A model generated the notes under the pieces. The model worked only from the letters and a program-made list of their open reading frames with translations. It did no database searches and was not told the origin of the DNA. Position numbers and translations under genes: made by a program. 64,000 bases of DNA from Arenicella chitinivorans. GTDB lineage: Bacteria; Pseudomonadota; Gammaproteobacteria; Arenicellales; Arenicellaceae. The stretch covers positions 1 to 64,000 of the forward strand of contig NZ_BMXA01000003.1 of assembly GCF_014651515.1 (NCBI RefSeq). The letters are read 5' to 3'. Positions 1 to 64,000 of this stretch are shown here, piece by piece. Each line of letters begins with the position of its first letter. Position 1 is the first letter of the stretch.

Positions 1-117
1 TTCTGAGTCGAATATCGACTTGTCAAAGAAGATGGGAGGTATTCATCACAGTAGAGCCGATTTAATTATTGAGTTAGGCCGGCAAAGACAAATTGCAAAA
101 TCGAAAAGGAGTTCGAT

Positions 118-810
118 ATGCCTAGATTACCAAGACTGGATGCGCCCGGTGTGGCGCAGCACGTGATACAGCGTGGCAATAATCGTCAAATATGTTTTGG
201 CGCGGATGAGGATTTTGCGGCGTATGCTGCGTGGTTGAGGGAATACGCGAGTAAGTATCAGGTTGATATACACGCTTGGGTTTTTATGACCAATCACGTG
301 CATTTGCTGTTGACGGCACATCAGCCTATGGGTGTGTCGAAACTGATGCAGTCGCTGGGCCGCAAATACGTTCAATATTTTAATTTTAAGTACCGACGGA
401 CGGGCACTTTATGGGAAGGCCGGTTTCGCTCCTGTTTGGTCGAATCAGAGAGCTATGTTTTGGCGTGTTATCGATACATCGAATTGAATCCGGTTAGGGC
501 ACGTATGGTGGAGAACCCAAAGGATTATCGTTGGTCCAGCTATGCTACTAATGCCATGGGATTGAGTTCATCCCTACAGACACCGCATCCGAGTTACTTA
601 GCGTTAGGCGATTCAGTTAGTCTAAGATTGGATCGATACCGAGATTTGTTTGCTCACCAGTTGGATGCAGAGGTTTTGAAGGATATTCGTCTTACTACCC
701 AGAAAGGCCTGGTGTTAGGGACAGAAGCCTTTCAGTCTCAGATGGCTGAGCTGCTTGACCGAGATGTTAAGCATCGGCCACAGGGTAGGCCTAGGGAAAA
801 ACGGCTCTGA
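118..810 (+). CDS. REP-associated tyrosine transposase (RAYT, IS200-like Y1 family)
   Basis: A 230-residue Y1_Tnp-fold protein, the family thought to nick single-stranded DNA at REP hairpins and to be kept as a single-copy domesticated transposase. The metal-binding HUH motif is HVHLLL (His60, His62). The nucleophilic tyrosine lies in the motif CYRYIELNPVRARMV (Tyr118 or Tyr120). The Arg/Pro-rich tail ending GRPREKRL is typical of RAYTs. A clear ribosome binding site (aaggag) precedes the ATG. The stop codon is embedded in cggctctgaccca, a string I have seen at RAYT 3' ends. A short inverted match to it (agagccg, 53-59) lies upstream and may mark the element boundary. Only one copy is seen and no target duplication is evident, so I infer a resident RAYT rather than a recent insertion. 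Confidence 0.9.
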   Translation: MPRLPRLDAPGVAQHVIQRGNNRQICFGADEDFAAYAAWLREYASKYQVDIHAWVFMTNHVHLLLTAHQPMGVSKLMQSLGRKYVQYFNFKYRRTGTLWEGRFRSCLVESESYVLACYRYIELNPVRARMVENPKDYRWSSYATNAMGLSSSLQTPHPSYLALGDSVSLRLDRYRDLFAHQLDAEVLKDIRLTTQKGLVLGTEAFQSQMAELLDRDVKHRPQGRPREKRL

Positions 811-826
811 CCCATTTTTACCGTCA

Positions 827-850
827 CGTGGCCACTACCTTGTGGCCACG
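827..850. repeat. Perfect 9-bp inverted repeat between RAYT and ExeM genes (REP-like or terminator hairpin)
   Basis: The arms cgtggccac (827-835) and gtggccacg (842-850) are perfectly complementary with a 6-base loop. They sit 17 bases after the transposase stop and 15 bases before the end of the convergent nuclease gene. Neither strand has a T-run after the stem, so a classical Rho-independent terminator is not convincing. Its position beside a RAYT makes a REP-type hairpin plausible. Finding the same hairpin elsewhere in the genome would settle this. Confidence 0.5.
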
Positions 851-865
851 CGCACTGCTATCAAT

Positions 866-3364
866 TTACAAACAGAACGTTACAACGCTGCCACTCGCTG
901 TTGGCACAACGTAGCAAGTCTCCGTTGCTGCGAAGTTCAAACTGACGATGACGGGGTCATGATCTGAGGCACGGAATGCATTGGGCGCAAAATAACCCGC
1001 AGGGTTAAAGTCTTCATCGTAGTCAATCACTCTGGGTTCATCGGCGTTGATATGCCATTGTGTTACACCGCCGACTTGAGACACGAGAGAGCTGGAGGCT
1101 AAGGCGTGATCGAGTGAACCAAACATACCGTCAAACGCGTATGAGTAAGAAGTGTCTCCGAGTTTTTGTTTGATCAGGTCTGTATAACCTTTACTGGCGA
1201 GTGCCAGCATTGGGTCTTCCTGAGCATACGCGTTCAAATCTCCCAAAATCAGAATGTCAGGATCATTCACACCGGTGGGGTTGGTGGCGAGCCAATCTGC
1301 CAAATCATTAGCCGCTTCTACTCGACGTGCGTTCCAAGAACCTTGGCCATCGCCCTGGTCATCATTGCCGTTACCAACTGGCGAGTTTGGCGCGCCTTTG
1401 GATTTGAAATGGTTTACCACGGCAGTAAAGACCTCGTTAGACGCAAGGTCTCGAAAGCTTGCTGCCAGCGGTTGTCGTGAGCGTCCATTGTCGCTGATCG
1501 ATTGTGAGAATGCGCCGGTATTTAAGGTCGCCGCAGTACCGACCGGTGTTACCTTGGCGGGTTTATAAATGAAGCCAACCGTAATCAGGTCATCTCCTAG
1601 ACCGGGTGTTGCACCTTCATTCACCGGGAGTACGCTATACAGTGTGGAACCGGCATCTGCATTCAATGCATCTACCAGCGACTGAATTGCACTGCCAGCA
1701 CCGAAGCCATTGTTCTCGATTTCGATCAAGCCAATGACGTCCGCATTCATGCTGTTAATGGCTGCTACCAATTTACTTTCTTGGCGTATGAACTCGCTGC
1801 TTGAATCTGCGCCGCGGCAATAGTTTTGAACTACAGGTCCACACGACTTGCTACCGTTGTCGATCGTGGTGAAGTAGTTGAGCACGTTGAAGCTTGCAAT
1901 TCGAACTGTGCCTTCTAGGGGGGCAGGTGATCCTGTGCGATTGTTGATGGCAGTGAACACTGGCGCTTGGGTCGGATGCAAGCGGTAGTCGTTGCCAGCC
2001 GGATTGTTTGAATTAATACGCCCGTAGTCGAGTACGCCAACCAGATTGGATACTTGATCGCCCGCCCGAATCACCGCTACAGGGTTTTTGCCAAGATACG
2101 GTACGGTGTCTGGGTTTTGGTCGTCACTTCCATCATCCAAAATTAAAAGTCGTCGTTGGTTTTCATCCGCTAAGGTAAGCGCCTCAGGAGAGCTTGCTGG
2201 GAACATATTGGTTGGCTGGAAGAGTCTTCCGGCATTGCCTGCGTCATCGGGTGACGCCAGCGTCATCTGCCCATAGCGCCCAAGAAAATAACTCTGACTG
2301 ACGGTCATCGGTGTGGTGATCTCAACCAGCATGCCTTCGTACTGCTCGAGATCGCCGTCTGTCGTTTCTGGCAATGCCACTGGCGCTGGTGTTGGCAGTG
2401 AATTACCGGATGAGTTAACCGTGGTGTTGGTCGAATCTGTAAGCTCGGTCAAGCCATAGAATTCAGCGACTGTGGCACTGATTGTGATGTTGTCGCCGAC
2501 CGACACAGTTGCATTGGGCTCATAGACATAAATGCCATCGGAGGTTGATGCATCGCCATCGCCAGTAACGTCTTGAAGGAAATATCCGTTTGGCTGCCCA
2601 TTGCGCATCATAATACTGGTAACGATTCCGCTGGTTGTAACCTCGGTTCCAGTCAATGGGCTAGCGTCACTTGCGGATTGGATTTCAGGTATGGTTCTGC
2701 TGACTGGGTCTGGATCCGGGTCCACTGGGTCACCGCCACAATCGTTTTCGGCTCCCGGTGTGTCTTGGGAGTTGGGTGCGGTATTATCTTCGTTACCGAT
2801 CACCCAATCGGATTCACATTTAAAAATATGGTATGGCGCCTTGCTGCCGTTTGGACCAACGACCGTTGTGCTGTATATTTGCTCTCCGCTATCGCTGATC
2901 TTCAGGCCGACTGATTCGACGACAGTGCTCCACGGCGTGGTGTCGAGCGTGCCATCATCATTGCTATCTAAGTCGTCGCCGTTGCTACCTGTAAATCCTG
3001 AAACTAATAAATGTGTGACGTTGTCGTTGTTTTCAAAGCTGATGCTTGGCACGTGGAAATCACTGGTGACTGTGCCGCCGAGTAATGTAACCGTTTTAGA
3101 AAATACGAAAATACCGTCGGCAGGAATCGTTTGTGCAGACAGATTTATAACTGATTCAATAACGCCATTATTGCCGCCCGATCCGTCGCCAATAACCAGA
3201 TACGTCAAGTTTGCTAGTGATTCGTTCGGAGAGCCGACAAGCTCGACATATTCGTCATCATCGGTGCCAGGGTCATCGACACGAAGTTCACTAATTGAAG
3301 CAGCAAATATATTCGCTGACGCGAGTGCCATCTGGATGGCAAAAAGCGAGACTATTTTTTTCAT
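866..3364 (-). CDS. Secreted ExeM/NucH-family extracellular endonuclease
   Basis: An 832-residue exported nuclease. The signal peptide spans residues 1-22 (Lys-Lys start, hydrophobic core, cleavage near FAA). A lamin-tail-like beta domain follows at about 24-205, then an Asp/Pro linker near 215, an OB-fold-like segment at about 225-335, and a C-terminal endonuclease/exonuclease/phosphatase domain at about 485-815. Active-site motifs seen are ASFNVLNYF, LIEIEN, LGDLNAY and SDHDPV. Family members such as Shewanella ExeM degrade extracellular DNA for nutrients and biofilm dispersal, and activity on DNA here is inferred from that. Two cysteines lie in the last 16 residues. No C-terminal sorting domain was recognised. 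It ends convergently with the transposase and runs in the same direction as xthA, separated by 112 bases. Confidence 0.88.
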   Translation of the reverse strand: MKKIVSLFAIQMALASANIFAASISELRVDDPGTDDDEYVELVGSPNESLANLTYLVIGDGSGGNNGVIESVINLSAQTIPADGIFVFSKTVTLLGGTVTSDFHVPSISFENNDNVTHLLVSGFTGSNGDDLDSNDDGTLDTTPWSTVVESVGLKISDSGEQIYSTTVVGPNGSKAPYHIFKCESDWVIGNEDNTAPNSQDTPGAENDCGGDPVDPDPDPVSRTIPEIQSASDASPLTGTEVTTSGIVTSIMMRNGQPNGYFLQDVTGDGDASTSDGIYVYEPNATVSVGDNITISATVAEFYGLTELTDSTNTTVNSSGNSLPTPAPVALPETTDGDLEQYEGMLVEITTPMTVSQSYFLGRYGQMTLASPDDAGNAGRLFQPTNMFPASSPEALTLADENQRRLLILDDGSDDQNPDTVPYLGKNPVAVIRAGDQVSNLVGVLDYGRINSNNPAGNDYRLHPTQAPVFTAINNRTGSPAPLEGTVRIASFNVLNYFTTIDNGSKSCGPVVQNYCRGADSSSEFIRQESKLVAAINSMNADVIGLIEIENNGFGAGSAIQSLVDALNADAGSTLYSVLPVNEGATPGLGDDLITVGFIYKPAKVTPVGTAATLNTGAFSQSISDNGRSRQPLAASFRDLASNEVFTAVVNHFKSKGAPNSPVGNGNDDQGDGQGSWNARRVEAANDLADWLATNPTGVNDPDILILGDLNAYAQEDPMLALASKGYTDLIKQKLGDTSYSYAFDGMFGSLDHALASSSLVSQVGGVTQWHINADEPRVIDYDEDFNPAGYFAPNAFRASDHDPVIVSLNFAATETCYVVPTASGSVVTFCL

Positions 3365-3476
3365 GGGGAGGTGGGGTAGTAGATCAAAAGCCTAAAGGTT
3401 AGGTCGACAAAATGTCAGCAAGATGACAATTCTGCCTTCGAACGCCGGACCCCATTGCCCGACTGATACTGCACGG

Positions 3477-4259
3477 CTAAGCGCTGTAGTGCGCAACGAC
3501 CGGCGTGTGGTCGGAAGGTCGCTCAAGTTTACGCGGTGCTTCGTCGATCCAGCTATCCTGCGCCGCGAGTAACATGTTGGCAGAGCTTAGAACTAGGTCA
3601 ATGCGTAAGCCTTCGTTGGCGTTGTAGCCTGCGCCGCGATAATCCCACCATGAAAACTTACTGCCTTCATCGTGGAACTGTCGAAAGGTGTCGTATAGAC
3701 CTTCGCTCATGAGTTTTTGCAGCATCAGGCGTTCAGTGTCTGAGCAGTGAATTTTGCCCTCCCAGCGCTTTGGGTCATGCACATCAATATTGCCAGGCGT
3801 GATATTAAAATCACCAACCAGTACCGTATTCTCGTGTTTGTTTAAGGTCGTTCGCATGGCCTGTTGCAAGGCCGCGAACCATTGACGTTTATAGACAAAT
3901 TTATCGGAGTCGAGCGCCTGTCCATTGGGTACATAGACATTGACGATCCGAAGGTGTTTGCCATTTAACCATGGAACGCTGGCCGCAATGTAGCGGCGCA
4001 TTGGGTCGTCGAAATTTGGCAGGTCGGTTACCACATCGGCTAATTCGTGCTTACTCAGAATCGCAACGCCGTTGTAGGTTTTTTGCCCGGTGGCGGCACT
4101 GTGGTATCCGAGTGATTTGAATTGGTCGGCAGGGAACTCAGTGTCTGGCATCTTGAGCTCTTGCAGGCATAATAAGTCAGGTTGATTCGCTTGCAACCAG
4201 TCACAGACGTGTTGCATGCGAACTCGCAGCGAGTTCACATTCCAGGAGGCTATTTTCAT
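3477..4259 (-). CDS. xthA: Exodeoxyribonuclease III
   Basis: A cytoplasmic AP endonuclease and 3'-5' exonuclease that processes abasic sites in base-excision repair. At 260 residues the length is typical. The EEP fold is complete: Asn7 (SWNVNS), metal-binding Glu34 (LQEL), Tyr109 (NVYVPNG), Asp150/Asn152 (VGDFN) and the terminal SDHTPV (Asp250/His251). There is no signal peptide, unlike the secreted EEP nuclease downstream. It starts 19 bases after the DUF4124-glutaredoxin gene on the same strand, so the two are probably co-transcribed. Confidence 0.93.
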   Translation of the reverse strand: MKIASWNVNSLRVRMQHVCDWLQANQPDLLCLQELKMPDTEFPADQFKSLGYHSAATGQKTYNGVAILSKHELADVVTDLPNFDDPMRRYIAASVPWLNGKHLRIVNVYVPNGQALDSDKFVYKRQWFAALQQAMRTTLNKHENTVLVGDFNITPGNIDVHDPKRWEGKIHCSDTERLMLQKLMSEGLYDTFRQFHDEGSKFSWWDYRGAGYNANEGLRIDLVLSSANMLLAAQDSWIDEAPRKLERPSDHTPVVAHYSA

Positions 4260-4278
4260 AATGCGGTAGCCGATTGGC

Positions 4279-4743
4279 TTATTCGGTGACTTCGTAACCT
4301 GCGTCGATAACAGATTGCTTTAAATCCGCCTCGGACGGGGCCTGTAATACCTGGTCGCCGATCAAAATGGTTGGTGCGATTAAGCTCGAGGTCTTTTCTA
4401 AGATTAGGCTCTGTGCTTCACGATCATCGTTCAAGGGCAGCTCGACATGCGGAACACCCATCTTCATCAGATTTAGTACGACTTGTGCACAAGGCGCACA
4501 ACTGTCAACCGTGTACACTTTAATTGTCGGTTGGTTTCCTGTTGCCGTTGCTGCGTTGGATTTACCTTGTGCCACCGTCTTCTCTTCAAGCAGCTTGCCG
4601 CTTTCTGGTGGTGGTTGATCCTGATAGGAAATATTGCCTTGCGCATCAACCCATTTATAGAGCTTTTGCGCGCCTGCTGAGGTGCTGATCAGAGTCGTGA
4701 GTAGGGCGACACTGACCACGCGAATGTAATTGGATAGTTTCAT
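4279..4743 (-). CDS. Periplasmic DUF4124-glutaredoxin fusion protein
   Basis: A 154-residue exported thiol-redox protein. Residues 1-25 form a signal peptide. A short DUF4124 module follows (YKWVDAQGNISYQDQPPP, about 29-46), then a low-complexity linker and a glutaredoxin-like domain from about residue 73 with a CAPC active site (Cys82, Cys85). The conserved cis-proline region is APTILIG. The combination is common in gammaproteobacteria, but the substrate is unknown. A role in periplasmic disulfide reduction or cell-envelope redox is inference. It lies between lysA, with a likely terminator between them, and xthA. Confidence 0.8.
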   Translation of the reverse strand: MKLSNYIRVVSVALLTTLISTSAGAQKLYKWVDAQGNISYQDQPPPESGKLLEEKTVAQGKSNAATATGNQPTIKVYTVDSCAPCAQVVLNLMKMGVPHVELPLNDDREAQSLILEKTSSLIAPTILIGDQVLQAPSEADLKQSVIDAGYEVTE

Positions 4744-4766
4744 GCAATATCAATAACTTATTTCGT

Positions 4767-4797
4767 TAAAAAATACCAGCATTCGGTGTCGGAATGC
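4767..4797 (-). terminator. Probable Rho-independent terminator of the argH-lptM-lysA transcript
   Basis: On the minus strand a GCATTC/GAATGC stem (4779-4797, 7-base loop) is followed after a few bases by a run of six U (A-run at 4768-4773). It lies just past the lysA stop and before the glutaredoxin start. The stem is only six pairs, so confidence is moderate. Confidence 0.5.
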
Positions 4798-4803
4798 GTA
4801 AAC

Positions 4804-6060
4804 TTAATCCGGCAGTTGGCGCTCGCCTTGAATCAATTGATCAAACGTTTCGCGGCGTCGAATTACATGGATTTGGTCTCCGTCAACCATCACTTCCGGC
4901 GGTCTGGTGCGAGAATTATAGTTGTTACTCATCGCAAAGCTGTAGGCGCCAGCTGAACAAACTGCCAAGAGATCACCGGATTGTAGCGCAAGTTCACGTT
5001 CATACCCCAGCACATCCGCTGACTCACAAACTGGCCCAACCACGTCGTAAGAGACTGGTTCGGCGCTCGAGTCGGTACGCACGGGAATGATTTCATGGTG
5101 TGCTTGATACAACGCTGGTCGCATTAGATCGTTCATGCCCGCGTCCACAATCGCGAAATTTTTGCTGGTGTTGTGTTTGGTATATTCCACCGTGGTAAGC
5201 ATGACCCCAGAGTTGCCGGCGATATACCGGCCTGGTTCAATCGCGATGGGTAGATCAATCCCGTGTGCGGCCACGCCAGCTATCATTGCTTGCACATATT
5301 CGTCTGCCGCTGGTGGGGTCTCGCCTTGGTAATTGATACCCAAGCCACCGCCAAGATCCAGCTGCTGAATCTGAATACCTGCCTGTGCGAGTCGTTTCAC
5401 CATATTAAGTACAATTTCCAGCGCGTCGGTGAAGGGGCTGGTTTTGGTGATTTGCGAACCGATATGACACGCGATCCCATGCACCTCAATGTTGGGCATG
5501 GTATGAGCCAGTTTATAGGCCTCGAACGCGGCTTCCATGGTGACGCCGAATTTCGCTTTTTCCATGCCGGTCGAAATATACGGATGTGTTTCCGGGTCGA
5601 CGTCCGGATTGACTCGAATCGCAATGGACGCCGTGACACCGAGCGACGCGGCCACCGCCTGCAGTCGATGCAGTTCAGCGACCGATTCGATATTGATACT
5701 GCGCACGTTACTCTTGAGTGCAAACTCGAGTTCGTGCACTGATTTTGCCACGCCGGAATACACCACCTTAGACGGATCACCGCCGGCCGCCAGAACGCGA
5801 CGCAGTTCGCCTTCGGACACGATGTCAAACCCGGATCCCAGGCGCGCCAACAGATTTAAAATGGCGATATTGCTGTTCGCTTTAACGGCATAGCAAATGG
5901 TATGCGGGTAATCGCCAAAGGCATCGTCCAGTGCGCGCCATTGGTTTTCAATGGCCGCGCGTGAATAAACGTAGGCGGGCGTGCCGACTTGTTGTGCGAC
6001 ACGACTCAAGGGAACTTGCTCGGCGTAAAGCTCGCCAGCATGATAAGCAAAGAATGTCAT
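4804..6060 (-). CDS. lysA: Diaminopimelate decarboxylase
   Basis: A PLP fold-III enzyme that decarboxylates meso-diaminopimelate to L-lysine, the last step of lysine synthesis. At 418 residues it is full length. The PLP lysine is Lys60 (CYAVKANSN). The phosphate-binding glycine-rich loop is LDLGGGLG, EPGRYI is present, and the substrate cysteine is in GPVCESAD. It follows lptM after 59 bases, a conserved gammaproteobacterial arrangement. The usual next gene, dapF, is not here: the next gene is the glutaredoxin. Confidence 0.96.
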   Translation of the reverse strand: MTFFAYHAGELYAEQVPLSRVAQQVGTPAYVYSRAAIENQWRALDDAFGDYPHTICYAVKANSNIAILNLLARLGSGFDIVSEGELRRVLAAGGDPSKVVYSGVAKSVHELEFALKSNVRSINIESVAELHRLQAVAASLGVTASIAIRVNPDVDPETHPYISTGMEKAKFGVTMEAAFEAYKLAHTMPNIEVHGIACHIGSQITKTSPFTDALEIVLNMVKRLAQAGIQIQQLDLGGGLGINYQGETPPAADEYVQAMIAGVAAHGIDLPIAIEPGRYIAGNSGVMLTTVEYTKHNTSKNFAIVDAGMNDLMRPALYQAHHEIIPVRTDSSAEPVSYDVVGPVCESADVLGYERELALQSGDLLAVCSAGAYSFAMSNNYNSRTRPPEVMVDGDQIHVIRRRETFDQLIQGERQLPD

Positions 6061-6119
6061 GGTAGTAGCCTGCGGGTCAAAACGACGGCGTCCGTGCGTG
6101 CCATTTTTGGCTGGGTAAG

Positions 6120-6263
6120 TTATTTGGTTTCTTCGAGCTCTTTTTCTTGTGTTTCGACTTGCTCTGTAACCGGTTTGTCTACGATTAATGGGCCTTTTTG
6201 GCCGCAGGCAGTCACACCGGCAGCAAGTGCCAGCAACAAGAGTAGCGAAAATGATCTAGACAT
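6120..6263 (-). CDS. lptM: LptM-like lipoprotein (YifL family, LPS translocon maturation)
   Basis: A 47-residue lipoprotein gene found by reading the gap between argH and lysA. It starts MSRSFSLLLLLALAAG and continues with the family signature VTACGQKGPL, giving lipobox Cys20. A short Glu/Lys-rich tail follows. In E. coli, LptM promotes correct disulfide formation in the LptD/LptE translocon of the outer membrane. Small size, the CGQKGPL signature and position directly upstream of lysA all match the family. The stop (TAA) is at 6120-6122. Confidence 0.88.
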   Translation of the reverse strand: MSRSFSLLLLLALAAGVTACGQKGPLIVDKPVTEQVETQEKELEETK

Positions 6264-6280
6264 TGATAGTGTTCCCGTGG

Positions 6281-7681
6281 TTAATCAGTCTGAAGTCGAG
6301 TACGCGCCGCGTCGAGTGCTTCACGCACGCGGGCTGGCGCGGTACCACCAAAATGGGCGCGTGAGTTTATCGAGCCCTCGAGCGTGAGTACATCATACAC
6401 ATCATCTTGAATCATGGGTCCAAAAGATTGCAGTTCATTCAGGCTCAAGTCAGAGAGTGGTTTATTTTGCTCGATTGCATAATGCACGGTGTTGCCGACG
6501 ATTTCATGAGCATCTCGAAACGGAACGTGCAAACGCACCAGATATTCCGCTAGATCGGTGGCGGTGGCGTAGCCCTTGAGTGCGGCCTGATACATGCGAT
6601 CACGATTGAAGCGAATGCTTGGGATCATGGCGGCAAACACTTGTAGCGAGGCAAGTAGGGTATCCACCGTGTCAAAGATCGGTTCTTTATCTTCCTGGTT
6701 GTCGCGATTGTACGCCAGTGGCTGAGACTTCATCAGTACCAGCAAGGCGTGCAAATTTCCGATCACGCGCGCGCTCTTGCCACGGACAATTTCGGCAATG
6801 TCCGGGTTTTTCTTCTGCGGCATGATGCTCGAACCAGTACAGAAAGCGTCGCCGATCTCAATGAATTTATAGCTCTCTGAGGCCCAGAGAATGAGTTCCT
6901 CACACATGCGCGACAAATGCATCATGGCGAGGCTGGCTGCGGATGCGAATTCGATCAAAAAATCACGATCAGAGACTGCATCGAGGGAGTTGCGTGTTGG
7001 GCGATCAAATCCCAGTAGCTCGCAAGTCAGGTCACGATCCAGCGCAAAGCTGGTGCCAGCCAGCGCGGCAGAACCCAGCGGCATGACGTTAATCCGTTTG
7101 CGGCAATCGATCACGCGCTCGACATCTCTTTCGAGCATTTCATTCCATGCTAGCAGGTGGTGCGCTAGGCTGATGGGCTGCGCCACTTGCAGGTGTGTGA
7201 ACCCGGGCATGATGGTGTCGACTTCGTTGTCCGCGAGTGTTACCAAGGCCAGTTGCAGTTGTTGGATCAGTTGTACCACCTGATCGCTCGCTTCACGCAT
7301 GTACAGACGAATATCGGTGGCTACTTGATCATTGCGTGAGCGACCGGTATGCAGCTTTTTTCCGGCATCACCAATGTCCTCAGTCAAGCGCGCCTCGATG
7401 TTCATGTGCACGTCTTCTAGTTCGGTCAACCAGGTAAATGTGTCGGCCTCGATCTGTTCTTGAATACGAAGCAAGCCCTGCTCGATGTCCGCTGCTTCCT
7501 GGTCGGATAGCACGCCGATTTTTGCGAGCATCTGGCTGTGTGCAATTGAGCCTTGAATGTCCTGCCGATAAAGTCTGGCGTCGAAGCTGATGGACTCGGT
7601 AAAGGCTTCGACGAGTTCGTCGGTTGCTTCGGTAAAACGGCCGCCCCACGGCTTCTTGCCGGTGCGTTGTTGATTCGCCAT
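6281..7681 (-). CDS. argH: Argininosuccinate lyase
   Basis: It cleaves argininosuccinate to arginine and fumarate in the last step of arginine synthesis, and acts as a cytoplasmic homotetramer. At 466 residues the length is normal. The fumarase/aspartase-superfamily motifs are present: [10 protein letters not shown] (111-120), FTHLQ around 161-165, and the signature loop [12 protein letters not shown] (283-294) carrying the catalytic serine. It is divergent from hemCD across 188 bases. It leads a minus-strand group with lptM (17-base gap) and lysA. Confidence 0.97.
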
Positions 7682-7869
7682 GGCTTTAAATATCTAACTG
7701 ATTTAGCCTGCGTGCATTGCGCAGCGTGAAATTCGTGGCGCCGATTATAGCGTGTCCCGGTGTCGCTGCCCAAGTTAGATTCCACAGAATTTCAAAAACG
7801 TGCCGCATCGATAATGCCATATGGTACAGTTACTTACCCCGTGAACTTAGCTCATAAGATAAAGACTCT

Positions 7870-9561
7870 ATGAAAACGATTCGCATTGCGACTCGCAATA
7901 GTCCGCTTGCTATGTGGCAGGCGAACTACGTCAAAGAACAATTATTACAAGCGCATCAAGAGTTGATTGTAGACATCGTAGGAATGACCACCAAAGGAGA
8001 TCAGCTGTTGGACCGCAGTCTGGTGACTGCCGGTGGTAAAGGGTTGTTTCTAAAAGAGCTTGAAGTCTCTCTGCTCGAACATAAGACGGATATTGCGGTG
8101 CATTCAATGAAAGATGTGCCAGTAGATTTGCCAAAAGGGCTGGAAATTTCTGTGGTCTGTGAGCGGGCAGATCCGCGTGATGCCGTGGTTTCGAATGACT
8201 ATCAGAATCTGTATGCGCTGCCAAAGGGAGCACGGGTTGGCACCGCCAGTCTGCGTCGTGTGGCGCAACTTCGGAATGCATTTCCGGCGCTTGAGTTTGT
8301 GGAACTACGCGGCAATGTGAATACGCGGTTACAAAAACTCGATAACGGCGATTATGATGCCATTATCTTGGCAGCGGCAGGGTTGATTCGTCTTGGTTTG
8401 ACGGATCGTATTCGGCAATATATCTCGCCGGAGCTGTGTCTGCCTGCCGTTGGTCAAGGGATCGTCGGCATTGAGTGTCGCTCCGATGACGACACCACCA
8501 AAAGTTTGCTTGCCCCCTTGCACAGTAAGCAGAGCGCGATATTTCTGGCAGCGGAACGCGCAATGAATGCCGCGCTTGAAGGTGGATGCCAGGTACCGGT
8601 CGCGGGATACGCTGAGTTGGAGTCCGGCAAAATTAAGCTGCGCGGCATGGTTGGAAAAACCGATGGCACGCAGGTGCTCGCGTCAACGCAATTTGGGAGC
8701 AATATTTCGGTCGGCGGTGCAGCAGAGCTGGGTCAGGTGGTGGCCAACGAATTGCTTAAACAAGGCGCCGGTGAAATTCTGGCAGATGTATACCGTCAGC
8801 CCATGGCATTGAATACCATTACCAAGCCAATTGTGTTGTTGACCAGACAGCATCGCTTTTTGGGTAACACGGCGGCGATACTACACCGTCTCGATTACCA
8901 GCCCACGCACGTACCGACTTTGAAAGTGGATGAAGTGCATGATTTGGCGGTGAAGCGGGTTCTGGAGCAGCTCGATACATTCACCGATGTTATTTTCGTG
9001 TCGCGTAATGCGGTCGAATTCGGGCTGCCCTTGATTGCTCAGTATGGCGGCATGCCGCCGATCGCGCGAGTGATGGCAGTTGGTGCAGAAACCGCTAAAC
9101 AATTATACCGGCATGGCATTGATGCTCATTTTCCAGACCACGGCCAAGGTGCAGAAGCGTTGTTAAAGGTGGATACCATGCAAGACTTACGCGGCAGCCG
9201 CGTGTTGATCGTGCGTGGTGAGTTAGGGCTAGACTGGCCTGCCGAAGAAATGCGCAAACGTGGGGCGGAAGTGATTGAGGCAAAATGCTACCGACAATCA
9301 CTGCCGTCTGCCAGTTCCAAACAATTGCACGAGATATTGGATCAGCGCAAGCCGATTGAAGGCGTGTTTGTGCACAGTCAGCAATCACTCATTCATCTAA
9401 TTGAGTTGGCAGGCAGTGAGTCTGATCAATTATTGTCTTCAACACTGGTCGCTGGTAGTAACAAGATTGCTCAGCGGGCTAAAGAGTTCGGTTGGACCGG
9501 CGCGATCGAGGTCGCTGAATCACCGTCAAATAAGCATATGATGATCGCTTTTTCGCGCTAA
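7870..9561 (+). CDS. hemCD: Fused hydroxymethylbilane synthase / uroporphyrinogen-III synthase
   Basis: One uninterrupted 563-residue frame holds two consecutive haem-biosynthesis enzymes. Residues 1 to about 310 are HemC: RIATRNSPLAMWQ start, GGKGLF, HSMKDVP, the dipyrromethane-cofactor cysteine Cys240 in EGGCQVP. Residues from about 322 are HemD: start IVLLTRQ, then DVIFVSRNAV and the C-terminal half with FVHSQQS. HemC polymerises porphobilinogen to the unstable hydroxymethylbilane and HemD closes and inverts ring D. Fusion could let the intermediate pass directly between them, which is inference. In most gammaproteobacteria hemC and hemD are adjacent separate genes. It is followed by hemX and hemY as expected, and I see no internal stop or frameshift. 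Confidence 0.93.
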   Translation: MKTIRIATRNSPLAMWQANYVKEQLLQAHQELIVDIVGMTTKGDQLLDRSLVTAGGKGLFLKELEVSLLEHKTDIAVHSMKDVPVDLPKGLEISVVCERADPRDAVVSNDYQNLYALPKGARVGTASLRRVAQLRNAFPALEFVELRGNVNTRLQKLDNGDYDAIILAAAGLIRLGLTDRIRQYISPELCLPAVGQGIVGIECRSDDDTTKSLLAPLHSKQSAIFLAAERAMNAALEGGCQVPVAGYAELESGKIKLRGMVGKTDGTQVLASTQFGSNISVGGAAELGQVVANELLKQGAGEILADVYRQPMALNTITKPIVLLTRQHRFLGNTAAILHRLDYQPTHVPTLKVDEVHDLAVKRVLEQLDTFTDVIFVSRNAVEFGLPLIAQYGGMPPIARVMAVGAETAKQLYRHGIDAHFPDHGQGAEALLKVDTMQDLRGSRVLIVRGELGLDWPAEEMRKRGAEVIEAKCYRQSLPSASSKQLHEILDQRKPIEGVFVHSQQSLIHLIELAGSESDQLLSSTLVAGSNKIAQRAKEFGWTGAIEVAESPSNKHMMIAFSR

Positions 9562-9666
9562 GCAAGCCGCTGGGCGCGTAGTGCCGCGGGGCGTGGTGTG
9601 TTAGACTTTTTGTCTTGTGAAATAACCTACTGCTCGCATTGGCGGGGACAAATTTGGCGGTAAGTG

Positions 9667-10986
9667 ATGAGTGATTCCAGCAAACCAGAATCAACGAAAG
9701 CGGTTTCCAGTAAACCGGCGAGCAAAAAAAGATCTAAACGCGCAGCCAGCAAGAATGCGGTGCGCACGACCACATCAGCTAAACCGGCATCAACCGATGT
9801 TACCGCTGCTGATGCCAATCAGCCTAACCCATCTCCGGAACAACTGTCTGCGTCCGCAGCGGCGCCGCGAGAGAAAGAATCTAGCGTCATGAATAATCCA
9901 ACACCTCCTCAGTCCTCCGCCCCGGCGGCACCTGTTCAGCCAGCGAAATCGGGTGGAGGTCTGGCCACGGGATTAAGCGTGATCGCGATCTTGGTTTCTC
10001 TTGGTGCGCTTGGTGGCTCGGCTTATACCTGGTACGAAAACAATGTACAACGTGCCGAGCGTAATGCGCAGCTGGTGGTCGGTGTGGCTGAGATTCAAGG
10101 CGAAGTTAAACGAATTACGGACTCTGTGGCGCGCGTCCAAGCACAACAATCCAGTGTCGTGACTGAGCCTATGCTGACGGCGAAAATGTTGCAAGAGAGT
10201 ACGCGTGTCGATAATGCGCTCAGAGAGTTGGATCAAGGGCAGTCGGCATTGACCGAAGCAATGACGCAAATTAATGCGTCACTGCAACAGGGGGTTAACA
10301 GCTATATCATTGACGAAGTCGGGCAGTTGCTGAAGTTGGCAAACAATAATGTGTTGTTCGCCGGTGACATTGATTCGGCTGTCAAAGCATTGACCTTGGC
10401 AGACAGTCAGCTAAAGCAATTAGCAGATCCCCGCTTTTCTGTCGTGCGACAAAAAATTAATCAGGAGATCGGCTTATTGAACAACGCAGAACAGGTTGAT
10501 GTTGAGCAAATCACTGGCGAATTGCAGGCGATGGCAGCACGCATACCAGCGCTTAAGCTGGAAAATGAGCGGCCAAGCTTAGCGCCTGTGGTGATCGAAC
10601 CTGAGTTGACAGAGGAGGAGAAAACCACCTTTCTTGGCGGCTTGCGTGAGTTTTGGGCTGATTTGGTGAATCGTTTCGATATTCAACGAATTGATCAGCC
10701 GCCTAAGCCGTTACTGGCGCCAGAGCAACGATATTTCCTGAACCAGAATCTGCAGCTGCAGTTAGCTAAAGCGGAATTGGCGGCATTGCAGGGTCGCAAT
10801 ACCGTGTATCAGGCTAGTTTGCAGAGTGCCGAGCAATGGCTCACCGAATACTTTGATATGAAGACGCCTGAAGTACAAGAGGTGCTGACGCAATTGAGAT
10901 CCATGCAGGCGCAGAAAGTGCGCGTGGACTTGCCGCCGGTCACGGAGTCTTACACGCTCCTGCAAACAATTAAAGGCGGGCAATAG
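9667..10986 (+). CDS. hemX: HemX-like inner-membrane protein
   Basis: A 439-residue protein with a long Ser/Lys/Ala-rich cytoplasmic N-terminus (1-95), one membrane segment (about 98-120, VIAILVSLGALGG) and a coiled-coil-rich extracytoplasmic domain. It belongs to the HemX (PF04375) family found between hemD and hemY. It was once annotated as uroporphyrinogen methyltransferase, but it has no methyltransferase motifs and its role is not established. I chose the ATG at 9667; a GTG immediately before it (9664) would add one residue. It ends 2 bases before hemY, so the two are translationally close. Confidence 0.87.
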   Translation: MSDSSKPESTKAVSSKPASKKRSKRAASKNAVRTTTSAKPASTDVTAADANQPNPSPEQLSASAAAPREKESSVMNNPTPPQSSAPAAPVQPAKSGGGLATGLSVIAILVSLGALGGSAYTWYENNVQRAERNAQLVVGVAEIQGEVKRITDSVARVQAQQSSVVTEPMLTAKMLQESTRVDNALRELDQGQSALTEAMTQINASLQQGVNSYIIDEVGQLLKLANNNVLFAGDIDSAVKALTLADSQLKQLADPRFSVVRQKINQEIGLLNNAEQVDVEQITGELQAMAARIPALKLENERPSLAPVVIEPELTEEEKTTFLGGLREFWADLVNRFDIQRIDQPPKPLLAPEQRYFLNQNLQLQLAKAELAALQGRNTVYQASLQSAEQWLTEYFDMKTPEVQEVLTQLRSMQAQKVRVDLPPVTESYTLLQTIKGGQ

Positions 10987-10988
10987 CC

Positions 10989-12242
10989 ATGCGCAGTATT
11001 CTGGTGATTGCTTTGGCCTGTTTGGCCGCGTATGGCTTATTCCTGCTCGGAGGCGTGCAGCCAGGTAACTACGTCAAGATTTACGTTGGTGTGTACCTCT
11101 GGGAAATGAGCTTTGTTGAGTTTTTGGTATTCGTTTTCTTACTGTTCCTCGCTTGGCAGTTATTTTTCTGGTTGGTTAAGTCGGTTTGGCGGGCGCCGTC
11201 GTCATTTTCGGGCTGGCGTACCCGGCGAGCACACAAAAAAGCCGATGCCGCTTTGGGGTCTGGTTATTTGTCCCTGATTAAGGGGGACTGGAAACGCGCA
11301 GAAAAAAGCCTGGTGAGTAAAACCGATGCCAGTCGCGTGCCTTACGTGAACTACCTGGCGGCCGCACAAGCGGCGCAGGAGCAAGGGCGGCTGGTGACTC
11401 GGGATGAGTATCTAAATGCCGCCTACAAAGCAGCACCCAAAGAGCGGCTTGCTATTGGACTAACCAAAGCTCGTTTGCATCAATCTGCCGGGCAATGGGA
11501 GCAGGCAGCGGCTACCTTGGTTGACATTGCGGATATCGGTCAATCAAATGCACAATTTACCGCGATGCTGATGCAAACCCATCAGCAACTTGGTAACTGG
11601 GATAAAGCCATAGCCTTGTTGCCGGTCGCTCGTAAACAGCAGGCGTTGCCCGCCGAAGTGTTGGACAAAATTTATGATGACGCACACACTGCGAGCCTGC
11701 GAGCCGCGGCAGATAAAGATGCGGCGTGGAAAAATTTACCCAGAGAGCAGCGTAAACGTGTCGCCAATGTGGCGCTGTATGCCAGCCACTTAATTCACCA
11801 ACGTGACGGTGCGACGGCTGAAAAGCTAATTCGAACCGCATTGAAGTCCGATTGGAGTGACGAGTTGGCGCATTTGTACGGGGATATCCCAAGTGAGAAG
11901 CCAGGTAAACTGCGTCGTGTGGTTGAAGGTTGGTTGATGGCGCGCCCAGAGAATGCCGAACTGAATCTGGCGGCGGGTCAATTCGCAATTCGAGAGAAAA
12001 ATTTAGAGTTGGCAAAAGAGTACCTGCAGAAAGCCATTGAATTGGCTCAGTTGCCAAAAGCCTACGCCTTGTTGGGCGATGTGTATGAGTCCGCAAATGA
12101 GAGTGGCAAAGCGTTGCAGTTGTTTCGCGCTGGTATGCATCGGATGGCTAAGACCACCGATGCCGAATTGATTCAGGAAGTCACAGGTAGTAGCGCTGGT
12201 GAATTAATACTGGCCCCACAGCCCAATTCATCTAAGGACTAA
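10989..12242 (+). CDS. hemY: HemY-like inner-membrane TPR protein
   Basis: A 417-residue protein with two N-terminal membrane segments (about 3-25 and 41-66) followed by a HemY N-terminal domain and tetratricopeptide-type helical repeats to the end (for example around 115-215 and 305-395). This is the proteobacterial HemY (PF07219), distinct from the Bacillus protoporphyrinogen oxidase of the same name. Its function in late haem synthesis is only presumed from operon position. The stop codon abuts the mutM start (TAA then ATG), so mutM is probably read through the same message. Confidence 0.88.
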   Translation: MRSILVIALACLAAYGLFLLGGVQPGNYVKIYVGVYLWEMSFVEFLVFVFLLFLAWQLFFWLVKSVWRAPSSFSGWRTRRAHKKADAALGSGYLSLIKGDWKRAEKSLVSKTDASRVPYVNYLAAAQAAQEQGRLVTRDEYLNAAYKAAPKERLAIGLTKARLHQSAGQWEQAAATLVDIADIGQSNAQFTAMLMQTHQQLGNWDKAIALLPVARKQQALPAEVLDKIYDDAHTASLRAAADKDAAWKNLPREQRKRVANVALYASHLIHQRDGATAEKLIRTALKSDWSDELAHLYGDIPSEKPGKLRRVVEGWLMARPENAELNLAAGQFAIREKNLELAKEYLQKAIELAQLPKAYALLGDVYESANESGKALQLFRAGMHRMAKTTDAELIQEVTGSSAGELILAPQPNSSKD

Positions 12243-13055
12243 ATGCCAGAATTACCAGAGGTTGAGACTACACTGCGTGGAATAGCGCCGTATGTGGATG
12301 GTCAGACTCTAAATCAGGTTGTCGTTCGTAATGCCAGTTTGCGCTGGCCGGTGCCGGTCGATGAGGTCGCCGCGTTGGAGGGCTCTGAAGTTCTAAAGTT
12401 AAGTCGCCGTGCCAAGTACATTCTGATCCATTTTAAACAAGCCGTCCTTATGTTGCACTTGGGTATGTCGGGCAGCCTGCGTGTGGTGGATACGAGTTAT
12501 CCAGCCGCAAAGCACGACCACATAGATTTGGTGTTCGGCACGCGTGCCATTCGATTTAACGATCCGCGTCGCTTTGGGTGTTGTCTTGTCATGCAGGAGC
12601 CGGTTCAGGCGCATAAGTTGATCGAGAACTTAGGTCCGGAGCCATTAGGTGAGTGTTTTGATGGGGACTACTTGTTTACACGGTCGCGCGGTAAGAGAGT
12701 CGCGGTCAAAAATTTCATCATGGATGGTCAGGTTGTGGTTGGGGTTGGCAATATTTATGCTAGCGAATCACTGTACGCTGCCGGTATTCGGCCGACCATC
12801 GCGGCGCAGCGCGTGAGTCGCGTGCGCTATCAGCGCCTCGCAGAGGAGATCAAACGTGTGCTAGCAAAGGCGATTGAAGCGGGCGGCACCACCCTAAATG
12901 ATTTTACTCAAGTCGATGGTAAACCTGGCTATTTCCGACACGAGTTACAAGTTTATGGGCGAGCGGGCGAGTCATGTCATAAGTGTGGCGATGAGATCCA
13001 ATCCAAGGTGATCGGCCAGCGTAACACGTTTTATTGTCGCCGTTGTCAGACCTAA
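12243..13055 (+). CDS. mutM: Formamidopyrimidine-DNA glycosylase
   Basis: A bifunctional DNA glycosylase/AP lyase that removes 8-oxoguanine and formamidopyrimidines. At 270 residues it is typical. The N-terminus MPELPEVETT supplies the catalytic proline and Glu3. Lys58 (RRAKYIL) is the conserved lysine, the helix-two-turn-helix contains VVGVGNIYASE, and the C-terminal zinc finger has CHKC and CRRC pairs. It starts immediately after the hemY stop, tying base-excision repair to the haem operon. It converges with the kynureninase gene after 18 bases. Confidence 0.96.
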   Translation: MPELPEVETTLRGIAPYVDGQTLNQVVVRNASLRWPVPVDEVAALEGSEVLKLSRRAKYILIHFKQAVLMLHLGMSGSLRVVDTSYPAAKHDHIDLVFGTRAIRFNDPRRFGCCLVMQEPVQAHKLIENLGPEPLGECFDGDYLFTRSRGKRVAVKNFIMDGQVVVGVGNIYASESLYAAGIRPTIAAQRVSRVRYQRLAEEIKRVLAKAIEAGGTTLNDFTQVDGKPGYFRHELQVYGRAGESCHKCGDEIQSKVIGQRNTFYCRRCQT

Positions 13056-13073
13056 TTCTCCGCCAGCGAAGCC

Positions 13074-14198
13074 TTAGTTCAAATTAAGTGCCTGAATACA
13101 GGTCTCAATTTCATCAGTTTGGGTGTAAATATGCGGTGACATACGAATGCCATATTCCCGCGCATCAAACAAGACGCCCGATTTTTGCAGCTGTTGTGCA
13201 ACACGTTCCTGTTGGTCAAACTTGATAACAAGCGTGCCGCCACGTTGGTTAGCGGACAGCGGGGACACTAATTGAGCTTGCGCGGGTAGCTCAGCCAGCA
13301 GCCTGTCACTGAGGACCAGATTATGGCGTCGGATATGCTCTACCCCGATTCGATTAATCAGCTGGATCGAGTTCGTGGCAATCACAAACGGCAGAACCGA
13401 CGGCGTTCCGCCCCAAAAACGATTGCTCGAGGCGGCGTACTCGAAGTGGTTGATGTCAAATTCAAACGGATTGTCATGTGAAAACCAGCCCAAATCCAGT
13501 GGTTCTAGCTGAGATACCAGTTCCGATCGCACCCATAGATAGCCCGCGCCAGGACCGCCACACAGCCACTTGATACAGGACCCGATGACCGCATCCGCTT
13601 GCCAGCGTTGGAGGTCAATCGGTACGATGCCGGCTGACTGCGCAATATCCACAATGCTGATGGCGTCCTGCGCCCGCGCCAAGCGACAGATCTCTTGTAC
13701 ATTGACACGCCGATTAGTGTTGTAGTGTACGTGTGTGATGAAAACCGCGCACACGGTTTCGTCAATCGCATCAGCCCAATGGTTTAAGTCCAGCGGGTCT
13801 TGCTGTTTGTCGATCACGCGCAGGGTAAACCCGAGGTTTTGCATTTGTTGTAACACGAACCCGGCGGATGGAAAATCGTTGTCGGTCATTACGATGGTGC
13901 GCTTGGTGCTGTTTTTGGGTAGTGACGACACCAGTTTGGATAATGCGCTGGAAACGTTGGTCTGTGGACAGAACTCGCTGGCATCGGCGTTGAATAAGGC
14001 CGCTAAAGCAGACTTAAACGACTCGATTTCGTTTAGCCATTGAGGCCAAATAGATTCGGAACTGCTTTGCCAGCTGTCGTAAAAGTGTTGCTGTGCATAG
14101 GCCACCGCATTGCGTGGCATTTTACCGATTGAGTGGGCCAGCAGGTAAATATCGTCGGTGGTCGCAAACTCTGAGCTACAGTCTCTATGATCATGCAT
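13074..14198 (-). CDS. kynU: Kynureninase-like PLP enzyme
   Basis: A 374-residue fold-type I PLP protein (aminotransferase class V). The Schiff-base lysine is Lys210 in GSCIKWLCGGPGAGYLWV, a kynureninase-type motif. The cofactor aspartate is Asp184 (VDIAQSAG). In the C-terminal half, DNPFEFD and RFWGGTPS also match the family. Kynureninase cleaves kynurenine (or 3-hydroxykynurenine) to anthranilate (or its hydroxy form) and alanine. The start overlaps the end of the upstream oxygenase by 8 bases, so the pair is co-translated. That supports a joint role in tryptophan or aryl-amine breakdown. A cysteine-desulfurase role is less likely because the lysine motif differs. Confidence 0.8.
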   Translation of the reverse strand: MHDHRDCSSEFATTDDIYLLAHSIGKMPRNAVAYAQQHFYDSWQSSSESIWPQWLNEIESFKSALAALFNADASEFCPQTNVSSALSKLVSSLPKNSTKRTIVMTDNDFPSAGFVLQQMQNLGFTLRVIDKQQDPLDLNHWADAIDETVCAVFITHVHYNTNRRVNVQEICRLARAQDAISIVDIAQSAGIVPIDLQRWQADAVIGSCIKWLCGGPGAGYLWVRSELVSQLEPLDLGWFSHDNPFEFDINHFEYAASSNRFWGGTPSVLPFVIATNSIQLINRIGVEHIRRHNLVLSDRLLAELPAQAQLVSPLSANQRGGTLVIKFDQQERVAQQLQKSGVLFDAREYGIRMSPHIYTQTDEIETCIQALNLN

Positions 14199-15378
14199 GG
14201 TCTACGGCCTCCCGCAATCGTTGCAAGTCGGCAAACCGCGTACTTAAACCATCGACATTCGCAGCGCTTCGTAGATCGCAGAGTTTCTTCAGTCCGCGCA
14301 GCATCACGTCTAACCGTGGGCCACTGGCGGTGAGGTCGGATTGTTGGTCCAGGCCGTCGCGATGTGCCGGGTGTTCTATAAAGCGCGCAATCAAAAGCTC
14401 GTGGTGTTGGATCGCGGTTTCGCCATGCAGAGCGCACACATCTAAAAATGCTTTGGCATTGCGTTGAAACCATGCTGCGCGCGTTGCCTCAGGGTCGTCG
14501 AGTGCCATCAGGAACGCATCCAATAGACTGCGGCGACGCATACAATCACGCAGAATGAGTTGATCATCTGGCCGCATAAATAAAAATTTATCGACCAGCA
14601 GTTGGGAGTAATAAGGGTCATCTGCACGACACAGTCCGAGCAGTAAATCGATCACATTAATGCCGGCAAAATCGCCCGCATTGGCACCGCGATATTCGTG
14701 TAAGCCGACACGATGGGGTTTGTAATATGGGCGCACCGCATAGAAGAATCGATCGACATCAAGGGTATCAAACAATGCACGATTATTTGCGATCACCTGT
14801 TTAAGGTCAGCCTGTGCGGCGAGCAGCAGATCGTGTGTCACGGGATGGCTAATACCCAATGGCAAAGAGTGCAATAAGGCTTCGGATGCGCGGATAAACG
14901 CAAATACGCCGCGTGTGTTGTACTCCAGAAACAGGTGTTCGTCCGGTAAGTTGGTAAACGATTTATAGTTACCGTTCAGCGCTCGATTATGTGTTTCTAA
15001 ATGTGCGGAAGCAAAACGAGGTATTACGCCAAGTGATGCACCGAGCTGCATAGCAAGCGCCGACGCGTCGGTTAGAGGAGAACGTCTTTCGCGGGACGGT
15101 TCTGTCAGGTCGTGCCGTCGACACGCGGCCATAAAAAAGCCTACATTGCCCAATAAATCAAAGCCATTGTCAAATCCTTCGTCGGTATTGCCTTCATGCA
15201 GTAGCGCACGGATGTGCAGGTTGCCTTCGTCTAGCAGAGTCTGTTTGGTTTTTTCGCCAACACCGACGATGGTGTCTCGGCAACCAGCTTCTTGGTAGGC
15301 CAGCTCAAGCTCGGTATTAAGCTGTTTGAAATCGTTTCGAATCCAGTGATCGAACTTGCGAGAGTTGTCAGTGCGCAT
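14191..15378 (-). CDS. PrnB / DUF1864-family haem-dependent oxygenase (tryptophan dioxygenase superfamily)
   Basis: A 395-residue, mostly helical protein resembling the PrnB/DUF1864 branch of the haem-dependent tryptophan and indoleamine dioxygenase superfamily. The region around residues 222-245 (PHRVGLHEYRGANAGDFAGI) contains His222 and His227, candidates for the proximal haem ligand, with the AGDFAGINVIDLL stretch I associate with this family. PrnB itself rearranges 7-chlorotryptophan in pyrrolnitrin synthesis. Other members have no assigned reaction. Co-translation with a kynureninase-like gene (8-base overlap) suggests this one opens the indole ring of tryptophan or a relative. No formamidase gene is in the window. 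Family assignment is fairly firm; the reaction is inferred. Confidence 0.72.
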   Translation of the reverse strand: MRTDNSRKFDHWIRNDFKQLNTELELAYQEAGCRDTIVGVGEKTKQTLLDEGNLHIRALLHEGNTDEGFDNGFDLLGNVGFFMAACRRHDLTEPSRERRSPLTDASALAMQLGASLGVIPRFASAHLETHNRALNGNYKSFTNLPDEHLFLEYNTRGVFAFIRASEALLHSLPLGISHPVTHDLLLAAQADLKQVIANNRALFDTLDVDRFFYAVRPYYKPHRVGLHEYRGANAGDFAGINVIDLLLGLCRADDPYYSQLLVDKFLFMRPDDQLILRDCMRRRSLLDAFLMALDDPEATRAAWFQRNAKAFLDVCALHGETAIQHHELLIARFIEHPAHRDGLDQQSDLTASGPRLDVMLRGLKKLCDLRSAANVDGLSTRFADLQRLREAVDHA

Positions 15379-15523
15379 GATGGTCTATTCGTTATGTGGT
15401 GGCAGCATCATAGCAGTGCCTTACGACGCGTGCACCTGCAGCGTTGTTGGGCAAAAATTTTTATGCCAGCGTGGTTCTCCTTGAGGTATTCTTGTTGCCT
15501 TTCCCATCAACACGGTTACCATT

Positions 15524-17686
15524 ATGCGCTTATCAAGACTTCTGTTGCTGCCCGTTATGGGGTTGGCAGCCTGCGCCACGACGAATCACTACCCTATGTC
15601 CGAATCAGAATACACGCGAATAAAACAATTGCCGATTGCGGCCCCGCAAGCGCCCCAGATACCGTATGAAGCTCAGCACCACGGGCGAACCTTGACGGAT
15701 CATTATCATTGGTTGAAAGATCAGGGCTACCCAGAGGTGAACGATGAACCGGTGCTGGACTATTTGAAACAAGAGAATGCGTATTACCAGTCATTTTTAG
15801 AACCGCACCGGACCTTTGTCGACACCATTTTCGAAGAGTTTAAGGGCCGCACGGATGAAGAAGAAACTTCAGTGCCTTATGTGGACAACGGTTACGAATA
15901 TCGCTGGTTTTTTCGTCCCGGTGAAGAGTACCGAACGCGCAGTCGTACCAATTTGAAAACTGGCGAAGAGGCGATTTTTCTAGATGAAACCGAACTGGCG
16001 AAAGGGCATGACTACTTTGTGCTTGGTGGTTGGGAAATCAGCCCAGACAATCGTTATTTAGCGTATTCAGTCGACACCGCCGGCGACGAGCGTTATGAGG
16101 TCCGGGTCAAAGACTTACACACTGGTGAAATGTTGACCGATGTTTTGAGCGACGTACAGGGCGGCATTACCTTTAGTGCGGATGGAAAATCATTAGTTTA
16201 TGCGTTGCTTGAGAAAGACAAGTGGCTGGCTAAGAATATTAAGGTCCATAAGTTGGGCACACCGCAGGATCAAGACACGACCTTGTATTACGAAAGCGAT
16301 GATGGTTTTTTTATTGGTTTTGGCAAGACCAGCAGTCGTGAGTTTCTGTTGGTGGTTTCTTCTCAAGGTGAAGTGCAAGAGACCTATGTTATTCCGGCTG
16401 ATTTATCCGGCAAGTTGGTGCAAATCACCGCACGCGAGCAGGGTTTCACGCAATCGGTTGATCACGCACATGGCAAGTTTTATATCTTGGCGAATGACAC
16501 GCATAAGAATTTTCGTCTTGCTAGTGTGAGTGATTCCAACCCGGAATACGCGAATTGGCGAACTATCCAGGATGGCAGTGACGATGTCTATCTCATGGGT
16601 CTGCAAACCTTTGATGAGTTTATTGCCATCAAGTCGCGTGATCTTGGGCTGGAGAAAATCCATATTCGTGGTTATGACGGCGCTTCACGTGAAGTGGCGT
16701 TCCCAGAATCTGTTTTTGCTGCTGATATCGGCGTGAATCCTGAGTTTACGCAGTCGCATCTTCGAATCGATTACGAGTCGATGATTACGCCCGCAACGGT
16801 GTTTGATTATGATCTAACAAGTCAGGCGCTTTCGACTCGAAAGGTGCAGAAGATCCCATCTGGTTACGATAAGAACCAGTATCAGACAGAGCGTGTCATG
16901 ATCACCGCGCGTGATGGCGTTAAAGTACCGGTCACATTGGTCTACAAAGATGGTTTCAAGCGCGATGGTAGTCACCCAATGTGGCTGTACGGCTATGGTG
17001 CGTATTCAGCGACAGTAACACCGAGTTTCTCGACCGGACGTTTAAGTGCGCTGGACCGAGGTTTTGTTTACGCTGTGGCTCACGTGCGCGGCGGCTCTAT
17101 GATGGGCTATCAGTGGTATCTGGATGGAAAGCTCAAAAAGCGGACCAATACCTTCAATGACTTTGTGGACGTGGCGCGCGGTCTGATCGAACTTGATTAC
17201 ACTTCTGCGGGGAACATCTCCGTTTCCGGGCGCAGCGCTGGTGGTGAATTGATGGGCGCGGTGACCATTCAAGCGCCAGAGTTGTGGCGTTCGGTCAACC
17301 TAGGCGTTCCTTTTGTGGATGTGTTGAATACGATGTTGGATGCCTCACTGCCACTCACACCACCGGAGTGGAAAGAGTGGGGTAATCCAATTGAAAGTGC
17401 CGAAGATTATGATCTGATCGCCAGCTATTCGCCATACGATAATATTGCAGCGAGCGATTACCCGCCGATGTTTGTCAGTGGCGGACTCAATGATCCGCGC
17501 GTGACGTATTGGGAGCCTGCCAAGTGGACTGCACGTATGCGCGAACTAAAAACCGATGACAATTTGTTGGTGATGCGCATTAACATGGGGGCAGGGCATT
17601 TTTCAAACAGTGGTCGTTACGGTCGATTAAAAGACTATGCTGAGGAATATGCGTTTATGTTCCTAGCGCACGGGATTAAGGAGTAA
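15524..17686 (+). CDS. Oligopeptidase B-like S9A serine peptidase, predicted lipoprotein
   Basis: A 720-residue prolyl-oligopeptidase-family enzyme of the oligopeptidase B type, which cuts after Arg/Lys in short peptides. An N-terminal beta-propeller (about 45-440) precedes the alpha/beta-hydrolase. The nucleophile is Ser571 in GRSAGGELMG, with Asp657 (GGLNDPRV) and His692 (GAGHF). The stretch FVDVLNTMLDASLPL and the EWGNP motif are characteristic of OpdB. Unlike E. coli OpdB, which is cytosolic and has no export signal, this one starts MRLSRLLLLPVMGLAAC, a lipobox with Cys17, so it should be membrane-anchored outside the cytoplasm. It is divergent from the oxygenase gene. Confidence 0.88.
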   Translation: MRLSRLLLLPVMGLAACATTNHYPMSESEYTRIKQLPIAAPQAPQIPYEAQHHGRTLTDHYHWLKDQGYPEVNDEPVLDYLKQENAYYQSFLEPHRTFVDTIFEEFKGRTDEEETSVPYVDNGYEYRWFFRPGEEYRTRSRTNLKTGEEAIFLDETELAKGHDYFVLGGWEISPDNRYLAYSVDTAGDERYEVRVKDLHTGEMLTDVLSDVQGGITFSADGKSLVYALLEKDKWLAKNIKVHKLGTPQDQDTTLYYESDDGFFIGFGKTSSREFLLVVSSQGEVQETYVIPADLSGKLVQITAREQGFTQSVDHAHGKFYILANDTHKNFRLASVSDSNPEYANWRTIQDGSDDVYLMGLQTFDEFIAIKSRDLGLEKIHIRGYDGASREVAFPESVFAADIGVNPEFTQSHLRIDYESMITPATVFDYDLTSQALSTRKVQKIPSGYDKNQYQTERVMITARDGVKVPVTLVYKDGFKRDGSHPMWLYGYGAYSATVTPSFSTGRLSALDRGFVYAVAHVRGGSMMGYQWYLDGKLKKRTNTFNDFVDVARGLIELDYTSAGNISVSGRSAGGELMGAVTIQAPELWRSVNLGVPFVDVLNTMLDASLPLTPPEWKEWGNPIESAEDYDLIASYSPYDNIAASDYPPMFVSGGLNDPRVTYWEPAKWTARMRELKTDDNLLVMRINMGAGHFSNSGRYGRLKDYAEEYAFMFLAHGIKE

Positions 17687-17698
17687 CACCATAATGCA

Positions 17699-17738
17699 GC
17701 TGGCACGGTGTTGGATGCCGTGCCAGCGATGCAATTTT
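17699..17738 (+). terminator. Probable terminator after the oligopeptidase gene
   Basis: A perfect 10-bp stem, gctggcacgg (17699-17708) and ccgtgccagc (17718-17727), with a 9-base loop. It is followed by gatgcaattttgt, a weak T-tract for plus-strand transcripts. It lies in the 60-base gap between convergent genes. Confidence 0.55.
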
Positions 17739-17746
17739 GTAAGCCT

Positions 17747-17977
17747 TTAGAAGGCCCCGAACGGCTTCCAGTCAAAGGCGATGGATATCCCAAGATAGGC
17801 GCTGCAAAACACCAAGCCGATACCCCAAACTAACATCCAAAGCTGCTTGCCCTTGTGGCCCATCACGCTCAACACCACACCGATCAACACGCCCAATACA
17901 GCGGTTAACAGTAGCATATCGTTGCTGGCATTCACCGCCAGCTGCTCTGGTGGAATTTCACCTTCTCGATAACGCAT
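17747..17977 (-). CDS. Small two-helix membrane protein
   Basis: A 76-residue protein with two hydrophobic segments (about 21-39, LLLTAVLGVLIGVVLSVMG, and 46-68) joined by a short basic loop (HKGKQ). I do not recognise a family. It starts 8 bases after the gor stop on the same strand and so is probably in the gor transcript. The tight spacing and coherent membrane topology support it being real; nothing indicates a function. Confidence 0.6.
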   Translation of the reverse strand: MRYREGEIPPEQLAVNASNDMLLLTAVLGVLIGVVLSVMGHKGKQLWMLVWGIGLVFCSAYLGISIAFDWKPFGAF

Positions 17978-17985
17978 ACCAGCCT

Positions 17986-19338
17986 CTAATCTGCGTCCTT
18001 GGTGCGCATGGTGCAGAACTCCTCAGCCATGCTCGGATGAATCCCGACAGTGGCGTCGAAGTCAGCTTTGCGGGCACCAGCCTTGATTGCAATTGCTATG
18101 CCTTGCATGATCTCTGCCGCTTCTGGCCCAACCATATGTGCGCCGATAACTTTGTCGGATGCGGCGTCCACCACCAGCTTCATGAGCACGCGTTCGGTGT
18201 TGTCGGTCAGCGTATGTTTGAGTGAGCGAAAACTGGAGGTATAGGTGTCGACGTGTTCGAATTCGGCGCGTGCGTCTTGCTCGGTGTAGCCAACCGTTGC
18301 CACAGACGGTTGTGAAAAGACGGCTGAGGGGACGAGGTTATGATCCGCCAAGCGGGGTTTGTCGCCGAAGACGGTATCCGCGAAGGCATGGCCTTCCATG
18401 GTAGCAACGGGCGTGAGCGCGATCCGGTCTGTCACGTCTCCGACGGCATAAATGGAATCCACATTCGTTTTTGAATGTTCGTCTACAAGGATCTGTCCAC
18501 TCGTACCCAGCTCAACGCCGGCAGATACGAGATTAAGATTGGCAGTATTTGGTGAGCGGCCGGTTGCAAATAAAACGCAATCCACCGCAATTCGATCACC
18601 ATTAGCGTAGGTCACCAGTTTGCGACCATCATCGACTAATTCGATGCGTTCTACGTGCTCGTTCAGTCGAAGGTTAATACCTTTTTTGGTGATTTCATCG
18701 GCCAGATGAGTCCGCACCGCATCGTCAAAACCGCGTAGAATTTGTGGTCCCCGATAAACCAGCGTGGTGTCCGTGCCGAGACCATTGAAAATGCCGGCAA
18801 ACTCGACGGCAATATAGCCGCCACCGATCACGATCGCGGTGTTCGGTTGTTCCTCTAGATGGAAAACTTCATTCGAGGTGATCGCGAGTTCCACGCCTGG
18901 GATCGGTGGTAGAAACGGTGTGCCGCCGGTTGCGATTAAAATCTTGTCCGCGCGCAATGATTGATCGTTTATGCTCACCGTATGTGCGTCAACCAGTGAC
19001 GCGCTGCCGTGAAACATCTCTACGCCAGCGTTCGTCAACAGCTTTTCATAGATGCCATTGAGGCGATCGATTTCCTGGTCTTTATTGGTGATCAGCGTTG
19101 GCCAGTCGAACCCATTAACACGCGTGTCCCAACCGTAGGTTCGGCTGTCTTCGAAGTCTTCGGCGAAGTGCGCAGCGTAAACCATCAGCTTTTTCGGCAC
19201 ACAGCCACGGATAACGCAGGTGCCGCCGTAGCGATACTCCTCACAGATGGCGACTTTGGCACCGTGTCCGGCCGCAATTCGGGCTGCTCGAACACCGCCT
19301 GAACCGCCACCAATAACCACTAAGTCATATTGTTTCAT
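17986..19338 (-). CDS. gor: Glutathione-disulfide reductase
   Basis: A cytoplasmic flavoprotein that reduces glutathione disulfide with NADPH. At 450 residues it is full length. FAD-binding GGGSGGVRAA lies at 10-19, the redox-active disulfide is Cys41/Cys46 in GGTCVIRGCVPKK, the NADPH-binding GGGYIAVEFAG lies mid-protein, ATGRSPN follows, and the C-terminal catalytic His434 is in GIHPSMAEEF. The GCVPKKLM sequence favours glutathione reductase over the other class-I pyridine-nucleotide disulfide oxidoreductases. It lies downstream of the rpoH terminator. Confidence 0.94.
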   Translation of the reverse strand: MKQYDLVVIGGGSGGVRAARIAAGHGAKVAICEEYRYGGTCVIRGCVPKKLMVYAAHFAEDFEDSRTYGWDTRVNGFDWPTLITNKDQEIDRLNGIYEKLLTNAGVEMFHGSASLVDAHTVSINDQSLRADKILIATGGTPFLPPIPGVELAITSNEVFHLEEQPNTAIVIGGGYIAVEFAGIFNGLGTDTTLVYRGPQILRGFDDAVRTHLADEITKKGINLRLNEHVERIELVDDGRKLVTYANGDRIAVDCVLFATGRSPNTANLNLVSAGVELGTSGQILVDEHSKTNVDSIYAVGDVTDRIALTPVATMEGHAFADTVFGDKPRLADHNLVPSAVFSQPSVATVGYTEQDARAEFEHVDTYTSSFRSLKHTLTDNTERVLMKLVVDAASDKVIGAHMVGPEAAEIMQGIAIAIKAGARKADFDATVGIHPSMAEEFCTMRTKDAD

Positions 19339-19395
19339 TCTTAACTCTTTTTTTTGCAGATGTCTGCGTTACTCGTTGGCAGGATCATAGTGTAC

Positions 19396-19426
19396 AAAAA
19401 AAGAGCCCTTTCTTGCGAAAGGGCTC
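19396..19426 (-). terminator. Strong Rho-independent terminator of rpoH
   Basis: A perfect 10-bp stem, gagccctttc (19403-19412) and gaaagggctc (19417-19426), with a tetraloop. On the minus strand it is followed by seven U (A-run 19396-19402). It lies 34 bases past the rpoH stop. Confidence 0.9.
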
Positions 19427-19459
19427 GATTGTCTAGTGTTTCGCGATACTGAAAGGTGT

Positions 19460-20317
19460 TTAGGCGGCTAGCTGACCCTTCATTTTCTGCATCGCGCGCT
19501 TCTCAATTTGACGAATGCGCTCCGCGGATACATTGTACTCCGCTGCTAATTCATGCAAAGTCGCTTTGCTCTCGCTCAACCAGCGGCGTTGCAGGATGTC
19601 TTTACTGCGGTCGTCTAAGTCCTCAATAGCGGCGTACAGAGAGTCACGATTGTTATCGCTGGTTTCTGTCTTCATCACGAGCTCTTCAGGATTGTAACGC
19701 ATGTCTGGAAGGTACGCAGACGGACTGGTTGTGAACTCATCATCGTCGCTCTCTTGACCGTCAAAAGCCACGTCATTAGAGGTTAGGCGCTGTTCCATCT
19801 CTCTGACAGTTTTAACGGGGACATCAAGGTCCGAGGCTAAATCTTGCGTTTCTTGTTCGGTCAGCGCGCTGAGCGATTTGCGTGACTTCCTTAAATTAAA
19901 GAATAGCTTTCGCTGAGCCTTGGTTGTCGCGACCTTAACAATTTTCCAATTCTTGAGTACATACTCGTAAATTTCAGCTTTGATCCAGTGTACTGCGTAA
20001 GACACTAAGCGAATGCCGCGATCCGGGTCGAAATTCTTTACTGCTTTCATTAGGCCTATATTGCCTTCTTGAATCAGGTCCGCCACTGGCAGGCCATAGC
20101 CTGTAAAGCTTTTGGCCACATGAATAACGTGACGCAGCTGTGATACCACCAGCTGACGAGCCGCATCCACATCGTCGTTATCACGGTATTGCCGCGCCAA
20201 ACGAGCTTCTGTTTCTGCAGTCAAAACCGGTGCGCTATTAGCGACTTGCAAGAAGCTCGCTAAATTCGTGTCCTGTGGTAATGAAACAGGATTTGCAGTG
20301 GTTTTGGTTTTTGCCAT
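19460..20317 (-). CDS. rpoH: RNA polymerase sigma-32 (heat-shock sigma factor)
   Basis: A 285-residue sigma-70-family factor that directs RNA polymerase to heat-shock promoters. Region 2 is clear (DLIQEGNIGLMKAVKNFDP, 80-98; VSYAVHWIKAEIYEYV). The RpoH-box, QRKLFFNLR (135-143), identifies it as sigma-32 and is the segment linked to FtsH and chaperone control. Region 4 has a C-terminal helix-turn-helix (LAAEYNVSAERIRQIEKRA). GGAG lies 8 bases before the ATG. The gene sits downstream of ftsX as in E. coli, but its own 347-base leader carries a CIRCE operator and a sigma-32 promoter. Confidence 0.97.
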   Translation of the reverse strand: MAKTKTTANPVSLPQDTNLASFLQVANSAPVLTAETEARLARQYRDNDDVDAARQLVVSQLRHVIHVAKSFTGYGLPVADLIQEGNIGLMKAVKNFDPDRGIRLVSYAVHWIKAEIYEYVLKNWKIVKVATTKAQRKLFFNLRKSRKSLSALTEQETQDLASDLDVPVKTVREMEQRLTSNDVAFDGQESDDDEFTTSPSAYLPDMRYNPEELVMKTETSDNNRDSLYAAIEDLDDRSKDILQRRWLSESKATLHELAAEYNVSAERIRQIEKRAMQKMKGQLAA

Positions 20318-20395
20318 TCAGTTTTCTCCGTATACTCATTAGAGCTAGTCTGACGACCTCCTATATAAAGCGAGATCCGCCTTGATTGCTCAATA

Positions 20396-20422
20396 TTAGC
20401 ACTCTGACTTATGGAGTGCTAA
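20396..20422. promoter_or_regulatory. CIRCE element (HrcA repressor operator) upstream of rpoH
   Basis: A perfect copy of the CIRCE consensus, TTAGCACTC-N9-GAGTGCTAA, with arms at 20396-20404 and 20414-20422. The dyad extends two more bases each side (TA/TA), giving 11-bp arms. CIRCE is bound by HrcA, the heat-sensitive repressor that normally controls groESL and dnaK operons. Here it lies 79-105 bases upstream of the rpoH start, downstream of the sigma-32 promoter. HrcA itself is not encoded in the window. Confidence 0.93.
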
Positions 20423-20454
20423 TAAATTTATTTTCTGTAAAAAGCAGAATTATT

Positions 20455-20471
20455 AATAACCTCAGGTTATT
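20455..20471. promoter_or_regulatory. 7-bp dyad in the rpoH leader
   Basis: aataacc (20455-20461) and ggttatt (20465-20471) are perfect inverted repeats with a 3-base centre, located between the sigma-32 promoter and the CIRCE. It could be a protein operator or a small hairpin just after the transcription start. No known factor is assigned. Confidence 0.35.
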
Positions 20472-20491
20472 GAAATTTCCTATTCAACAAT

Positions 20492-20519
20492 TAATGGGGA
20501 TAACATCGGCTATTTCAAG
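20492..20519 (-). promoter_or_regulatory. Sigma-32 (heat-shock) promoter for rpoH
   Basis: On the minus strand CTTGAAA (20513-20519) is followed by a 13-base spacer and CCCCATTA (20492-20499). The E. coli sigma-32 consensus is CTTGAAA, 11-16 bases, CCCCATNT, so the match fails only at the last base. It reads toward rpoH and would start transcription near 20484. It implies positive autoregulation of sigma-32. Confidence 0.8.
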
Positions 20520-20645
20520 GCTGCCTTACCAAATTGTCATCTCGCGTCCAGTGTCGTAAGTTCGTTATTTGTTGGATAGGCTGAACAGCACGAAAATTGG
20601 CTGTCGGCAAGCATCTTTAATCATACTGCTAGACTTATAAGGCCG

Positions 20646-20674
20646 ACCGCGCTCGGACTTGCTTTCAGCGCGGT
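20646..20674 (-). terminator. Weak hairpin at the end of ftsX
   Basis: accgcgct (20646-20653) and agcgcggt (20667-20674) form an 8-bp stem with a 13-base loop spanning the ftsX stop codon. No U-tract follows on the minus strand, so it may attenuate rather than end the ftsYEX transcript before rpoH. Low confidence. Confidence 0.3.
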
Positions 20675-21597
20675 TGAATGTGGCGCAAATGCTGGGCGAC
20701 AGACCAACGGGCGGCCAACCAGCCAAGCACAACGCCAGCGATCAGAATCGTTGCAATTTCACCGCTGTGCAGGGTATACACCATGGCTGCTGTATCGTAT
20801 AACTCAATCAGTTTTGCAAGGGGCGCGGACACTAGATGCCCGGCGAGTTTGAGTAAGCCCAGCGTAATACTTGCACCGAACAAACCGAACAGCGCGCCAT
20901 AATACAGAAATGGGCGTCGGACAAAGGTATTGGTGCCGCCGACCAGTTTGATAATTTCGATTTCAGAGCGTCGATTGAAGATCAATAATTTAATCGTGTT
21001 CCCCACAATCAGGATTAGTGCAACGCCTAGTAAACCGCTGAGTAAAATGGCGATGCGGGTAAACACACCCAAAATCGCATTGAATCGATTGGTCCAGTCC
21101 AGATCGAGCCGTATCGACTCAATGCCGTCAAATAAGGCCAACTCTTCTTTCAAGGCAACCAGTTGCGTTGGCCCGGCAGAGGACGCGTCAGGCATCACGA
21201 CGATGGATGGTGGCAATGGATTCTCGCCCAAAAAGGCCAACTCTTGATCTAAGGAAATATCGCTGGATTTGGCACTCAGAATTCGAAACTCATCCAGAGC
21301 GGCTTCGGGCGTAACGAATTCAGCGAGTTCGATTGACGGATGCAGCTGGATTTCTTGAAATAAGGCACTCGCCGTGCTGTCGGAAATGTCTTTGTTGAGA
21401 AAAATACTAATTTGTGGACGGCCTTCCCAGTTTTGACTCAGGCTTTGAGCGCTTTTAATCCCGATGTACAGCAGGCAAGGCAGCAGTAAGGTGATGGCGA
21501 TGATCAGCACCGTGTTGATGGTGGCGGTTGGCGTGCGCCGCATGTCGCCCAGGGTCGCAAACAGAACTTGCAGGTGTCGCGTAAGGTAGGTCAGCAT
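20665..21597 (-). CDS. ftsX: Cell-division ABC transporter-like permease FtsX
   Basis: A 310-residue inner-membrane protein with four expected membrane segments: about 27-48 (INTVLIIAITLLLPCLLYIG), one near 180-200 (ILLSGLLGVALILIVGN), and two in the C-terminal third. A periplasmic domain lies between the first two. FtsEX couples ATP hydrolysis to activation of septal peptidoglycan hydrolases. The start codon directly abuts the ftsE stop (TAA then ATG), so the two subunits are translated together. Order ftsY-ftsE-ftsX-rpoH is conserved in gammaproteobacteria. Confidence 0.95.
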   Translation of the reverse strand: MLTYLTRHLQVLFATLGDMRRTPTATINTVLIIAITLLLPCLLYIGIKSAQSLSQNWEGRPQISIFLNKDISDSTASALFQEIQLHPSIELAEFVTPEAALDEFRILSAKSSDISLDQELAFLGENPLPPSIVVMPDASSAGPTQLVALKEELALFDGIESIRLDLDWTNRFNAILGVFTRIAILLSGLLGVALILIVGNTIKLLIFNRRSEIEIIKLVGGTNTFVRRPFLYYGALFGLFGASITLGLLKLAGHLVSAPLAKLIELYDTAAMVYTLHSGEIATILIAGVVLGWLAARWSVAQHLRHIQPR

Positions 21598-22296
21598 TTA
21601 ACTTTCCGCTTCTGGGTTGGGTTGGTGCGTAACCGGCTGTGCCAGGTTCATTAGTTGCCCGTGTGCCAAATGGATAGTGCGATTGCCGAGGCGTTCGATC
21701 TGTCGAAAATCATGGGTAGCGATCATCACTGTAACCCCGACCCGGTTAAAGTCTGCGAATATATCAATGATTTCGTCAGACAAAGCATCGTCTAGGTTGC
21801 CGGTCGGTTCGTCGGCGAGCAAGATGCTGGGTCGGTTGATGACGGCACGGGCGATGCCGACGCGTTGTTGTTCGCCACCCGAAAGTGTGATCGGTAACTG
21901 TTTTTCCTTGCCAGACAAGCCAACCTTGCCAAGTGCCGCACGAACCCGTTTTTGGATTTCATCATGTGGCATACCAATAACGATCAATGGGAGTGCCACG
22001 TTGTCGAATACTGAGCGGTCCATTAACAGTTTATGGTCTTGGAAAATGACGCCAATGTCGCGACGCAGCGCTGGAATTTTGTTATCGCGCAGACGGCTCA
22101 GGTTCTGGTTGTCGACCAGTATTTGTCCCGAGGTGGGTTTCTCGATACGGGTAATGAGTTTGAACAACGTACTTTTCCCCGCGCCGGAGTGCCCGGCCAA
22201 GAAGACCATTTCTCCGGCGGCAATATCAAAGCTGACGTCATGCAATGCTTCGTGACCATTCGGATAGCGTTTAGTAACGTGGCTAAGTTTGATCAT
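21598..22296 (-). CDS. ftsE: Cell-division ATP-binding protein FtsE
   Basis: A 232-residue ABC ATPase that pairs with FtsX at the divisome. The Walker A motif is GHSGAGKST (35-43), the ABC signature is LSGGEQQRVGIARA, and the Walker B and D-loop segment is ILLADEPTGNLD. HDF carries the switch histidine. The normal FtsE length is about 220; the extra C-terminal residues are Pro/Asn/Glu-rich. It starts 7 bases after the ftsY stop, in the same operon. Confidence 0.96.
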   Translation of the reverse strand: MIKLSHVTKRYPNGHEALHDVSFDIAAGEMVFLAGHSGAGKSTLFKLITRIEKPTSGQILVDNQNLSRLRDNKIPALRRDIGVIFQDHKLLMDRSVFDNVALPLIVIGMPHDEIQKRVRAALGKVGLSGKEKQLPITLSGGEQQRVGIARAVINRPSILLADEPTGNLDDALSDEIIDIFADFNRVGVTVMIATHDFRQIERLGNRTIHLAHGQLMNLAQPVTHQPNPEAES

Positions 22297-22303
22297 GGCG
22301 TTG

Positions 22304-23347
22304 TTATTGCGGGTCTAAATCAGGCACTAGCGCGGCGGCAAAGCCGTCTGCATCAAACGCTTGCAGATCATTAAAGCCCTCACCTACGCCCAGATAGCGA
22401 ATTGGCAGCTGATACTTCTGCGTGATCGAAATGGCCAATCCGCCCTTGGCAGACCCATCCAGTTTAGTGAGGCAGACACTGTTAACACCGACAGCGTCTT
22501 TGAAGTGATCTAATTGCGACAGCGCATTTTGGCCGGTGCCTGCGTCGAGAATCTGCATTACCTCATGCGGCATTGACGGGTCGAGGTTGCCAAGTACGCG
22601 ATTGATCTTTTGCAGTTGCTCCATCAAATCTGATTGCGTGTGTAAACGACCCGCAGTATCAATCATGAGCACATGGGTGCCCTTAACGATTGCCGAGGTC
22701 AGTGCGTCATGGGCAACCGCGGCAGCATCGGCGCCGTGGCCTTGAGCAACCACCGGGATATCCAGACGACGACCCCATTCCTGCAATTGTTCGGTCGCCG
22801 CCGCACGAAATGTATCTGCCGCCGCAAACATAACCGAGCGCCCTTGGTCTTTGAATTGTTTGGCGATTTTAGCGGTCGTCGTGGTTTTACCAACCCCATT
22901 AACACCAACCATCAGCATCACATAAGGTCGCTGGTGTAGTACATTCCAAGGTTGCTGCGCTGGGCGCAACATTGTCGCGACTTCAGCGCGTAAGCCAGCA
23001 ATGACGCCCGCGGCGTCTTGAATTTTGTGCTGCTTGACCCGAGTCCGTAGATTGTCGACCAGCTTTAGGCTTGCATCGACGCCGATATCGCTCGTGATCA
23101 GTACTTCTTCGAGTTCGTCGAACAAGTCGTCATCAAGGTCAAATGAGCCCTTAAAAACATCACCGATCTTGCCCAAAAGGTTGTTGCGACTTTTACTGAG
23201 CCCGTCTTCGACGGTGGCCGCCTCGGCGTTTAGATCGAGCGCTGACTCTGTGTTGCTCTTGTCACGGCTGAACAGGCGAGACAAGCCGGATTTCTTTTTC
23301 TTATTGTCGTCCGGGGTCGGGTTTTGCGGTGAATTCGTTTCGCTCAT
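22304..23347 (-). CDS. ftsY: Signal recognition particle receptor FtsY
   Basis: A 347-residue SRP-type GTPase that docks ribosome-nascent chain complexes at the inner membrane. The acidic/basic N-terminal A region is short (about 1-50, with KKKKSGLSRLFSRDK). The N domain then contains LLGKIGDVFKGSFDLDDDLF, and the G domain has MVGVNGVGKTTT (P-loop), DTAGRLHTQ and TKLDGSAKGG. It leads the ftsYEX operon and is divergent from rsmD, as in E. coli. Confidence 0.96.
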   Translation of the reverse strand: MSETNSPQNPTPDDNKKKKSGLSRLFSRDKSNTESALDLNAEAATVEDGLSKSRNNLLGKIGDVFKGSFDLDDDLFDELEEVLITSDIGVDASLKLVDNLRTRVKQHKIQDAAGVIAGLRAEVATMLRPAQQPWNVLHQRPYVMLMVGVNGVGKTTTTAKIAKQFKDQGRSVMFAAADTFRAAATEQLQEWGRRLDIPVVAQGHGADAAAVAHDALTSAIVKGTHVLMIDTAGRLHTQSDLMEQLQKINRVLGNLDPSMPHEVMQILDAGTGQNALSQLDHFKDAVGVNSVCLTKLDGSAKGGLAISITQKYQLPIRYLGVGEGFNDLQAFDADGFAAALVPDLDPQ

Positions 23348-23433
23348 TCTGTGTATGTCTGTGGTAAGGTTGCGGCCAAGAAAGCTGTGCCATCTTGCGT
23401 GGCTCTATTGTAGGGATTGTCTCAGAAATCACA

Positions 23434-24003
23434 ATGAAGCAAGCGAACAAATCAAGCCGTATTCGAATTATTGCAGGTCAGTGGCGCGGCCGTCGGTTGC
23501 CAGTTTTGACGCATGAGGGACTGCGTCCAACCACAGATCGAGTCCGCGAAACGTTGTTTAACTGGCTTATGCACGACCTTGCTGGCGCCCGATGTTTGGA
23601 TTTGTTTGCTGGCAGCGGCGTACTCGGGCTCGAGGCTTTGTCGCGCGGAGCAGAACACGCTGTGTTTGTGGAATCGGATAAACGTGTCGCAGCGCAATTG
23701 GTCAGCAATCTGCGCGAACTGTCCGCACAGCAGCGCGGGCAAGTTCAATGCATGGATGCCTTAGTGTATCTGCGATCGCGTCCTGCAACCCCTCTGGACG
23801 TCGTGTTTGTGGATCCGCCATACCAGTCTCAGCTTCTCGAACAGGTGATTCAGTTGTTGCATGACAACGGTTGGTTGAGTGAACGCGCGGTTGTGTATCT
23901 CGAGCGATCGGCGCGGGATGCCTTGGTAAAGGTACCTGAAACATGGACGTTGCACCGCGAGGGGCGCGCTGGTCAGGTCGCGTATCGCCTTTATTTTGTG
24001 TAA
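23434..24003 (+). CDS. rsmD: 16S rRNA (guanine-966-N2)-methyltransferase
   Basis: A 189-residue SAM-dependent enzyme that methylates G966 of 16S rRNA during 30S assembly. RIIAGQWRGRRL (about 10-21) is the family N-terminus. The SAM loop is LDLFAGSGVLGLEALSRGA (55-73) and the catalytic motif is DPPY (127-130). I chose the ATG at 23434 because family proteins begin shortly before the RIIAGxxRGR motif; an upstream TTG (23395) would add 13 residues of atypical sequence. It is divergent from ftsY and 18 bases before coaD. Confidence 0.94.
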   Translation: MKQANKSSRIRIIAGQWRGRRLPVLTHEGLRPTTDRVRETLFNWLMHDLAGARCLDLFAGSGVLGLEALSRGAEHAVFVESDKRVAAQLVSNLRELSAQQRGQVQCMDALVYLRSRPATPLDVVFVDPPYQSQLLEQVIQLLHDNGWLSERAVVYLERSARDALVKVPETWTLHREGRAGQVAYRLYFV

Positions 24004-24021
24004 ATACGTTATACTGCGCGC

Positions 24022-24519
24022 ATGAAAAAGATTGCTATCTACCCGGGCACCTTCGACCCGATCACTAATGGTCATCTGGATTTGGTGGCGCGAGCCGAAC
24101 AAATTTTTGACGAGGTGATCATCGCTGTGTCCGATAATCCGCGCAAAAACCCCTTGTTCACGACGGCGGAACGTGTGGCCATGGTTGACGACGCCACGCA
24201 GCACATACCGCACGTGCGCGTTGAGAGCTTTGATGACCTGTTGGTTAACTTTGTGACGCGACAAAAAGCAAAGTTTGTTATTCGTGGCTTGCGCGCAGTA
24301 TCCGACTTCGAATATGAATTTCAGCTCGCGTCAGCGAATCGGCGCCTAGACAGTAATGTGGAAACGATTTTCCTGACACCATCGGAAGCAAACTACTTTA
24401 TTTCGTCATCTTTAGTGCGGGAGATTTCTTACTATAAGGGTGATGTAAGCAGTTTCGTACCACCGCATGTGGAGCTGGCGCTGCAGAATAAATGGGCGGC
24501 AGGTCGCCCGAGTAGTTAA
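24022..24519 (+). CDS. coaD: Phosphopantetheine adenylyltransferase
   Basis: It transfers AMP to 4'-phosphopantetheine in the fourth step of coenzyme A synthesis. At 165 residues it is typical. The nucleotidyltransferase motif YPGTFDPITNGH lies at residues 7-18 and the ATP-binding SSSLVREI near residue 130. It is probably co-transcribed with rsmD (18-base gap) and with the ferredoxin downstream (53-base gap), a common gammaproteobacterial order. Confidence 0.97.
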   Translation: MKKIAIYPGTFDPITNGHLDLVARAEQIFDEVIIAVSDNPRKNPLFTTAERVAMVDDATQHIPHVRVESFDDLLVNFVTRQKAKFVIRGLRAVSDFEYEFQLASANRRLDSNVETIFLTPSEANYFISSSLVREISYYKGDVSSFVPPHVELALQNKWAAGRPSS

Positions 24520-24563
24520 TCCCGTCAACGAGGCAATCTAGGTTGCTGAGTTGCTCAGAGTAG

Positions 24564-24845
<282 letters not shown>

Positions 24846-24850
24846 TCGAC

Positions 24851-25201
24851 TTACTGCTTAACCATATTCGGTATCCAAGAAATCTTTTTGTACTGCTTGT
24901 ATTCTTTGACAAAATCCTTGGCGTTCCAAGTTTTAACTTGCTCGTAAAAACCTGGGCGAATCACTTTCAATGAAACTGTGGTGGCACCGTCGAATTTGAT
25001 GGACTTGTCGAGAACCACGGGTGTCGGACCCAGGAAAATCCACTCGGGGTTCTCATCCCCTTTATATTTGACTTGCAACAAAGCATAGGCTCCAAGCGGA
25101 TCGGAGTGAATCTTCAACGCGATATTGCGTTTACCGCTGCCGCACGCGGTCAGAGCAAGACAGAGCATCGCAATTGAGAATAGTTTGACTGAGTGTTTCA
25201 T
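24851..25201 (-). CDS. Small lipoprotein, PEGA-like (paralog of the next gene)
   Basis: A 116-residue lipoprotein with lipobox ALTAC (Cys20). The mature part has the pattern HSDPLGAYALLQ, then LGPTPVVL and a RPGFYEQV segment. The same pattern occurs in the adjacent gene (SDPPGAEV, IGNTPVTM, KQGYYEKV). This resembles a PEGA-type beta domain, a surface or periplasmic carbohydrate- or protein-binding module. No function is known to me. It starts 30 bases after the upstream lipoprotein gene, so they look like a tandem duplication in one transcript. Confidence 0.72.
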   Translation of the reverse strand: MKHSVKLFSIAMLCLALTACGSGKRNIALKIHSDPLGAYALLQVKYKGDENPEWIFLGPTPVVLDKSIKFDGATTVSLKVIRPGFYEQVKTWNAKDFVKEYKQYKKISWIPNMVKQ

Positions 25202-25231
25202 AGGGAGTGCTTGGTTTGGGTTGCTAGAGGC

Positions 25232-25567
25232 TTATTCGCCCTTCTTTTGCATGGAGACTTTTACTAGTTGCGCATTTTCCAGCGCTTCCTGCTCACTGGA
25301 GTGTCGCATACTGAGCCAGAAGGACGTTACTTTTTCATAGTAACCTTGTTTTTTTAGGCGAATCGGGATGTGCTGCCGATTACTGCTGCCGTCCTTCCAG
25401 AACATGGTGACCGGGGTATTGCCAATGATGGTGCCGTCATCAAGGTTGATAACCTCAGCGCCCGGCGGGTCCGACACGAACTTGACCGCGCCATAATGCG
25501 CACCACAGGCGGTTAAACTCAGGCAGGCCAGAGTGATGAAGAAAGTGGAGAACGATTTGGTCAGCAT
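25232..25567 (-). CDS. Small PEGA-domain lipoprotein (paralog of the preceding gene)
   Basis: A 111-residue lipoprotein starting MLTKSF at 25567, with lipobox SLTAC (Cys21). A longer reading frame to 25666 exists, but its extra 33 residues are Cys/Arg-rich and would bury the signal peptide. The mature region carries the PEGA signature SDPPGAEV followed by GNTPVTMFW and KKQGYYEKV, then a helical tail. It is paralogous to the gene downstream and reads in the same direction as the dynamin-like gene, 121 bases after it. Role unknown. Confidence 0.72.
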   Translation of the reverse strand: MLTKSFSTFFITLACLSLTACGAHYGAVKFVSDPPGAEVINLDDGTIIGNTPVTMFWKDGSSNRQHIPIRLKKQGYYEKVTSFWLSMRHSSEQEALENAQLVKVSMQKKGE

Positions 25568-25688
25568 GTAGGCAGTTTTGAAGGTTTGTTTTGGCCGATG
25601 ATAGCACACCGCGGAACGACGCAGACAGGGGCAAATGGATAGGCAATAATCTGGTAACGTGCGCACCAGTGGATTTGAATTGGTCGCA

Positions 25689-27725
25689 CTAAAACTTCAC
25701 TTTGTGGTCCCAGTAAAGGATATCCGCTGATTTGGCTTCTTCGGCTTCGGCCTCTTGTTCTGCTTCTTCGTTGGCGTGCGTTGCTTGAGAAAGCAGCTCA
25801 ACCAGTTTTTCCTGATACTGGGTAAACTCACCGTGTTGTTCGACCAGTTCCGCTTGCATCACAGTAAGTTCCTGTAAGCGCTGTTCCACCGTGTCGGAGG
25901 CTTTATGGATGCGTTTCACACTTTCGAGTCGACGACGCAGCTGCGTATGATGCTCTCGAACATAGGTTTCCATTGGGACCATCAGGTTATTATTCCAGTT
26001 AGTGGCATCGCGCAGGGCGCGCGAGAAGACCTTGCGTGAAGCCTGGCAAACGGATTCGTAGAACCGGTTCGTGATCGACATTTGTTCGCGGAAAAATAAC
26101 GTCTTTGTGTCTTTGAGGTGCCGGTGTTTGGCCTCTAGCCGCGCAATTTCCTGCTTAAATTTCTCCAGGCGCAGGCGGCGGACCTTGAAATTTGCAATGC
26201 CGTGATCTTGTTCGAAATCGCGAGTAATGTTCTCTGACAATGCGGCGATTTCATTGGCTTGTTCAATCGCGCTGTCTATATAGTAGTTAAGGCGTTCGAA
26301 ATACTTTGAAATAGTCTTTTGCAGGGTGATAGATGACGCACAGCGAGCCATATTGTGCCGCGTGATGGCAATCAATTTTTCCAATCGGTCATTACTCAAC
26401 AACTGGACTAATTTGGTGGTTTCTTTAGAGTACACCGCCCGCAGCGCTTGATAACGCTGCATGTCTTTTTCCAGCGACGATTTCTCGGATTGCACTTTCA
26501 ACATGATATGAGAAATTACGTCGGTGTTTTTACTGCTTAACTGCTTGAGTTCCGCGATGTGTTCATCCGCATCTTTAAGACGATTGTCCATGATGGAGCT
26601 AGCAGAATCCAAAATGCCTTCCAGCGCGCTGCGGACCTTTTCGACTACGATCTTGCGTTTTTCTGGAATCAGTTTGCTGGCAATCGCGTTTTCCAGCGCT
26701 GGAATATTGCTGCGTTGCAGGAGTTCTGCATCGTCCGACAGTTTGGCGAGCAAGCCTTTTTGCGCGGACACAGGAAAAATGTTGGCCGGATCAAGCGCTA
26801 ACGTTTTCGACGTGGCGGCCACCTGCGCATCGATCTCATTTTGAATTTCAGTCTCACTGCGAATGCCATCCCAGAGAGCGTCAATCTTATTCAATGCAAC
26901 AAGTTTACGCTGGTTGCGTTCTTTCTCAGATTTTTCGCCGTCTAAATGCTGTTGCCACAGTTCTAAGTCTGTCGACGTGACGCCCGTGTCATGCGATAGG
27001 ATGAACACCACGGTGTGCGCGGTCGCGAGTTGGTTGATCGTTAGCTCAGGCTCTGCACCGATCGCGTTAAGGCCCGGCGTGTCGAGAATCACTAGACCTT
27101 GTTCAAGCAGTGGATGGGGCAGGTTGATAATCGCGTGCCGCCAACTGGGGATCTGTACTTCGTCGTACTCGTTTACTGGCAGACCAATTTCAGAATTTTC
27201 GTCTTCCAGTAAATCAAATTTGAGCTCTTTGGCGTACGATTTGCTGACAAGCTTATTGTCCGTCATGCCGGTCATCGCGTCGCTGACGCTCTGTACGTCA
27301 TCGGCATCAAAGGTAATCTCGCGCCACAATGATTTGTCTTTTTTTAGCTCGAACAGCGCGCGCTCATCTTTGCGTGATTCGATCGGTAGTAGACGAATCG
27401 AACTAGGCAGGTTCGGGTCATACATGAGTTCGGTTGGGCACATCGTGGTGCGACCAGAACCGGAAGGCAAGATGCGTTTTTTGTAGTTGCCAAAGAAGAT
27501 GGTATTGATCATCTCAGATTTGCCACGTGAGAATTCAGCGACAAATGCCACCGACAGATTGTCGTCGGCCAGCGCGCCCAGTACGTTTTCGAACTGGTGA
27601 TGCGTACGCAAATCAGTGACGTTTTTGGCTTTGAGGAAGGTGCTCAGATCTTGTACTGCGCCACTTACTGCGGTGCGCCAGTCAGAGTATTCCTGTATAT
27701 CAGATTGCAGATTTTTTTCGGTCAC
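25689..27725 (-). CDS. Bacterial dynamin-like GTPase
   Basis: A 678-residue large GTPase of the dynamin family. G1 is AEFSRGKSE (GKS at 68-70), a variant P-loop common in bacterial dynamin-like proteins. G3 is DTPGLN (Asp215) and G4 is NKID (279-282). The remaining about 330 residues are predicted long helices and coiled coil (for example 375-460 and 495-640), matching the neck/trunk of dynamins. I see no strongly hydrophobic membrane paddle, so membrane contact would be peripheral. The Glu/Ala-rich C-terminus ends with a short basic tail. Family members remodel or protect membranes, some under phage or envelope stress. Many occur in pairs; this one is alone. Confidence 0.85.
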   Translation of the reverse strand: MTEKNLQSDIQEYSDWRTAVSGAVQDLSTFLKAKNVTDLRTHHQFENVLGALADDNLSVAFVAEFSRGKSEMINTIFFGNYKKRILPSGSGRTTMCPTELMYDPNLPSSIRLLPIESRKDERALFELKKDKSLWREITFDADDVQSVSDAMTGMTDNKLVSKSYAKELKFDLLEDENSEIGLPVNEYDEVQIPSWRHAIINLPHPLLEQGLVILDTPGLNAIGAEPELTINQLATAHTVVFILSHDTGVTSTDLELWQQHLDGEKSEKERNQRKLVALNKIDALWDGIRSETEIQNEIDAQVAATSKTLALDPANIFPVSAQKGLLAKLSDDAELLQRSNIPALENAIASKLIPEKRKIVVEKVRSALEGILDSASSIMDNRLKDADEHIAELKQLSSKNTDVISHIMLKVQSEKSSLEKDMQRYQALRAVYSKETTKLVQLLSNDRLEKLIAITRHNMARCASSITLQKTISKYFERLNYYIDSAIEQANEIAALSENITRDFEQDHGIANFKVRRLRLEKFKQEIARLEAKHRHLKDTKTLFFREQMSITNRFYESVCQASRKVFSRALRDATNWNNNLMVPMETYVREHHTQLRRRLESVKRIHKASDTVEQRLQELTVMQAELVEQHGEFTQYQEKLVELLSQATHANEEAEQEAEAEEAKSADILYWDHKVKF

Positions 27726-28247
27726 TGTCGAGCTCGTATTGTATCGAAGTTACGTCACGCCTTGTTTCAAGTTAGTTCGTTGATCTGTCTGCCGTTGTCA
27801 AGGTGCGACCCATACCCAGTCTGCACCTCGCAACGCCATACCTGTCAACGACTAGACGCTGTATGTTGGATGGCGCGCTGTGCATGATCTTGCCCAACCG
27901 ATCTAACAACTTTCGCACAGTCTGAGGCTGTTCACAACTGAGCAAATATTGTCACCCAGTGTCCGCCACACACCCAGCGTTGCCCAATTCCACACAAAGA
28001 TCATATCTGAGGCATTGAGTCGCCGTCAATCAATAATTAAGGCATTAAATTAGTTAGTATCTATAAGTCATTGTTATTAAACGCTATATCGAGCCAAAGA
28101 TGTGGCGTGTTGGTGCGCTCGTGTTACACGCCAGTCACGTTCAAAAGTCGGTGGTTGTAATTGTGCTCTACTATGGTCAGAATCACGGCTCGTCCCGGGT
28201 TTGGGTCACCTGATTGTGGCACCCTGTTTGTAGACACTATCATCGCC
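27726..28247. other. 522-base intergenic region between divergent dynamin-like and mrcB genes
   Basis: I find no RNA gene, repeat or credible small coding sequence here. The A/T-rich core (28030-28080) could supply promoters: TTAAGG at 28037-28042, a 17-base spacer and TCTATA would read toward mrcB, but the match is weak. The mrcB-side frame is open to 28161, so a longer mrcB product cannot be excluded. Confidence 0.5.
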
Positions 28248-30770
28248 ATGCCGAATAACAAAGCATCCAAAAAAAAACGTACGAAACGAGGCAAAAAGAC
28301 CGTAGCCAGTGGCCGATCTAATTCTGGCCAGAAGCGTCTTAACTTGGAAAAACGCACGTCCACCAAGCGCGGGAGTCTCAAGCGGCCGGCTGGCAAGGCC
28401 AAGCGCCGAGGATTTTGGTCGTTTCTAAGATTTTGGCTGTTACGTTTGACTATGCTCGCGTTCTTGGCCCTGCTTTGCTTCACCGTGTACTTGGATATTT
28501 CGATTCGCAAGAAGTTTGAAGGGCAAAAATGGGCCTTGCCTGCGCATGTTTACACCCGGCCAATGGAGCTGTATATCGGGCAGCGGTTTGATGAAAAGCT
28601 GGTATTGGCGGAGCTCAGTGAGTTGGGTTACACCCGACGTTCCGCGTTGGATCGGGTTGGGTCGTATCGATACAGTCCGTCTGAATTGGCGATCTATCAG
28701 CGTGAGTTCCGATTCTGGGATGAGTTGCGACCACAACAAATTATTCGCCTTTCGTTGCGGGCAGGGCGTATCGAGGCGATCTCGGTGGAACAGCCCGATG
28801 TCACGGCGGCCAGTCACAATACCGAGATTGTCAGGTTGGAGCCGCGTTTGTTTGGCAGTGTCTCGCCGATGAGTCATGAAGACCGCTCCTTGTTACGCAT
28901 CGATGAAGTGCCGACTGAGTTAATCGAAGGCTTGATTGCGAATGAGGATCGTCAATTTCGTTCCCATTTTGGCGTCAATCCTTTGGGGATTGTACGCGCT
29001 ATGATTCGCAATATGCGAGCTGGTCGAGTAGTGCAAGGCGGTAGTACACTGACTCAACAGTTAGTGAAAAATTATTACCTTTCCTCGGAGCAAACATATA
29101 AACGCAAAGCCGTGGAAGCCATCATGGCTGTGCTGTTAGAGCTGCATTACAGTAAAGACGAAATCCTGCAGGCGTACCTAAATGAAGTGCATTTGAGTCA
29201 GGTCGGCAATCGAGCAATTCACGGTTTCGGGTTGGCTAGTCGCTACTTTTTTGGTCGACCGTTGCAGGAGTTGGATCTGGATCAAATCGCGGTTTTGATT
29301 GCGGTCAATAATGGGCCTAGCAAGTACAACCCGATTCGGAATCCAAACAATGCATTGCAACGCCGAAACTTGGTGTTGAAAACCATGTTGGAACAGGGCG
29401 TGATCGATGATGCGGCTTACCAACGAGCGATTGCGTCGGATTTAAAATTGAGCCCCACTGCGGCACGCGCGGCACTGTTATCCTACCCAGCTTTTATGGG
29501 GTTTGTGCGACAAAACCTGCAACAGGATTATCATCAAGAAGATCTCTTGAATGATGGTTTGCAGATACACACCACACTCAATCCGCGGATTCAGGAAAGT
29601 CTGGAGAAGGCTGTTCGTGAGGAGCTGGCCGCGGTTGAACGGGACAAAGGCATCACGGCGAATAGTTTGCAGGTGGCGGCGGTGGTTATTCGTACCGATA
29701 ACGGCGAAGTCGCCGCCATGCTGGGTGATAGGAACCCGAGTTTTTCTGGGTACAACCGTGCTCTGAACGCGAAGCGGCCAGTAGGTTCATTGCTTAAACC
29801 CTTTGTCTATTTAACTGCCCTGGAAGCGCCGAACAAGTACTCGCTTGCAAGTTTGGTGTCCGACCGTTCGATCACGGTCTCGCAGCGCGGTAGCCCCGAC
29901 TGGCAGCCGCAGAATTATGATAAGCAAGAGCATGGCGACGTGATGCTAGTCGAAGCCTTGTCACGTTCGTACAATCTGGCGACCGTCCAACTGGGTATGG
30001 AACTTGGTGTGGATGAGGTGGCGGACACGATTCGTCGATTGGGGTACAACGACAAAGTAAGTGAATTGCCTTCGGTCTTGCTCGGTGCAGTTCCCATGAC
30101 GGTGATGGATGTTGGTCAATTGTATCTTAGTCTAGCGTCCGGTGGATTTAAGACCCCCATCAAGGGTATCCGATCAGTATTAAGCAATGAGAATGACCCT
30201 CTGGCGCGATACTCGCTGGACATTGAGCAAGTGATCGAGCCGGAGTTTACGATTCTGATTAATTACGCGTTACAGGATGTGGTTCGAAATGGTACCGCAC
30301 GCAGCGTTTTAACCGGATTTCGTTACGATTACGGGTTGGCTGGCAAGACCGGCACCACCGACGACTATCGAGACAGCTGGTTTGCCGGATTCTCGGGCAA
30401 TTATCTGACCGTGGTTTGGGTTGGTCGAGATGACTACCAATCTACCGGTTTGACGGGTGCGAGTGGCGCGGCACGTTTGTGGTCAAAGACAATGCAAGCA
30501 ATGCCATTAGAACGCTTTGAGCTGGGGTACAGTGACGCTGTGGTATCGCAGGTAGTGCATTATTCGGTGGACCCGATACGTCAGGACTGCAGTTTATCTC
30601 GTAATCTGCCCATTTTGATTGAGTCTTTAGAGTTGGAAAATATACCGTGTGCAAATCGGATACAGTATGATCTGGACAATGAAGATGAGATGCAACATTT
30701 TGAACCGTGGCCTAAGGAACCGCCAGCCAGGCGTAAAAAGAAGTCTTGGTGGCAGCGTTTATTTGACTAG
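28248..30770 (+). CDS. mrcB: Penicillin-binding protein 1B (bifunctional transglycosylase/transpeptidase)
   Basis: An 840-residue class A PBP that polymerises and cross-links peptidoglycan. Residues 1-56 are cytoplasmic and extremely basic (22 Lys/Arg). A membrane anchor follows (57-83), then a UB2H-like domain (HVYTRPMELY onward), where LpoB binds in E. coli. The GT51 domain has catalytic Glu233 (ANEDRQFRSHFG) and GGSTLTQQLVKN. The transpeptidase has Ser514 (SLLKPF), SRSYN and KTGTT (Lys700). UB2H identifies PBP1B rather than 1A. I chose ATG 28248 because the upstream frame (from 28161) encodes unrelated sequence before the basic region. Confidence 0.95.
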   Translation: MPNNKASKKKRTKRGKKTVASGRSNSGQKRLNLEKRTSTKRGSLKRPAGKAKRRGFWSFLRFWLLRLTMLAFLALLCFTVYLDISIRKKFEGQKWALPAHVYTRPMELYIGQRFDEKLVLAELSELGYTRRSALDRVGSYRYSPSELAIYQREFRFWDELRPQQIIRLSLRAGRIEAISVEQPDVTAASHNTEIVRLEPRLFGSVSPMSHEDRSLLRIDEVPTELIEGLIANEDRQFRSHFGVNPLGIVRAMIRNMRAGRVVQGGSTLTQQLVKNYYLSSEQTYKRKAVEAIMAVLLELHYSKDEILQAYLNEVHLSQVGNRAIHGFGLASRYFFGRPLQELDLDQIAVLIAVNNGPSKYNPIRNPNNALQRRNLVLKTMLEQGVIDDAAYQRAIASDLKLSPTAARAALLSYPAFMGFVRQNLQQDYHQEDLLNDGLQIHTTLNPRIQESLEKAVREELAAVERDKGITANSLQVAAVVIRTDNGEVAAMLGDRNPSFSGYNRALNAKRPVGSLLKPFVYLTALEAPNKYSLASLVSDRSITVSQRGSPDWQPQNYDKQEHGDVMLVEALSRSYNLATVQLGMELGVDEVADTIRRLGYNDKVSELPSVLLGAVPMTVMDVGQLYLSLASGGFKTPIKGIRSVLSNENDPLARYSLDIEQVIEPEFTILINYALQDVVRNGTARSVLTGFRYDYGLAGKTGTTDDYRDSWFAGFSGNYLTVVWVGRDDYQSTGLTGASGAARLWSKTMQAMPLERFELGYSDAVVSQVVHYSVDPIRQDCSLSRNLPILIESLELENIPCANRIQYDLDNEDEMQHFEPWPKEPPARRKKKSWWQRLFD

Positions 30771-30777
30771 TACGGGC

Positions 30778-31284
30778 GTGAGACTTGGGTCTGCATTGCG
30801 GGTCTGGTTGTTGGTGGCCTTGCTGGGCTTTCTGAGTGCGTGTGCCTCGACCCGAGACCTGACGCCACCAGCGACGGTTGAAGATCGCGCTGTGGTGGAT
30901 GGTGAGGCCTTGCCGTTACCTGACGATGATGTGATTCAAGCGGAGTCGATGGGGTATGCGCAGGGTATGTCGCCGGTGGTTAAACGATTGGTCAGTGTTG
31001 CGCAGCAACAACGAAATCAACAGGACTGGGATGGGGCCGCGGATTCACTTGAGCGTGCGCTGCGAATCGAACCGCGTAATGCATTGTTATGGGGGAAGCT
31101 GGCCGATGTGCGGTTTGCACAGCAGTCATGGCGTCAAGCAATTCAGTTAGCCGCAAAATCCAATACCTTGGCTGGCGCCGATAACGCGTTGAGACGGCAG
31201 AATTGGTATTTGATGGCCAATGCTTACGACGCGCTGGGCGACGCCACCTCTGCGCTAAAATATCGCACTAAGTTGATGGAATAG
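30778..31284 (+). CDS. TPR lipoprotein downstream of mrcB
   Basis: A 168-residue lipoprotein whose start appears to be GTG 30778 (MRLGSALRVWLLVALL, lipobox LSAC, Cys22), 7 bases after the mrcB stop. Longer frames would run inside mrcB. The mature protein has TPR-type helices (about 75-165: QQDWDGAADSLERALRIEP, then ALLWGKLADVRFAQQSW). Genes of this kind beside PBP genes are often envelope-synthesis accessory factors. By position it might assist PBP1B as Lpo proteins do, but I see no LpoB sequence likeness, so this is only a suggestion. Confidence 0.72.
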   Translation: MRLGSALRVWLLVALLGFLSACASTRDLTPPATVEDRAVVDGEALPLPDDDVIQAESMGYAQGMSPVVKRLVSVAQQQRNQQDWDGAADSLERALRIEPRNALLWGKLADVRFAQQSWRQAIQLAAKSNTLAGADNALRRQNWYLMANAYDALGDATSALKYRTKLME

Positions 31285-31301
31285 CCGGTCGCCGAATGAG
31301 A

Positions 31302-31853
31302 TCAGGCATTATTGCTGCCTTGCTCTTGACGATACTCAGTCGCAAGTCGAACATAGCGCTGACGGTTGATTTCAAAGAAAGCCAAATCTGATTCGTTAAT
31401 ATCGCGCAGTTTCTTAGCGGGACTGCCAGCCCAGACTTCACCAGCCGGCACGACCTTTCCCGGAGTGACCAGTGCGCCAGCGGCGACCATTGCGCCGCGT
31501 TCCACTAAGCAATCATCCATGACGCAGGCCTGTATCCCAATAAAGGCGTCATCTTCGATCGTGCAAGCATGCAAAATCGCAGAGTGACCGACAGTAATGT
31601 CATTACCTAAGTAGGTGCCTTGGCCGCGTTCAGCGCAGTGGATCATGGTTAAATCCTGAATGTTAGTGCGTTCGCCGATGCGAATTTCGTTGACATCACC
31701 GCGCACCACACAGCCATACCAGATGCCAGATTCAGCGCCAACCTGAACATCACCGATGATCGTTGCTGTCTGGGCGATAAAGGCAGATGGGGCTAGGGTG
31801 GGGCATACACCGCGATACGGGAGCAAAATCCCCTGGTTGTTGGGCACTTTCAT
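31302..31853 (-). CDS. Gamma-class carbonic anhydrase family protein (YrdA-like)
   Basis: A 183-residue left-handed beta-helix protein with repeated hexapeptides (AQTATIIGDVQVGAESGIWY onward) and a C-terminal helix. The zinc-type histidines are seen in MIHCAERG and in VGHSAILHAC. Family members bind metal and trimerise, but carbonic anhydrase activity is often weak or absent in the YrdA/CaiE branch. The ATG at 31853 gives the usual family N-terminus (LLPYRGVCPTLAPSAFIA); an in-frame start at 31937 would add 28 unusual residues and overlap the divergent zapE gene. Confidence 0.88.
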   Translation of the reverse strand: MKVPNNQGILLPYRGVCPTLAPSAFIAQTATIIGDVQVGAESGIWYGCVVRGDVNEIRIGERTNIQDLTMIHCAERGQGTYLGNDITVGHSAILHACTIEDDAFIGIQACVMDDCLVERGAMVAAGALVTPGKVVPAGEVWAGSPAKKLRDINESDLAFFEINRQRYVRLATEYRQEQGSNNA

Positions 31854-31923
31854 GGTTGTTTCACTGACATTTTCATAACTGCTTACGGTAAACTCAACGC
31901 CCTGCAATAGCAATCCAACTTTG

Positions 31924-33024
31924 ATGATGGTCGACACGCCGCTTTCGCGATACCAGCAAGACTTACAAAAACCTGAGTTTGCCGAAGACCCGGCACAGCA
32001 ATTGGCAGTGCAGCATTTGCAACGCTTGTATGATGCGTTGCTGAATCAGCCCCCTCAGCGCGCTGGCTGGTTGTCGCGCCTCGGTATTGGTAAAACGAGC
32101 AAGGAGCCGGTAAAAGGCTTGTACTTTTGGGGCGGCGTAGGTCGAGGGAAAACCTATCTCGTCGATACTTTCTATGATTGTTTGCCATTTGAGCAAAAGC
32201 TGCGCATGCACTTTCATCGCTTTATGCATCGCGTACACTTGGAGCGTAAGGCTTTGCGTGACCAGGCTGATCCATTGGTCATTATCGGAAAGCAGTTAGC
32301 AAAAGAGGCGCGAGTTCTGTGTTTCGATGAGTTTGTGGTCAACGATGTGGCGGATGCCGTGATTCTGGTGAAACTGATGCGCGTGCTGTTTGATGAAGGC
32401 GTCACGCTGGTGGCGACAAGTAATGTCGAGCCGGACAACCTCTACCTCGGTGGGCTACAGCGCGACTTATTCCTGCCCGCGATTGCTATGATTCATCGGT
32501 ACACTGACGTGGTTAATATCGACTCTGGAATTGATTATCGGCTGCGCTTTCTGGATAAAGCTGAGACGTACTTTACTCCAGTTGATGAGTTGGCTAGGAA
32601 GGGCATGCAATACAACTTTGAGCATCTTGCGCCGGAGCCTGGGATAGCCAATGCCTTGATTGAAGTAGAAGGTCGGGAGTTGCGTTCGATTCGACGCGCA
32701 GATGGTGTGATCTGGTTCGACTTTACCGAATTGTGTGACGGGCCCAGGTCACAAAATGACTACATCGAGCTGGCGCGGTGCTTTCATTCAATACTGCTCA
32801 GTGATGTGCCAGTGATGGATCGTTTAATGGAAGATCAGGCGCGACGGTTTATTAATCTGGTCGACGTATTTTATGATCACAATGTGAAGTTGATCATTTC
32901 GGCTGCGGCCCAGGTTGAGGCGTTATACAATGGTACGCGCGTCGCGTTTGAGTTTCAGCGGACCATGAGTCGGTTGCAGGAAATGCAATCGCACGATTAC
33001 CTTGCACTCAGCCATAAAGCATAA
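31924..33024 (+). CDS. zapE: Cell-division-associated AFG1-like ATPase ZapE
   Basis: A 366-residue AFG1/LACE1-type P-loop ATPase, which in E. coli contacts FtsZ at the septum under stress or low oxygen. The N-terminus SRYQQDL matches the family. Walker A is GGVGRGKT (70-77), Walker B is LCFDEFVVND, and ATSNVEPDNLY and RFINLVDVFYDH are family motifs. Two tandem ATG codons (31924, 31927) follow a TTG, with no clear ribosome binding site, so the start is uncertain by a few residues. It is divergent from the gamma-carbonic anhydrase gene. Confidence 0.9.
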   Translation: MMVDTPLSRYQQDLQKPEFAEDPAQQLAVQHLQRLYDALLNQPPQRAGWLSRLGIGKTSKEPVKGLYFWGGVGRGKTYLVDTFYDCLPFEQKLRMHFHRFMHRVHLERKALRDQADPLVIIGKQLAKEARVLCFDEFVVNDVADAVILVKLMRVLFDEGVTLVATSNVEPDNLYLGGLQRDLFLPAIAMIHRYTDVVNIDSGIDYRLRFLDKAETYFTPVDELARKGMQYNFEHLAPEPGIANALIEVEGRELRSIRRADGVIWFDFTELCDGPRSQNDYIELARCFHSILLSDVPVMDRLMEDQARRFINLVDVFYDHNVKLIISAAAQVEALYNGTRVAFEFQRTMSRLQEMQSHDYLALSHKA

Positions 33025-33042
33025 GCTCTACTGATCTTGGGT

Positions 33043-33444
33043 TCAGTCACATTGCCAAGAGCGGATTAGTTCGCCGCGTTCATGTTCACCAATCGGATAC
33101 CATGAGTAGCCCTGGATGAGTTCGGTGATGTTTTCGTCCTCTTTTGCGCGCTTAAATTCCATCAGGCTGTCGCTTTCACAGTCTTTGCTAGCGTAGATGC
33201 GGCATTGTTTGAACCCGAACTGCATAGCCCGATACAAGCGTGCGCGTTTCATTAGGTTGTGACAACCGGCCTCGCGGGATTTTCGGGTGGTAAACCGCAG
33301 TCGCTGAGTTATGCCATCCTTATTAACTTTGTACAGTCGCATTTCCTGGCGCGTTGATGAGGACTGTGGGTCGTCCGCCAACGAGGCGGCCGACCAAAAT
33401 AAGTATAGGCTAGTCAGCAATAAGACCGTGAGTCGTGGTCGCAT
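33043..33444 (-). CDS. Exported protein of unknown function
   Basis: A 133-residue protein with a signal peptide (about 1-24, LTVLLLTSLYLFWSAASLA). The mature part is rich in Lys/Arg and has four cysteines (GCHNL, KQCRIY, DCESD and the penultimate WQCD), which could form disulfides in the periplasm. No family recognised. The ATG at 33444 overlaps the stop of the DUF2782 gene (TAATG), which argues for coupled translation and a shared role. It converges with zapE after 18 bases. Confidence 0.65.
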   Translation of the reverse strand: MRPRLTVLLLTSLYLFWSAASLADDPQSSSTRQEMRLYKVNKDGITQRLRFTTRKSREAGCHNLMKRARLYRAMQFGFKQCRIYASKDCESDSLMEFKRAKEDENITELIQGYSWYPIGEHERGELIRSWQCD

Positions 33445-33878
33445 TACCAAGAACCGATCCGCCATTTAGGCAAGTTAGGCGTGTCTTCGATATCGGTTGG
33501 CTCACTCTCGATATTGCCGTCAGAGTCGGTCTCTTCGATATACTGATTCGGGCCGGCGGAATGTTGTATTTCGATTTGATAAACCTGACCACTCTCGCGG
33601 CGTGATTCTTTGATCTTGGTGGTGCCGAACAGGCGACCAGATTTTTTTTGTTCCTTGCCGTCAGTGACAGCACTGTCATTCTGGGGCTGCGCTTGTTCGT
33701 TGGCTTCAGCTTCGGCAATTTGTTCCGCTGTGGCAGGTTCCCCTTTGGTGTCTTGCCCGAGCGTCGGCGGTGGTGCGGTTTCGGCGTGACTCAATTGTAC
33801 CGGGGCGGTCGCCATAGATACGCCGGCGGCAAGTAACAAAACAGATAAGCTTGATTTACACATGGGTACGCTCCGCAT
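33444..33878 (-). CDS. DUF2782-family exported protein beside polA
   Basis: A 144-residue protein with a signal peptide (cleavage near HAE, about residue 33), an Ala/Gln/Glu-rich linker and a C-terminal domain with the pattern GQVYQIEIQHSAGPNQYIEE, TDSDGNIE and PKWRIGSW. This matches the small DUF2782 family that lies divergent from polA in Pseudomonas and relatives. Function unknown. Two starts are possible, 33878 and 33863, each with GGAG at a suitable distance; the longer is given. It is probably co-translated with the following gene. Confidence 0.75.
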   Translation of the reverse strand: MRSVPMCKSSLSVLLLAAGVSMATAPVQLSHAETAPPPTLGQDTKGEPATAEQIAEAEANEQAQPQNDSAVTDGKEQKKSGRLFGTTKIKESRRESGQVYQIEIQHSAGPNQYIEETDSDGNIESEPTDIEDTPNLPKWRIGSW

Positions 33879-34034
33879 GACATTAACTCCGCTCGCGAAA
33901 AGCTCTAGGATTAGAGTTCGTGATCGGAGTCGACTTAACTATCATGTTATCATATCCGCTTGAAATCGAAAGGGCATCACCGCACTCTGGCAGTGCTTGA
34001 CCCTTGCTACCAGACGCCAACATTCCAGACTACC

Positions 34035-36743
34035 ATGAAGCAACCCGAGTTGATCCTGATCGACGGTTCGTCCTATCTGTACCGTGCCTTCTATGTGCCT
34101 CAATTAAAGCGCATGCAAACCACTTCAGGTCAGCCGACAGGTGCTGTTTTTGGCATCATTAATATGATCAAGAGCCTAATGAGTGAGTATCCCGAGTCTC
34201 ATATCGTGGCGGTGTTTGATGCCAAGGGTAAGAATTTTCGCCATGACCTATACGAAGACTACAAGGCGAACCGACCACCGATGCCGGACGAACTACGCAG
34301 TCAGATCGATTTTGTGCACCGAGGTATCAAGGCCATGGGTTTGCCCTTGGTCGCGATTACCGGTGTGGAAGCAGATGACGTCATCGGTACATATGCAAAG
34401 CAGGCCAGTGAAAAAGGCAAAACAGTTTTGGTTGCCAGCGGTGACAAGGACCTGGCTCAGATTGTGAATGACCGCGTGAATCTGATTGATACCATGAAGA
34501 AGGTGATTATGGATGTTGACGGCGTGGTCGAGAAGTTTGGCGTACGGCCAGATCAGATTATCGATTTTCTGACCCTGACTGGCGACACCTCAGACAATAT
34601 TCCCGGTGTGCCAAAAGTTGGGCCAAAGACCGCGGTTAAGTGGTTGAGCGAATACGACACACTGGATGGCGTGATCGAGAATGCAGATCAGATTGGCGGC
34701 AAAGTCGGTGAGAACCTGCGTGAATTTATTCCACAGCTACCGTTGTCTAAGGACTTGGTGACCATTCGCTGCGAATTGGAGTTGGATCCGGCGCTCGAAG
34801 AGTTGCATGCGAAGGAGCCCGACACGGATACGCTGATCGATATTTATCAAACCCTACAATTCAAGAAATGGCTGGGTGAACTGGGTGAGACGCTCCAGGC
34901 TGGCAGTGGTGCTGCCCAGATAGGCGAATTTAAACCCGGAAAGTACAGCACCATACTGAACGAATCCGAGTTTGAAGACTGGCTAAGTCGACTGGCTTCG
35001 AGCGAGGGGTTTGCCTTCGATACGGAAACCACGTCGGTGCACGCGCAAGCCGCCGAGCTGGTTGGGTTGTCGTTCGCCATCAACGCGGGCGAGGCGGCGT
35101 ATGTGCCGGTCGCGCACAGCTATCTTGGTGCGCCTGATCAACTCGATCGTGACTGGGTCTTGCAGAAACTGAAACCGCTGCTCGAAGATCCGAATTTACC
35201 GAAGATTGGCCAGAATCTTAAGTATGACATGAGCGTGCTGGCAAATTATTCGATTAGTATGCAAGGTGTCCAATTCGACACCATGTTGGAATCGTATGTA
35301 CTCAATAGTGTGAGTTCGCGCCATGATATGGACACGCTCTCGGAAACGCATCTCGGCCACACTCCAGTGCCGTTTACGGAAGTCGCCGGCAAGGGAAAAT
35401 CGCAGCTGACCTTTGATCAGATAGAATTGGAGACAGCATCGCGTTATGCGGCGGAAGACGCCGATGTGACTTTGCGTTTGCACCACGTCTTGATGCCACA
35501 GCTTACGGCCAAGCCAGGATTACACAAAATTTTTACTGAACTCGAGATGCCGTTGGTGAGTGTGCTGTCTCGCATTGAAGATAACGGCGTGTTGATTGAT
35601 GATGCGATGCTGTTACAGCAAAGCCAGCAGTTGGCGATGAGTATGCAGCAAAGTGAGTCTCGCGCCTATGAGCTGGCCGAGGGCGAATTTAACCTGGCTT
35701 CGCCGAAGCAGATCCAGGAAATTTTGTACGATCGAATGGGCTTGCCAGTCTTGAGAAAGACCCCGAAAGGCGCACCGTCGACAGCCGAAGATGTGTTGCA
35801 GGAGCTGGCGCTGGATCACGAACTGCCGCGTTTGATTCTGGAGCACCGCAGTTTGGGAAAGCTAAAGTCCACTTACACCGATAAGCTGCCGACCATGATC
35901 AACCGTCGCACTGGACGAGTTCATACCTCATATCATCAGGCGGTGGCCGCCACCGGGCGGCTGTCGTCGAGCGACCCGAATCTACAAAATATTCCGATAC
36001 GCACCCTAGAAGGTCGGCGTATACGGGAAGCGTTTATCGCCGAACCCGGTTGTCATATTGTGGCGGCTGATTACTCGCAGATCGAATTGCGGATCATGGC
36101 GCACCTGTCCGCCGATGCCACGTTGCTGGATGCCTTTCAGCATGGGCTAGACATCCATCGCGCTACCGCCGCAGAAATCTTTTCGGCGCCGTTAGACGAC
36201 GTCACCGACGAACAGCGGCGCCATTCAAAGGCGGTCAACTTCGGTTTGATTTACGGGATGTCTGCGTTCGGTTTGGCGAAGCAGTTAAATGTGGAGCGCA
36301 AGCAGGCGCAAAGTTATATTGATCAGTACTTTGAACGGTACCCGGGCGTCAAAGCCTATATGGAAAATACCCGAGAATCCGCTCGCGAGCGCGGGTTTGT
36401 TGAAACGGTGTTTGGTCGTCGTTTGTATCTACCGGACATCAACGCCAAAAACCACAACGTAAGGCAATATGCAGAACGTACCGCAATTAATGCACCGATG
36501 CAGGGCACTGCCGCCGATATCATCAAGATGGCAATGATTGCCGTGGATCAATGGATTCGAGCTGAGGCACCGCAGATCAAGATGGTGATGCAGGTGCACG
36601 ACGAGCTGGTGTTCGAAGTGCCGGACAGTATGTTAGACAGTGGAATTGCGTCGATTCGAGATATCATGCAGCAGGTGGCCAAATTGGATGTCCCGCTGTT
36701 AGTCGACGTAGGAAATGGCAGTAATTGGGCGCAAGCTCATTAA
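34035..36743 (+). CDS. polA: DNA polymerase I
   Basis: A 902-residue polymerase for Okazaki-fragment maturation and repair. The 5' nuclease domain (about 1-305) starts LILIDGSSYLYRAFY and includes LTGDTSDNIPGVPKVGPKTA. The 3'-5' exonuclease keeps its catalytic acids (FDTETTSV; YAAEDADVT). The polymerase has DYSQIELRIMAH and QVHDELVFE. All three activities appear intact. The ATG at 34035 gives the family N-terminus; the frame is open back to 33960 without family similarity. It is divergent from DUF2782 and convergent with engB, as in other gammaproteobacteria, but two cell-wall-type genes intervene. Confidence 0.97.
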   Translation: MKQPELILIDGSSYLYRAFYVPQLKRMQTTSGQPTGAVFGIINMIKSLMSEYPESHIVAVFDAKGKNFRHDLYEDYKANRPPMPDELRSQIDFVHRGIKAMGLPLVAITGVEADDVIGTYAKQASEKGKTVLVASGDKDLAQIVNDRVNLIDTMKKVIMDVDGVVEKFGVRPDQIIDFLTLTGDTSDNIPGVPKVGPKTAVKWLSEYDTLDGVIENADQIGGKVGENLREFIPQLPLSKDLVTIRCELELDPALEELHAKEPDTDTLIDIYQTLQFKKWLGELGETLQAGSGAAQIGEFKPGKYSTILNESEFEDWLSRLASSEGFAFDTETTSVHAQAAELVGLSFAINAGEAAYVPVAHSYLGAPDQLDRDWVLQKLKPLLEDPNLPKIGQNLKYDMSVLANYSISMQGVQFDTMLESYVLNSVSSRHDMDTLSETHLGHTPVPFTEVAGKGKSQLTFDQIELETASRYAAEDADVTLRLHHVLMPQLTAKPGLHKIFTELEMPLVSVLSRIEDNGVLIDDAMLLQQSQQLAMSMQQSESRAYELAEGEFNLASPKQIQEILYDRMGLPVLRKTPKGAPSTAEDVLQELALDHELPRLILEHRSLGKLKSTYTDKLPTMINRRTGRVHTSYHQAVAATGRLSSSDPNLQNIPIRTLEGRRIREAFIAEPGCHIVAADYSQIELRIMAHLSADATLLDAFQHGLDIHRATAAEIFSAPLDDVTDEQRRHSKAVNFGLIYGMSAFGLAKQLNVERKQAQSYIDQYFERYPGVKAYMENTRESARERGFVETVFGRRLYLPDINAKNHNVRQYAERTAINAPMQGTAADIIKMAMIAVDQWIRAEAPQIKMVMQVHDELVFEVPDSMLDSGIASIRDIMQQVAKLDVPLLVDVGNGSNWAQAH

Positions 36744-36835
36744 CTGTCCTCTGCGTGACTGACAGTCATTCCAACCTGTTTTAGAATCGCGGGCCAAGCT
36801 GCAGATTATTTAGTTTAGATCTCCTTATTGTGTGT

Positions 36836-37948
36836 ATGAAAACCTTTAATTTTCGCATCGTTGTCCCAGCCGTGACGGTGGCGCTGTATGTCGCTTCGGC
36901 GTTCGCTAATGTTGCCATCGCGCAATCCTCGCCAGCCGTATCGCTGGTTGATGTTGCTGCACAGATCGATGCGGGTCAGTGGCGTGCGGCCGAACGGAAT
37001 CTCCAAGCGATGTTGAAGGCCGACCCATCGCGACTTGAGTACTACGTTAACCTGGCGGCTTTGTATGCGCGTCAAGGTAAACTGAATCAGGCCAAAGTGA
37101 GTTTGCAACAGGGTTTGCAAGCGGATCAACATGCTGCAATGTTGTGGGCAGGGTTGCAGCGTATCAATGGCGCGTTAGCCGCCAACGCTTATCAGCGTGC
37201 GTTGGACAAAAATGAACCAGATTTGGCCTTAAAGGCGGTACAGCTCCCAGTTGTGCGCACGCTGGCGTCGGAAACAAGGTCTGAAATCGCTATACCTGAG
37301 TCGTTCGCTAAGCCAGAGATGCCAAGTCCCGAGGCGCACAACGCAGAAGTTGCGGCATTGACCGCTGAACTAGCGGCACAAAAGCGGCATTATGAACAAA
37401 AGTTGGATCAGTTGCAGCGTCAAATGAGTGAGCAAGAAGCGGTAATTGCTGAGATGAGAAGCAAGCAATCAGTTCCGGTTCTGGGTCAACACCAGGAATC
37501 CCCTGTGAGTATACCAGTGATGCGTCAGCAAACCGAAGCATCACCCGTCGACCCCACCAGCACACTGGACACCATATCGATTGAAAGTGGGTTGTCATTA
37601 GATCAAGCTGCGATTCAGCATGTACAGCGGTGGGCATCGGCTTGGGCGGCACGTGACAAAGCGGCCTACATTGCGTTTTACGACACAGATTATGCTCCTG
37701 GGGAGTATGTGAATCGCACGCGTTGGTTGCAGCAGACCGACCTATATTTCGCCAATGCGAAACCTATTCAGCTCGATCTTTCGGACTTCGAAGTGATAGA
37801 TCAAGGTGGCTCCGTGGCGGTGACCTTTTCTCAGCACTACCAATCGGCCTCGTTTGATGAAACGTCTCGCAAGAGACTGGTGTTCGTGCTGTCAAATAGT
37901 GACTGGCGCACGGCGAAAATCATCAAAGAACAGACGGTGTCAGGATGA
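36836..37948 (+). CDS. Exported TPR protein with Cds6/SnoaL-like C-terminal domain
   Basis: A 370-residue protein with a signal peptide (cleavage near AIAQ, about 31), TPR-like helices (about 38-110: IDAGQWRAAERNLQAML, YYVNLAALYARQGKLNQAK), a coiled coil (about 165-200) and a SnoaL-like domain from about 255 to the end (WASAWAARDKAAYIAFY, TFSQHYQS). The same C-terminal domain, with TFTQHYAS, is in the L,D-transpeptidase gene whose ATG overlaps this stop (ATGA). The two products probably act on the same envelope target. The start is ATG 36836; GTG 36830 just upstream is less likely. Confidence 0.75.
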   Translation: MKTFNFRIVVPAVTVALYVASAFANVAIAQSSPAVSLVDVAAQIDAGQWRAAERNLQAMLKADPSRLEYYVNLAALYARQGKLNQAKVSLQQGLQADQHAAMLWAGLQRINGALAANAYQRALDKNEPDLALKAVQLPVVRTLASETRSEIAIPESFAKPEMPSPEAHNAEVAALTAELAAQKRHYEQKLDQLQRQMSEQEAVIAEMRSKQSVPVLGQHQESPVSIPVMRQQTEASPVDPTSTLDTISIESGLSLDQAAIQHVQRWASAWAARDKAAYIAFYDTDYAPGEYVNRTRWLQQTDLYFANAKPIQLDLSDFEVIDQGGSVAVTFSQHYQSASFDETSRKRLVFVLSNSDWRTAKIIKEQTVSG

Positions 37949-39189
37949 GTCGAGTACGTTGGGTGGCAGTGTTTGCTGCAATGTGTGGTGCAGCCCCGCT
38001 TGCCGCGGAACAGCTGGTGCAGCCAACCATCACTAGAGACCCAACACATGAGTTGCACGCGGTGGCCTCGAATGGCGATTACGAAGCACAGCTCCTGGCT
38101 GTGATTGACGCAATTCAAAGTGGGCAGTTGAGACAGGCGCTAGAGCAGGCGGACACGCATTTATCCCAGTTTCCCAAGAGTCGAGTAGGACACTTCTTGC
38201 GCGCCGAGGTTCTAATGGCAATGTCGGGGGACACGGCGCTGTTTGGTGCCCGAGCCTCGATTCCGGAAGAGGTGTTACGTGGTCTGGTGCATCAGCTTAA
38301 AAATCGCTGGCAACACCGGCATGACAACGCACAAGCGCTGCACACACGGTTACCGGCAGACTTAGTGTTGATGGGCAAATACCAGCATGTGCTGGTGGCT
38401 GACCTGACGGCTGGCCGGCTGTATGTGTATGCAAATAATGACGGACGCCCGAAGTTAGTCCGTGATTACTATTTAACCATGGGGTCACAAGGCTTTGGTA
38501 AACAGGTCGAGGGCGATAACAAAACCCCGATTGGTATCTACCGAGTGACACGGCATATCGAAGGAAAAGCGTTGCCGGATTTGTACGGCAAAGGTGCTTT
38601 TCCGGTTGATTATCCGAATAGGTACGACCGTTATTTGGGTCGTACCGGCTACGGCATCTGGCTGCATGGCACGCCATCCGACACCTATGCGCGCGCGCCA
38701 TGGTCGAGTGAAGGCTGTTTTGTGTTAAGCAATGATGATTTATTAGACGTGGCGCAGTTTGTGGATGTGCAAGCCCATACTCCGGTGTTGCTCAGCGAGC
38801 AGGTTGCTTGGCTGGATCAACAGGATGCCGCGGCACAACAAGCCGAGTTGTTGGCAGTGATCGCTCGTTGGGAGAAGGACTGGGAGGCAATCGACACGGA
38901 TGCCTTAATTGCTCATTACTCGTCTGAGAATTTTAATCTCGGGCACGGTGATTTCGCGCAATGGGCGGCACGCAAAAAGCAGGTTAATCGCGCTAAGACT
39001 GACATCGACCTAGAATTGGAGATACACAGTCTGTTTCGCTATCCGGGCAAGGCAGCTATGTTCGAAGTCACCTTCACTCAGCATTACGCCAGTAATAACT
39101 TCTCGAATACGGCCGAAAAGCGCCAGTTGTGGCAAAAAAATTCTGCTGGACGCTGGCAAATTATTTTTGAAGGGAAGCCTAAACGGTAA
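37945..39189 (+). CDS. L,D-transpeptidase (YkuD) with Cds6-like C-terminal domain
   Basis: A 414-residue exported enzyme. The signal peptide is about 1-21 (cleavage near LAAE). A short helical TPR-like region follows (about 45-90), then the YkuD catalytic domain (about 145-285) with His241 (GIWLHGTPSD) and nucleophile Cys258 (SSEGCFVLSN). The C-terminal SnoaL-like domain (about 305-410) is shared with the preceding gene. L,D-transpeptidases form 3-3 cross-links in peptidoglycan or attach proteins to it. The 4-base overlap with the upstream gene implies coupled translation. The Cds6-type domain architecture is known in other proteobacteria. Confidence 0.85.
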   Translation: MSRVRWVAVFAAMCGAAPLAAEQLVQPTITRDPTHELHAVASNGDYEAQLLAVIDAIQSGQLRQALEQADTHLSQFPKSRVGHFLRAEVLMAMSGDTALFGARASIPEEVLRGLVHQLKNRWQHRHDNAQALHTRLPADLVLMGKYQHVLVADLTAGRLYVYANNDGRPKLVRDYYLTMGSQGFGKQVEGDNKTPIGIYRVTRHIEGKALPDLYGKGAFPVDYPNRYDRYLGRTGYGIWLHGTPSDTYARAPWSSEGCFVLSNDDLLDVAQFVDVQAHTPVLLSEQVAWLDQQDAAAQQAELLAVIARWEKDWEAIDTDALIAHYSSENFNLGHGDFAQWAARKKQVNRAKTDIDLELEIHSLFRYPGKAAMFEVTFTQHYASNNFSNTAEKRQLWQKNSAGRWQIIFEGKPKR

Positions 39190-39348
39190 ATTGATTTTGA
39201 CTTGAGTTGCGACCACGATACAGTGTCGGGTCGCTAGCTTGTTCTTGTTTTAAGTATGGTGCAGTTATTCTTAACTACAGTACAACAGGCAAGAAAGATG
39301 GAAGAAAAACCTGCCCTTGAAGGGTCTGATGCGTATTTAGAAACTAGA

Positions 39349-39424
39349 TGCCTAGGGTAGGCGAAATACCGTGTGTGAGGTATTCCAAGGGGATGTCGTT
39401 TGGGGGGACTGCCTACCCTAGGCA
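39349..39424. ncRNA. Candidate structured RNA: 14-bp closing stem with nested hairpins
   Basis: tgcctagggtaggc (39349-39362) and gcctaccctaggca (39411-39424) are perfect 14-bp inverted repeats. Inside lie a second stem, aatacc/ggtatt (39365-39370 and 39379-39384), and a short ccaa/ttgg pair enclosing ggggatgtcg, so the transcript could fold as a three-way junction with exposed GGGGAUGU. I recognise no known RNA family and no U-tract follows. A mobile miniature element with 14-bp terminal repeats is the main alternative. Strand is unknown. Confidence 0.4.
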
Positions 39425-39530
39425 ATTCTTTCAAGTGCTACTGAACGCGTCGTTCAATAGCGCCTATATTCGCTGGGTGTTAATAAAATCAGACTAGAAA
39501 GTAGCCGATGCTGGCTAATTGAAGACTTTC

Positions 39531-39547
39531 AAATGATTCTTATTCGC
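39531..39547. promoter_or_regulatory. Fur-box-like sequence
   Basis: aaatgattcttattcgc includes TGATTCT-t-ATTCGCA, which matches 10 of 14 positions of the 7-1-7 Fur pattern TGATAAT-N-ATTATCA. No protein gene lies downstream on the plus strand, so any target would be an unannotated RNA. Weak evidence. Confidence 0.25.
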
Positions 39548-39605
39548 AACCCGTTAAAATCTAACAAGGGGAACGATATGTGAAAATGACTTTCGTTTCA
39601 AGCGT

Positions 39606-39626
39606 GTTTGTAAAAAATTTACAAAC
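39606..39626. repeat. A/T-rich 9-bp inverted repeat near the engB end
   Basis: gtttgtaaa (39606-39614) and tttacaaac (39618-39626) form a perfect dyad with centre aaa, followed by another partial copy tttacaaaa (39631-39639). It could be an operator or a hairpin at the end of the engB transcript, but it has no following U-tract on the minus strand. Confidence 0.4.
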
Positions 39627-39656
39627 TTATTTACAAAACTGTCAATAAAGCCCGTG

Positions 39657-40271
39657 TCAGGCGACTACCCATTCCGCTAATTGTGCCCGCATGGCTTCAA
39701 CCCCGAGGTAGGTTTGGGAGGAAAAAGCTTCGACCCCAAACTGGCCGTTTACCTTGTTCAATTCGCGCTCAACTTCTAGCGTTATCGCGGCGACTCTTCC
39801 ACGTTTAAACTTATCGGCTTTGGTGAGTAGCACCTGGGTTGGCAGATCGGCTTCACTGGCCCAACGCACCATTTGCCAATCCAGATCGGTCAATGGGTGG
39901 CGAACGTCCATAAGCAAGACCAAGACACGTAGATTTGGGCGGCCAGTCAGGTATTCGTGAATGGTTTTCTCCCATTTTTGCTTAACCGCAAGCGGTACTT
40001 GCGCGTAGCCGTAGCCTGGCAGATCGACCAAGCGCGCGTGTTCGCCCATGGAAAAAAAATTTATTTGTTGTGTGCGGCCAGGTACCTTACTGGTCCGCGC
40101 AAGCTTTCGTCGATTACAAATCGCGTTGATGGCACTGGATTTACCCACGTTCGAACGACCGGCGAAAGCAATTTCAACCTGATCATCTTGCGGGAACTGG
40201 TGGGGTTCAGCGGCGCCGAGCAAGAACTCGGGGGCACGCAAAATTTCTGGTAAAGAGCTATTCGTAGACAC
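39657..40271 (-). CDS. engB: Ribosome-biogenesis GTPase EngB (YsxC/YihA)
   Basis: A 204-residue TrmE-Era-EngA-EngB-Septin-class GTPase needed for 50S subunit assembly. G1 is AGRSNVGKSSAIN, G2/G3 are SKVPGRTQQINFF and DLPGYGYAQ, and G4 is TKADK. The protein is basic and lacks other domains, as usual. It converges with the polA-side genes. The cytochrome c4 gene is divergent on its other side, an arrangement common in pseudomonads. Confidence 0.95.
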   Translation of the reverse strand: MSTNSSLPEILRAPEFLLGAAEPHQFPQDDQVEIAFAGRSNVGKSSAINAICNRRKLARTSKVPGRTQQINFFSMGEHARLVDLPGYGYAQVPLAVKQKWEKTIHEYLTGRPNLRVLVLLMDVRHPLTDLDWQMVRWASEADLPTQVLLTKADKFKRGRVAAITLEVERELNKVNGQFGVEAFSSQTYLGVEAMRAQLAEWVVA

Positions 40272-40452
40272 GGGAGATTAATGGGCTGCTGGACATCCAT
40301 TGAGTGTACCAAATACATCGCCTTTAAGTGAGCTGCACGTCATGCTTATTTTCGCTAAAAGCAACCGGCACACTTGAGGCCGTCGGAGCGTCGTGATATA
40401 AAACCCGCCACTAAGAAACGCATTCCTTGAGCCTGTTACTGGAGACTCGTCA

Positions 40453-41073
40453 ATGTTGAAAAAATTATTAGCAATAGCCGGCATTTCGTTATCCGGCATG
40501 GCCATGACGACAATGGCTCTGGCCGCAGGTGATGCCGAGGCGGGAAAAGCAAAATCAGCGGTGTGTGCTGCGTGTCACGGCGCGGCTGGTGTGAGTAGTC
40601 TGCCAATCAACCCAAACTTGGCAGCACAAGTGCCCGGTTATATCAGTGCTCAGTTGAAAGCATTTAAATCTGGTGAGCGTCAAAACGCGATTATGGCGGG
40701 CCAAGTGGCTGCATTGACTGAAGAAGACATGGCGGATCTTGATGCATACTACGCGTCTTTGCCAGCTAGCACCGAAGTCAGCCTAACTGAAGAAGATATT
40801 GAAATGGCGGTCGCTGGTGAGAAATTGTATCGCGGTGGCTTCGCCGAGCGTGGTATTTCAGCGTGTATGGGTTGTCATGGGCCAAGTGGACACGGCATTC
40901 CGATTCACTATCCTCGCGTAGCAGGTCAGCATAAAGGCTACTTGGAGCAGCAACTATTGGCATTTAAGAAGGGTGAGCGCGTGGGCCATGCGGGTATCAT
41001 GAAAAGCGTTGCCTTCAGTTTGTCTGAGCAGCAAATCAAGGAATTATCTGCTTACATGGCGGGGCTGCGATAA
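40453..41073 (+). CDS. Dihaem cytochrome c4
   Basis: A 206-residue periplasmic electron carrier. The signal peptide is about 1-25 (cleavage near ALAAG). Two class-I cytochrome c domains each have a CxxCH site: Cys38/Cys41/His42 (CAACH) and Cys138/Cys141/His142 (CMGCH). Candidate Met ligands are in NAIMAGQVA and GIMKSVAF. Cytochrome c4 feeds cytochrome cbb3-type oxidases. The gene is divergent from engB and ends with a strong terminator. Confidence 0.94.
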
Positions 41074-41105
41074 GCACACCATCTCGGTAGAGAACAAATA
41101 CCTGA

Positions 41106-41132
41106 AGCGGCCGACATTGGCCGCTTTTTTTT
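41106..41132 (+). terminator. Rho-independent terminator of the cytochrome c4 gene
   Basis: agcggcc (41106-41112) and ggccgct (41119-41125) form a perfect 7-bp G/C-rich stem followed by eight T (41125-41132). It lies 32 bases past the cytochrome stop. Confidence 0.92.
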
Positions 41133-41135
41133 GTG

Positions 41136-41155
41136 CTGCCGAAAATTTTCGGCAG
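41136..41155. promoter_or_regulatory. 20-bp perfect palindrome upstream of the AddB-like gene
   Basis: A fully symmetric 20-mer, ctgccgaaaa followed by ttttcggcag, sits between the cytochrome terminator and the AddB-like start at 41177. A second small dyad, ctcagt/actgag (41157-41162 and 41168-41173), follows directly. The long even palindrome with no T-tract looks more like a dimeric repressor operator than a terminator. It is not a LexA box (CTG-N10-CAG spacing of that consensus has different internal bases). Confidence 0.45.
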
Positions 41156-41176
41156 TCTCAGTGGTAAACTGAGGCC

Positions 41177-43936
41177 ATGAACACACCTTGGCAAAACACG
41201 CTCGATTCAGCGACTGCAGTTTTAGTTCCGACGCGTAGCTTAGCAACATCGTTGCACGAGAATCTGGCACGCCAGCGAATAGCCTTGGGGCAGCGAGTGT
41301 GGGAAGCCCCCAATATTCTGGTTTGGTCGGATTATCTCAAGCAATTGTGGCGTCTCAATCGACAATTGTTGGCCAAAAAGACAGGGGCACTCACGCTGAT
41401 TTCGGCGCAACAGTCGGCGCTAATCTGGACTCAGGTGATTGAAGCTTCCCGGCGCGAAGAGCACAGTTTAACTTTGTTAAATGTGCAACAAACGGCTAAG
41501 GCAGTACAGCGTAGCTGGCGATTAATGCACGACTGGCTGATTACACCGCAGACCTTACGTCTCGATCATGTGGCGGATACCACACAGTTTCTTGCTTGGT
41601 TGGACGATTATCGACAGCGACTGAAGCAACGAGGTCTGATCGATGAACCAATGGTGCTGGCAGCGCTGCACGAAACCCAGTTCAAGCCGGTTTTTCAGCA
41701 TCTTGTATGGGAGTCTTACGATCTGATCACGGATGCGCAGAAGCAGCATGTTAACCACTTGACGCAACAGGGTGTGACTGTTTCCTATTCACGGCCGCAT
41801 CGAACCACGGTCGATGCTCACTACAAACGGTTTATTGATAGTCGGCATGAATTGGTATGGGCGCTGCGATTTGCGCGGGAAAAAATCGAGGCCGATGGCG
41901 ATACACTAATTAGTATTGTGGTACCCGATTTGCAGCACCGGCAAGCTGAAGTCGAGGAGCTGGCAAGACGTGTGTTCTATCCGGCAATGTCGCCGCTGCA
42001 AGTACAGCAAAATCACAATGTGTATCGTTTTAGCTTAGGCCGGAGCTTACAACAATGGCCAGCGATCGATGCAGCGGTTAGTGCCATTGCATTGTTACGC
42101 AATAAAACCTCGACCACCGAACTGAGTTATCTGTTGCGTAACCAATTTTTTTCTGCCTTGCATACCTACCAGCCTCAATGCCGGGTATTTGAGGCGTGGT
42201 TGCGTCAACGCCGGGTACATGGTTTGTTGCTCGATAATCTTCCTGCCTTATTGTCGGAGTTTACGCAGGCCTACCAGCGTACCAATCGAACCGACTTAAG
42301 CTTTGATGGCCTGATTGCGTTTATTAAAAATTTAGTTGAAGCACGCCAGGCGTTACACGATCGGCTGCAGGGTGTTCGACAGGAAGAAGGTTACGCGGCA
42401 CTCAAGTTCAGTGATTGGGTAACGGTGTTATCTGATTGGTTGACATTATGGGGTTGGCAAACCTGTGGTGGCAGTCAATCGATGAACAGCGTGCAGTACC
42501 AGTTGTCTCAACGCTGGCATGATCTGATGCAAGAGTTAGCAGGCTTTGCCACAGTTCAACAGACGGCAGGTTTGAATCGCGTGGTGGAGCTGTTGCAGCA
42601 GATGGTACGAAATACGATTTTCCTGCCGAAAAGTTCCGCGGCACCGATCGTGATCTCGGGTGTCTTAGAGGCCGTTGGTCGCCAGGTTGATCTATGTCTG
42701 TTGACCGGAATGCACCAGGATTACCCGCCACAACCACAGAGTGACGCTTTTGTACCGTCGCGCGTGTTGGCTGCTACGGGACACCCTGAAGGCGGAACGC
42801 GACATGGCTTTGAGCATATGTCTGAGGTGATTGACAATCTCCTGGCATGTGCGCGTCGCTACATTGTCAGTTTTGCCCAGCTTGACCGTGATGCGGATGT
42901 GCTGCGTCAATCCGCGGCTAAATTTCGCCACCAAGCGTTTGAGGACCAGACTGTGGACTTTAGGCCCACATCGTTAGACGCATGCGCCGAGTCGTCGGTA
43001 CTGGAATCGCACACTGACATCCTTGGGCAGTGTTGGCCTGATGGGCAGTCGCCCAGAGGCGGTTCACGGATATTCGAGTATCAGTCTCAATGCCCGTTTC
43101 GTTCATACGCCACGCACCGTTTAGGTCTGCGTAGCGATGAAGAAGCAGAGTTCGGACTCGACAATTTGGATCGTGGCAGCGTTGTGCATTATTTAATGGA
43201 GCTCTTTTGGGCGCAGTTGAAGACCCAAAAGCGACTGACTCAATTATCGCCTACGGAGCGAGATACCCTCATCGCTGACATTGTAGCGCGTGCCATTGAA
43301 GCGCCCGAGTTGAATCTAAGTTGGGAGAAGCGCACGCTATTGAGGCATGAGGTCGCGCGCTTGCGAACGCTCTTACGTGATTGGTTAGCGCAAGAGGAAG
43401 CCAGACCGGAGCCCTTCACGGTGGTTGCCGTAGAGCAGCGTGGTCGCGCGGAGGTGGCTGGTATCGAGTTTGAGTACATTGTGGATCGCATTGATGCAAC
43501 CGATGATGGACGCACTGTGATAATCGACTATAAAACTGGCATGGTGGATCGTAAGGGTTGGCAGGGCGATCGACTGCGCTCGCCTCAGATGCCACTGTAC
43601 GCACTTGCCCGGGATCAACAATCGGTGACGCCGGTGGCTGGCATCGCATTTGCGCAGGTAAAGCAGGGCGATCACAAGTATGTGGAGTTCTCCGAGCATG
43701 GGATTTTTCGTGCTGCCAAAAAGGTGCAGATGGATCTCGCGGAAGAATGGCAGCGGGCCCGTGCCGACTGGCCGGTCCTTTTCAGCGATTTGGCGGCCGC
43801 GTTTTTGAGCGGGCAAGCGGTGGTTGATCCGATCGACAATAATGTCTGCAACTACTGTGATTTGCAGGCATTTTGTCGCGTATCACAATTGCGGCTGGCG
43901 TCCACACAGAGTGAGGAGCGTGGCGATGATTCATGA
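41177..43936 (+). CDS. AddB-like PD-(D/E)XK nuclease with iron-sulfur staple
   Basis: A 919-residue protein of the proteobacterial AddB-like DNA-repair family. The N-terminus (TAVLVPTRSLATSLHENLA) resembles the inactive helicase half of AddB and lacks a visible Walker A P-loop. The C-terminal nuclease has the catalytic IIDYKTG (Asp784, Lys786). Four cysteines fit the AddB-type 4Fe-4S staple: Cys639 (QCPFRSY), then Cys891, Cys894 and Cys900 (CNYCDLQAFC). Together with the AddA-like partner it should process double-strand ends for RecA loading, a RecBCD substitute. The stop overlaps the AddA-like start by 11 bases. Confidence 0.85.
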   Translation: MNTPWQNTLDSATAVLVPTRSLATSLHENLARQRIALGQRVWEAPNILVWSDYLKQLWRLNRQLLAKKTGALTLISAQQSALIWTQVIEASRREEHSLTLLNVQQTAKAVQRSWRLMHDWLITPQTLRLDHVADTTQFLAWLDDYRQRLKQRGLIDEPMVLAALHETQFKPVFQHLVWESYDLITDAQKQHVNHLTQQGVTVSYSRPHRTTVDAHYKRFIDSRHELVWALRFAREKIEADGDTLISIVVPDLQHRQAEVEELARRVFYPAMSPLQVQQNHNVYRFSLGRSLQQWPAIDAAVSAIALLRNKTSTTELSYLLRNQFFSALHTYQPQCRVFEAWLRQRRVHGLLLDNLPALLSEFTQAYQRTNRTDLSFDGLIAFIKNLVEARQALHDRLQGVRQEEGYAALKFSDWVTVLSDWLTLWGWQTCGGSQSMNSVQYQLSQRWHDLMQELAGFATVQQTAGLNRVVELLQQMVRNTIFLPKSSAAPIVISGVLEAVGRQVDLCLLTGMHQDYPPQPQSDAFVPSRVLAATGHPEGGTRHGFEHMSEVIDNLLACARRYIVSFAQLDRDADVLRQSAAKFRHQAFEDQTVDFRPTSLDACAESSVLESHTDILGQCWPDGQSPRGGSRIFEYQSQCPFRSYATHRLGLRSDEEAEFGLDNLDRGSVVHYLMELFWAQLKTQKRLTQLSPTERDTLIADIVARAIEAPELNLSWEKRTLLRHEVARLRTLLRDWLAQEEARPEPFTVVAVEQRGRAEVAGIEFEYIVDRIDATDDGRTVIIDYKTGMVDRKGWQGDRLRSPQMPLYALARDQQSVTPVAGIAFAQVKQGDHKYVEFSEHGIFRAAKKVQMDLAEEWQRARADWPVLFSDLAAAFLSGQAVVDPIDNNVCNYCDLQAFCRVSQLRLASTQSEERGDDS

Positions 43937-46900
43937 TTTTGAAGCGCGCCAGCGCGCCCTGGACCCAACGCAGTCATTTATTGTGCAAGCACCAGCCGGG
44001 TCCGGCAAAACGGGACTGCTGGTGTATCGTTTGTTGCGCTTACTGGCGTGTGTCGAACAACCTCAGCAGGTGCTGGCGATCACCTTTACGCGCAAAGCCA
44101 CGGCTGAGATGCGGGCTCGTTTGATGGAACTGTTGATGGCGGCGGATCAAGGCACAGTTGCACACAACCCGTTTGAACAGCAGGGCGTGGATCTCGCCAA
44201 AGCGGTTTTGCAACGTGATCAGGAGCGACAGTGGGGTTTGATGGATGCCCCGCATCAGGTACAGATTCAAACTATCGATTCATTCTGCGCCAAACTTACC
44301 GCAAGTATGCCTTGGCTGAGTCGGCTTGGTGACCGTCCGCGCGCCACCGATGATGCGTCGGCGCATTATGCGGCGGCGGTGGAGCAACTATTTGAAGAGT
44401 TGCTGGATTCTGAGTCGAGTATAGCGTCCAGTTTGCGAGCGGTGATGTTGGCGTTGGATTTTAACTACGATAAAGCACGGCAGTTGTTTTCGTCGATGCT
44501 GGCGCGGCGTGATCAGTGGCTGCGTCACCTAGTCTTAAATGACCTGAGCGCAATGCAGGAGGAAGTGAATCAGGCTTGGGCTGGAATCAATGCGCAAGCG
44601 GTCAAGAAGCTGCGCCAGTTGATTCCTGATGCGCTGTTGCAGGAGGTTATGACGTTGGGCATCGAAGCGGCGCAAAACCTGGCAGCCACTCCGGACAGCA
44701 GTGATGAACTGAGTGCGCTTCTGACAGTTCAACCCGAGATGCCGTATGGCACAGAAGTCTGGCAAGCGGTCTGTAATCTTTTTCTAACCAAGTCTGGTGG
44801 ATGGCGTAAGGTGATTAATAAAAATCTTGGGTTTCTGCCCAAGGTGGCGAGCACCGAGCGCATGAAGCAGATTTTGAATGACCACGCGGATGACGCTCAG
44901 TTATGTCAAGCGCTGCGAACAGTTAGAGAGCTGCCCGCTACCGCCTTGAGTGATGGTGATTGGCAACAATTGCGCAACCTCGAAGCGGTGCTGACCTATC
45001 TAGCAGGTTTACTACAGCTCCGGTTCCGGGCCGCAGGGGAGTGCGATCACAGTGAGGTTACTCAGCGCGCGAATCTGGCATTGCGGGAGCTGGATAATCC
45101 AACCGATTTGGGGCTGCGCATGGATTACCATTTGCAGCATATTTTGGTTGATGAGTTTCAAGATACAGCGCACGGACAGATCGAGTTACTTAAGCGGCTG
45201 ACTGACGGCTGGGAATCAGGTAAGACCTTGTTTCTGGTCGGTGACCCAATGCAGTCCATTTACCGTTTTCGCGAAGCAGATGTGAGCTTGTTTATGCAAG
45301 TTACGCGTAACCAAAGCACGGGTGTATTTCCGAATTTAACAATTGAGCCGTTGACACTGACTGAAAATTTTCGATCCTCTGCTGGGTTGGTGACTTGGTT
45401 TAATCAGACGTTCACGCAAAGTTTTCCTGCCGCAGCGAATATTATCAGTGGCGCGATACCGTATTCCAAAGCGACCAGCAGCAGTGATAATGATACGCCA
45501 GCGGTCCGGTGTTTGTTGGCCAGCGATACACACCAGCAGGCCAGTCTGGTGCAGGAGCAAGTAGGCCTTGCGTTACAATCTTCACCACCAACCGCACAAA
45601 TAGCGATCTTAGTTCGTACACGAGGCCAGTTAAGTGCGATATTGCCAGCCTTACGGGATGCCGGAATTGCCTACACTGGTGTCGACATTCAGCCGTTGAA
45701 GGAACTACCTGCCGTATTGGATGTATTGGCATTGTGTAAAGCCATTTGTCGACGTGATGATCGAACCGCATGGTTGGCGCTGTTACGGGGTCCTTGGGTT
45801 GGTATGACTTTAAGCGAAATCACCATGCTAGCTGGGAATCCTGATTACCCAGTTTGGGACCAAATTAAGGACGCTGAATTGAACGTGTGTTGCGAGCACA
45901 CGCAAGTGCGACTTAGTTATTTTATATCGGTCATGCGTAATGTGTTGGCGCAGCGGCAGCAGGTGTCCTTGGCGGCACTCAGCCGCTGGGCTTGGCAGCA
46001 ACTTGGTGGCGAGGCAACTTTGTTCACCGCTTCTGAAAGCGACATCGATACGGTTTTTGAATTGATCGAGTCTCTGCAGCGCGGCGCTGATTTGCCTTCA
46101 ATGCGTGATCTAGAGACGGCGTTGGATAAGTTGTATGCGCGTGCCCAAGCCGAAGGCAGCGATAACCCGCGTGTCGTGGTATCCACTATGCACAAAGCGA
46201 AGGGCTTACAGTATCACACAGTGATCTTGCCAGCCCTCAGCAGCACACCTAGAGCGGATGACCGTGATGTATTGATGTGGACCGAACACAGCGATGAACA
46301 GGGAAACTCGGCCCTGCTGTTGGCACCGTATAGTATGACCCAGGATTCAGGTAGCCATTACGACTACCTAAGACGCCTTGAGGCAGAGCGCAGTAAAAAT
46401 GAGGCTGTACGCTTAATGTATGTGGCATGCACACGTGCTGAGCAGCACCTGATTTTGATTGCCACCGCCAAAATCAGTGAGAAAACCGGCGACATAAATC
46501 CGCCGTCGAAAAACACACTATTGGCGACCGTTTGGGATGCCCTAAACGCAGATTTTAACTTGCTTTCCCAGCCTGACACGATGGCGCATGAGACCAGTGA
46601 GTTACCCCAGTCATTACCGCGTTTAATCAAGAGCCACAAACCCCGATCCGGTGCCTCCATTGATTGGCAGGTGCCAGCACGCCTGCATGCCGATCCTGAG
46701 CCGCCGGAGGAACAAATGACCTTTGAGTGGGCTACCGAGGTTGCAACTGGCGTTGGTATCGTGCTGCATGAATGGCTGCAATACAATCAGCAAAACTTAC
46801 TTGAGGCGGTGGTCGATGAGTCGCTGCGGCAACGATGGCGAGCTGAGTTGCTGGCGTTGCGAGTACCGCAGGCGCGTCTGTCCGCCGCGGTTAAACGGCT

Positions 46901-47270
46901 GGAGGAGGCCGTCGATCGTATTCAGCAGGATCAATCGGCACATTTTTTGTTTCAGGATTATGCCATTTCCGATAACGAATACGCGCTGTCAGCGTTCGAA
47001 GATGGTGTAGTAAATACTTATCGAATTGACCGGACTTTCGTTGATCAAAGCGGAGTCCGTTGGATAGTGGATTATAAGAGTACCGACACCAACCGGGTTG
47101 ATTTAGACGCGTTTATCGATGAGCAGGTGCAATTGCGTCATCGACCTCAGTTAGAAAAATACGGTGCGCTTATGCGAGAGATTGACGCGCGCCCAATCAA
47201 ACTGGCAGTATACTTTCCTCTTCTTCGGCAGCTTCGAGTCTGGGAATACGTAGACTCTGTTGACCACTAA
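43926..47270 (+). CDS. AddA-like UvrD-family helicase-nuclease
   Basis: A 1114-residue superfamily 1A helicase with a C-terminal nuclease. Walker A is QAPAGSGKTG (21-30), motif II is LVDEFQDT, motif III is VGDPMQSIYRFREAD, motif V/VI includes VSTMHKAKGLQYH and MYVACTRAEQHL. The nuclease motif is WIVDYKSTD (Asp1049, Lys1051). The ATG at 43926 has GAGGAG 8 bases upstream; the frame is open to 43824 but that part only shadows the upstream gene. This is the motor of the two-subunit end-processing enzyme. It could equally be labelled a RecB-like exonuclease V beta subunit. Confidence 0.88.
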   Translation: MIHDFEARQRALDPTQSFIVQAPAGSGKTGLLVYRLLRLLACVEQPQQVLAITFTRKATAEMRARLMELLMAADQGTVAHNPFEQQGVDLAKAVLQRDQERQWGLMDAPHQVQIQTIDSFCAKLTASMPWLSRLGDRPRATDDASAHYAAAVEQLFEELLDSESSIASSLRAVMLALDFNYDKARQLFSSMLARRDQWLRHLVLNDLSAMQEEVNQAWAGINAQAVKKLRQLIPDALLQEVMTLGIEAAQNLAATPDSSDELSALLTVQPEMPYGTEVWQAVCNLFLTKSGGWRKVINKNLGFLPKVASTERMKQILNDHADDAQLCQALRTVRELPATALSDGDWQQLRNLEAVLTYLAGLLQLRFRAAGECDHSEVTQRANLALRELDNPTDLGLRMDYHLQHILVDEFQDTAHGQIELLKRLTDGWESGKTLFLVGDPMQSIYRFREADVSLFMQVTRNQSTGVFPNLTIEPLTLTENFRSSAGLVTWFNQTFTQSFPAAANIISGAIPYSKATSSSDNDTPAVRCLLASDTHQQASLVQEQVGLALQSSPPTAQIAILVRTRGQLSAILPALRDAGIAYTGVDIQPLKELPAVLDVLALCKAICRRDDRTAWLALLRGPWVGMTLSEITMLAGNPDYPVWDQIKDAELNVCCEHTQVRLSYFISVMRNVLAQRQQVSLAALSRWAWQQLGGEATLFTASESDIDTVFELIESLQRGADLPSMRDLETALDKLYARAQAEGSDNPRVVVSTMHKAKGLQYHTVILPALSSTPRADDRDVLMWTEHSDEQGNSALLLAPYSMTQDSGSHYDYLRRLEAERSKNEAVRLMYVACTRAEQHLILIATAKISEKTGDINPPSKNTLLATVWDALNADFNLLSQPDTMAHETSELPQSLPRLIKSHKPRSGASIDWQVPARLHADPEPPEEQMTFEWATEVATGVGIVLHEWLQYNQQNLLEAVVDESLRQRWRAELLALRVPQARLSAAVKRLEEAVDRIQQDQSAHFLFQDYAISDNEYALSAFEDGVVNTYRIDRTFVDQSGVRWIVDYKSTDTNRVDLDAFIDEQVQLRHRPQLEKYGALMREIDARPIKLAVYFPLLRQLRVWEYVDSVDH

Positions 47271-47295
47271 CCGCCCAATCCAGAAACCCGACACG

Positions 47296-48348
47296 ATGAA
47301 AACCGTAAAACTTGGAACCAGTGACCTGATGGTCAGCGAAGTTTGTCTAGGCTCAATGACCTGGGGCAATCAGAATACGCAAGCCGAGGCCGCAGAACAG
47401 ATCGACTATGCTTTGGATCACGGCATAAATTTTATTGATACCGCTGAGCTGTACGCGGTACCACCAAGCAAGGAAACCTCAGGCTTGACGGAAACCTACA
47501 TAGGTCAATGGTTAGCTGAACATCAATCAAAACGCGGCGATATTATCCTGGCAACCAAGATCGCTGGCGGCGGTATACCCTGGATACGTGACGGTGCGGG
47601 CATTGATGGGGCCGCTATTAAGGTCGCGGTGGAAGGGTCGCTACGTCGTTTGCAAACGGACTATATTGATCTGTACCAATTGCATTGGACCAATCGCCAA
47701 TCAGCGCACTTTGGCAAACACTGGCCAGGTCAGGTCGATCCTCGTAAGACCGATGTGGCGGCCGAGCGAGAGACTAAGTTGGGTATCTTGCAAGCGCTTG
47801 ATGAGCTAATTAGAGAGGGCAAGATTCGGCATGTTGGTTTGTCGGACGACACACCTTGGGGTATCAGCGAATACCTGAAATTGGCCGAGCAACATAATCT
47901 GCCACGCATGGTGTCGATCCAAAATGAATTCAGTTTGCTGCATCTCAAGGACGCGCCTTACTTGATTGAAACCTGTGTATTCGAAGACGTGGCCTATTTA
48001 CCGTGGTCACCACTGGCTGGCGGCGCGCTGTCGGGTAAGTATGCTAATGGTGCTAAGCCGTCCGGGTGTCGCTGGACCATGCAACAGCGTAATGGCATTT
48101 TCCGTGACACCAGTTTTTCGCATGAAGCGATCGCTGCGTATAAGGCGGTTGCCGATCGCCATGGTTTGAGCCTGACACAATTGTCATTGGCCTGGGTGTA
48201 TCAATTTGCTGGCGTGAGTTCGACCATTATTGGTGCGACATCGATGGCACAATTGAAAGAAGACATTGGTGCCTATTCGCTATCATTGTCAGAAGAGGTT
48301 TTGGCGGAAGTGGACACCGTGATTAAGCGATATCCACAACCGTTTTAA
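47296..48348 (+). CDS. Tas-like aldo/keto reductase
   Basis: A 350-residue NADP(H)-dependent oxidoreductase of the AKR superfamily with a TIM barrel. The catalytic tetrad is Asp48, Tyr53 (DTAELYAVPP), Lys88 (LATKIAGG) and His130 (YQLHWTNR). The long form with GSMTWGNQNTQAEA and VPPSKETSGLTETYIG closely follows E. coli Tas, whose substrate is unclear. I start at ATG 47296, giving KLGTSDLMVSEVCLG as the first strand; an ATG-frame extension to 47260 overlaps the AddA-like stop. It converges with the peroxiredoxin gene with one base between stops. Confidence 0.9.
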   Translation: MKTVKLGTSDLMVSEVCLGSMTWGNQNTQAEAAEQIDYALDHGINFIDTAELYAVPPSKETSGLTETYIGQWLAEHQSKRGDIILATKIAGGGIPWIRDGAGIDGAAIKVAVEGSLRRLQTDYIDLYQLHWTNRQSAHFGKHWPGQVDPRKTDVAAERETKLGILQALDELIREGKIRHVGLSDDTPWGISEYLKLAEQHNLPRMVSIQNEFSLLHLKDAPYLIETCVFEDVAYLPWSPLAGGALSGKYANGAKPSGCRWTMQQRNGIFRDTSFSHEAIAAYKAVADRHGLSLTQLSLAWVYQFAGVSSTIIGATSMAQLKEDIGAYSLSLSEEVLAEVDTVIKRYPQPF

Positions 48349-48349
48349 T

Positions 48350-48826
48350 CTAATCCAGTTGAGACAATAGGGTGGCGGCATCGCTCACTGAGAGTTCGCT
48401 GCCTGGCTCAACATTCAATTGCTTGACCACGCCGTCGTCGATCAACATCGAGTACCGCTGAGATCGCACACCGCCGAAGTCGCCTGTATCCAAGGTAAGG
48501 CCCAGTGCGTTGGTTAGCGCAGCATTGCCATCGGCAATCATGGTCAAATTCTCCGCATTCTGGGCGTCTTGCCAAGCCTTCATAACAAACGAGTCATTGA
48601 CCGACAAACAAGCGACCTCATCGACCCCTTTAGCTTTGAGGTCGTCAAAGTGCACAACATAGCCGGGCAGGTGGGCTGCCGAACAAGTAGGCGTGAAGGC
48701 GCCGGGCAGCGCAAACAGCGCCACTTTCTTTCCCTTAAAGTAGTCTGCTGCAGAGACGTTATCCTGACCTTGCTGGTTGATGACGGTAATGGTGGCCGCG
48801 GGAATGGAATCATTAACGCTGATCAT
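48350..48826 (-). CDS. Prx5-type peroxiredoxin
   Basis: A 158-residue thiol peroxidase of the AhpE/Prx5 (hybrid type II) group that reduces peroxides. The peroxidatic Cys48 lies in PGAFTPTCSAAHLPGY, the diagnostic Prx5 motif. A second cysteine (VACLSVND, about residue 73) is at the position of the Prx5 structural cysteine. No glutaredoxin domain is fused, so the reductant must come from another gene. A gene for glutathione reductase (gor) is in the window but not linked. Confidence 0.92.
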   Translation of the reverse strand: MISVNDSIPAATITVINQQGQDNVSAADYFKGKKVALFALPGAFTPTCSAAHLPGYVVHFDDLKAKGVDEVACLSVNDSFVMKAWQDAQNAENLTMIADGNAALTNALGLTLDTGDFGGVRSQRYSMLIDDGVVKQLNVEPGSELSVSDAATLLSQLD

Positions 48827-48929
48827 AGTGAACTCCTGGTTTGTATAAGGTTGATCAATTGAGCTGCTACGCAGCCCGCAGAATGTCTGGCCGTTAATAT
48901 ATCAGTTCAGAATGAATGTTGATCAAGAT

Positions 48930-48956
48930 AAAAAGGCCCAGCAAATGCTGAGCCTT
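48930..48956 (-). terminator. Rho-independent terminator of the small acidic-protein gene
   Basis: On the minus strand an 11-pair stem (aaggctcagca with tgctgggcctt, one G-U pair; 48933-48956) is followed by a run of five U (48930-48934 complement). It lies 42 bases past the stop of the 48998-49297 gene and upstream of the peroxiredoxin start, separating the two transcripts. Confidence 0.75.
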
Positions 48957-48997
48957 GTTGGTTTGGCACAATGTCACAGACTTGTGCCGAGGGGCGA

Positions 48998-49297
48998 CTA
49001 ATCTTCCGGGATTAACGGCTTGGCTTCGTCGGTGATCTCCTTGGTTGCGGTATCAATGTCGTCAGCCAGTGCGTCTTCCGCGGCGGCGGCATCAATATCG
49101 GTGAGTTCACCATCTACCTGATCTTGCAGATGAGAAGATGACTCTTTGGTCATCTCCTTCAGCTCCACAATCTTTTCTTCAGCTAGTTTTTCGCCCTTCT
49201 CGTGGTGGCCAGCCTGACTGTTCAAGCAAAACAAAGCGGCCGATATTACTAACAGCGCGCGCGTGAAATTAGGCAATACAGGATTTTTGGATACCAT
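48998..49297 (-). CDS. Small exported acidic protein
   Basis: A 99-residue protein with a signal peptide (about 1-29, LLVISAALFCLNSQA). The mature 70 residues start with HHEKGEK and are highly acidic and helical with Glu/Asp/Ala-rich heptad-like spacing. No cysteine occurs in the mature part and no family is recognised. It has its own terminator, supporting a real monocistronic gene. A periplasmic cation-binding or chaperone-like role is possible but not shown. Confidence 0.6.
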   Translation of the reverse strand: MVSKNPVLPNFTRALLVISAALFCLNSQAGHHEKGEKLAEEKIVELKEMTKESSSHLQDQVDGELTDIDAAAAEDALADDIDTATKEITDEAKPLIPED

Positions 49298-49589
49298 GTG
49301 TGTTCCTCATAATCTTGATTCGTTTTGGGTAAGGTTAGTGCGTGGCTGGAATTATGTAGGGTAAACAGCCGACGACACACTCAGTGTAGTCAGTGTCCGA
49401 ATGGCATGGTTGGTGCCTAAAGATTCCTTAATCGCAACCGCAGCAATGTGAACGATTGGTTAGATACCTTACCCAGTCCGTAGTGTGGTGGAAAGTGCGA
49501 TAGAATAAGCGGAACGAGTCCGGGGGCGAGCGCTATACTCCGTATCGGGCGTTACCTAAAGTTAATACTCTTGTAGCAAAATCAATGAC

Positions 49590-50273
49590 ATGACGGCTAG
49601 AGAAATTAAGTTAAGCGATCCTTGGTTGCACGCATTGCAGAGCGAGTTTGCCGCTCCCTACATGCAGGATCTCTCGGCGTTTTTGAGAGCAGAAAAGCAA
49701 GCTGGTAAGCAGATTTATCCCACTGGTGAAGTTATCTTCGCTGCGCTCAATGCAACCCCCTTAGAGTCGGTGCGTGTGGTGATTCTAGGGCAGGACCCGT
49801 ACCACGGTCCGAACCAGGCGCATGGTCTGAGTTTCAGCGTGCCGCCCGGGATCCGAGTGCCCCCATCGTTGCAAAATATCTACAAAGAGCTGGTGTCAGA
49901 TGTTGGCATTACGATGCCGTCGCATGGCAATTTAATGGCTTGGGCTGAGCAGGGCGTTTTATTGTTGAACGCAGTGTTAACGGTACAAGCTGCCAATGCG
50001 GGCAGTCATCAGGGGCGCGGTTGGGAACGTTTCACGGATCGGGTGATCCAGGTTATTAATCAACGCCAGCAGAACGTGGTGTTTATGTTGTGGGGCGCTT
50101 ACGCCCAGAAGAAAGGACAGGTGATTGATCGTGATCGACACTTAGTCTTACAGGCACCACATCCGTCACCGTTATCTGCGCATCGTGGATTCATGGGTTG
50201 TCGTCATTTTTCACAAGCCAATACCTATCTTAAGCAACACGGTAAAGTCGAGATTGACTGGCAAATTCGGTAG
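49590..50273 (+). CDS. ung: Uracil-DNA glycosylase
   Basis: It removes uracil from DNA at the start of base-excision repair. At 227 residues it is a normal family-1 enzyme. The catalytic Asp69 is in [13 protein letters not shown], and His191 is in [11 protein letters not shown] with the intercalating loop. It is followed with a one-base overlap (TAGTG) by dinB, so repair glycosylase and translesion polymerase share a message. I saw no LexA box in the upstream 290 bases. Confidence 0.97.
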
Positions 50274-51373
50274 TGACTGCGCGTAAAATTCTCCACATTG
50301 ATATGGACGCTTTTTTCGCGTCAGTTGAACAACGCGACTTTCCGCATTTGCGCGGCAAGCCGGTCATTGTCGGTGGTAAGCCTGAGTCCCGAGGTGTGGT
50401 CGCTGCATGCAGCTATGAGGCACGTAAGTTTGGTGTGCATTCTGCCATGCCGTCAGCGCGTGCCCACAAGTTGTGTCGCGAAGCGGTGTTTGTGCCTGCC
50501 CGATTTGACGCGTATCGTGCGGCATCCACCGGTATCCACGCGGTCTTTAAGCGTTACACCGATATGATCGAACCTTTGTCGCTGGATGAGGCATATCTGG
50601 ATGTGACCGCACAGGCTGAGGCCCTTGGGTCCGCCACCGAGGTGGCTAAGCGGATCAAGCGAGAAATTAAATTGGAGCTTGATCTAACGGCGTCGGCAGG
50701 TGTGTCGTATAACAAGTTTTTGGCTAAGATTGCCTCGGACATGGATAAGCCGGACGGCTTGTACGTGATTCGCCCTGAATTGGCACAACGGTTTATCGAT
50801 CAACTCCCGATTCGTAAGTTTTTCGGTGTGGGCAAAGTTACGGAACAAAAGATGCACCGTCTTGGGATCTTTACGGGTGCCGATTTGAAGGCGCGCACTG
50901 AGTTGGAACTACAAACCGCGTTTGGCCAGTCTGGCGGTTACTATTATCGTGTGGCGCGCGGAATTGATGATCGGCCGGTGCGCGCACATCGGGTACGCAA
51001 ATCGCTGGGCAAAGAAACCACCTTTAGTCGTGATGTGACCGATAAGAAATTTATCTGGCAGACACTACTCGAATTAGCAGAAAGTCTGGAAACTGCCTTA
51101 GAAAATAAGCAGATGATGGCCAGATCACTGACTCTCAAGCTGAGATATGCCGATTTTAAGTTGATCACGCGCAGCAAAACAGGTATATCGCTCTACACCA
51201 GCGCTGAAGATATCGTTGGTGATCTGCCGGAGCTGTTACGCAAAACAGAAGCGGGTGCGCGGCCGATCCGCTTGATTGGCATTACCTTGTCCAATCTATA
51301 CAAGCATATAGATGAGCAGAGTAAATCCGCTGTCAGCGAAGTGCGTGATAGTCCGCAATTGGGTCTCTTTTAA
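50273..51373 (+). CDS. dinB: DNA polymerase IV (Y-family)
   Basis: A 366-residue error-prone translesion polymerase. The catalytic acids are in ILHIDMDAFFASVE (Asp10) and SLDEAYLDV (Asp105, Glu106). The steric loop and little-finger regions are present, and the protein ends with PQLGLF, a beta-clamp-binding motif. The start is GTG at 50273, overlapping the ung stop by one base. In E. coli dinB is SOS-induced on its own; here coupling to ung implies shared, probably constitutive expression. Confidence 0.95.
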   Translation: MTARKILHIDMDAFFASVEQRDFPHLRGKPVIVGGKPESRGVVAACSYEARKFGVHSAMPSARAHKLCREAVFVPARFDAYRAASTGIHAVFKRYTDMIEPLSLDEAYLDVTAQAEALGSATEVAKRIKREIKLELDLTASAGVSYNKFLAKIASDMDKPDGLYVIRPELAQRFIDQLPIRKFFGVGKVTEQKMHRLGIFTGADLKARTELELQTAFGQSGGYYYRVARGIDDRPVRAHRVRKSLGKETTFSRDVTDKKFIWQTLLELAESLETALENKQMMARSLTLKLRYADFKLITRSKTGISLYTSAEDIVGDLPELLRKTEAGARPIRLIGITLSNLYKHIDEQSKSAVSEVRDSPQLGLF

Positions 51374-51483
51374 CGTGACGCGCGACTGCCCTGGAATCTG
51401 CCAAATCAGTAAAGCACTTACAGTCCATGTAAATTGTTCTATGATGGCACTGTGTCGCACGACGGAAAACGAAGTTGGGTAAC

Positions 51484-52032
51484 GTGAAACGAAGAATTTG
51501 CAGCTTTATTCTGTTCAAACTGCTGGGGTGGCGTCTTGTTGGAGAGCCGCCTGCGGATAAGAAATACCTGTTCGTTGCTGTACCACATACTAGCAACTGG
51601 GACTTCGTGTACGGCTGGCTGGCGATTACTGCGCTGGACCTTAATGTGAAGATATTTGCGAAAGATGTATTCTTTGTCTGGCCGTTGAACTACGTGTGCC
51701 AGTACCTGGGGGTATTGCCAGTAAATCGGCGTAAGAGCACCAATTTTGTGGATTCAGTGGCTGAGCGGTTTGAACAAGCAGACTCGTTGCGTTTACTCAT
51801 TACCCCGGAAGGCACACGCAGCTACCAAGATACCTTGAAGAGTGGCTACTACTACTTGGCCAAAAAAGCGAATATTCCGATTGTGGTCGCGGGTCCAAAC
51901 TTTAAAGAGAAGACCTTTACCATTCTGCCGCCGCGACCGCCATTGCCTAACTTTCAACTCGATCAAGCTCAAGTAATCGCGTTCTGCAAGACTCAGTACG
52001 GTCGACGCCCGGATCAATCGTTCCGCGACTAA
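51484..52032 (+). CDS. PlsC-like acyltransferase
   Basis: A 182-residue membrane-associated protein of the glycerolipid acyltransferase superfamily. The catalytic HX4D motif is His35-x4-Asp40 (PHTSNWDF), and the substrate-binding motif is TPEGTRS. These small members act on lysophospholipids or other acyl acceptors, and the substrate here is unknown. I prefer the GTG start at 51484 (MKRRICSFILF); a TTG at 51475 is also possible with a GGA 8-10 bases upstream. It is separated from dinB by about 110 bases. Confidence 0.85.
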   Translation: MKRRICSFILFKLLGWRLVGEPPADKKYLFVAVPHTSNWDFVYGWLAITALDLNVKIFAKDVFFVWPLNYVCQYLGVLPVNRRKSTNFVDSVAERFEQADSLRLLITPEGTRSYQDTLKSGYYYLAKKANIPIVVAGPNFKEKTFTILPPRPPLPNFQLDQAQVIAFCKTQYGRRPDQSFRD

Positions 52033-52148
52033 TCAACAAGTCTTTATTTCTCTAAATACTTTGTTAGCTTTTTTGTCCGCCATCGGATTATTGGTACACT
52101 GCACCACTGGAATCTAAAACAGGTCATATCTATGAGGATTGGGGAACG

Positions 52149-53054
52149 ATGAACGATGAGCAAAAGTTGGTAGTTGCCATCTCGTCGCGCGCGTTGTTTG
52201 ATCTAAACGAAGGCCACAAAATCTTCGAAGAAGAAGGCGTACAGGCTTATTGTCGTTATCAAATAGAGCGCGAAAATGATTTGCTGGAGCCCGGCGTGGC
52301 TTTTCCGCTGGTCAAAAAATTACTCAGGCTGAACGAGCTCGGCGAGCCACGAGAACGGGTTGAAGTGATATTGCTTTCACGCAACTCAGCGGACACCGGC
52401 TTGCGTATATTTAATTCCATTCAAGAACATAACCTACCCATCACGAGAGCCGCGTTCACGAATGGTAGCAGCCCATTTAAATACGTAGAGCCGTTTGGCG
52501 CGGATGTGTTTCTTTCCAGCGATCCAAATGACGTTGCCAGTACGCTGGAAGCTGGATTCGCCGCTGCCACGATGTTGCCCTCCAATACTCGTAAACCTGG
52601 TTCCGACAATGACACACTGAATATTGCTTTTGATGGCGACGCGGTTGTGTTTTCCGATGAAGCAGAACAGATTTACAAACAGAAAGGTTTGGTCGAATTT
52701 TCCCGCCACGAAGTACAATCAGCTAAGCGGCCGTTGCCGGGTGGGCCATTTCGAAATATGTTGGCGGCGCTGCATAGTATTCAATCAGAATTTTCGGTCG
52801 ACGAATCCCCTTTACGCACGGCGCTCATCACGGCGCGCTCAGCACCGGCGCATGAGCGTGTGATTCGCACCTTGCGTGCTTGGAATATTCGTATTGATGA
52901 AGCGGTATTTCTGGGTGGATTGCCGAAAGGTGATTTTCTGCGTACGTTTGGCGCAGATATATTTTTTGATGACCAGGAAGGCCATTGTGATTCGGCGCGG
53001 CAACATGTGCCGACGGGTCACGTGCCCAATGGCATCGCCAATACCAAACGTTAG
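52149..53054 (+). CDS. Cytosolic 5'-nucleotidase (PF06189 family)
   Basis: A 301-residue protein matching the bacterial 5'-nucleotidase family related to eukaryotic cN-I. Recognisable segments are VVAISSRALFDLNEGH at the N-terminus, LLSRNSADTGLRIFNSI, FLSSDPNDV and IAFDGDAVVFSDEAE, then the C-terminal LRAWNIRIDEAVFLGGLPKG and FFDDQEGH. DGDAVVFSDEAE supplies the HAD-like acidic nucleophile pair. It dephosphorylates nucleoside monophosphates. It has no export signal, so it is cytoplasmic. Monocistronic by spacing, with the Deg-family gene 63 bases downstream. Confidence 0.87.
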   Translation: MNDEQKLVVAISSRALFDLNEGHKIFEEEGVQAYCRYQIERENDLLEPGVAFPLVKKLLRLNELGEPRERVEVILLSRNSADTGLRIFNSIQEHNLPITRAAFTNGSSPFKYVEPFGADVFLSSDPNDVASTLEAGFAAATMLPSNTRKPGSDNDTLNIAFDGDAVVFSDEAEQIYKQKGLVEFSRHEVQSAKRPLPGGPFRNMLAALHSIQSEFSVDESPLRTALITARSAPAHERVIRTLRAWNIRIDEAVFLGGLPKGDFLRTFGADIFFDDQEGHCDSARQHVPTGHVPNGIANTKR

Positions 53055-53117
53055 TTTAACCGTGATGAATCGTATGCCGAAGAGCGTGCATTTGTCGCCA
53101 AAGTTTAGAGAGACTTT

Positions 53118-54443
53118 ATGAAATCACTGTTTGCTCTATTGATGGGTATGCTGGTTTCACTCACCGTCAATGCGGCTTTGCCGCTGGCCGTTGAGGGGCA
53201 GCCACTTCCCTCCTTGGCTCCGATGATTGAGCGAGTCCAGTCATCGCTGGTGCGAATTGTCGTCCCAGTGCGTGCGCAAGCTCGTCGTGACCCGTTTGAT
53301 GACCCATTCTTTCGTCGGTTTATGGATCAGCGCCGTAAAAAGACGCGCGATGTGGTACATATTGGCGCTGTGGTGGATGCCGAACAGGGATTCATCTTAA
53401 CCAACGAACACTCAGTGCGAGGCATTAACAAAGCAGCGGTTATCTTAAATGATGGTCGCCGTGTTGATGCAGTGGTGGTAGGCAGTGATCTAGCCTCGGA
53501 TGTGGCATTGCTAAAAATAGACGCTGCGGACTTGACGGCGATTGATCTGGGTGACTCAAGTGCCATGCGAATTGGTGATTTCGTGGTGTCAATCGGTGAC
53601 CCGTTGGGACAACAGAATACCGTTGTCACGGGTGTTATCAGTGCGTTGGCGGTACCGAACAGTTTGCAGACACACCAGCAGTTTATTCAAAGCGACGCAG
53701 CGATCGGTTCCGGTGTGCTGGTTGATCTGAATGGGCGACTCGTTGGGTTGAATACCGCCAAATCCGCGCAAACTGCCAGCAGCTCGCGGATTGGTTTCTC
53801 TACGCCGGTTAACCTAGCTCTTCGAGTCAAAGAACAGTTGGTTAAATACGGTACGCCTCAACGCGGTTTTCTCGCCGTTCAAGTACAGGATATGACACCC
53901 GATCTGGCGCGCGCATTCGATATTCGTCAGCCCGGTGGCGCCGTGATTACGGACGTGGTGCCCGGGTCTTCAGCTGCTGAGGCAGGGTTGGTGATCGGCG
54001 ATGTGATTTTGAGCGCCGGAGCGCAATCAATATATCGAGGCAATGATTTACGTGCAGTGGTTGCGCAGCAGTTTGCAGGAGATGCGCTCGAGCTTGGCGT
54101 CGCGCGGCAGGGCGAACGTTTGAGCCTCGTGCCAGTGCTGGAGTCGTCCACCCGAGCATCCAAGATTGGGACCATGATCCACCATCAACTTGAAGGTGCC
54201 ACCTTGGATAATATGGGAGCTCGTCAGGTTAGTACTGGTTCAGGTGAAGGTGTGCTGGTGCGTGAGGTGCGTAAGGGCAGTGTGGCCTGGGAGCACGGCG
54301 TGCGACCCAATGACATTATTGTGTCGGCGAATCGAAAAGCGGTGCGAGACCTTGATTCCTTCCGTAAGGCGATTGAAGGGCGTGAAGTACTGATGCTGAA
54401 CATTTTGCGCGGTAATGGCGCATTGTTTTTGCTGCTGCAATAG
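53118..54443 (+). CDS. DegP/DegQ-family protein lacking the catalytic GNSGG motif
   Basis: A 441-residue periplasmic HtrA-type protein: signal peptide about 1-19, trypsin-like domain about 30-235 and two PDZ domains (about 245-340 and 350-441). The catalytic His98 (TNEHSV) and Asp128 (SDVALL) are kept. The serine loop, which in DegQ reads DAAINPGNSGGALV, is DAAIGSGVLV here: four residues are lost and the nucleophile position is Gly (nearest serine Ser198). It is probably inactive as a protease and may work as a chaperone or PDZ adaptor. The frame is intact, so this is not a decayed pseudogene. Confidence 0.86.
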   Translation: MKSLFALLMGMLVSLTVNAALPLAVEGQPLPSLAPMIERVQSSLVRIVVPVRAQARRDPFDDPFFRRFMDQRRKKTRDVVHIGAVVDAEQGFILTNEHSVRGINKAAVILNDGRRVDAVVVGSDLASDVALLKIDAADLTAIDLGDSSAMRIGDFVVSIGDPLGQQNTVVTGVISALAVPNSLQTHQQFIQSDAAIGSGVLVDLNGRLVGLNTAKSAQTASSSRIGFSTPVNLALRVKEQLVKYGTPQRGFLAVQVQDMTPDLARAFDIRQPGGAVITDVVPGSSAAEAGLVIGDVILSAGAQSIYRGNDLRAVVAQQFAGDALELGVARQGERLSLVPVLESSTRASKIGTMIHHQLEGATLDNMGARQVSTGSGEGVLVREVRKGSVAWEHGVRPNDIIVSANRKAVRDLDSFRKAIEGREVLMLNILRGNGALFLLLQ

Positions 54444-54546
54444 TGTGCTGTGAGTTGCTAAAGCCGGCATTGCGCTACCCATCACGGCGAGCGCTCGCTA
54501 TAATTGCTTGCCTTGATGCCACCACAGACCTTGAAACGAGCTGAGC

Positions 54547-55224
54547 ATGACCGACTACCTTATTGCCCCATCGATTTTATCCGCTGACTTTGCGCGTTTG
54601 GGGGAAGAAGTGGACAATGTATTGTCCGCAGGTGCTGACTGGGTTCATTTTGACGTGATGGATAATCACTACGTGCCTAATCTGACAATTGGTCCCATGG
54701 TGTGTCAAGCCTTGCGTAATCATGGTGTGACTGCGCCAATTGATGTGCATCTTATGGTCGAGCCAGTCGATGAGCTGGTTCCGCAATTCGCGAACGCGGG
54801 TGCAACGATGATTTCCTTCCATCCGGAAGCCAGTCGGCATGTGGATCGTACGCTGCAACTGATTAAAAACGAAGGGTGTCAGGCGGGTCTGGTGTTAAAT
54901 CCAGCTACGCCATTATCGGTTCTGGACTGGGTGATCGATAAAGTGGATATGGTGCTGCTAATGTCCGTAAACCCGGGTTTTGGAGGGCAGTCTTTCATTG
55001 AGCATGTGAAACAAAAAATTTCTGATACACGTGCGGTTATCGATGCCAGTGGTCGAGCAATTCGTTTGGAAGTTGACGGTGGTGTCAAAGCCAACAATAT
55101 TGGCGAGTTGGCAGCGCTGGGTGCGGACACTTTTGTGGCTGGCTCGGCGATCTTTAATGCCGATGACTATGCTCAGGTGATTCGCGATATGCGCGCCAAT
55201 ATTGCGGCCGCCACCAATTCCTAG
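54547..55224 (+). CDS. rpe: Ribulose-phosphate 3-epimerase
   Basis: A 225-residue TIM-barrel enzyme that interconverts ribulose 5-phosphate and xylulose 5-phosphate in the pentose phosphate pathway. The metal-binding His34 and Asp36 ([19 protein letters not shown]), [19 protein letters not shown] and VDGGVKANN are all present. It precedes trpE as in many proteobacteria, but the phosphoglycolate phosphatase gene (gph) usually found between rpe and trpE is missing. Confidence 0.97.
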
Positions 55225-55235
55225 CACAGAAACAC

Positions 55236-55264
55236 TTGACCTGAACCTGGAGACGGGCAATCAT
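55236..55264 (+). promoter_or_regulatory. Candidate trp promoter
   Basis: TTGACC (55236-55241), a 17-base spacer and AATCAT (55259-55264; 4 of 6 to TATAAT) would start transcription near 55271, 27 bases before the leader peptide. I see no clear TrpR operator. Confidence 0.4.
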
Positions 55265-55297
55265 TGGTGCACGAAGAAAATTCGTTGCTCACTAACT

Positions 55298-55369
55298 ATG
55301 CAATATCCTCAAGCAAACATTATTGATCTCTGCCGACCGCGATGGTCTTGGCGACGCTGGCGAGCCTAG
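55298..55369 (+). CDS. trpL: trp operon leader peptide
   Basis: A 23-codon frame directly upstream of trpE, too short for ordinary gene calling. Its C-terminal half is RPRWSWRRWRA with Trp codons at 55343, 55349 and 55358, three in six codons, followed by a TAG. Trp clustering just before a trp biosynthetic gene is the hallmark of attenuation control, where ribosome stalling on Trp codons switches RNA folding. The ribosome binding site is poor, and the terminator/antiterminator pair downstream is not clear-cut, so the mechanism is inferred. Confidence 0.7.
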   Translation: MQYPQANIIDLCRPRWSWRRWRA

Positions 55370-55390
55370 AAATACTCCTGCGTGGCACGG

Positions 55391-55404
55391 TGTGCGCGCG
55401 CACA
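55391..55404 (+). promoter_or_regulatory. G/C palindrome in the trp leader (candidate attenuator part)
   Basis: A fully self-complementary 14-mer, tgtgcgcgcgcaca, lies 21 bases after the leader-peptide stop. A short T-containing stretch (55414-55421) follows at a distance. It could be the stem of an attenuator or of a competing structure, but without a proper U-tract the assignment is weak. Confidence 0.35.
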
Positions 55405-55465
55405 ATGCATCAATTGTTTGTACTGCAGTCTTCAATCTGCACTCATTTATTAAACGTTTATTGCT

Positions 55466-57061
55466 ATGTCGATATCCACGAGTCTATCCAGATCCTCTGA
55501 ACACAAGACCGGCCCCGCCGAGTTTGGCGAGGAGCCTGTATTTGCATTACCGCACTCTGATGCTGAGTACCAGCAGCTCGCTGAACAACTCCGCGCCAAG
55601 GGTTACACACACCTACCATTGTATCGAGAAACGCTGGCCGATTTGGATACGCCCGTCAGTACATACTTAAAACTAGCGGCCCAACCGTATACCTATTTGT
55701 TTGAATCTGTCCAAGGCGGCGATAAGTGGGGTCGGTATTCCATTATTGGCCTGCCTTGTGAGCGAGTATATCGCGTCGAACAGAATACGTTGTCCTGTGA
55801 GTTTGCCGGCCACGAAGTTGAGCGCCGCGAGGTAGATGATCCCTTGGACACCGTACGCGATTTACAGGCAGCTTATCGCGTGGCAAGAGTCGATGGCGCG
55901 CCTGATATGCTGGGCGGTCTAGTCGGATACTTCGGCTACGACATCGTTGGTCATATCGAGCCGCGCCTTAAGCAGTCCGCCAACCAAGATACCTTGGGAA
56001 CGCCCGATATTATGTTGATGGTGTCACGTGATGTGTTGGTGTTCGACAATCTTTCTGGCCGAATTTTTATGGTCACGCTGGCAGACCTGTCGCAGCCGGA
56101 TGCCTATCAGCAAGCGCAAACGCATCTGGATCGTTGTGTGGCCAACTTGGCGTCGAGTTTTGCCGCACCACGTGCCGAGCATTTGGCACCACCGGTGCAG
56201 GAAGAGCACTATGATGTGCACTTTGCGCAGTCGGACTTTGAGGCAGCGGTGGAGCGATGTCGTGGCTATATTCGCGACGGCGACATTATGCAGGTGGTGC
56301 TATCGCAGCGATTGTCGGTGCCGTATGCGGGGCGTTCATTTGATGTGTATCGCGCACTGCGCACGATTAACCCGTCACCATACATGTACTTTATGGACAT
56401 GGGCGGATTTGAAATTGTTGGGTCATCGCCGGAAATTCTGGTGCGTCTAGCGAACGACACCGTCACAGTACGCCCGATTGCTGGAACACGTCGCCGTGGG
56501 GCCACAAAGGAACTGGATCAGCAGCTTGAAGCAGACCTCCTTAGTGATGAAAAAGAATTGGCCGAACACTTGATGCTAATCGATCTGGGGCGGAATGATG
56601 TGGGACGTATTGCCCAAACTGGGTCGGTGCAGCTCACTGAAAAGATGTTGGTTGAGCACTACTCACACGTAATGCATATCGTGTCTAACGTCGATGGCAA
56701 ACTCAAGCCAGGCTATGATGCCATTGATGTTCTCAAGGCGACATTCCCGGCCGGCACGGTCAGTGGAGCACCTAAGATTCGTGCCATGGAAATCATTCAT
56801 GAACTGGAACCAATCAAACGTGGTATTTATTCCGGGGCAGTCGGCTACCTCGGTTGGCACGGCAATATGGACACCGCTATTGCGATCCGCACGGCAGTGA
56901 TAAAAGACGGTGTACTGACCATTCAAGCTGGGGCGGGCATTGTGGCGGATTCAGTGCCGCGCAATGAATGGGAAGAAACATTGAACAAGGCTCGAGCCAT
57001 GGTGACCGCCGTCAAAATGGCCAATACCGGCTTAGGCTTTAATAACACCAGTAATTCCTAG
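55466..57061 (+). CDS. trpE: Anthranilate synthase component I
   Basis: It converts chorismate to anthranilate with ammonia supplied by TrpG. At 531 residues it is full length. The chorismate-binding domain has [64 protein letters not shown] and the C-terminal GAGIVADS. The N-terminal tryptophan feedback site lies around LLES-type sequence (here LFESVQGG). Trp attenuation is suggested by the leader peptide. trpG follows after 9 bases with an aggagg ribosome binding site. Confidence 0.96.
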
Positions 57062-57070
57062 GAGGGCGAA

Positions 57071-57634
57071 ATGTTAGTGATGATCGATAACTATGACTCG
57101 TTCACTTACAACCTAGTGCAATATCTGGGTGAATTGGGTGAGGAAGTAAAAACGTTCCGCAACGATGAAATCACTGTCGGTGAAATCGAAGCACTGAATC
57201 CGGATCGAATTATGATTTCTCCGGGACCTTGCACACCGGATCAGGCAGGCATTTCATTGGCGGCAATCGCACATTTCGCCGGTAAGCTGCCGTTATTCGG
57301 TGTGTGCCTGGGGCATCAAAGTATCGGCCAGGCCTTCGGCGGCAAGGTTATCCATGCAAAAAGTATCATGCACGGCAAGACCTCTGAAATTGAACACACC
57401 AATGTCGGTGTGTTTCGCGACCTGCCGAAGCCGTATACCGTGACTCGATATCACTCCTTGGTGGTGGCGCGTGACTCGTTGCCAGATTGTTTGGAAATCA
57501 CCGCTTGGACAGCAGACGGCGAGATCATGGGCTTGCGACACAAAGAATTGTCGGTGGAAGGTGTTCAGTTTCATCCTGAGTCCATCCTGACCGAACATGG
57601 GCATGCGTTGCTGAAAAATTTTCTTACGCAATAA
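57071..57634 (+). CDS. trpG: Anthranilate synthase component II (glutamine amidotransferase)
   Basis: A 187-residue class-I glutamine amidotransferase that hands ammonia to TrpE. The nucleophile is Cys79 (GVCLGHQ). The His/Glu of the triad are in FHPES near residue 168. The N-terminus [17 protein letters not shown] is family-typical. It could also serve aminodeoxychorismate synthase (PabA role), as is common when one gene covers both. Good ribosome binding site (aggagg) immediately after trpE. Confidence 0.96.
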
Positions 57635-57666
57635 CCATTGCGCCAACCAACTGGAAACAACGACTT

Positions 57667-58686
57667 ATGAATATTCAACAAGCGATTCAACGGGTTGTCG
57701 AAGGCCACGCATTGACCCGCGCAGAGATGCAGGACGTCATGCGGCAAATTATGACCGGCGCGTGTACTGACGCCCAGATCGGCGGTTTGTTGATTGGCCT
57801 GAGAATGAAAGGCGAGACCGTGGACGAAATCACCGCTGCGGCCGAGGTAATGGGGTCGCTGGCAAGCCACGTGCACGTGGATGCCCCTAACCTGATCGAT
57901 ATTGTTGGAACCGGTGGTGACGGTACCAGTACGTTCAACGTTTCGACTGCGGCTTCGTTCGTGGCCGCAGGAGCAGGCGCCAGCGTAGCGAAACATGGGA
58001 ACCGATCGGTGTCGAGTAAGTCGGGTAGTGCCGACTTGTTAGAACAAGCCGGCGCGAATTTGAATCTCCAGGCGGAACAGGTTGCTCGGGTGGTCGAGAG
58101 AGCCGGTGTTGGTTTTATGTTTGCGCCGATGCATCACAGTGCCATGAAGTATGCCATTGGCCCACGCAAAGAAATGGCGGTCCGTACCATCTTCAATGTG
58201 CTTGGGCCGTTAACCAATCCCGCTGGTGTTAAGCACCAGGTAGTCGGAGTGTTTACTGCGTCGTTGACTGACACCATCGCTCAGGTTTTACAGCATCTTG
58301 GGAGTGAACACGCGCTGGTAGTGCATTCTGATGACGGAATGGATGAAATCAGCATTTGTGCGCCAACCCGGGTTACCGAACTAAATGCAGGTAAATTGAG
58401 CACATACACCGTGCAGCCCGCTGACTTTGGTTTAAACGCAGCGCCGGTTGAGACCATTGTGGTGGGGAATCCAGCCGAATCGCTGGCGCTGATCGACGCG
58501 GTACTGGATGGTGAAAAGTCACCAGCGCGCGATATTGTCGTCCTGAACGCAGGCGCAGGAATCTATGTTTCTGGCTTGGCTGACACACTCAAATCTGGCG
58601 TTGAAATGGCACAGGTTGCGATTGATGATGGCCGCGCGAAAGCGGCTAAACAGGCTTACGTTTCAGCTACTAACGAGGTTGCCTAA
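57667..58686 (+). CDS. trpD: Anthranilate phosphoribosyltransferase
   Basis: It attaches phosphoribosyl from PRPP to anthranilate. At 339 residues it is full length. The PRPP-binding motif is [19 protein letters not shown] (about 80-98), and [18 protein letters not shown] and HHSAMKYA are also conserved. It overlaps trpC by one base (TAATG), indicating coupled translation. Confidence 0.97.
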
Positions 58687-59498
58687 TGCACGCAGTAATG
58701 AAAACAGGTTCTGATGTGCTGGATAAAATCATGCAGCATAAGCAACTCGAAGTTGAGGCTGCCAAACGCCAAGTTAGTTTCGCCGACGTAAAATCCATGG
58801 CCGACGATAGTGCGCCGTGTCGAGGCTTTGTCGCAGCGCTCGCTGAATCCTTAGCCGCTCAACGAGCCGCGGTGATTGCAGAAGTCAAAAAAGCCAGTCC
58901 GAGCAAAGGTCTGATTAGACCGAACTTTAAACCAGCGGCCATTGCCGAAAGTTATCAAAAGCACGGCGCCAGCTGTTTATCGGTATTGACGGACGAACAC
59001 TTTTTTCAAGGCAGCGCGACGTACTTTGCCGAGGCGCGTGAAGCCAGCACACTACCCATGCTGCGCAAAGATTTCATGCTGGATGACTACCAAGTATTTG
59101 AAGCGCGTGCGATGGGCGCAGACTGCATTCTATTGATTGTGGCCGCGTTGGAAGACGGTTTGATGCAGGACCTGGCCGGTCGATCACACGAGCTCGGTAT
59201 GGATGTGCTGGTTGAAGTCCACGACCAGGCAGAGTTGGAGCGCGGACTGGCACTGAAAATGCCGATGATTGGGATCAACAACCGTAATCTGCGTAATTTT
59301 GAGACCTCACTGGATACCACGGTTTCACTCCTAGAACACATCCCGAGTGACACCATTGTGGTCACTGAAAGTGGGATTCATACACTGGATGATGTGGCGT
59401 TGATGCGTGAGCACCGGGTCAACAGTTTTCTGGTTGGCGAAGCCTTTATGCGAGCGGACGAGCCCGGAGAACGCCTGGCAGAGTTGTTCTTTTCGTAA
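58686..59498 (+). CDS. trpC: Indole-3-glycerol phosphate synthase
   Basis: A monofunctional 270-residue TIM-barrel enzyme that forms indole-3-glycerol phosphate. [10 protein letters not shown] (63-72), [19 protein letters not shown] and [10 protein letters not shown] are the key motifs. There is no fused TrpF domain, so trpF, trpB and trpA must be elsewhere. The start ATG overlaps the trpD stop by one base. Confidence 0.96.
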
Positions 59499-59545
59499 TC
59501 GCCCCAATTGTTAGGGTCAAATTAAATTTATTCTCAGGTAGCACC

Positions 59546-59956
59546 ATGAAAGCCACGGTTGAGTTGCAGCAAAACGTTAATTTTAAAGCCACCTCAGGCA
59601 CCGGTCACAGTGTCATGATGGATGGCCCGCCAGATTTCGGTGGTGAAAACTTAGGTGCACGCCCAATGGAGTTCCTGTTAATGGGCATGGGTGGCTGCGC
59701 CTCATTCGATGTGGTGCACATTCTGCGTAAACGTCGTTTGCAGGTCGATTCCTGTGTCGCCGACGTCGAGGCCGAGCGCGCAGATACGGATCCCAAGGTT
59801 TTTACCAAAATCCATCTGCACTTTAAAGTTTCAGGCCCAGACCTGACTGAAAAAGCGGTCGCGAAAGCCGTCGAGCTATCGGCCGAAAAATACTGTTCCG
59901 CGTCGATTATGTTGGGCAAAACCGCGGATGTAACCCATTCATACGAGATACTCTGA
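59546..59956 (+). CDS. OsmC-family protein (YhfA-like)
   Basis: A 136-residue OsmC-fold protein. The two family cysteines are present: Cys51 (GMGGCASFDVV) and Cys117 (EKYCSAS). OsmC/Ohr proteins reduce organic hydroperoxides, and the YhfA branch has unproven activity. It lies 47 bases after trpC. In Pseudomonas relatives an osmC gene lies in this neighbourhood beside crp/vfr, but crp is missing here. It overlaps the next gene by one base (TGATG). Confidence 0.9.
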   Translation: MKATVELQQNVNFKATSGTGHSVMMDGPPDFGGENLGARPMEFLLMGMGGCASFDVVHILRKRRLQVDSCVADVEAERADTDPKVFTKIHLHFKVSGPDLTEKAVAKAVELSAEKYCSASIMLGKTADVTHSYEIL

Positions 59957-60351
59957 TGCCATTAACCAGACCAACGCACGCCGGATTGCGCCATGTGGCG
60001 CTCAACGTTAAGGACCTGCCGCTGGTCGAAAAATTTTACGTGGACTTACTCGGCTTTGCGGTCGAGTGGCGGCCTGATCCAGACAACGTTTACTTATGCA
60101 GCGGCGTGGACAATTTGGCCTTGCACGTGGTCGAAGACACCGGTGACAAAGCACAGGTGCTCGACCATATCGGCATCATCGTCGACAAGATGGGCGAGGT
60201 TGATGCGTGGCACGCATTTCTGGTTGAGAACCAAGTTAAAATGGCTTCACAACCCAAAACACATCGTGACGGTGCGCGTAGTTTTTATTGCTATGACCCA
60301 GAAGGCACCGTGGTGCAGGTCATCTTCCATCCGCCCATCTCAAAAGGCTAG
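59956..60351 (+). CDS. VOC-family metalloenzyme (glyoxalase/dioxygenase fold)
   Basis: A 131-residue vicinal-oxygen-chelate protein with two beta-alpha-beta-beta-beta halves. Metal-ligand candidates are the His in GLRHVALNVKDL, the His in DNLALHVVED and the His in LDHIGIIV, plus the Glu in DPEGTVVQV. The exact reaction cannot be told from sequence; the family includes glyoxalase I and ring-cleaving dioxygenases. Coupled to the OsmC gene by TGATG. Its stop overlaps the convergent small gene by 4 bases. Confidence 0.85.
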   Translation: MPLTRPTHAGLRHVALNVKDLPLVEKFYVDLLGFAVEWRPDPDNVYLCSGVDNLALHVVEDTGDKAQVLDHIGIIVDKMGEVDAWHAFLVENQVKMASQPKTHRDGARSFYCYDPEGTVVQVIFHPPISKG

Positions 60352-60566
60352 TCGCCGCGCACTACCATCTCACGTATGCGCACCGCCTTCTCAAAATGAT
60401 CGAGGTGGTGTGTTTGAATCCACCACGTGGCTGCTTCCATAAGCAGTTCTGGGTCGTCATTTTTGTTGGCAAAAAACGCATAGAACGACACACCAACAGA
60501 TTCCCCCTTGCGGGCGATTTTGGTGTCGCAGACGTCAATAATTTTGCGGCGGAGTGATTCTCGCAT
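60348..60566 (-). CDS. Small conserved-looking protein (possibly DUF6500)
   Basis: A 72-residue cytoplasmic protein starting MRESLRRKIIDVCDTKIARK, then SFYAFFANKNDDPELLMEAA and WWIQTHHLDHFEKA. The regular charged/aromatic pattern and lack of low complexity look like a real conserved family. From memory it resembles DUF6500, but I cannot verify it. No function known. It overlaps the VOC gene tail by 4 bases on the opposite strand. Confidence 0.6.
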   Translation of the reverse strand: MRESLRRKIIDVCDTKIARKGESVGVSFYAFFANKNDDPELLMEAATWWIQTHHLDHFEKAVRIREMVVRGD

Positions 60567-60731
60567 GGGCGCAATTTCTGTTCGTAGCGGGGCGCCGAAT
60601 TGTAACTTTATGTCGTCGCTTGGTCCGGCTTTTTTGCGGTATCCATTGTCGACTGTTAGCCTATTTCAACTGCCATAGTATATTAACCGAAGTGGTAGTC
60701 GCATAACTCATGCTGAGGGTGATACGTATCT

Positions 60732-61334
60732 ATGGATCCATTTGAAACCGGCAGTAAATACGACAAGATAGCGACGTGGTGGCAACGTCACCACACGGCG
60801 TCCTCGTACGGCGTGTCGCAGTTACAGCGCATGTTGTGCTTTGCGTCGGACGGTGGTCGTGCTTTGGATGTCGGTTGCGGTGCTGGTGGCCGGCTGGTCG
60901 AGGTGATGTCCCGTGCTAACTTTTCGGTAACCGGGGTCGATGCGTCGGAAAAGATGGTTCAACTGGCCCGCGCTGCTCATCCTGAACATCAGTTTATTCA
61001 TGATGACTTCAGTCGCTGGCAATCGGATGAAAAATTTGATGTCATTTTTGCGTGGGACAGCTTGTTTCATCTGCCGTATTCACAGCAAAAGTCGGTGGTC
61101 AGCAAACTGTGCGACCTGTTGTCACCACAGGGTGTTTTATTGTATACCTTTGGGAATGCTTTGGGTGAGCACACTGATCTGTGGCATAACGATACCTTCT
61201 ACTACAGCTCGCTGGGCATCAACAATAACTTGGAACTATTGATTGCCAACGGCTTATCAATAAGGCACCTCGAACTGGATCAGTACCCCGAAAAGCATGT
61301 CTATGTTATAGCCAGCAAAAGTGCGTTAGACTGA
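60732..61334 (+). CDS. Class I SAM-dependent methyltransferase
   Basis: A 200-residue Rossmann methyltransferase. SAM motif I is ALDVGCGAGG (44-53), the acidic end of strand 2 is GVDASEKM, and motif IV is DVIFAWDSLFHLPY. The conserved N-terminus resembles small-molecule methyltransferases, and the substrate is unknown. It stands alone between the VOC/DUF6500-like genes and a membrane protein gene. Confidence 0.85.
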   Translation: MDPFETGSKYDKIATWWQRHHTASSYGVSQLQRMLCFASDGGRALDVGCGAGGRLVEVMSRANFSVTGVDASEKMVQLARAAHPEHQFIHDDFSRWQSDEKFDVIFAWDSLFHLPYSQQKSVVSKLCDLLSPQGVLLYTFGNALGEHTDLWHNDTFYYSSLGINNNLELLIANGLSIRHLELDQYPEKHVYVIASKSALD

Positions 61335-61444
61335 ATTGACTGGTTCTGAGCCAATCATGCCGGAATAGATACAGATGATCACGGCCCCCTCTGCGCATCA
61401 TCGAATCGATTAGCCGGGGCTTTAACTGATTAAAAAGGACGAAG

Positions 61445-61933
61445 ATGACAACGACACATTTGGTGATACTACTGGTTCGTTTTTTAGCCGTATGTTTAGG
61501 CATTTATGCGATTGGGCATGTGGTTTACAGCGGGTTGCTGTTCATAGAGCCGGATGGCCCGTCGATTGCCGCGATCGCGATGCCAGCTTCGCTGATACTC
61601 GTTAGCGTGTTAATTTGGTTTATGCCGTACTCGACAGCGCGTGTGCTGAGTGGTTTTAAAGGTGATGTTGATGCCGAGTCTAAATCAATGTCAGCGGATG
61701 AGTTTGCTGCGATTACATTTTTGGTATTGGCGTTGTACCTAGCCTATAAAATCATCTCTGACACTGCTTTTTGGCTTTACTATTATTTGAATTATCAAGC
61801 GCACGGATTAAACGAGCTTGGTCTCGATGCTTCTGCGTCGATGTTCTCCACGTTGCTTGAACTCATCTTCTTAGTGATGATGGTATTAGGACGTAAAAAA
61901 ATATTCTACTATTTTCGTAAACTGCGAACTTAA
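61445..61933 (+). CDS. Membrane protein of unknown function
   Basis: A 162-residue protein with about four hydrophobic segments (approximately 5-33, 38-62, 82-110 and 131-152) and a short hydrophilic loop (FKGDVDAESKSMSADEF) between the second and third. An aggac-type ribosome binding site precedes the ATG. The C-terminus is basic (RKKIFYYFRKLRT), as expected for a cytoplasmic tail. No family recognised. Confidence 0.6.
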   Translation: MTTTHLVILLVRFLAVCLGIYAIGHVVYSGLLFIEPDGPSIAAIAMPASLILVSVLIWFMPYSTARVLSGFKGDVDAESKSMSADEFAAITFLVLALYLAYKIISDTAFWLYYYLNYQAHGLNELGLDASASMFSTLLELIFLVMMVLGRKKIFYYFRKLRT

Positions 61934-61961
61934 AGGGATCGTTCCGTGTTCTGTTCAAAGA

Positions 61962-62867
61962 CTAGGCCCTAAAGTTCGTTTTTATCTTCTCAGCAAAGAA
62001 ATCGATCGCAACTCGGGTGCGACGTGGCAGGTATTGTCGGTTCTGGTAGATCAACCATGCTGCGGTGTCAAAATTTGTGGCGGTAACCGGCGTTGTGGGA
62101 AACAGATTAACCAGTTTCTCGCATCGAATAAGATCATCCGCGAGCCAGTGGGGCAATATGCCCACACCAAGATCATTGAGTAAAGCTTGTTGAATCGCCA
62201 GCGCGCTGGCGATGGTGAGGGTAGGCTTGATTTTTACTTCCCGAGTGCCGCGCCGTAGTTTAAATTTCCAGGCACGTTTGTAAGCAGGTAGATCGAAAGT
62301 CACCACACGATGGTGTGCCAGGTCTTCCGGCGCTTCAAGCTGTGGCGCACTCGATAGGTAAGAACTCGATGCGCAGAGTCGATATTGAGTGGATAACAGC
62401 TTGCTGCGGACGACATTGTTTTCAATGGCTGGTGATAAGCGGATCGCAAAGTCTATTTTGTCCGTAACCAAGTCCAGGTTTTGATCGGTAAGTTTCAGGT
62501 CAAGATGAATCTTTGGATACGCGCTTAAAAACTCATTCACAAAAGGCATGACACAAGTTTGTCCGAACGCCACCGAGGTGCTGATGCACACACGTCCCTG
62601 CATGTGCGCGATATCGTCGACTGAGGATTCTTTTAACTGGGCCACAGCGTCGAGGATGGGCTGAGCGCGTTGGGCCGTCAGGGTGCCAGCTTCCGTAATA
62701 GCAAGATGCCGTGTGGTTCGCTGGAAAAGCGTGCAGTTTAACTCCGCTTCCAGTTGTTGAATTGCACGCGAGACCGCAGAAGGGTCTAGGTCCAATACTC
62801 TGGCTGCTTTCGCAAAGCTTTGTGTGTTGACAACTTCGATAAATATTTCCAGTAGCTTGGTGTTCAT
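61962..62867 (-). CDS. LysR-family transcriptional regulator
   Basis: A 301-residue regulator. The winged HTH occupies about 1-60 (SFAKAARVLDLDPSAVSRAIQQLEAE pattern), with a linker helix to about 90 and a periplasmic-binding-protein-like effector domain after it. It is divergent from the SDR gene across 102 bases and probably controls it and itself. A likely binding dyad lies just upstream of its start. Effector unknown. Confidence 0.92.
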   Translation of the reverse strand: MNTKLLEIFIEVVNTQSFAKAARVLDLDPSAVSRAIQQLEAELNCTLFQRTTRHLAITEAGTLTAQRAQPILDAVAQLKESSVDDIAHMQGRVCISTSVAFGQTCVMPFVNEFLSAYPKIHLDLKLTDQNLDLVTDKIDFAIRLSPAIENNVVRSKLLSTQYRLCASSSYLSSAPQLEAPEDLAHHRVVTFDLPAYKRAWKFKLRRGTREVKIKPTLTIASALAIQQALLNDLGVGILPHWLADDLIRCEKLVNLFPTTPVTATNFDTAAWLIYQNRQYLPRRTRVAIDFFAEKIKTNFRA

Positions 62868-62870
62868 TCA

Positions 62871-62883
62871 TGCATTATATGCA
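62871..62883. promoter_or_regulatory. LysR-type T-N11-A dyad in the divergent LysR/SDR promoter region
   Basis: TGCATTATATGCA has 5-bp inverted arms (TGCAT/ATGCA) and the T-N11-A shape of LysR sites. It begins 4 bases upstream of the regulator start, so binding would favour autorepression. A plausible -10 for the SDR gene, TATACT, lies at 62929-62934. Assignment is by position and pattern only. Confidence 0.4.
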
Positions 62884-62969
62884 ATTAATTGATGTGATTA
62901 TGATGCTTTAAGTGCAATAAAATATTTCTATACTGGCGGCTCAAGTTGAGTGATTAAATAGGTTGAGCG

Positions 62970-63734
62970 ATGAATTTTTTAAACAGTAAGACAGCAGTGA
63001 TTACCGGTGCAAGTCGAGGTATTGGTCGTGCCACTGCGCTTTTCTTAGCTGAGAAAGGTATGAATATTGTGGCAATGGCGCGCCATGAAGCAGCGTTACG
63101 TCACTTGAGTTCAGAGCTGGCTTCGATCGGTGTGGCGTCGATCTGTCACGCAGGCGATGTGGCGGAATTTCAAGACGTTGAGCGGATTGTGAGTGCCGCA
63201 GTCGACCAGTTTGGCGGAGTAGATTTACTGGTTAACAACGCAGGTCTTATCGATCCGATTGCGCGCCTGGCAGAGAGTGATGTCGCTGCTTGGGACTACG
63301 CCATGGATGTGAATGTTAAGGGTGTGTACCATGGCTTGCGTGCGGTGATTCCAGTTATGCAAGAGCGCGGCGGCACCATTATTAATATCAGCTCGGGCGC
63401 AGCAACCAGCACGCTTGAAGGTTGGAGCGCTTACTGCGCGTCAAAGGCAGCGGTGTTGTCGTTGACCAAAAGCGCACATCAAGAGTACCACCACCTTGGA
63501 ATTAATACCGTGGGCCTGAGCCCGGGCACGGTCGCTACGGACATGCAGTCTACGATAAAAGACAGCGGAATTAATCCGGTGAGTCAACTAGACTGGTCTA
63601 GCCATATACCCGCAGAATGGGTCGCACGAGCCGTCGCGTATATTGCCGCGGAAGGCGGTGAAGGTTTCTCGGGTTCGGACTTCTCTCTGAAGACCAATGA
63701 AGGACGAGCTTTAGTAGGGTTGCCGCGGATCTAG
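62970..63734 (+). CDS. Short-chain dehydrogenase/reductase
   Basis: A 254-residue classical SDR. The cofactor motif is TGASRGIGRA (12-21), the NNAG motif is present, and the catalytic Tyr155 and Lys159 are in YCASK with Ser in INISSGAA. The C-terminal region (ALVGLPRI) is conventional. Substrate unknown. It is divergent from the LysR gene, which probably regulates it. It has a short weak leader before the start at 62970. Confidence 0.9.
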   Translation: MNFLNSKTAVITGASRGIGRATALFLAEKGMNIVAMARHEAALRHLSSELASIGVASICHAGDVAEFQDVERIVSAAVDQFGGVDLLVNNAGLIDPIARLAESDVAAWDYAMDVNVKGVYHGLRAVIPVMQERGGTIINISSGAATSTLEGWSAYCASKAAVLSLTKSAHQEYHHLGINTVGLSPGTVATDMQSTIKDSGINPVSQLDWSSHIPAEWVARAVAYIAAEGGEGFSGSDFSLKTNEGRALVGLPRI

Positions 63735-63846
63735 GGTCTGTGTGTAATTGTTAAATTGTGGTGAGAACCAAGCGCGCTTCTTGGACCCAGGCTGTTGGCA
63801 ATTTATAATTGACGGCTATGCCTACCATGTCGCGATTTGAAACCAC

Positions 63847-64000
63847 ATGAGCTCCCGTCAGACTCCTCGATATCAAACGCTGTTGCGTGGATTTGAGCGA
63901 CTATTTTCGCGTTATTTTTGGTTAATCCCGGTCTTCAGTTTTTGTTTTGGTTGGGCGAGTTTCGTTCTGGTTCAACGTGGCGAAAGTCTAGCTCAAATAA
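63847..64000 (+). CDS. N-terminus of a membrane protein, cut by the window edge
   Basis: The frame starts at ATG 63847 and is open to the window end (51 full codons). It has a basic N-terminus (RGFERLFSRY) and a hydrophobic segment (about 25-41, WLIPVFSFCFGWASFVL). The pattern (an aromatic-proline WLIP motif before the first helix) is reminiscent of DUF2254 membrane proteins, but 51 residues are not enough to be sure. Confidence 0.5.
   Translation, partial: MSSRQTPRYQTLLRGFERLFSRYFWLIPVFSFCFGWASFVLVQRGESLAQI

Follow-up and report, generated by a model that had tools for sequence, protein, structure and literature searches.

In the textbook models of the heat-shock response, translation and turnover determine how much sigma-32 Escherichia coli has, while in Bacillus HrcA represses chaperone genes. 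E. coli rpoH has several sigma-70 promoters, the sigma-E promoter P3 and a translational thermosensor, and in Caulobacter rpoH is autoregulated by sigma-32. An arrangement like the one analysed here was predicted by comparative genomics in Geobacter sulfurreducens, where CIRCE, the HrcA operator, lies ahead of rpoH (Rodionov et al., 2004; PMC545781, Table 8). Therefore, HrcA/CIRCE at rpoH is a known kind of regulation. PMC545781 was the only report of CIRCE on rpoH found in the literature searched. Neither its spread across the Gammaproteobacteria nor operator arms that double as -10 elements were found in the same literature, and a 2003 paper on beta/gamma regulons may report part of this.

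The window (the whole 64-kb stretch of DNA analysed) carries the gene order ftsY-ftsE-ftsX-rpoH, assigned from NCBIfam profile matches and the list of open reading frames, and the rpoH translation contains the RpoH-box motif QRKLFFNLR. The features of the locus are collected in Table 1. A first-pass annotation had claimed a perfect CIRCE on rpoH, and we found it without a mismatch, its end 78 nt ahead of the ATG at 20317. The same annotation had proposed searching the genome for hrcA and for further CIRCEs. The genome (4.03 Mb, 99.6% complete) has exactly two CIRCEs at up to three mismatches, one at rpoH and the other at groESL (C4:8924-8950), and one hrcA (PF01628, E 1.2e-61, 348-aa ORF). This hrcA is solitary, lies outside any grpE-dnaK operon and is divergent from a gene that by inspection is NAD kinase-like. 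A molybdopterin-oxidoreductase-like ORF, also named by inspection, starts a few bases after hrcA (L215 3515-6766) instead of grpE-dnaK. At the same threshold, the whole-genome search found no CIRCE at hrcA itself. Because the genome has only two CIRCEs, the predicted HrcA regulon consists of groESL and rpoH.

Table 1. Features of the rpoH locus, in window coordinates.
Feature	Position	Strand	Remarks
rpoH (sigma-32), 285 aa	19460..20317	minus	TIGR02392 374 bits, cut-off 323
Probable ribosome-binding site of rpoH, GGAG	20326..20329	minus	by inspection
Predicted sigma-70 extended -10, TGC-TAATAT	20393..20401	minus	from flank conservation; first six bases are CIRCE right arm
Perfect CIRCE, TTAGCACTC-CATAAGTCA-GAGTGCTAA in rpoH sense	20396..20422	minus	0 mismatches
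Weak -35, TTAGCA	20422-20417	minus	18 nt upstream of the -10
A/T-rich tract GAAAATAAATTTA, UP-element-like	20423..20435	minus	directly upstream of CIRCE; strongly conserved in the genus alignment
Inverted repeat AATAACC-TGA-GGTTATT	20455..20471		between the sigma-32-like site and CIRCE
Sigma-32-like promoter, CTTGAAA-N13-CCCCATTA	20492..20519	minus	13/14 consensus; predicted start near 20484

An Rfam scan of positions 18000-23000 found no RNA family. The predicted rpoH leader together with the early coding region folds with z = -1.76 (9 of 200 shuffles were equally good), a score that is neither for nor against an rpoH thermosensor. The inverted repeat in the leader is possibly the operator of some other regulator; its ATAACYNNNRGTTATT has a single occurrence in the whole genome. 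The full dyad is also seen in L009, L010, L012 and L024, and most other congeners have half-sites (the right half).

To see how the rpoH upstream region compares in relatives, as the annotation had suggested, we used 60 of them (17 from the genus, 3 from the family and 40 from the order). CIRCE, with zero to two mismatches, is retained ahead of rpoH in 58 of the 59 relatives that have the gene; G033 has no full rpoH and is outside the 59. The exception, G043 from the order, is a single contig with hrcA present and with two full rpoH genes (L065 and L066), both without CIRCE. A split third copy of rpoH also occurs in G043. In all 18 rpoH leaders of the genus, including that of the window, both 9-nt CIRCE arms are identical whereas the 9-nt spacer varies. 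We detected hrcA in 59 of the 61 genomes, and the two in which it was missed are 78% and 88% complete. The annotation had named lack of hrcA in the genome, and loss of CIRCE in relatives having hrcA, as points that would speak against HrcA control; the genome has hrcA, and all but one of its relatives with rpoH have kept CIRCE. The rpoH element is also the single CIRCE match within the window, where 0.02 matches are expected by chance (up to three mismatches), and this, with its invariance across diverged relatives, leaves next to no room for a chance match or a relic.

Other arrangements of the operator were seen among the relatives. Two leaders (L038 and L046) have two CIRCE-like sites in tandem ahead of rpoH. 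Family f2 has a third CIRCE adjoining hrcA (G032:C10:56410, G044:C24:41157, G060:C186:16087 and G053:C249:6355), which suggests that hrcA may be autoregulated there. This third, hrcA-adjacent CIRCE is absent from the window's genus.

We then surveyed 369 members of the Gammaproteobacteria (in the GTDB sense, beta included) with a composite pattern of the CIRCE core, 260-320 nt, and codons for DL-I/V-QEG. The pattern was found in at least 178 of the 369 genomes, and its reversed control in none. We detected hrcA in 268 genomes; it is present in 166 of the 178 CIRCE-rpoH genomes versus 102 of the 191 others (both, 166; CIRCE only, 12; hrcA only, 102; neither, 89; n = 369; Fisher p = 6.5e-19, a value that overstates the number of events because genomes are not independent). 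The hrcA-only count is inflated because of the distance limit in the pattern; G007, for example, has CIRCE on rpoH outside this limit. Of the 12 genomes with CIRCE only, ten have a completeness below 90%. A scan of named genomes, from which our own genome was left out, gave at least 119 CIRCE-rpoH loci. Among the matches listed are Woeseiaceae, Alcanivorax, Halieaceae, Dyella, Rheinheimera, Pseudoalteromonas luteoviolacea, Methylocaldum, Nitrosomonas, Variovorax, Roseateles and Advenella, and 115 of the 119 listed ORFs contain the RpoH-box motif. The best RpoH match from a named genome has about 57-59% identity to the protein of the window. CIRCE on rpoH thus appears to be an old and common arrangement, and the first-pass view of it as unusual has to be given up: it is order-wide, occurs in about half of the sampled Gammaproteobacteria and had already been predicted in 2004 for G. 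sulfurreducens (PMC545781). At the locus itself, the arm repeat with N9, the hrcA gene in the genome, the conservation of the arms against diverging spacers and the class-wide co-occurrence with hrcA all argue for HrcA control of rpoH, as the annotation had predicted.

The bases flanking the operator point to the promoter that it would control. Numbering CIRCE 1-27 in rpoH sense, positions 28-30 after the right arm are A/T, A and T. T30 is found at 93% of rpoH CIRCEs in the order (n = 58), at 91% when one per family is taken (n = 87) and at 97% among the named matches listed (n = 119). TANNNT occurs in 78 of the 87 one-per-family picks, the TG at positions 22-23 and the flank read TGC-TAAAAT or TGC-TAATAT, and 77 of the 87 families have a -10 that matches TATAAT at four or more of six positions. 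In the window the built-in promoter would be TTAGCA-N18-TAATAT with TGC and an A/T tract ahead, and its spacing predicts a start near 20386. A simple generic sigma-70 scan of the window found no site. TTTACA (20440-20435) was considered as an alternative -35 for sigma-70 and rejected, since no -10 lies at 16-18 nt.

It could be argued that the extended -10 is no promoter, and that the A/T flank reflects either an HrcA site extended on one side or the A/T-rich character of the region. The window -10 is a weak match (4/6 to TATAAT), as is its -35, and A/T-rich flanks are common in leaders. By contrast, T30 occurs in 7% of the groES CIRCEs of the same genomes (n = 27 in the order), which have an almost invariant TATTA on the other side, directly before CIRCE (27/27 or nearly), after a TTGACTTT-like -35. 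The rpoH flank, moreover, stands at fixed bases and is one-sided, the mirror positions to the left of the rpoH CIRCE not being conserved among the named matches listed. We therefore consider the absence of a promoter improbable. Because T30 is frequent at rpoH and rare at groES, it would be a feature of the rpoH promoter outside the HrcA site. The flank contrast also points to one operator in two registers, behind the -10 at groES and spanning -35 to -10 at rpoH. These comparisons support the idea that CIRCE most directly controls an extended -10 promoter formed by its own right arm, a promoter that the first-pass annotation missed.

Our explanation, which we hold as a whole to be quite probable, is that the HrcA operator forms part of the principal vegetative promoter of rpoH, with derepression alongside groESL and feedback from GroE. 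In unstressed cells, HrcA on CIRCE would cover the sigma-70 promoter from -35 to -10 and keep rpoH transcription low, and bound HrcA may also form a roadblock to elongation from the sigma-32-like promoter upstream. With heat, unfolded protein or occupied GroE, HrcA would come off and groESL and rpoH would be derepressed together. New sigma-32 would switch on the rest of the heat-shock regulon and probably, in this lineage, rpoH itself; with the return of free GroE, HrcA would be active again and rpoH closed. The HrcA of Campylobacter jejuni is heat-labile, no longer binding DNA once heated, and its binding is strengthened by GroE (PMC8533110); for the present locus, the heat-lability and GroE dependence of HrcA are carried over from other species. 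Because HrcA is aided by GroE in the species studied, the loop is probably negative feedback as much as a switch, and it would be homeostatic if the behaviour of C. jejuni HrcA holds here.

The annotation had also described CTTGAAA-N13-CCCCATTA reading toward rpoH, about 70 bases from CIRCE. Both halves are present (CTTGAAA at 20519-20513, CCCCATTA at 20499-20492), and the last base is 69 nt from CIRCE. Scored against CTTGAAA-N(11-16)-CCCCATNT, the site matches at 13/14 positions; when the 260-nt region was shuffled by mononucleotides 100 times, no shuffle scored as high. Five core matches occur in the 4.03-Mb genome, and the one at rpoH alone lies outside ORFs of at least 80 aa. In L008, the closest relative (98% RpoH identity), the site is kept at the same position with a different spacer, and sites with N13 that match at 11-12/14 stand at -97 or -78 in L010, L011 and L015. 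Most congeners lack the site, and it is not conserved across the order. Support for the proposed sigma-32 autoactivation is weak, the site being near-perfect here and in L008 but less good in a few congeners and missing from most. Autoactivation of rpoH by sigma-32 is plausible here, outside the conserved plan.

From these elements the annotation had built a switch-like response, combining HrcA derepression with sigma-32 autoactivation; in such a model the sigma-32 promoter would be the main heat-inducible one. The quality of the match, the fact that no other core match of the genome is non-coding, and the retention of the site in L008 are in line with this model. However, most congeners and the order lack the site while CIRCE and its -10 are conserved, and an HrcA aided by GroE amounts to negative feedback, which disfavours bistability; we regard the model as possible but doubtful. 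Transcripts begun at the upstream sigma-32 site would include CIRCE, which could then also act as an RNA hairpin; the palindrome would give a 13-pair stem if transcribed, and a stem of such size is listed on the opposite strand. That CIRCE is mainly such a hairpin, with an effect on how stable rpoH mRNA from the upstream start is or how well it is translated, is nevertheless very unlikely, since what the genus conserves is the sequence of the arms, with no compensatory changes, the flanking -10 would set the start downstream of CIRCE and the occurrence of CIRCE on rpoH tracks hrcA.

A further input is seen in other families. Among the 119 named matches listed, 68 have GGAACTT (at least 6/7) about 15 nt before CIRCE, versus 1.75 in control windows, and CIRCE bases 10-12 are T-A-A-like mainly in these GGAACTT loci. 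The TC of the left arm and the spacer then make up a sigma-E -10, TCTAA, at 16 nt (GGAACTT-N16-TC-TAA). GGAACTT with TC-TAA at 16 nt was observed in L028-L055 and in most of L096-L214. Within the order, 14 of 37 members of other families have the sigma-E box. In the window's genus, where the GAAAATAAATTTA tract occupies its position, a sigma-E promoter on rpoH was rejected: 0 of 18 leaders have the -35 box (at least 6/7) at the fixed distance. Because the box is found in other families and in none of the genus, the genus appears to have lost an input over which CIRCE extends in those families. We lean, with some reserve, toward a composite that extends across the Gammaproteobacteria, in which the right arm serves as a sigma-70 extended -10 and, in many families, the left arm as a sigma-E -10. 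As both arms would double as -10 elements, one HrcA site would gate housekeeping and envelope-stress input; the window's genus would have lost the sigma-E half, some species having an upstream sigma-32 promoter instead.

The arrangement is of interest since the standard model organism, E. coli, is without CIRCE on rpoH. In about half of the sampled Gammaproteobacteria, HrcA control would be superimposed on sigma-32 control, and the enterics and others having lost hrcA would be the derived case. It would explain in a simple way how sigma-32 levels could respond to the state of GroE, and the resulting prediction can be tested in culturable genera such as Alcanivorax, Dyella, Rheinheimera, Variovorax and Nitrosomonas.

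As a comparison, the present locus resembles Caulobacter in having a sigma-32-type promoter before rpoH, but here it is combined with CIRCE and limited to a lineage. The likeness to E. coli rpoH lies in the multiple promoters, and sigma-E input is common to many CIRCE-rpoH genomes. Unlike the present genome, E. coli is without hrcA (none was found in the E. coli control genomes) and without CIRCE, and the window's genus is without a sigma-E box at the site. Geobacter sulfurreducens, as described in PMC545781, also has a perfect TTAGCACTC-N9-GAGTGCTAA ahead of rpoH and CIRCE on groESL. It differs in being a delta-proteobacterium whose rpoH CIRCE lies at -51 and in which hrcA-grpE-dnaK-dnaJ has a third copy, whereas here hrcA is solitary and without CIRCE, and the operator overlaps the predicted extended -10. 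With the classical HrcA/CIRCE control of groESL, in this genome and in Bacillus subtilis, rpoH shares the operator, the repressor and a heat-shock target; the groES CIRCE follows its -10, whereas the right arm of the rpoH CIRCE would belong to the -10 itself.
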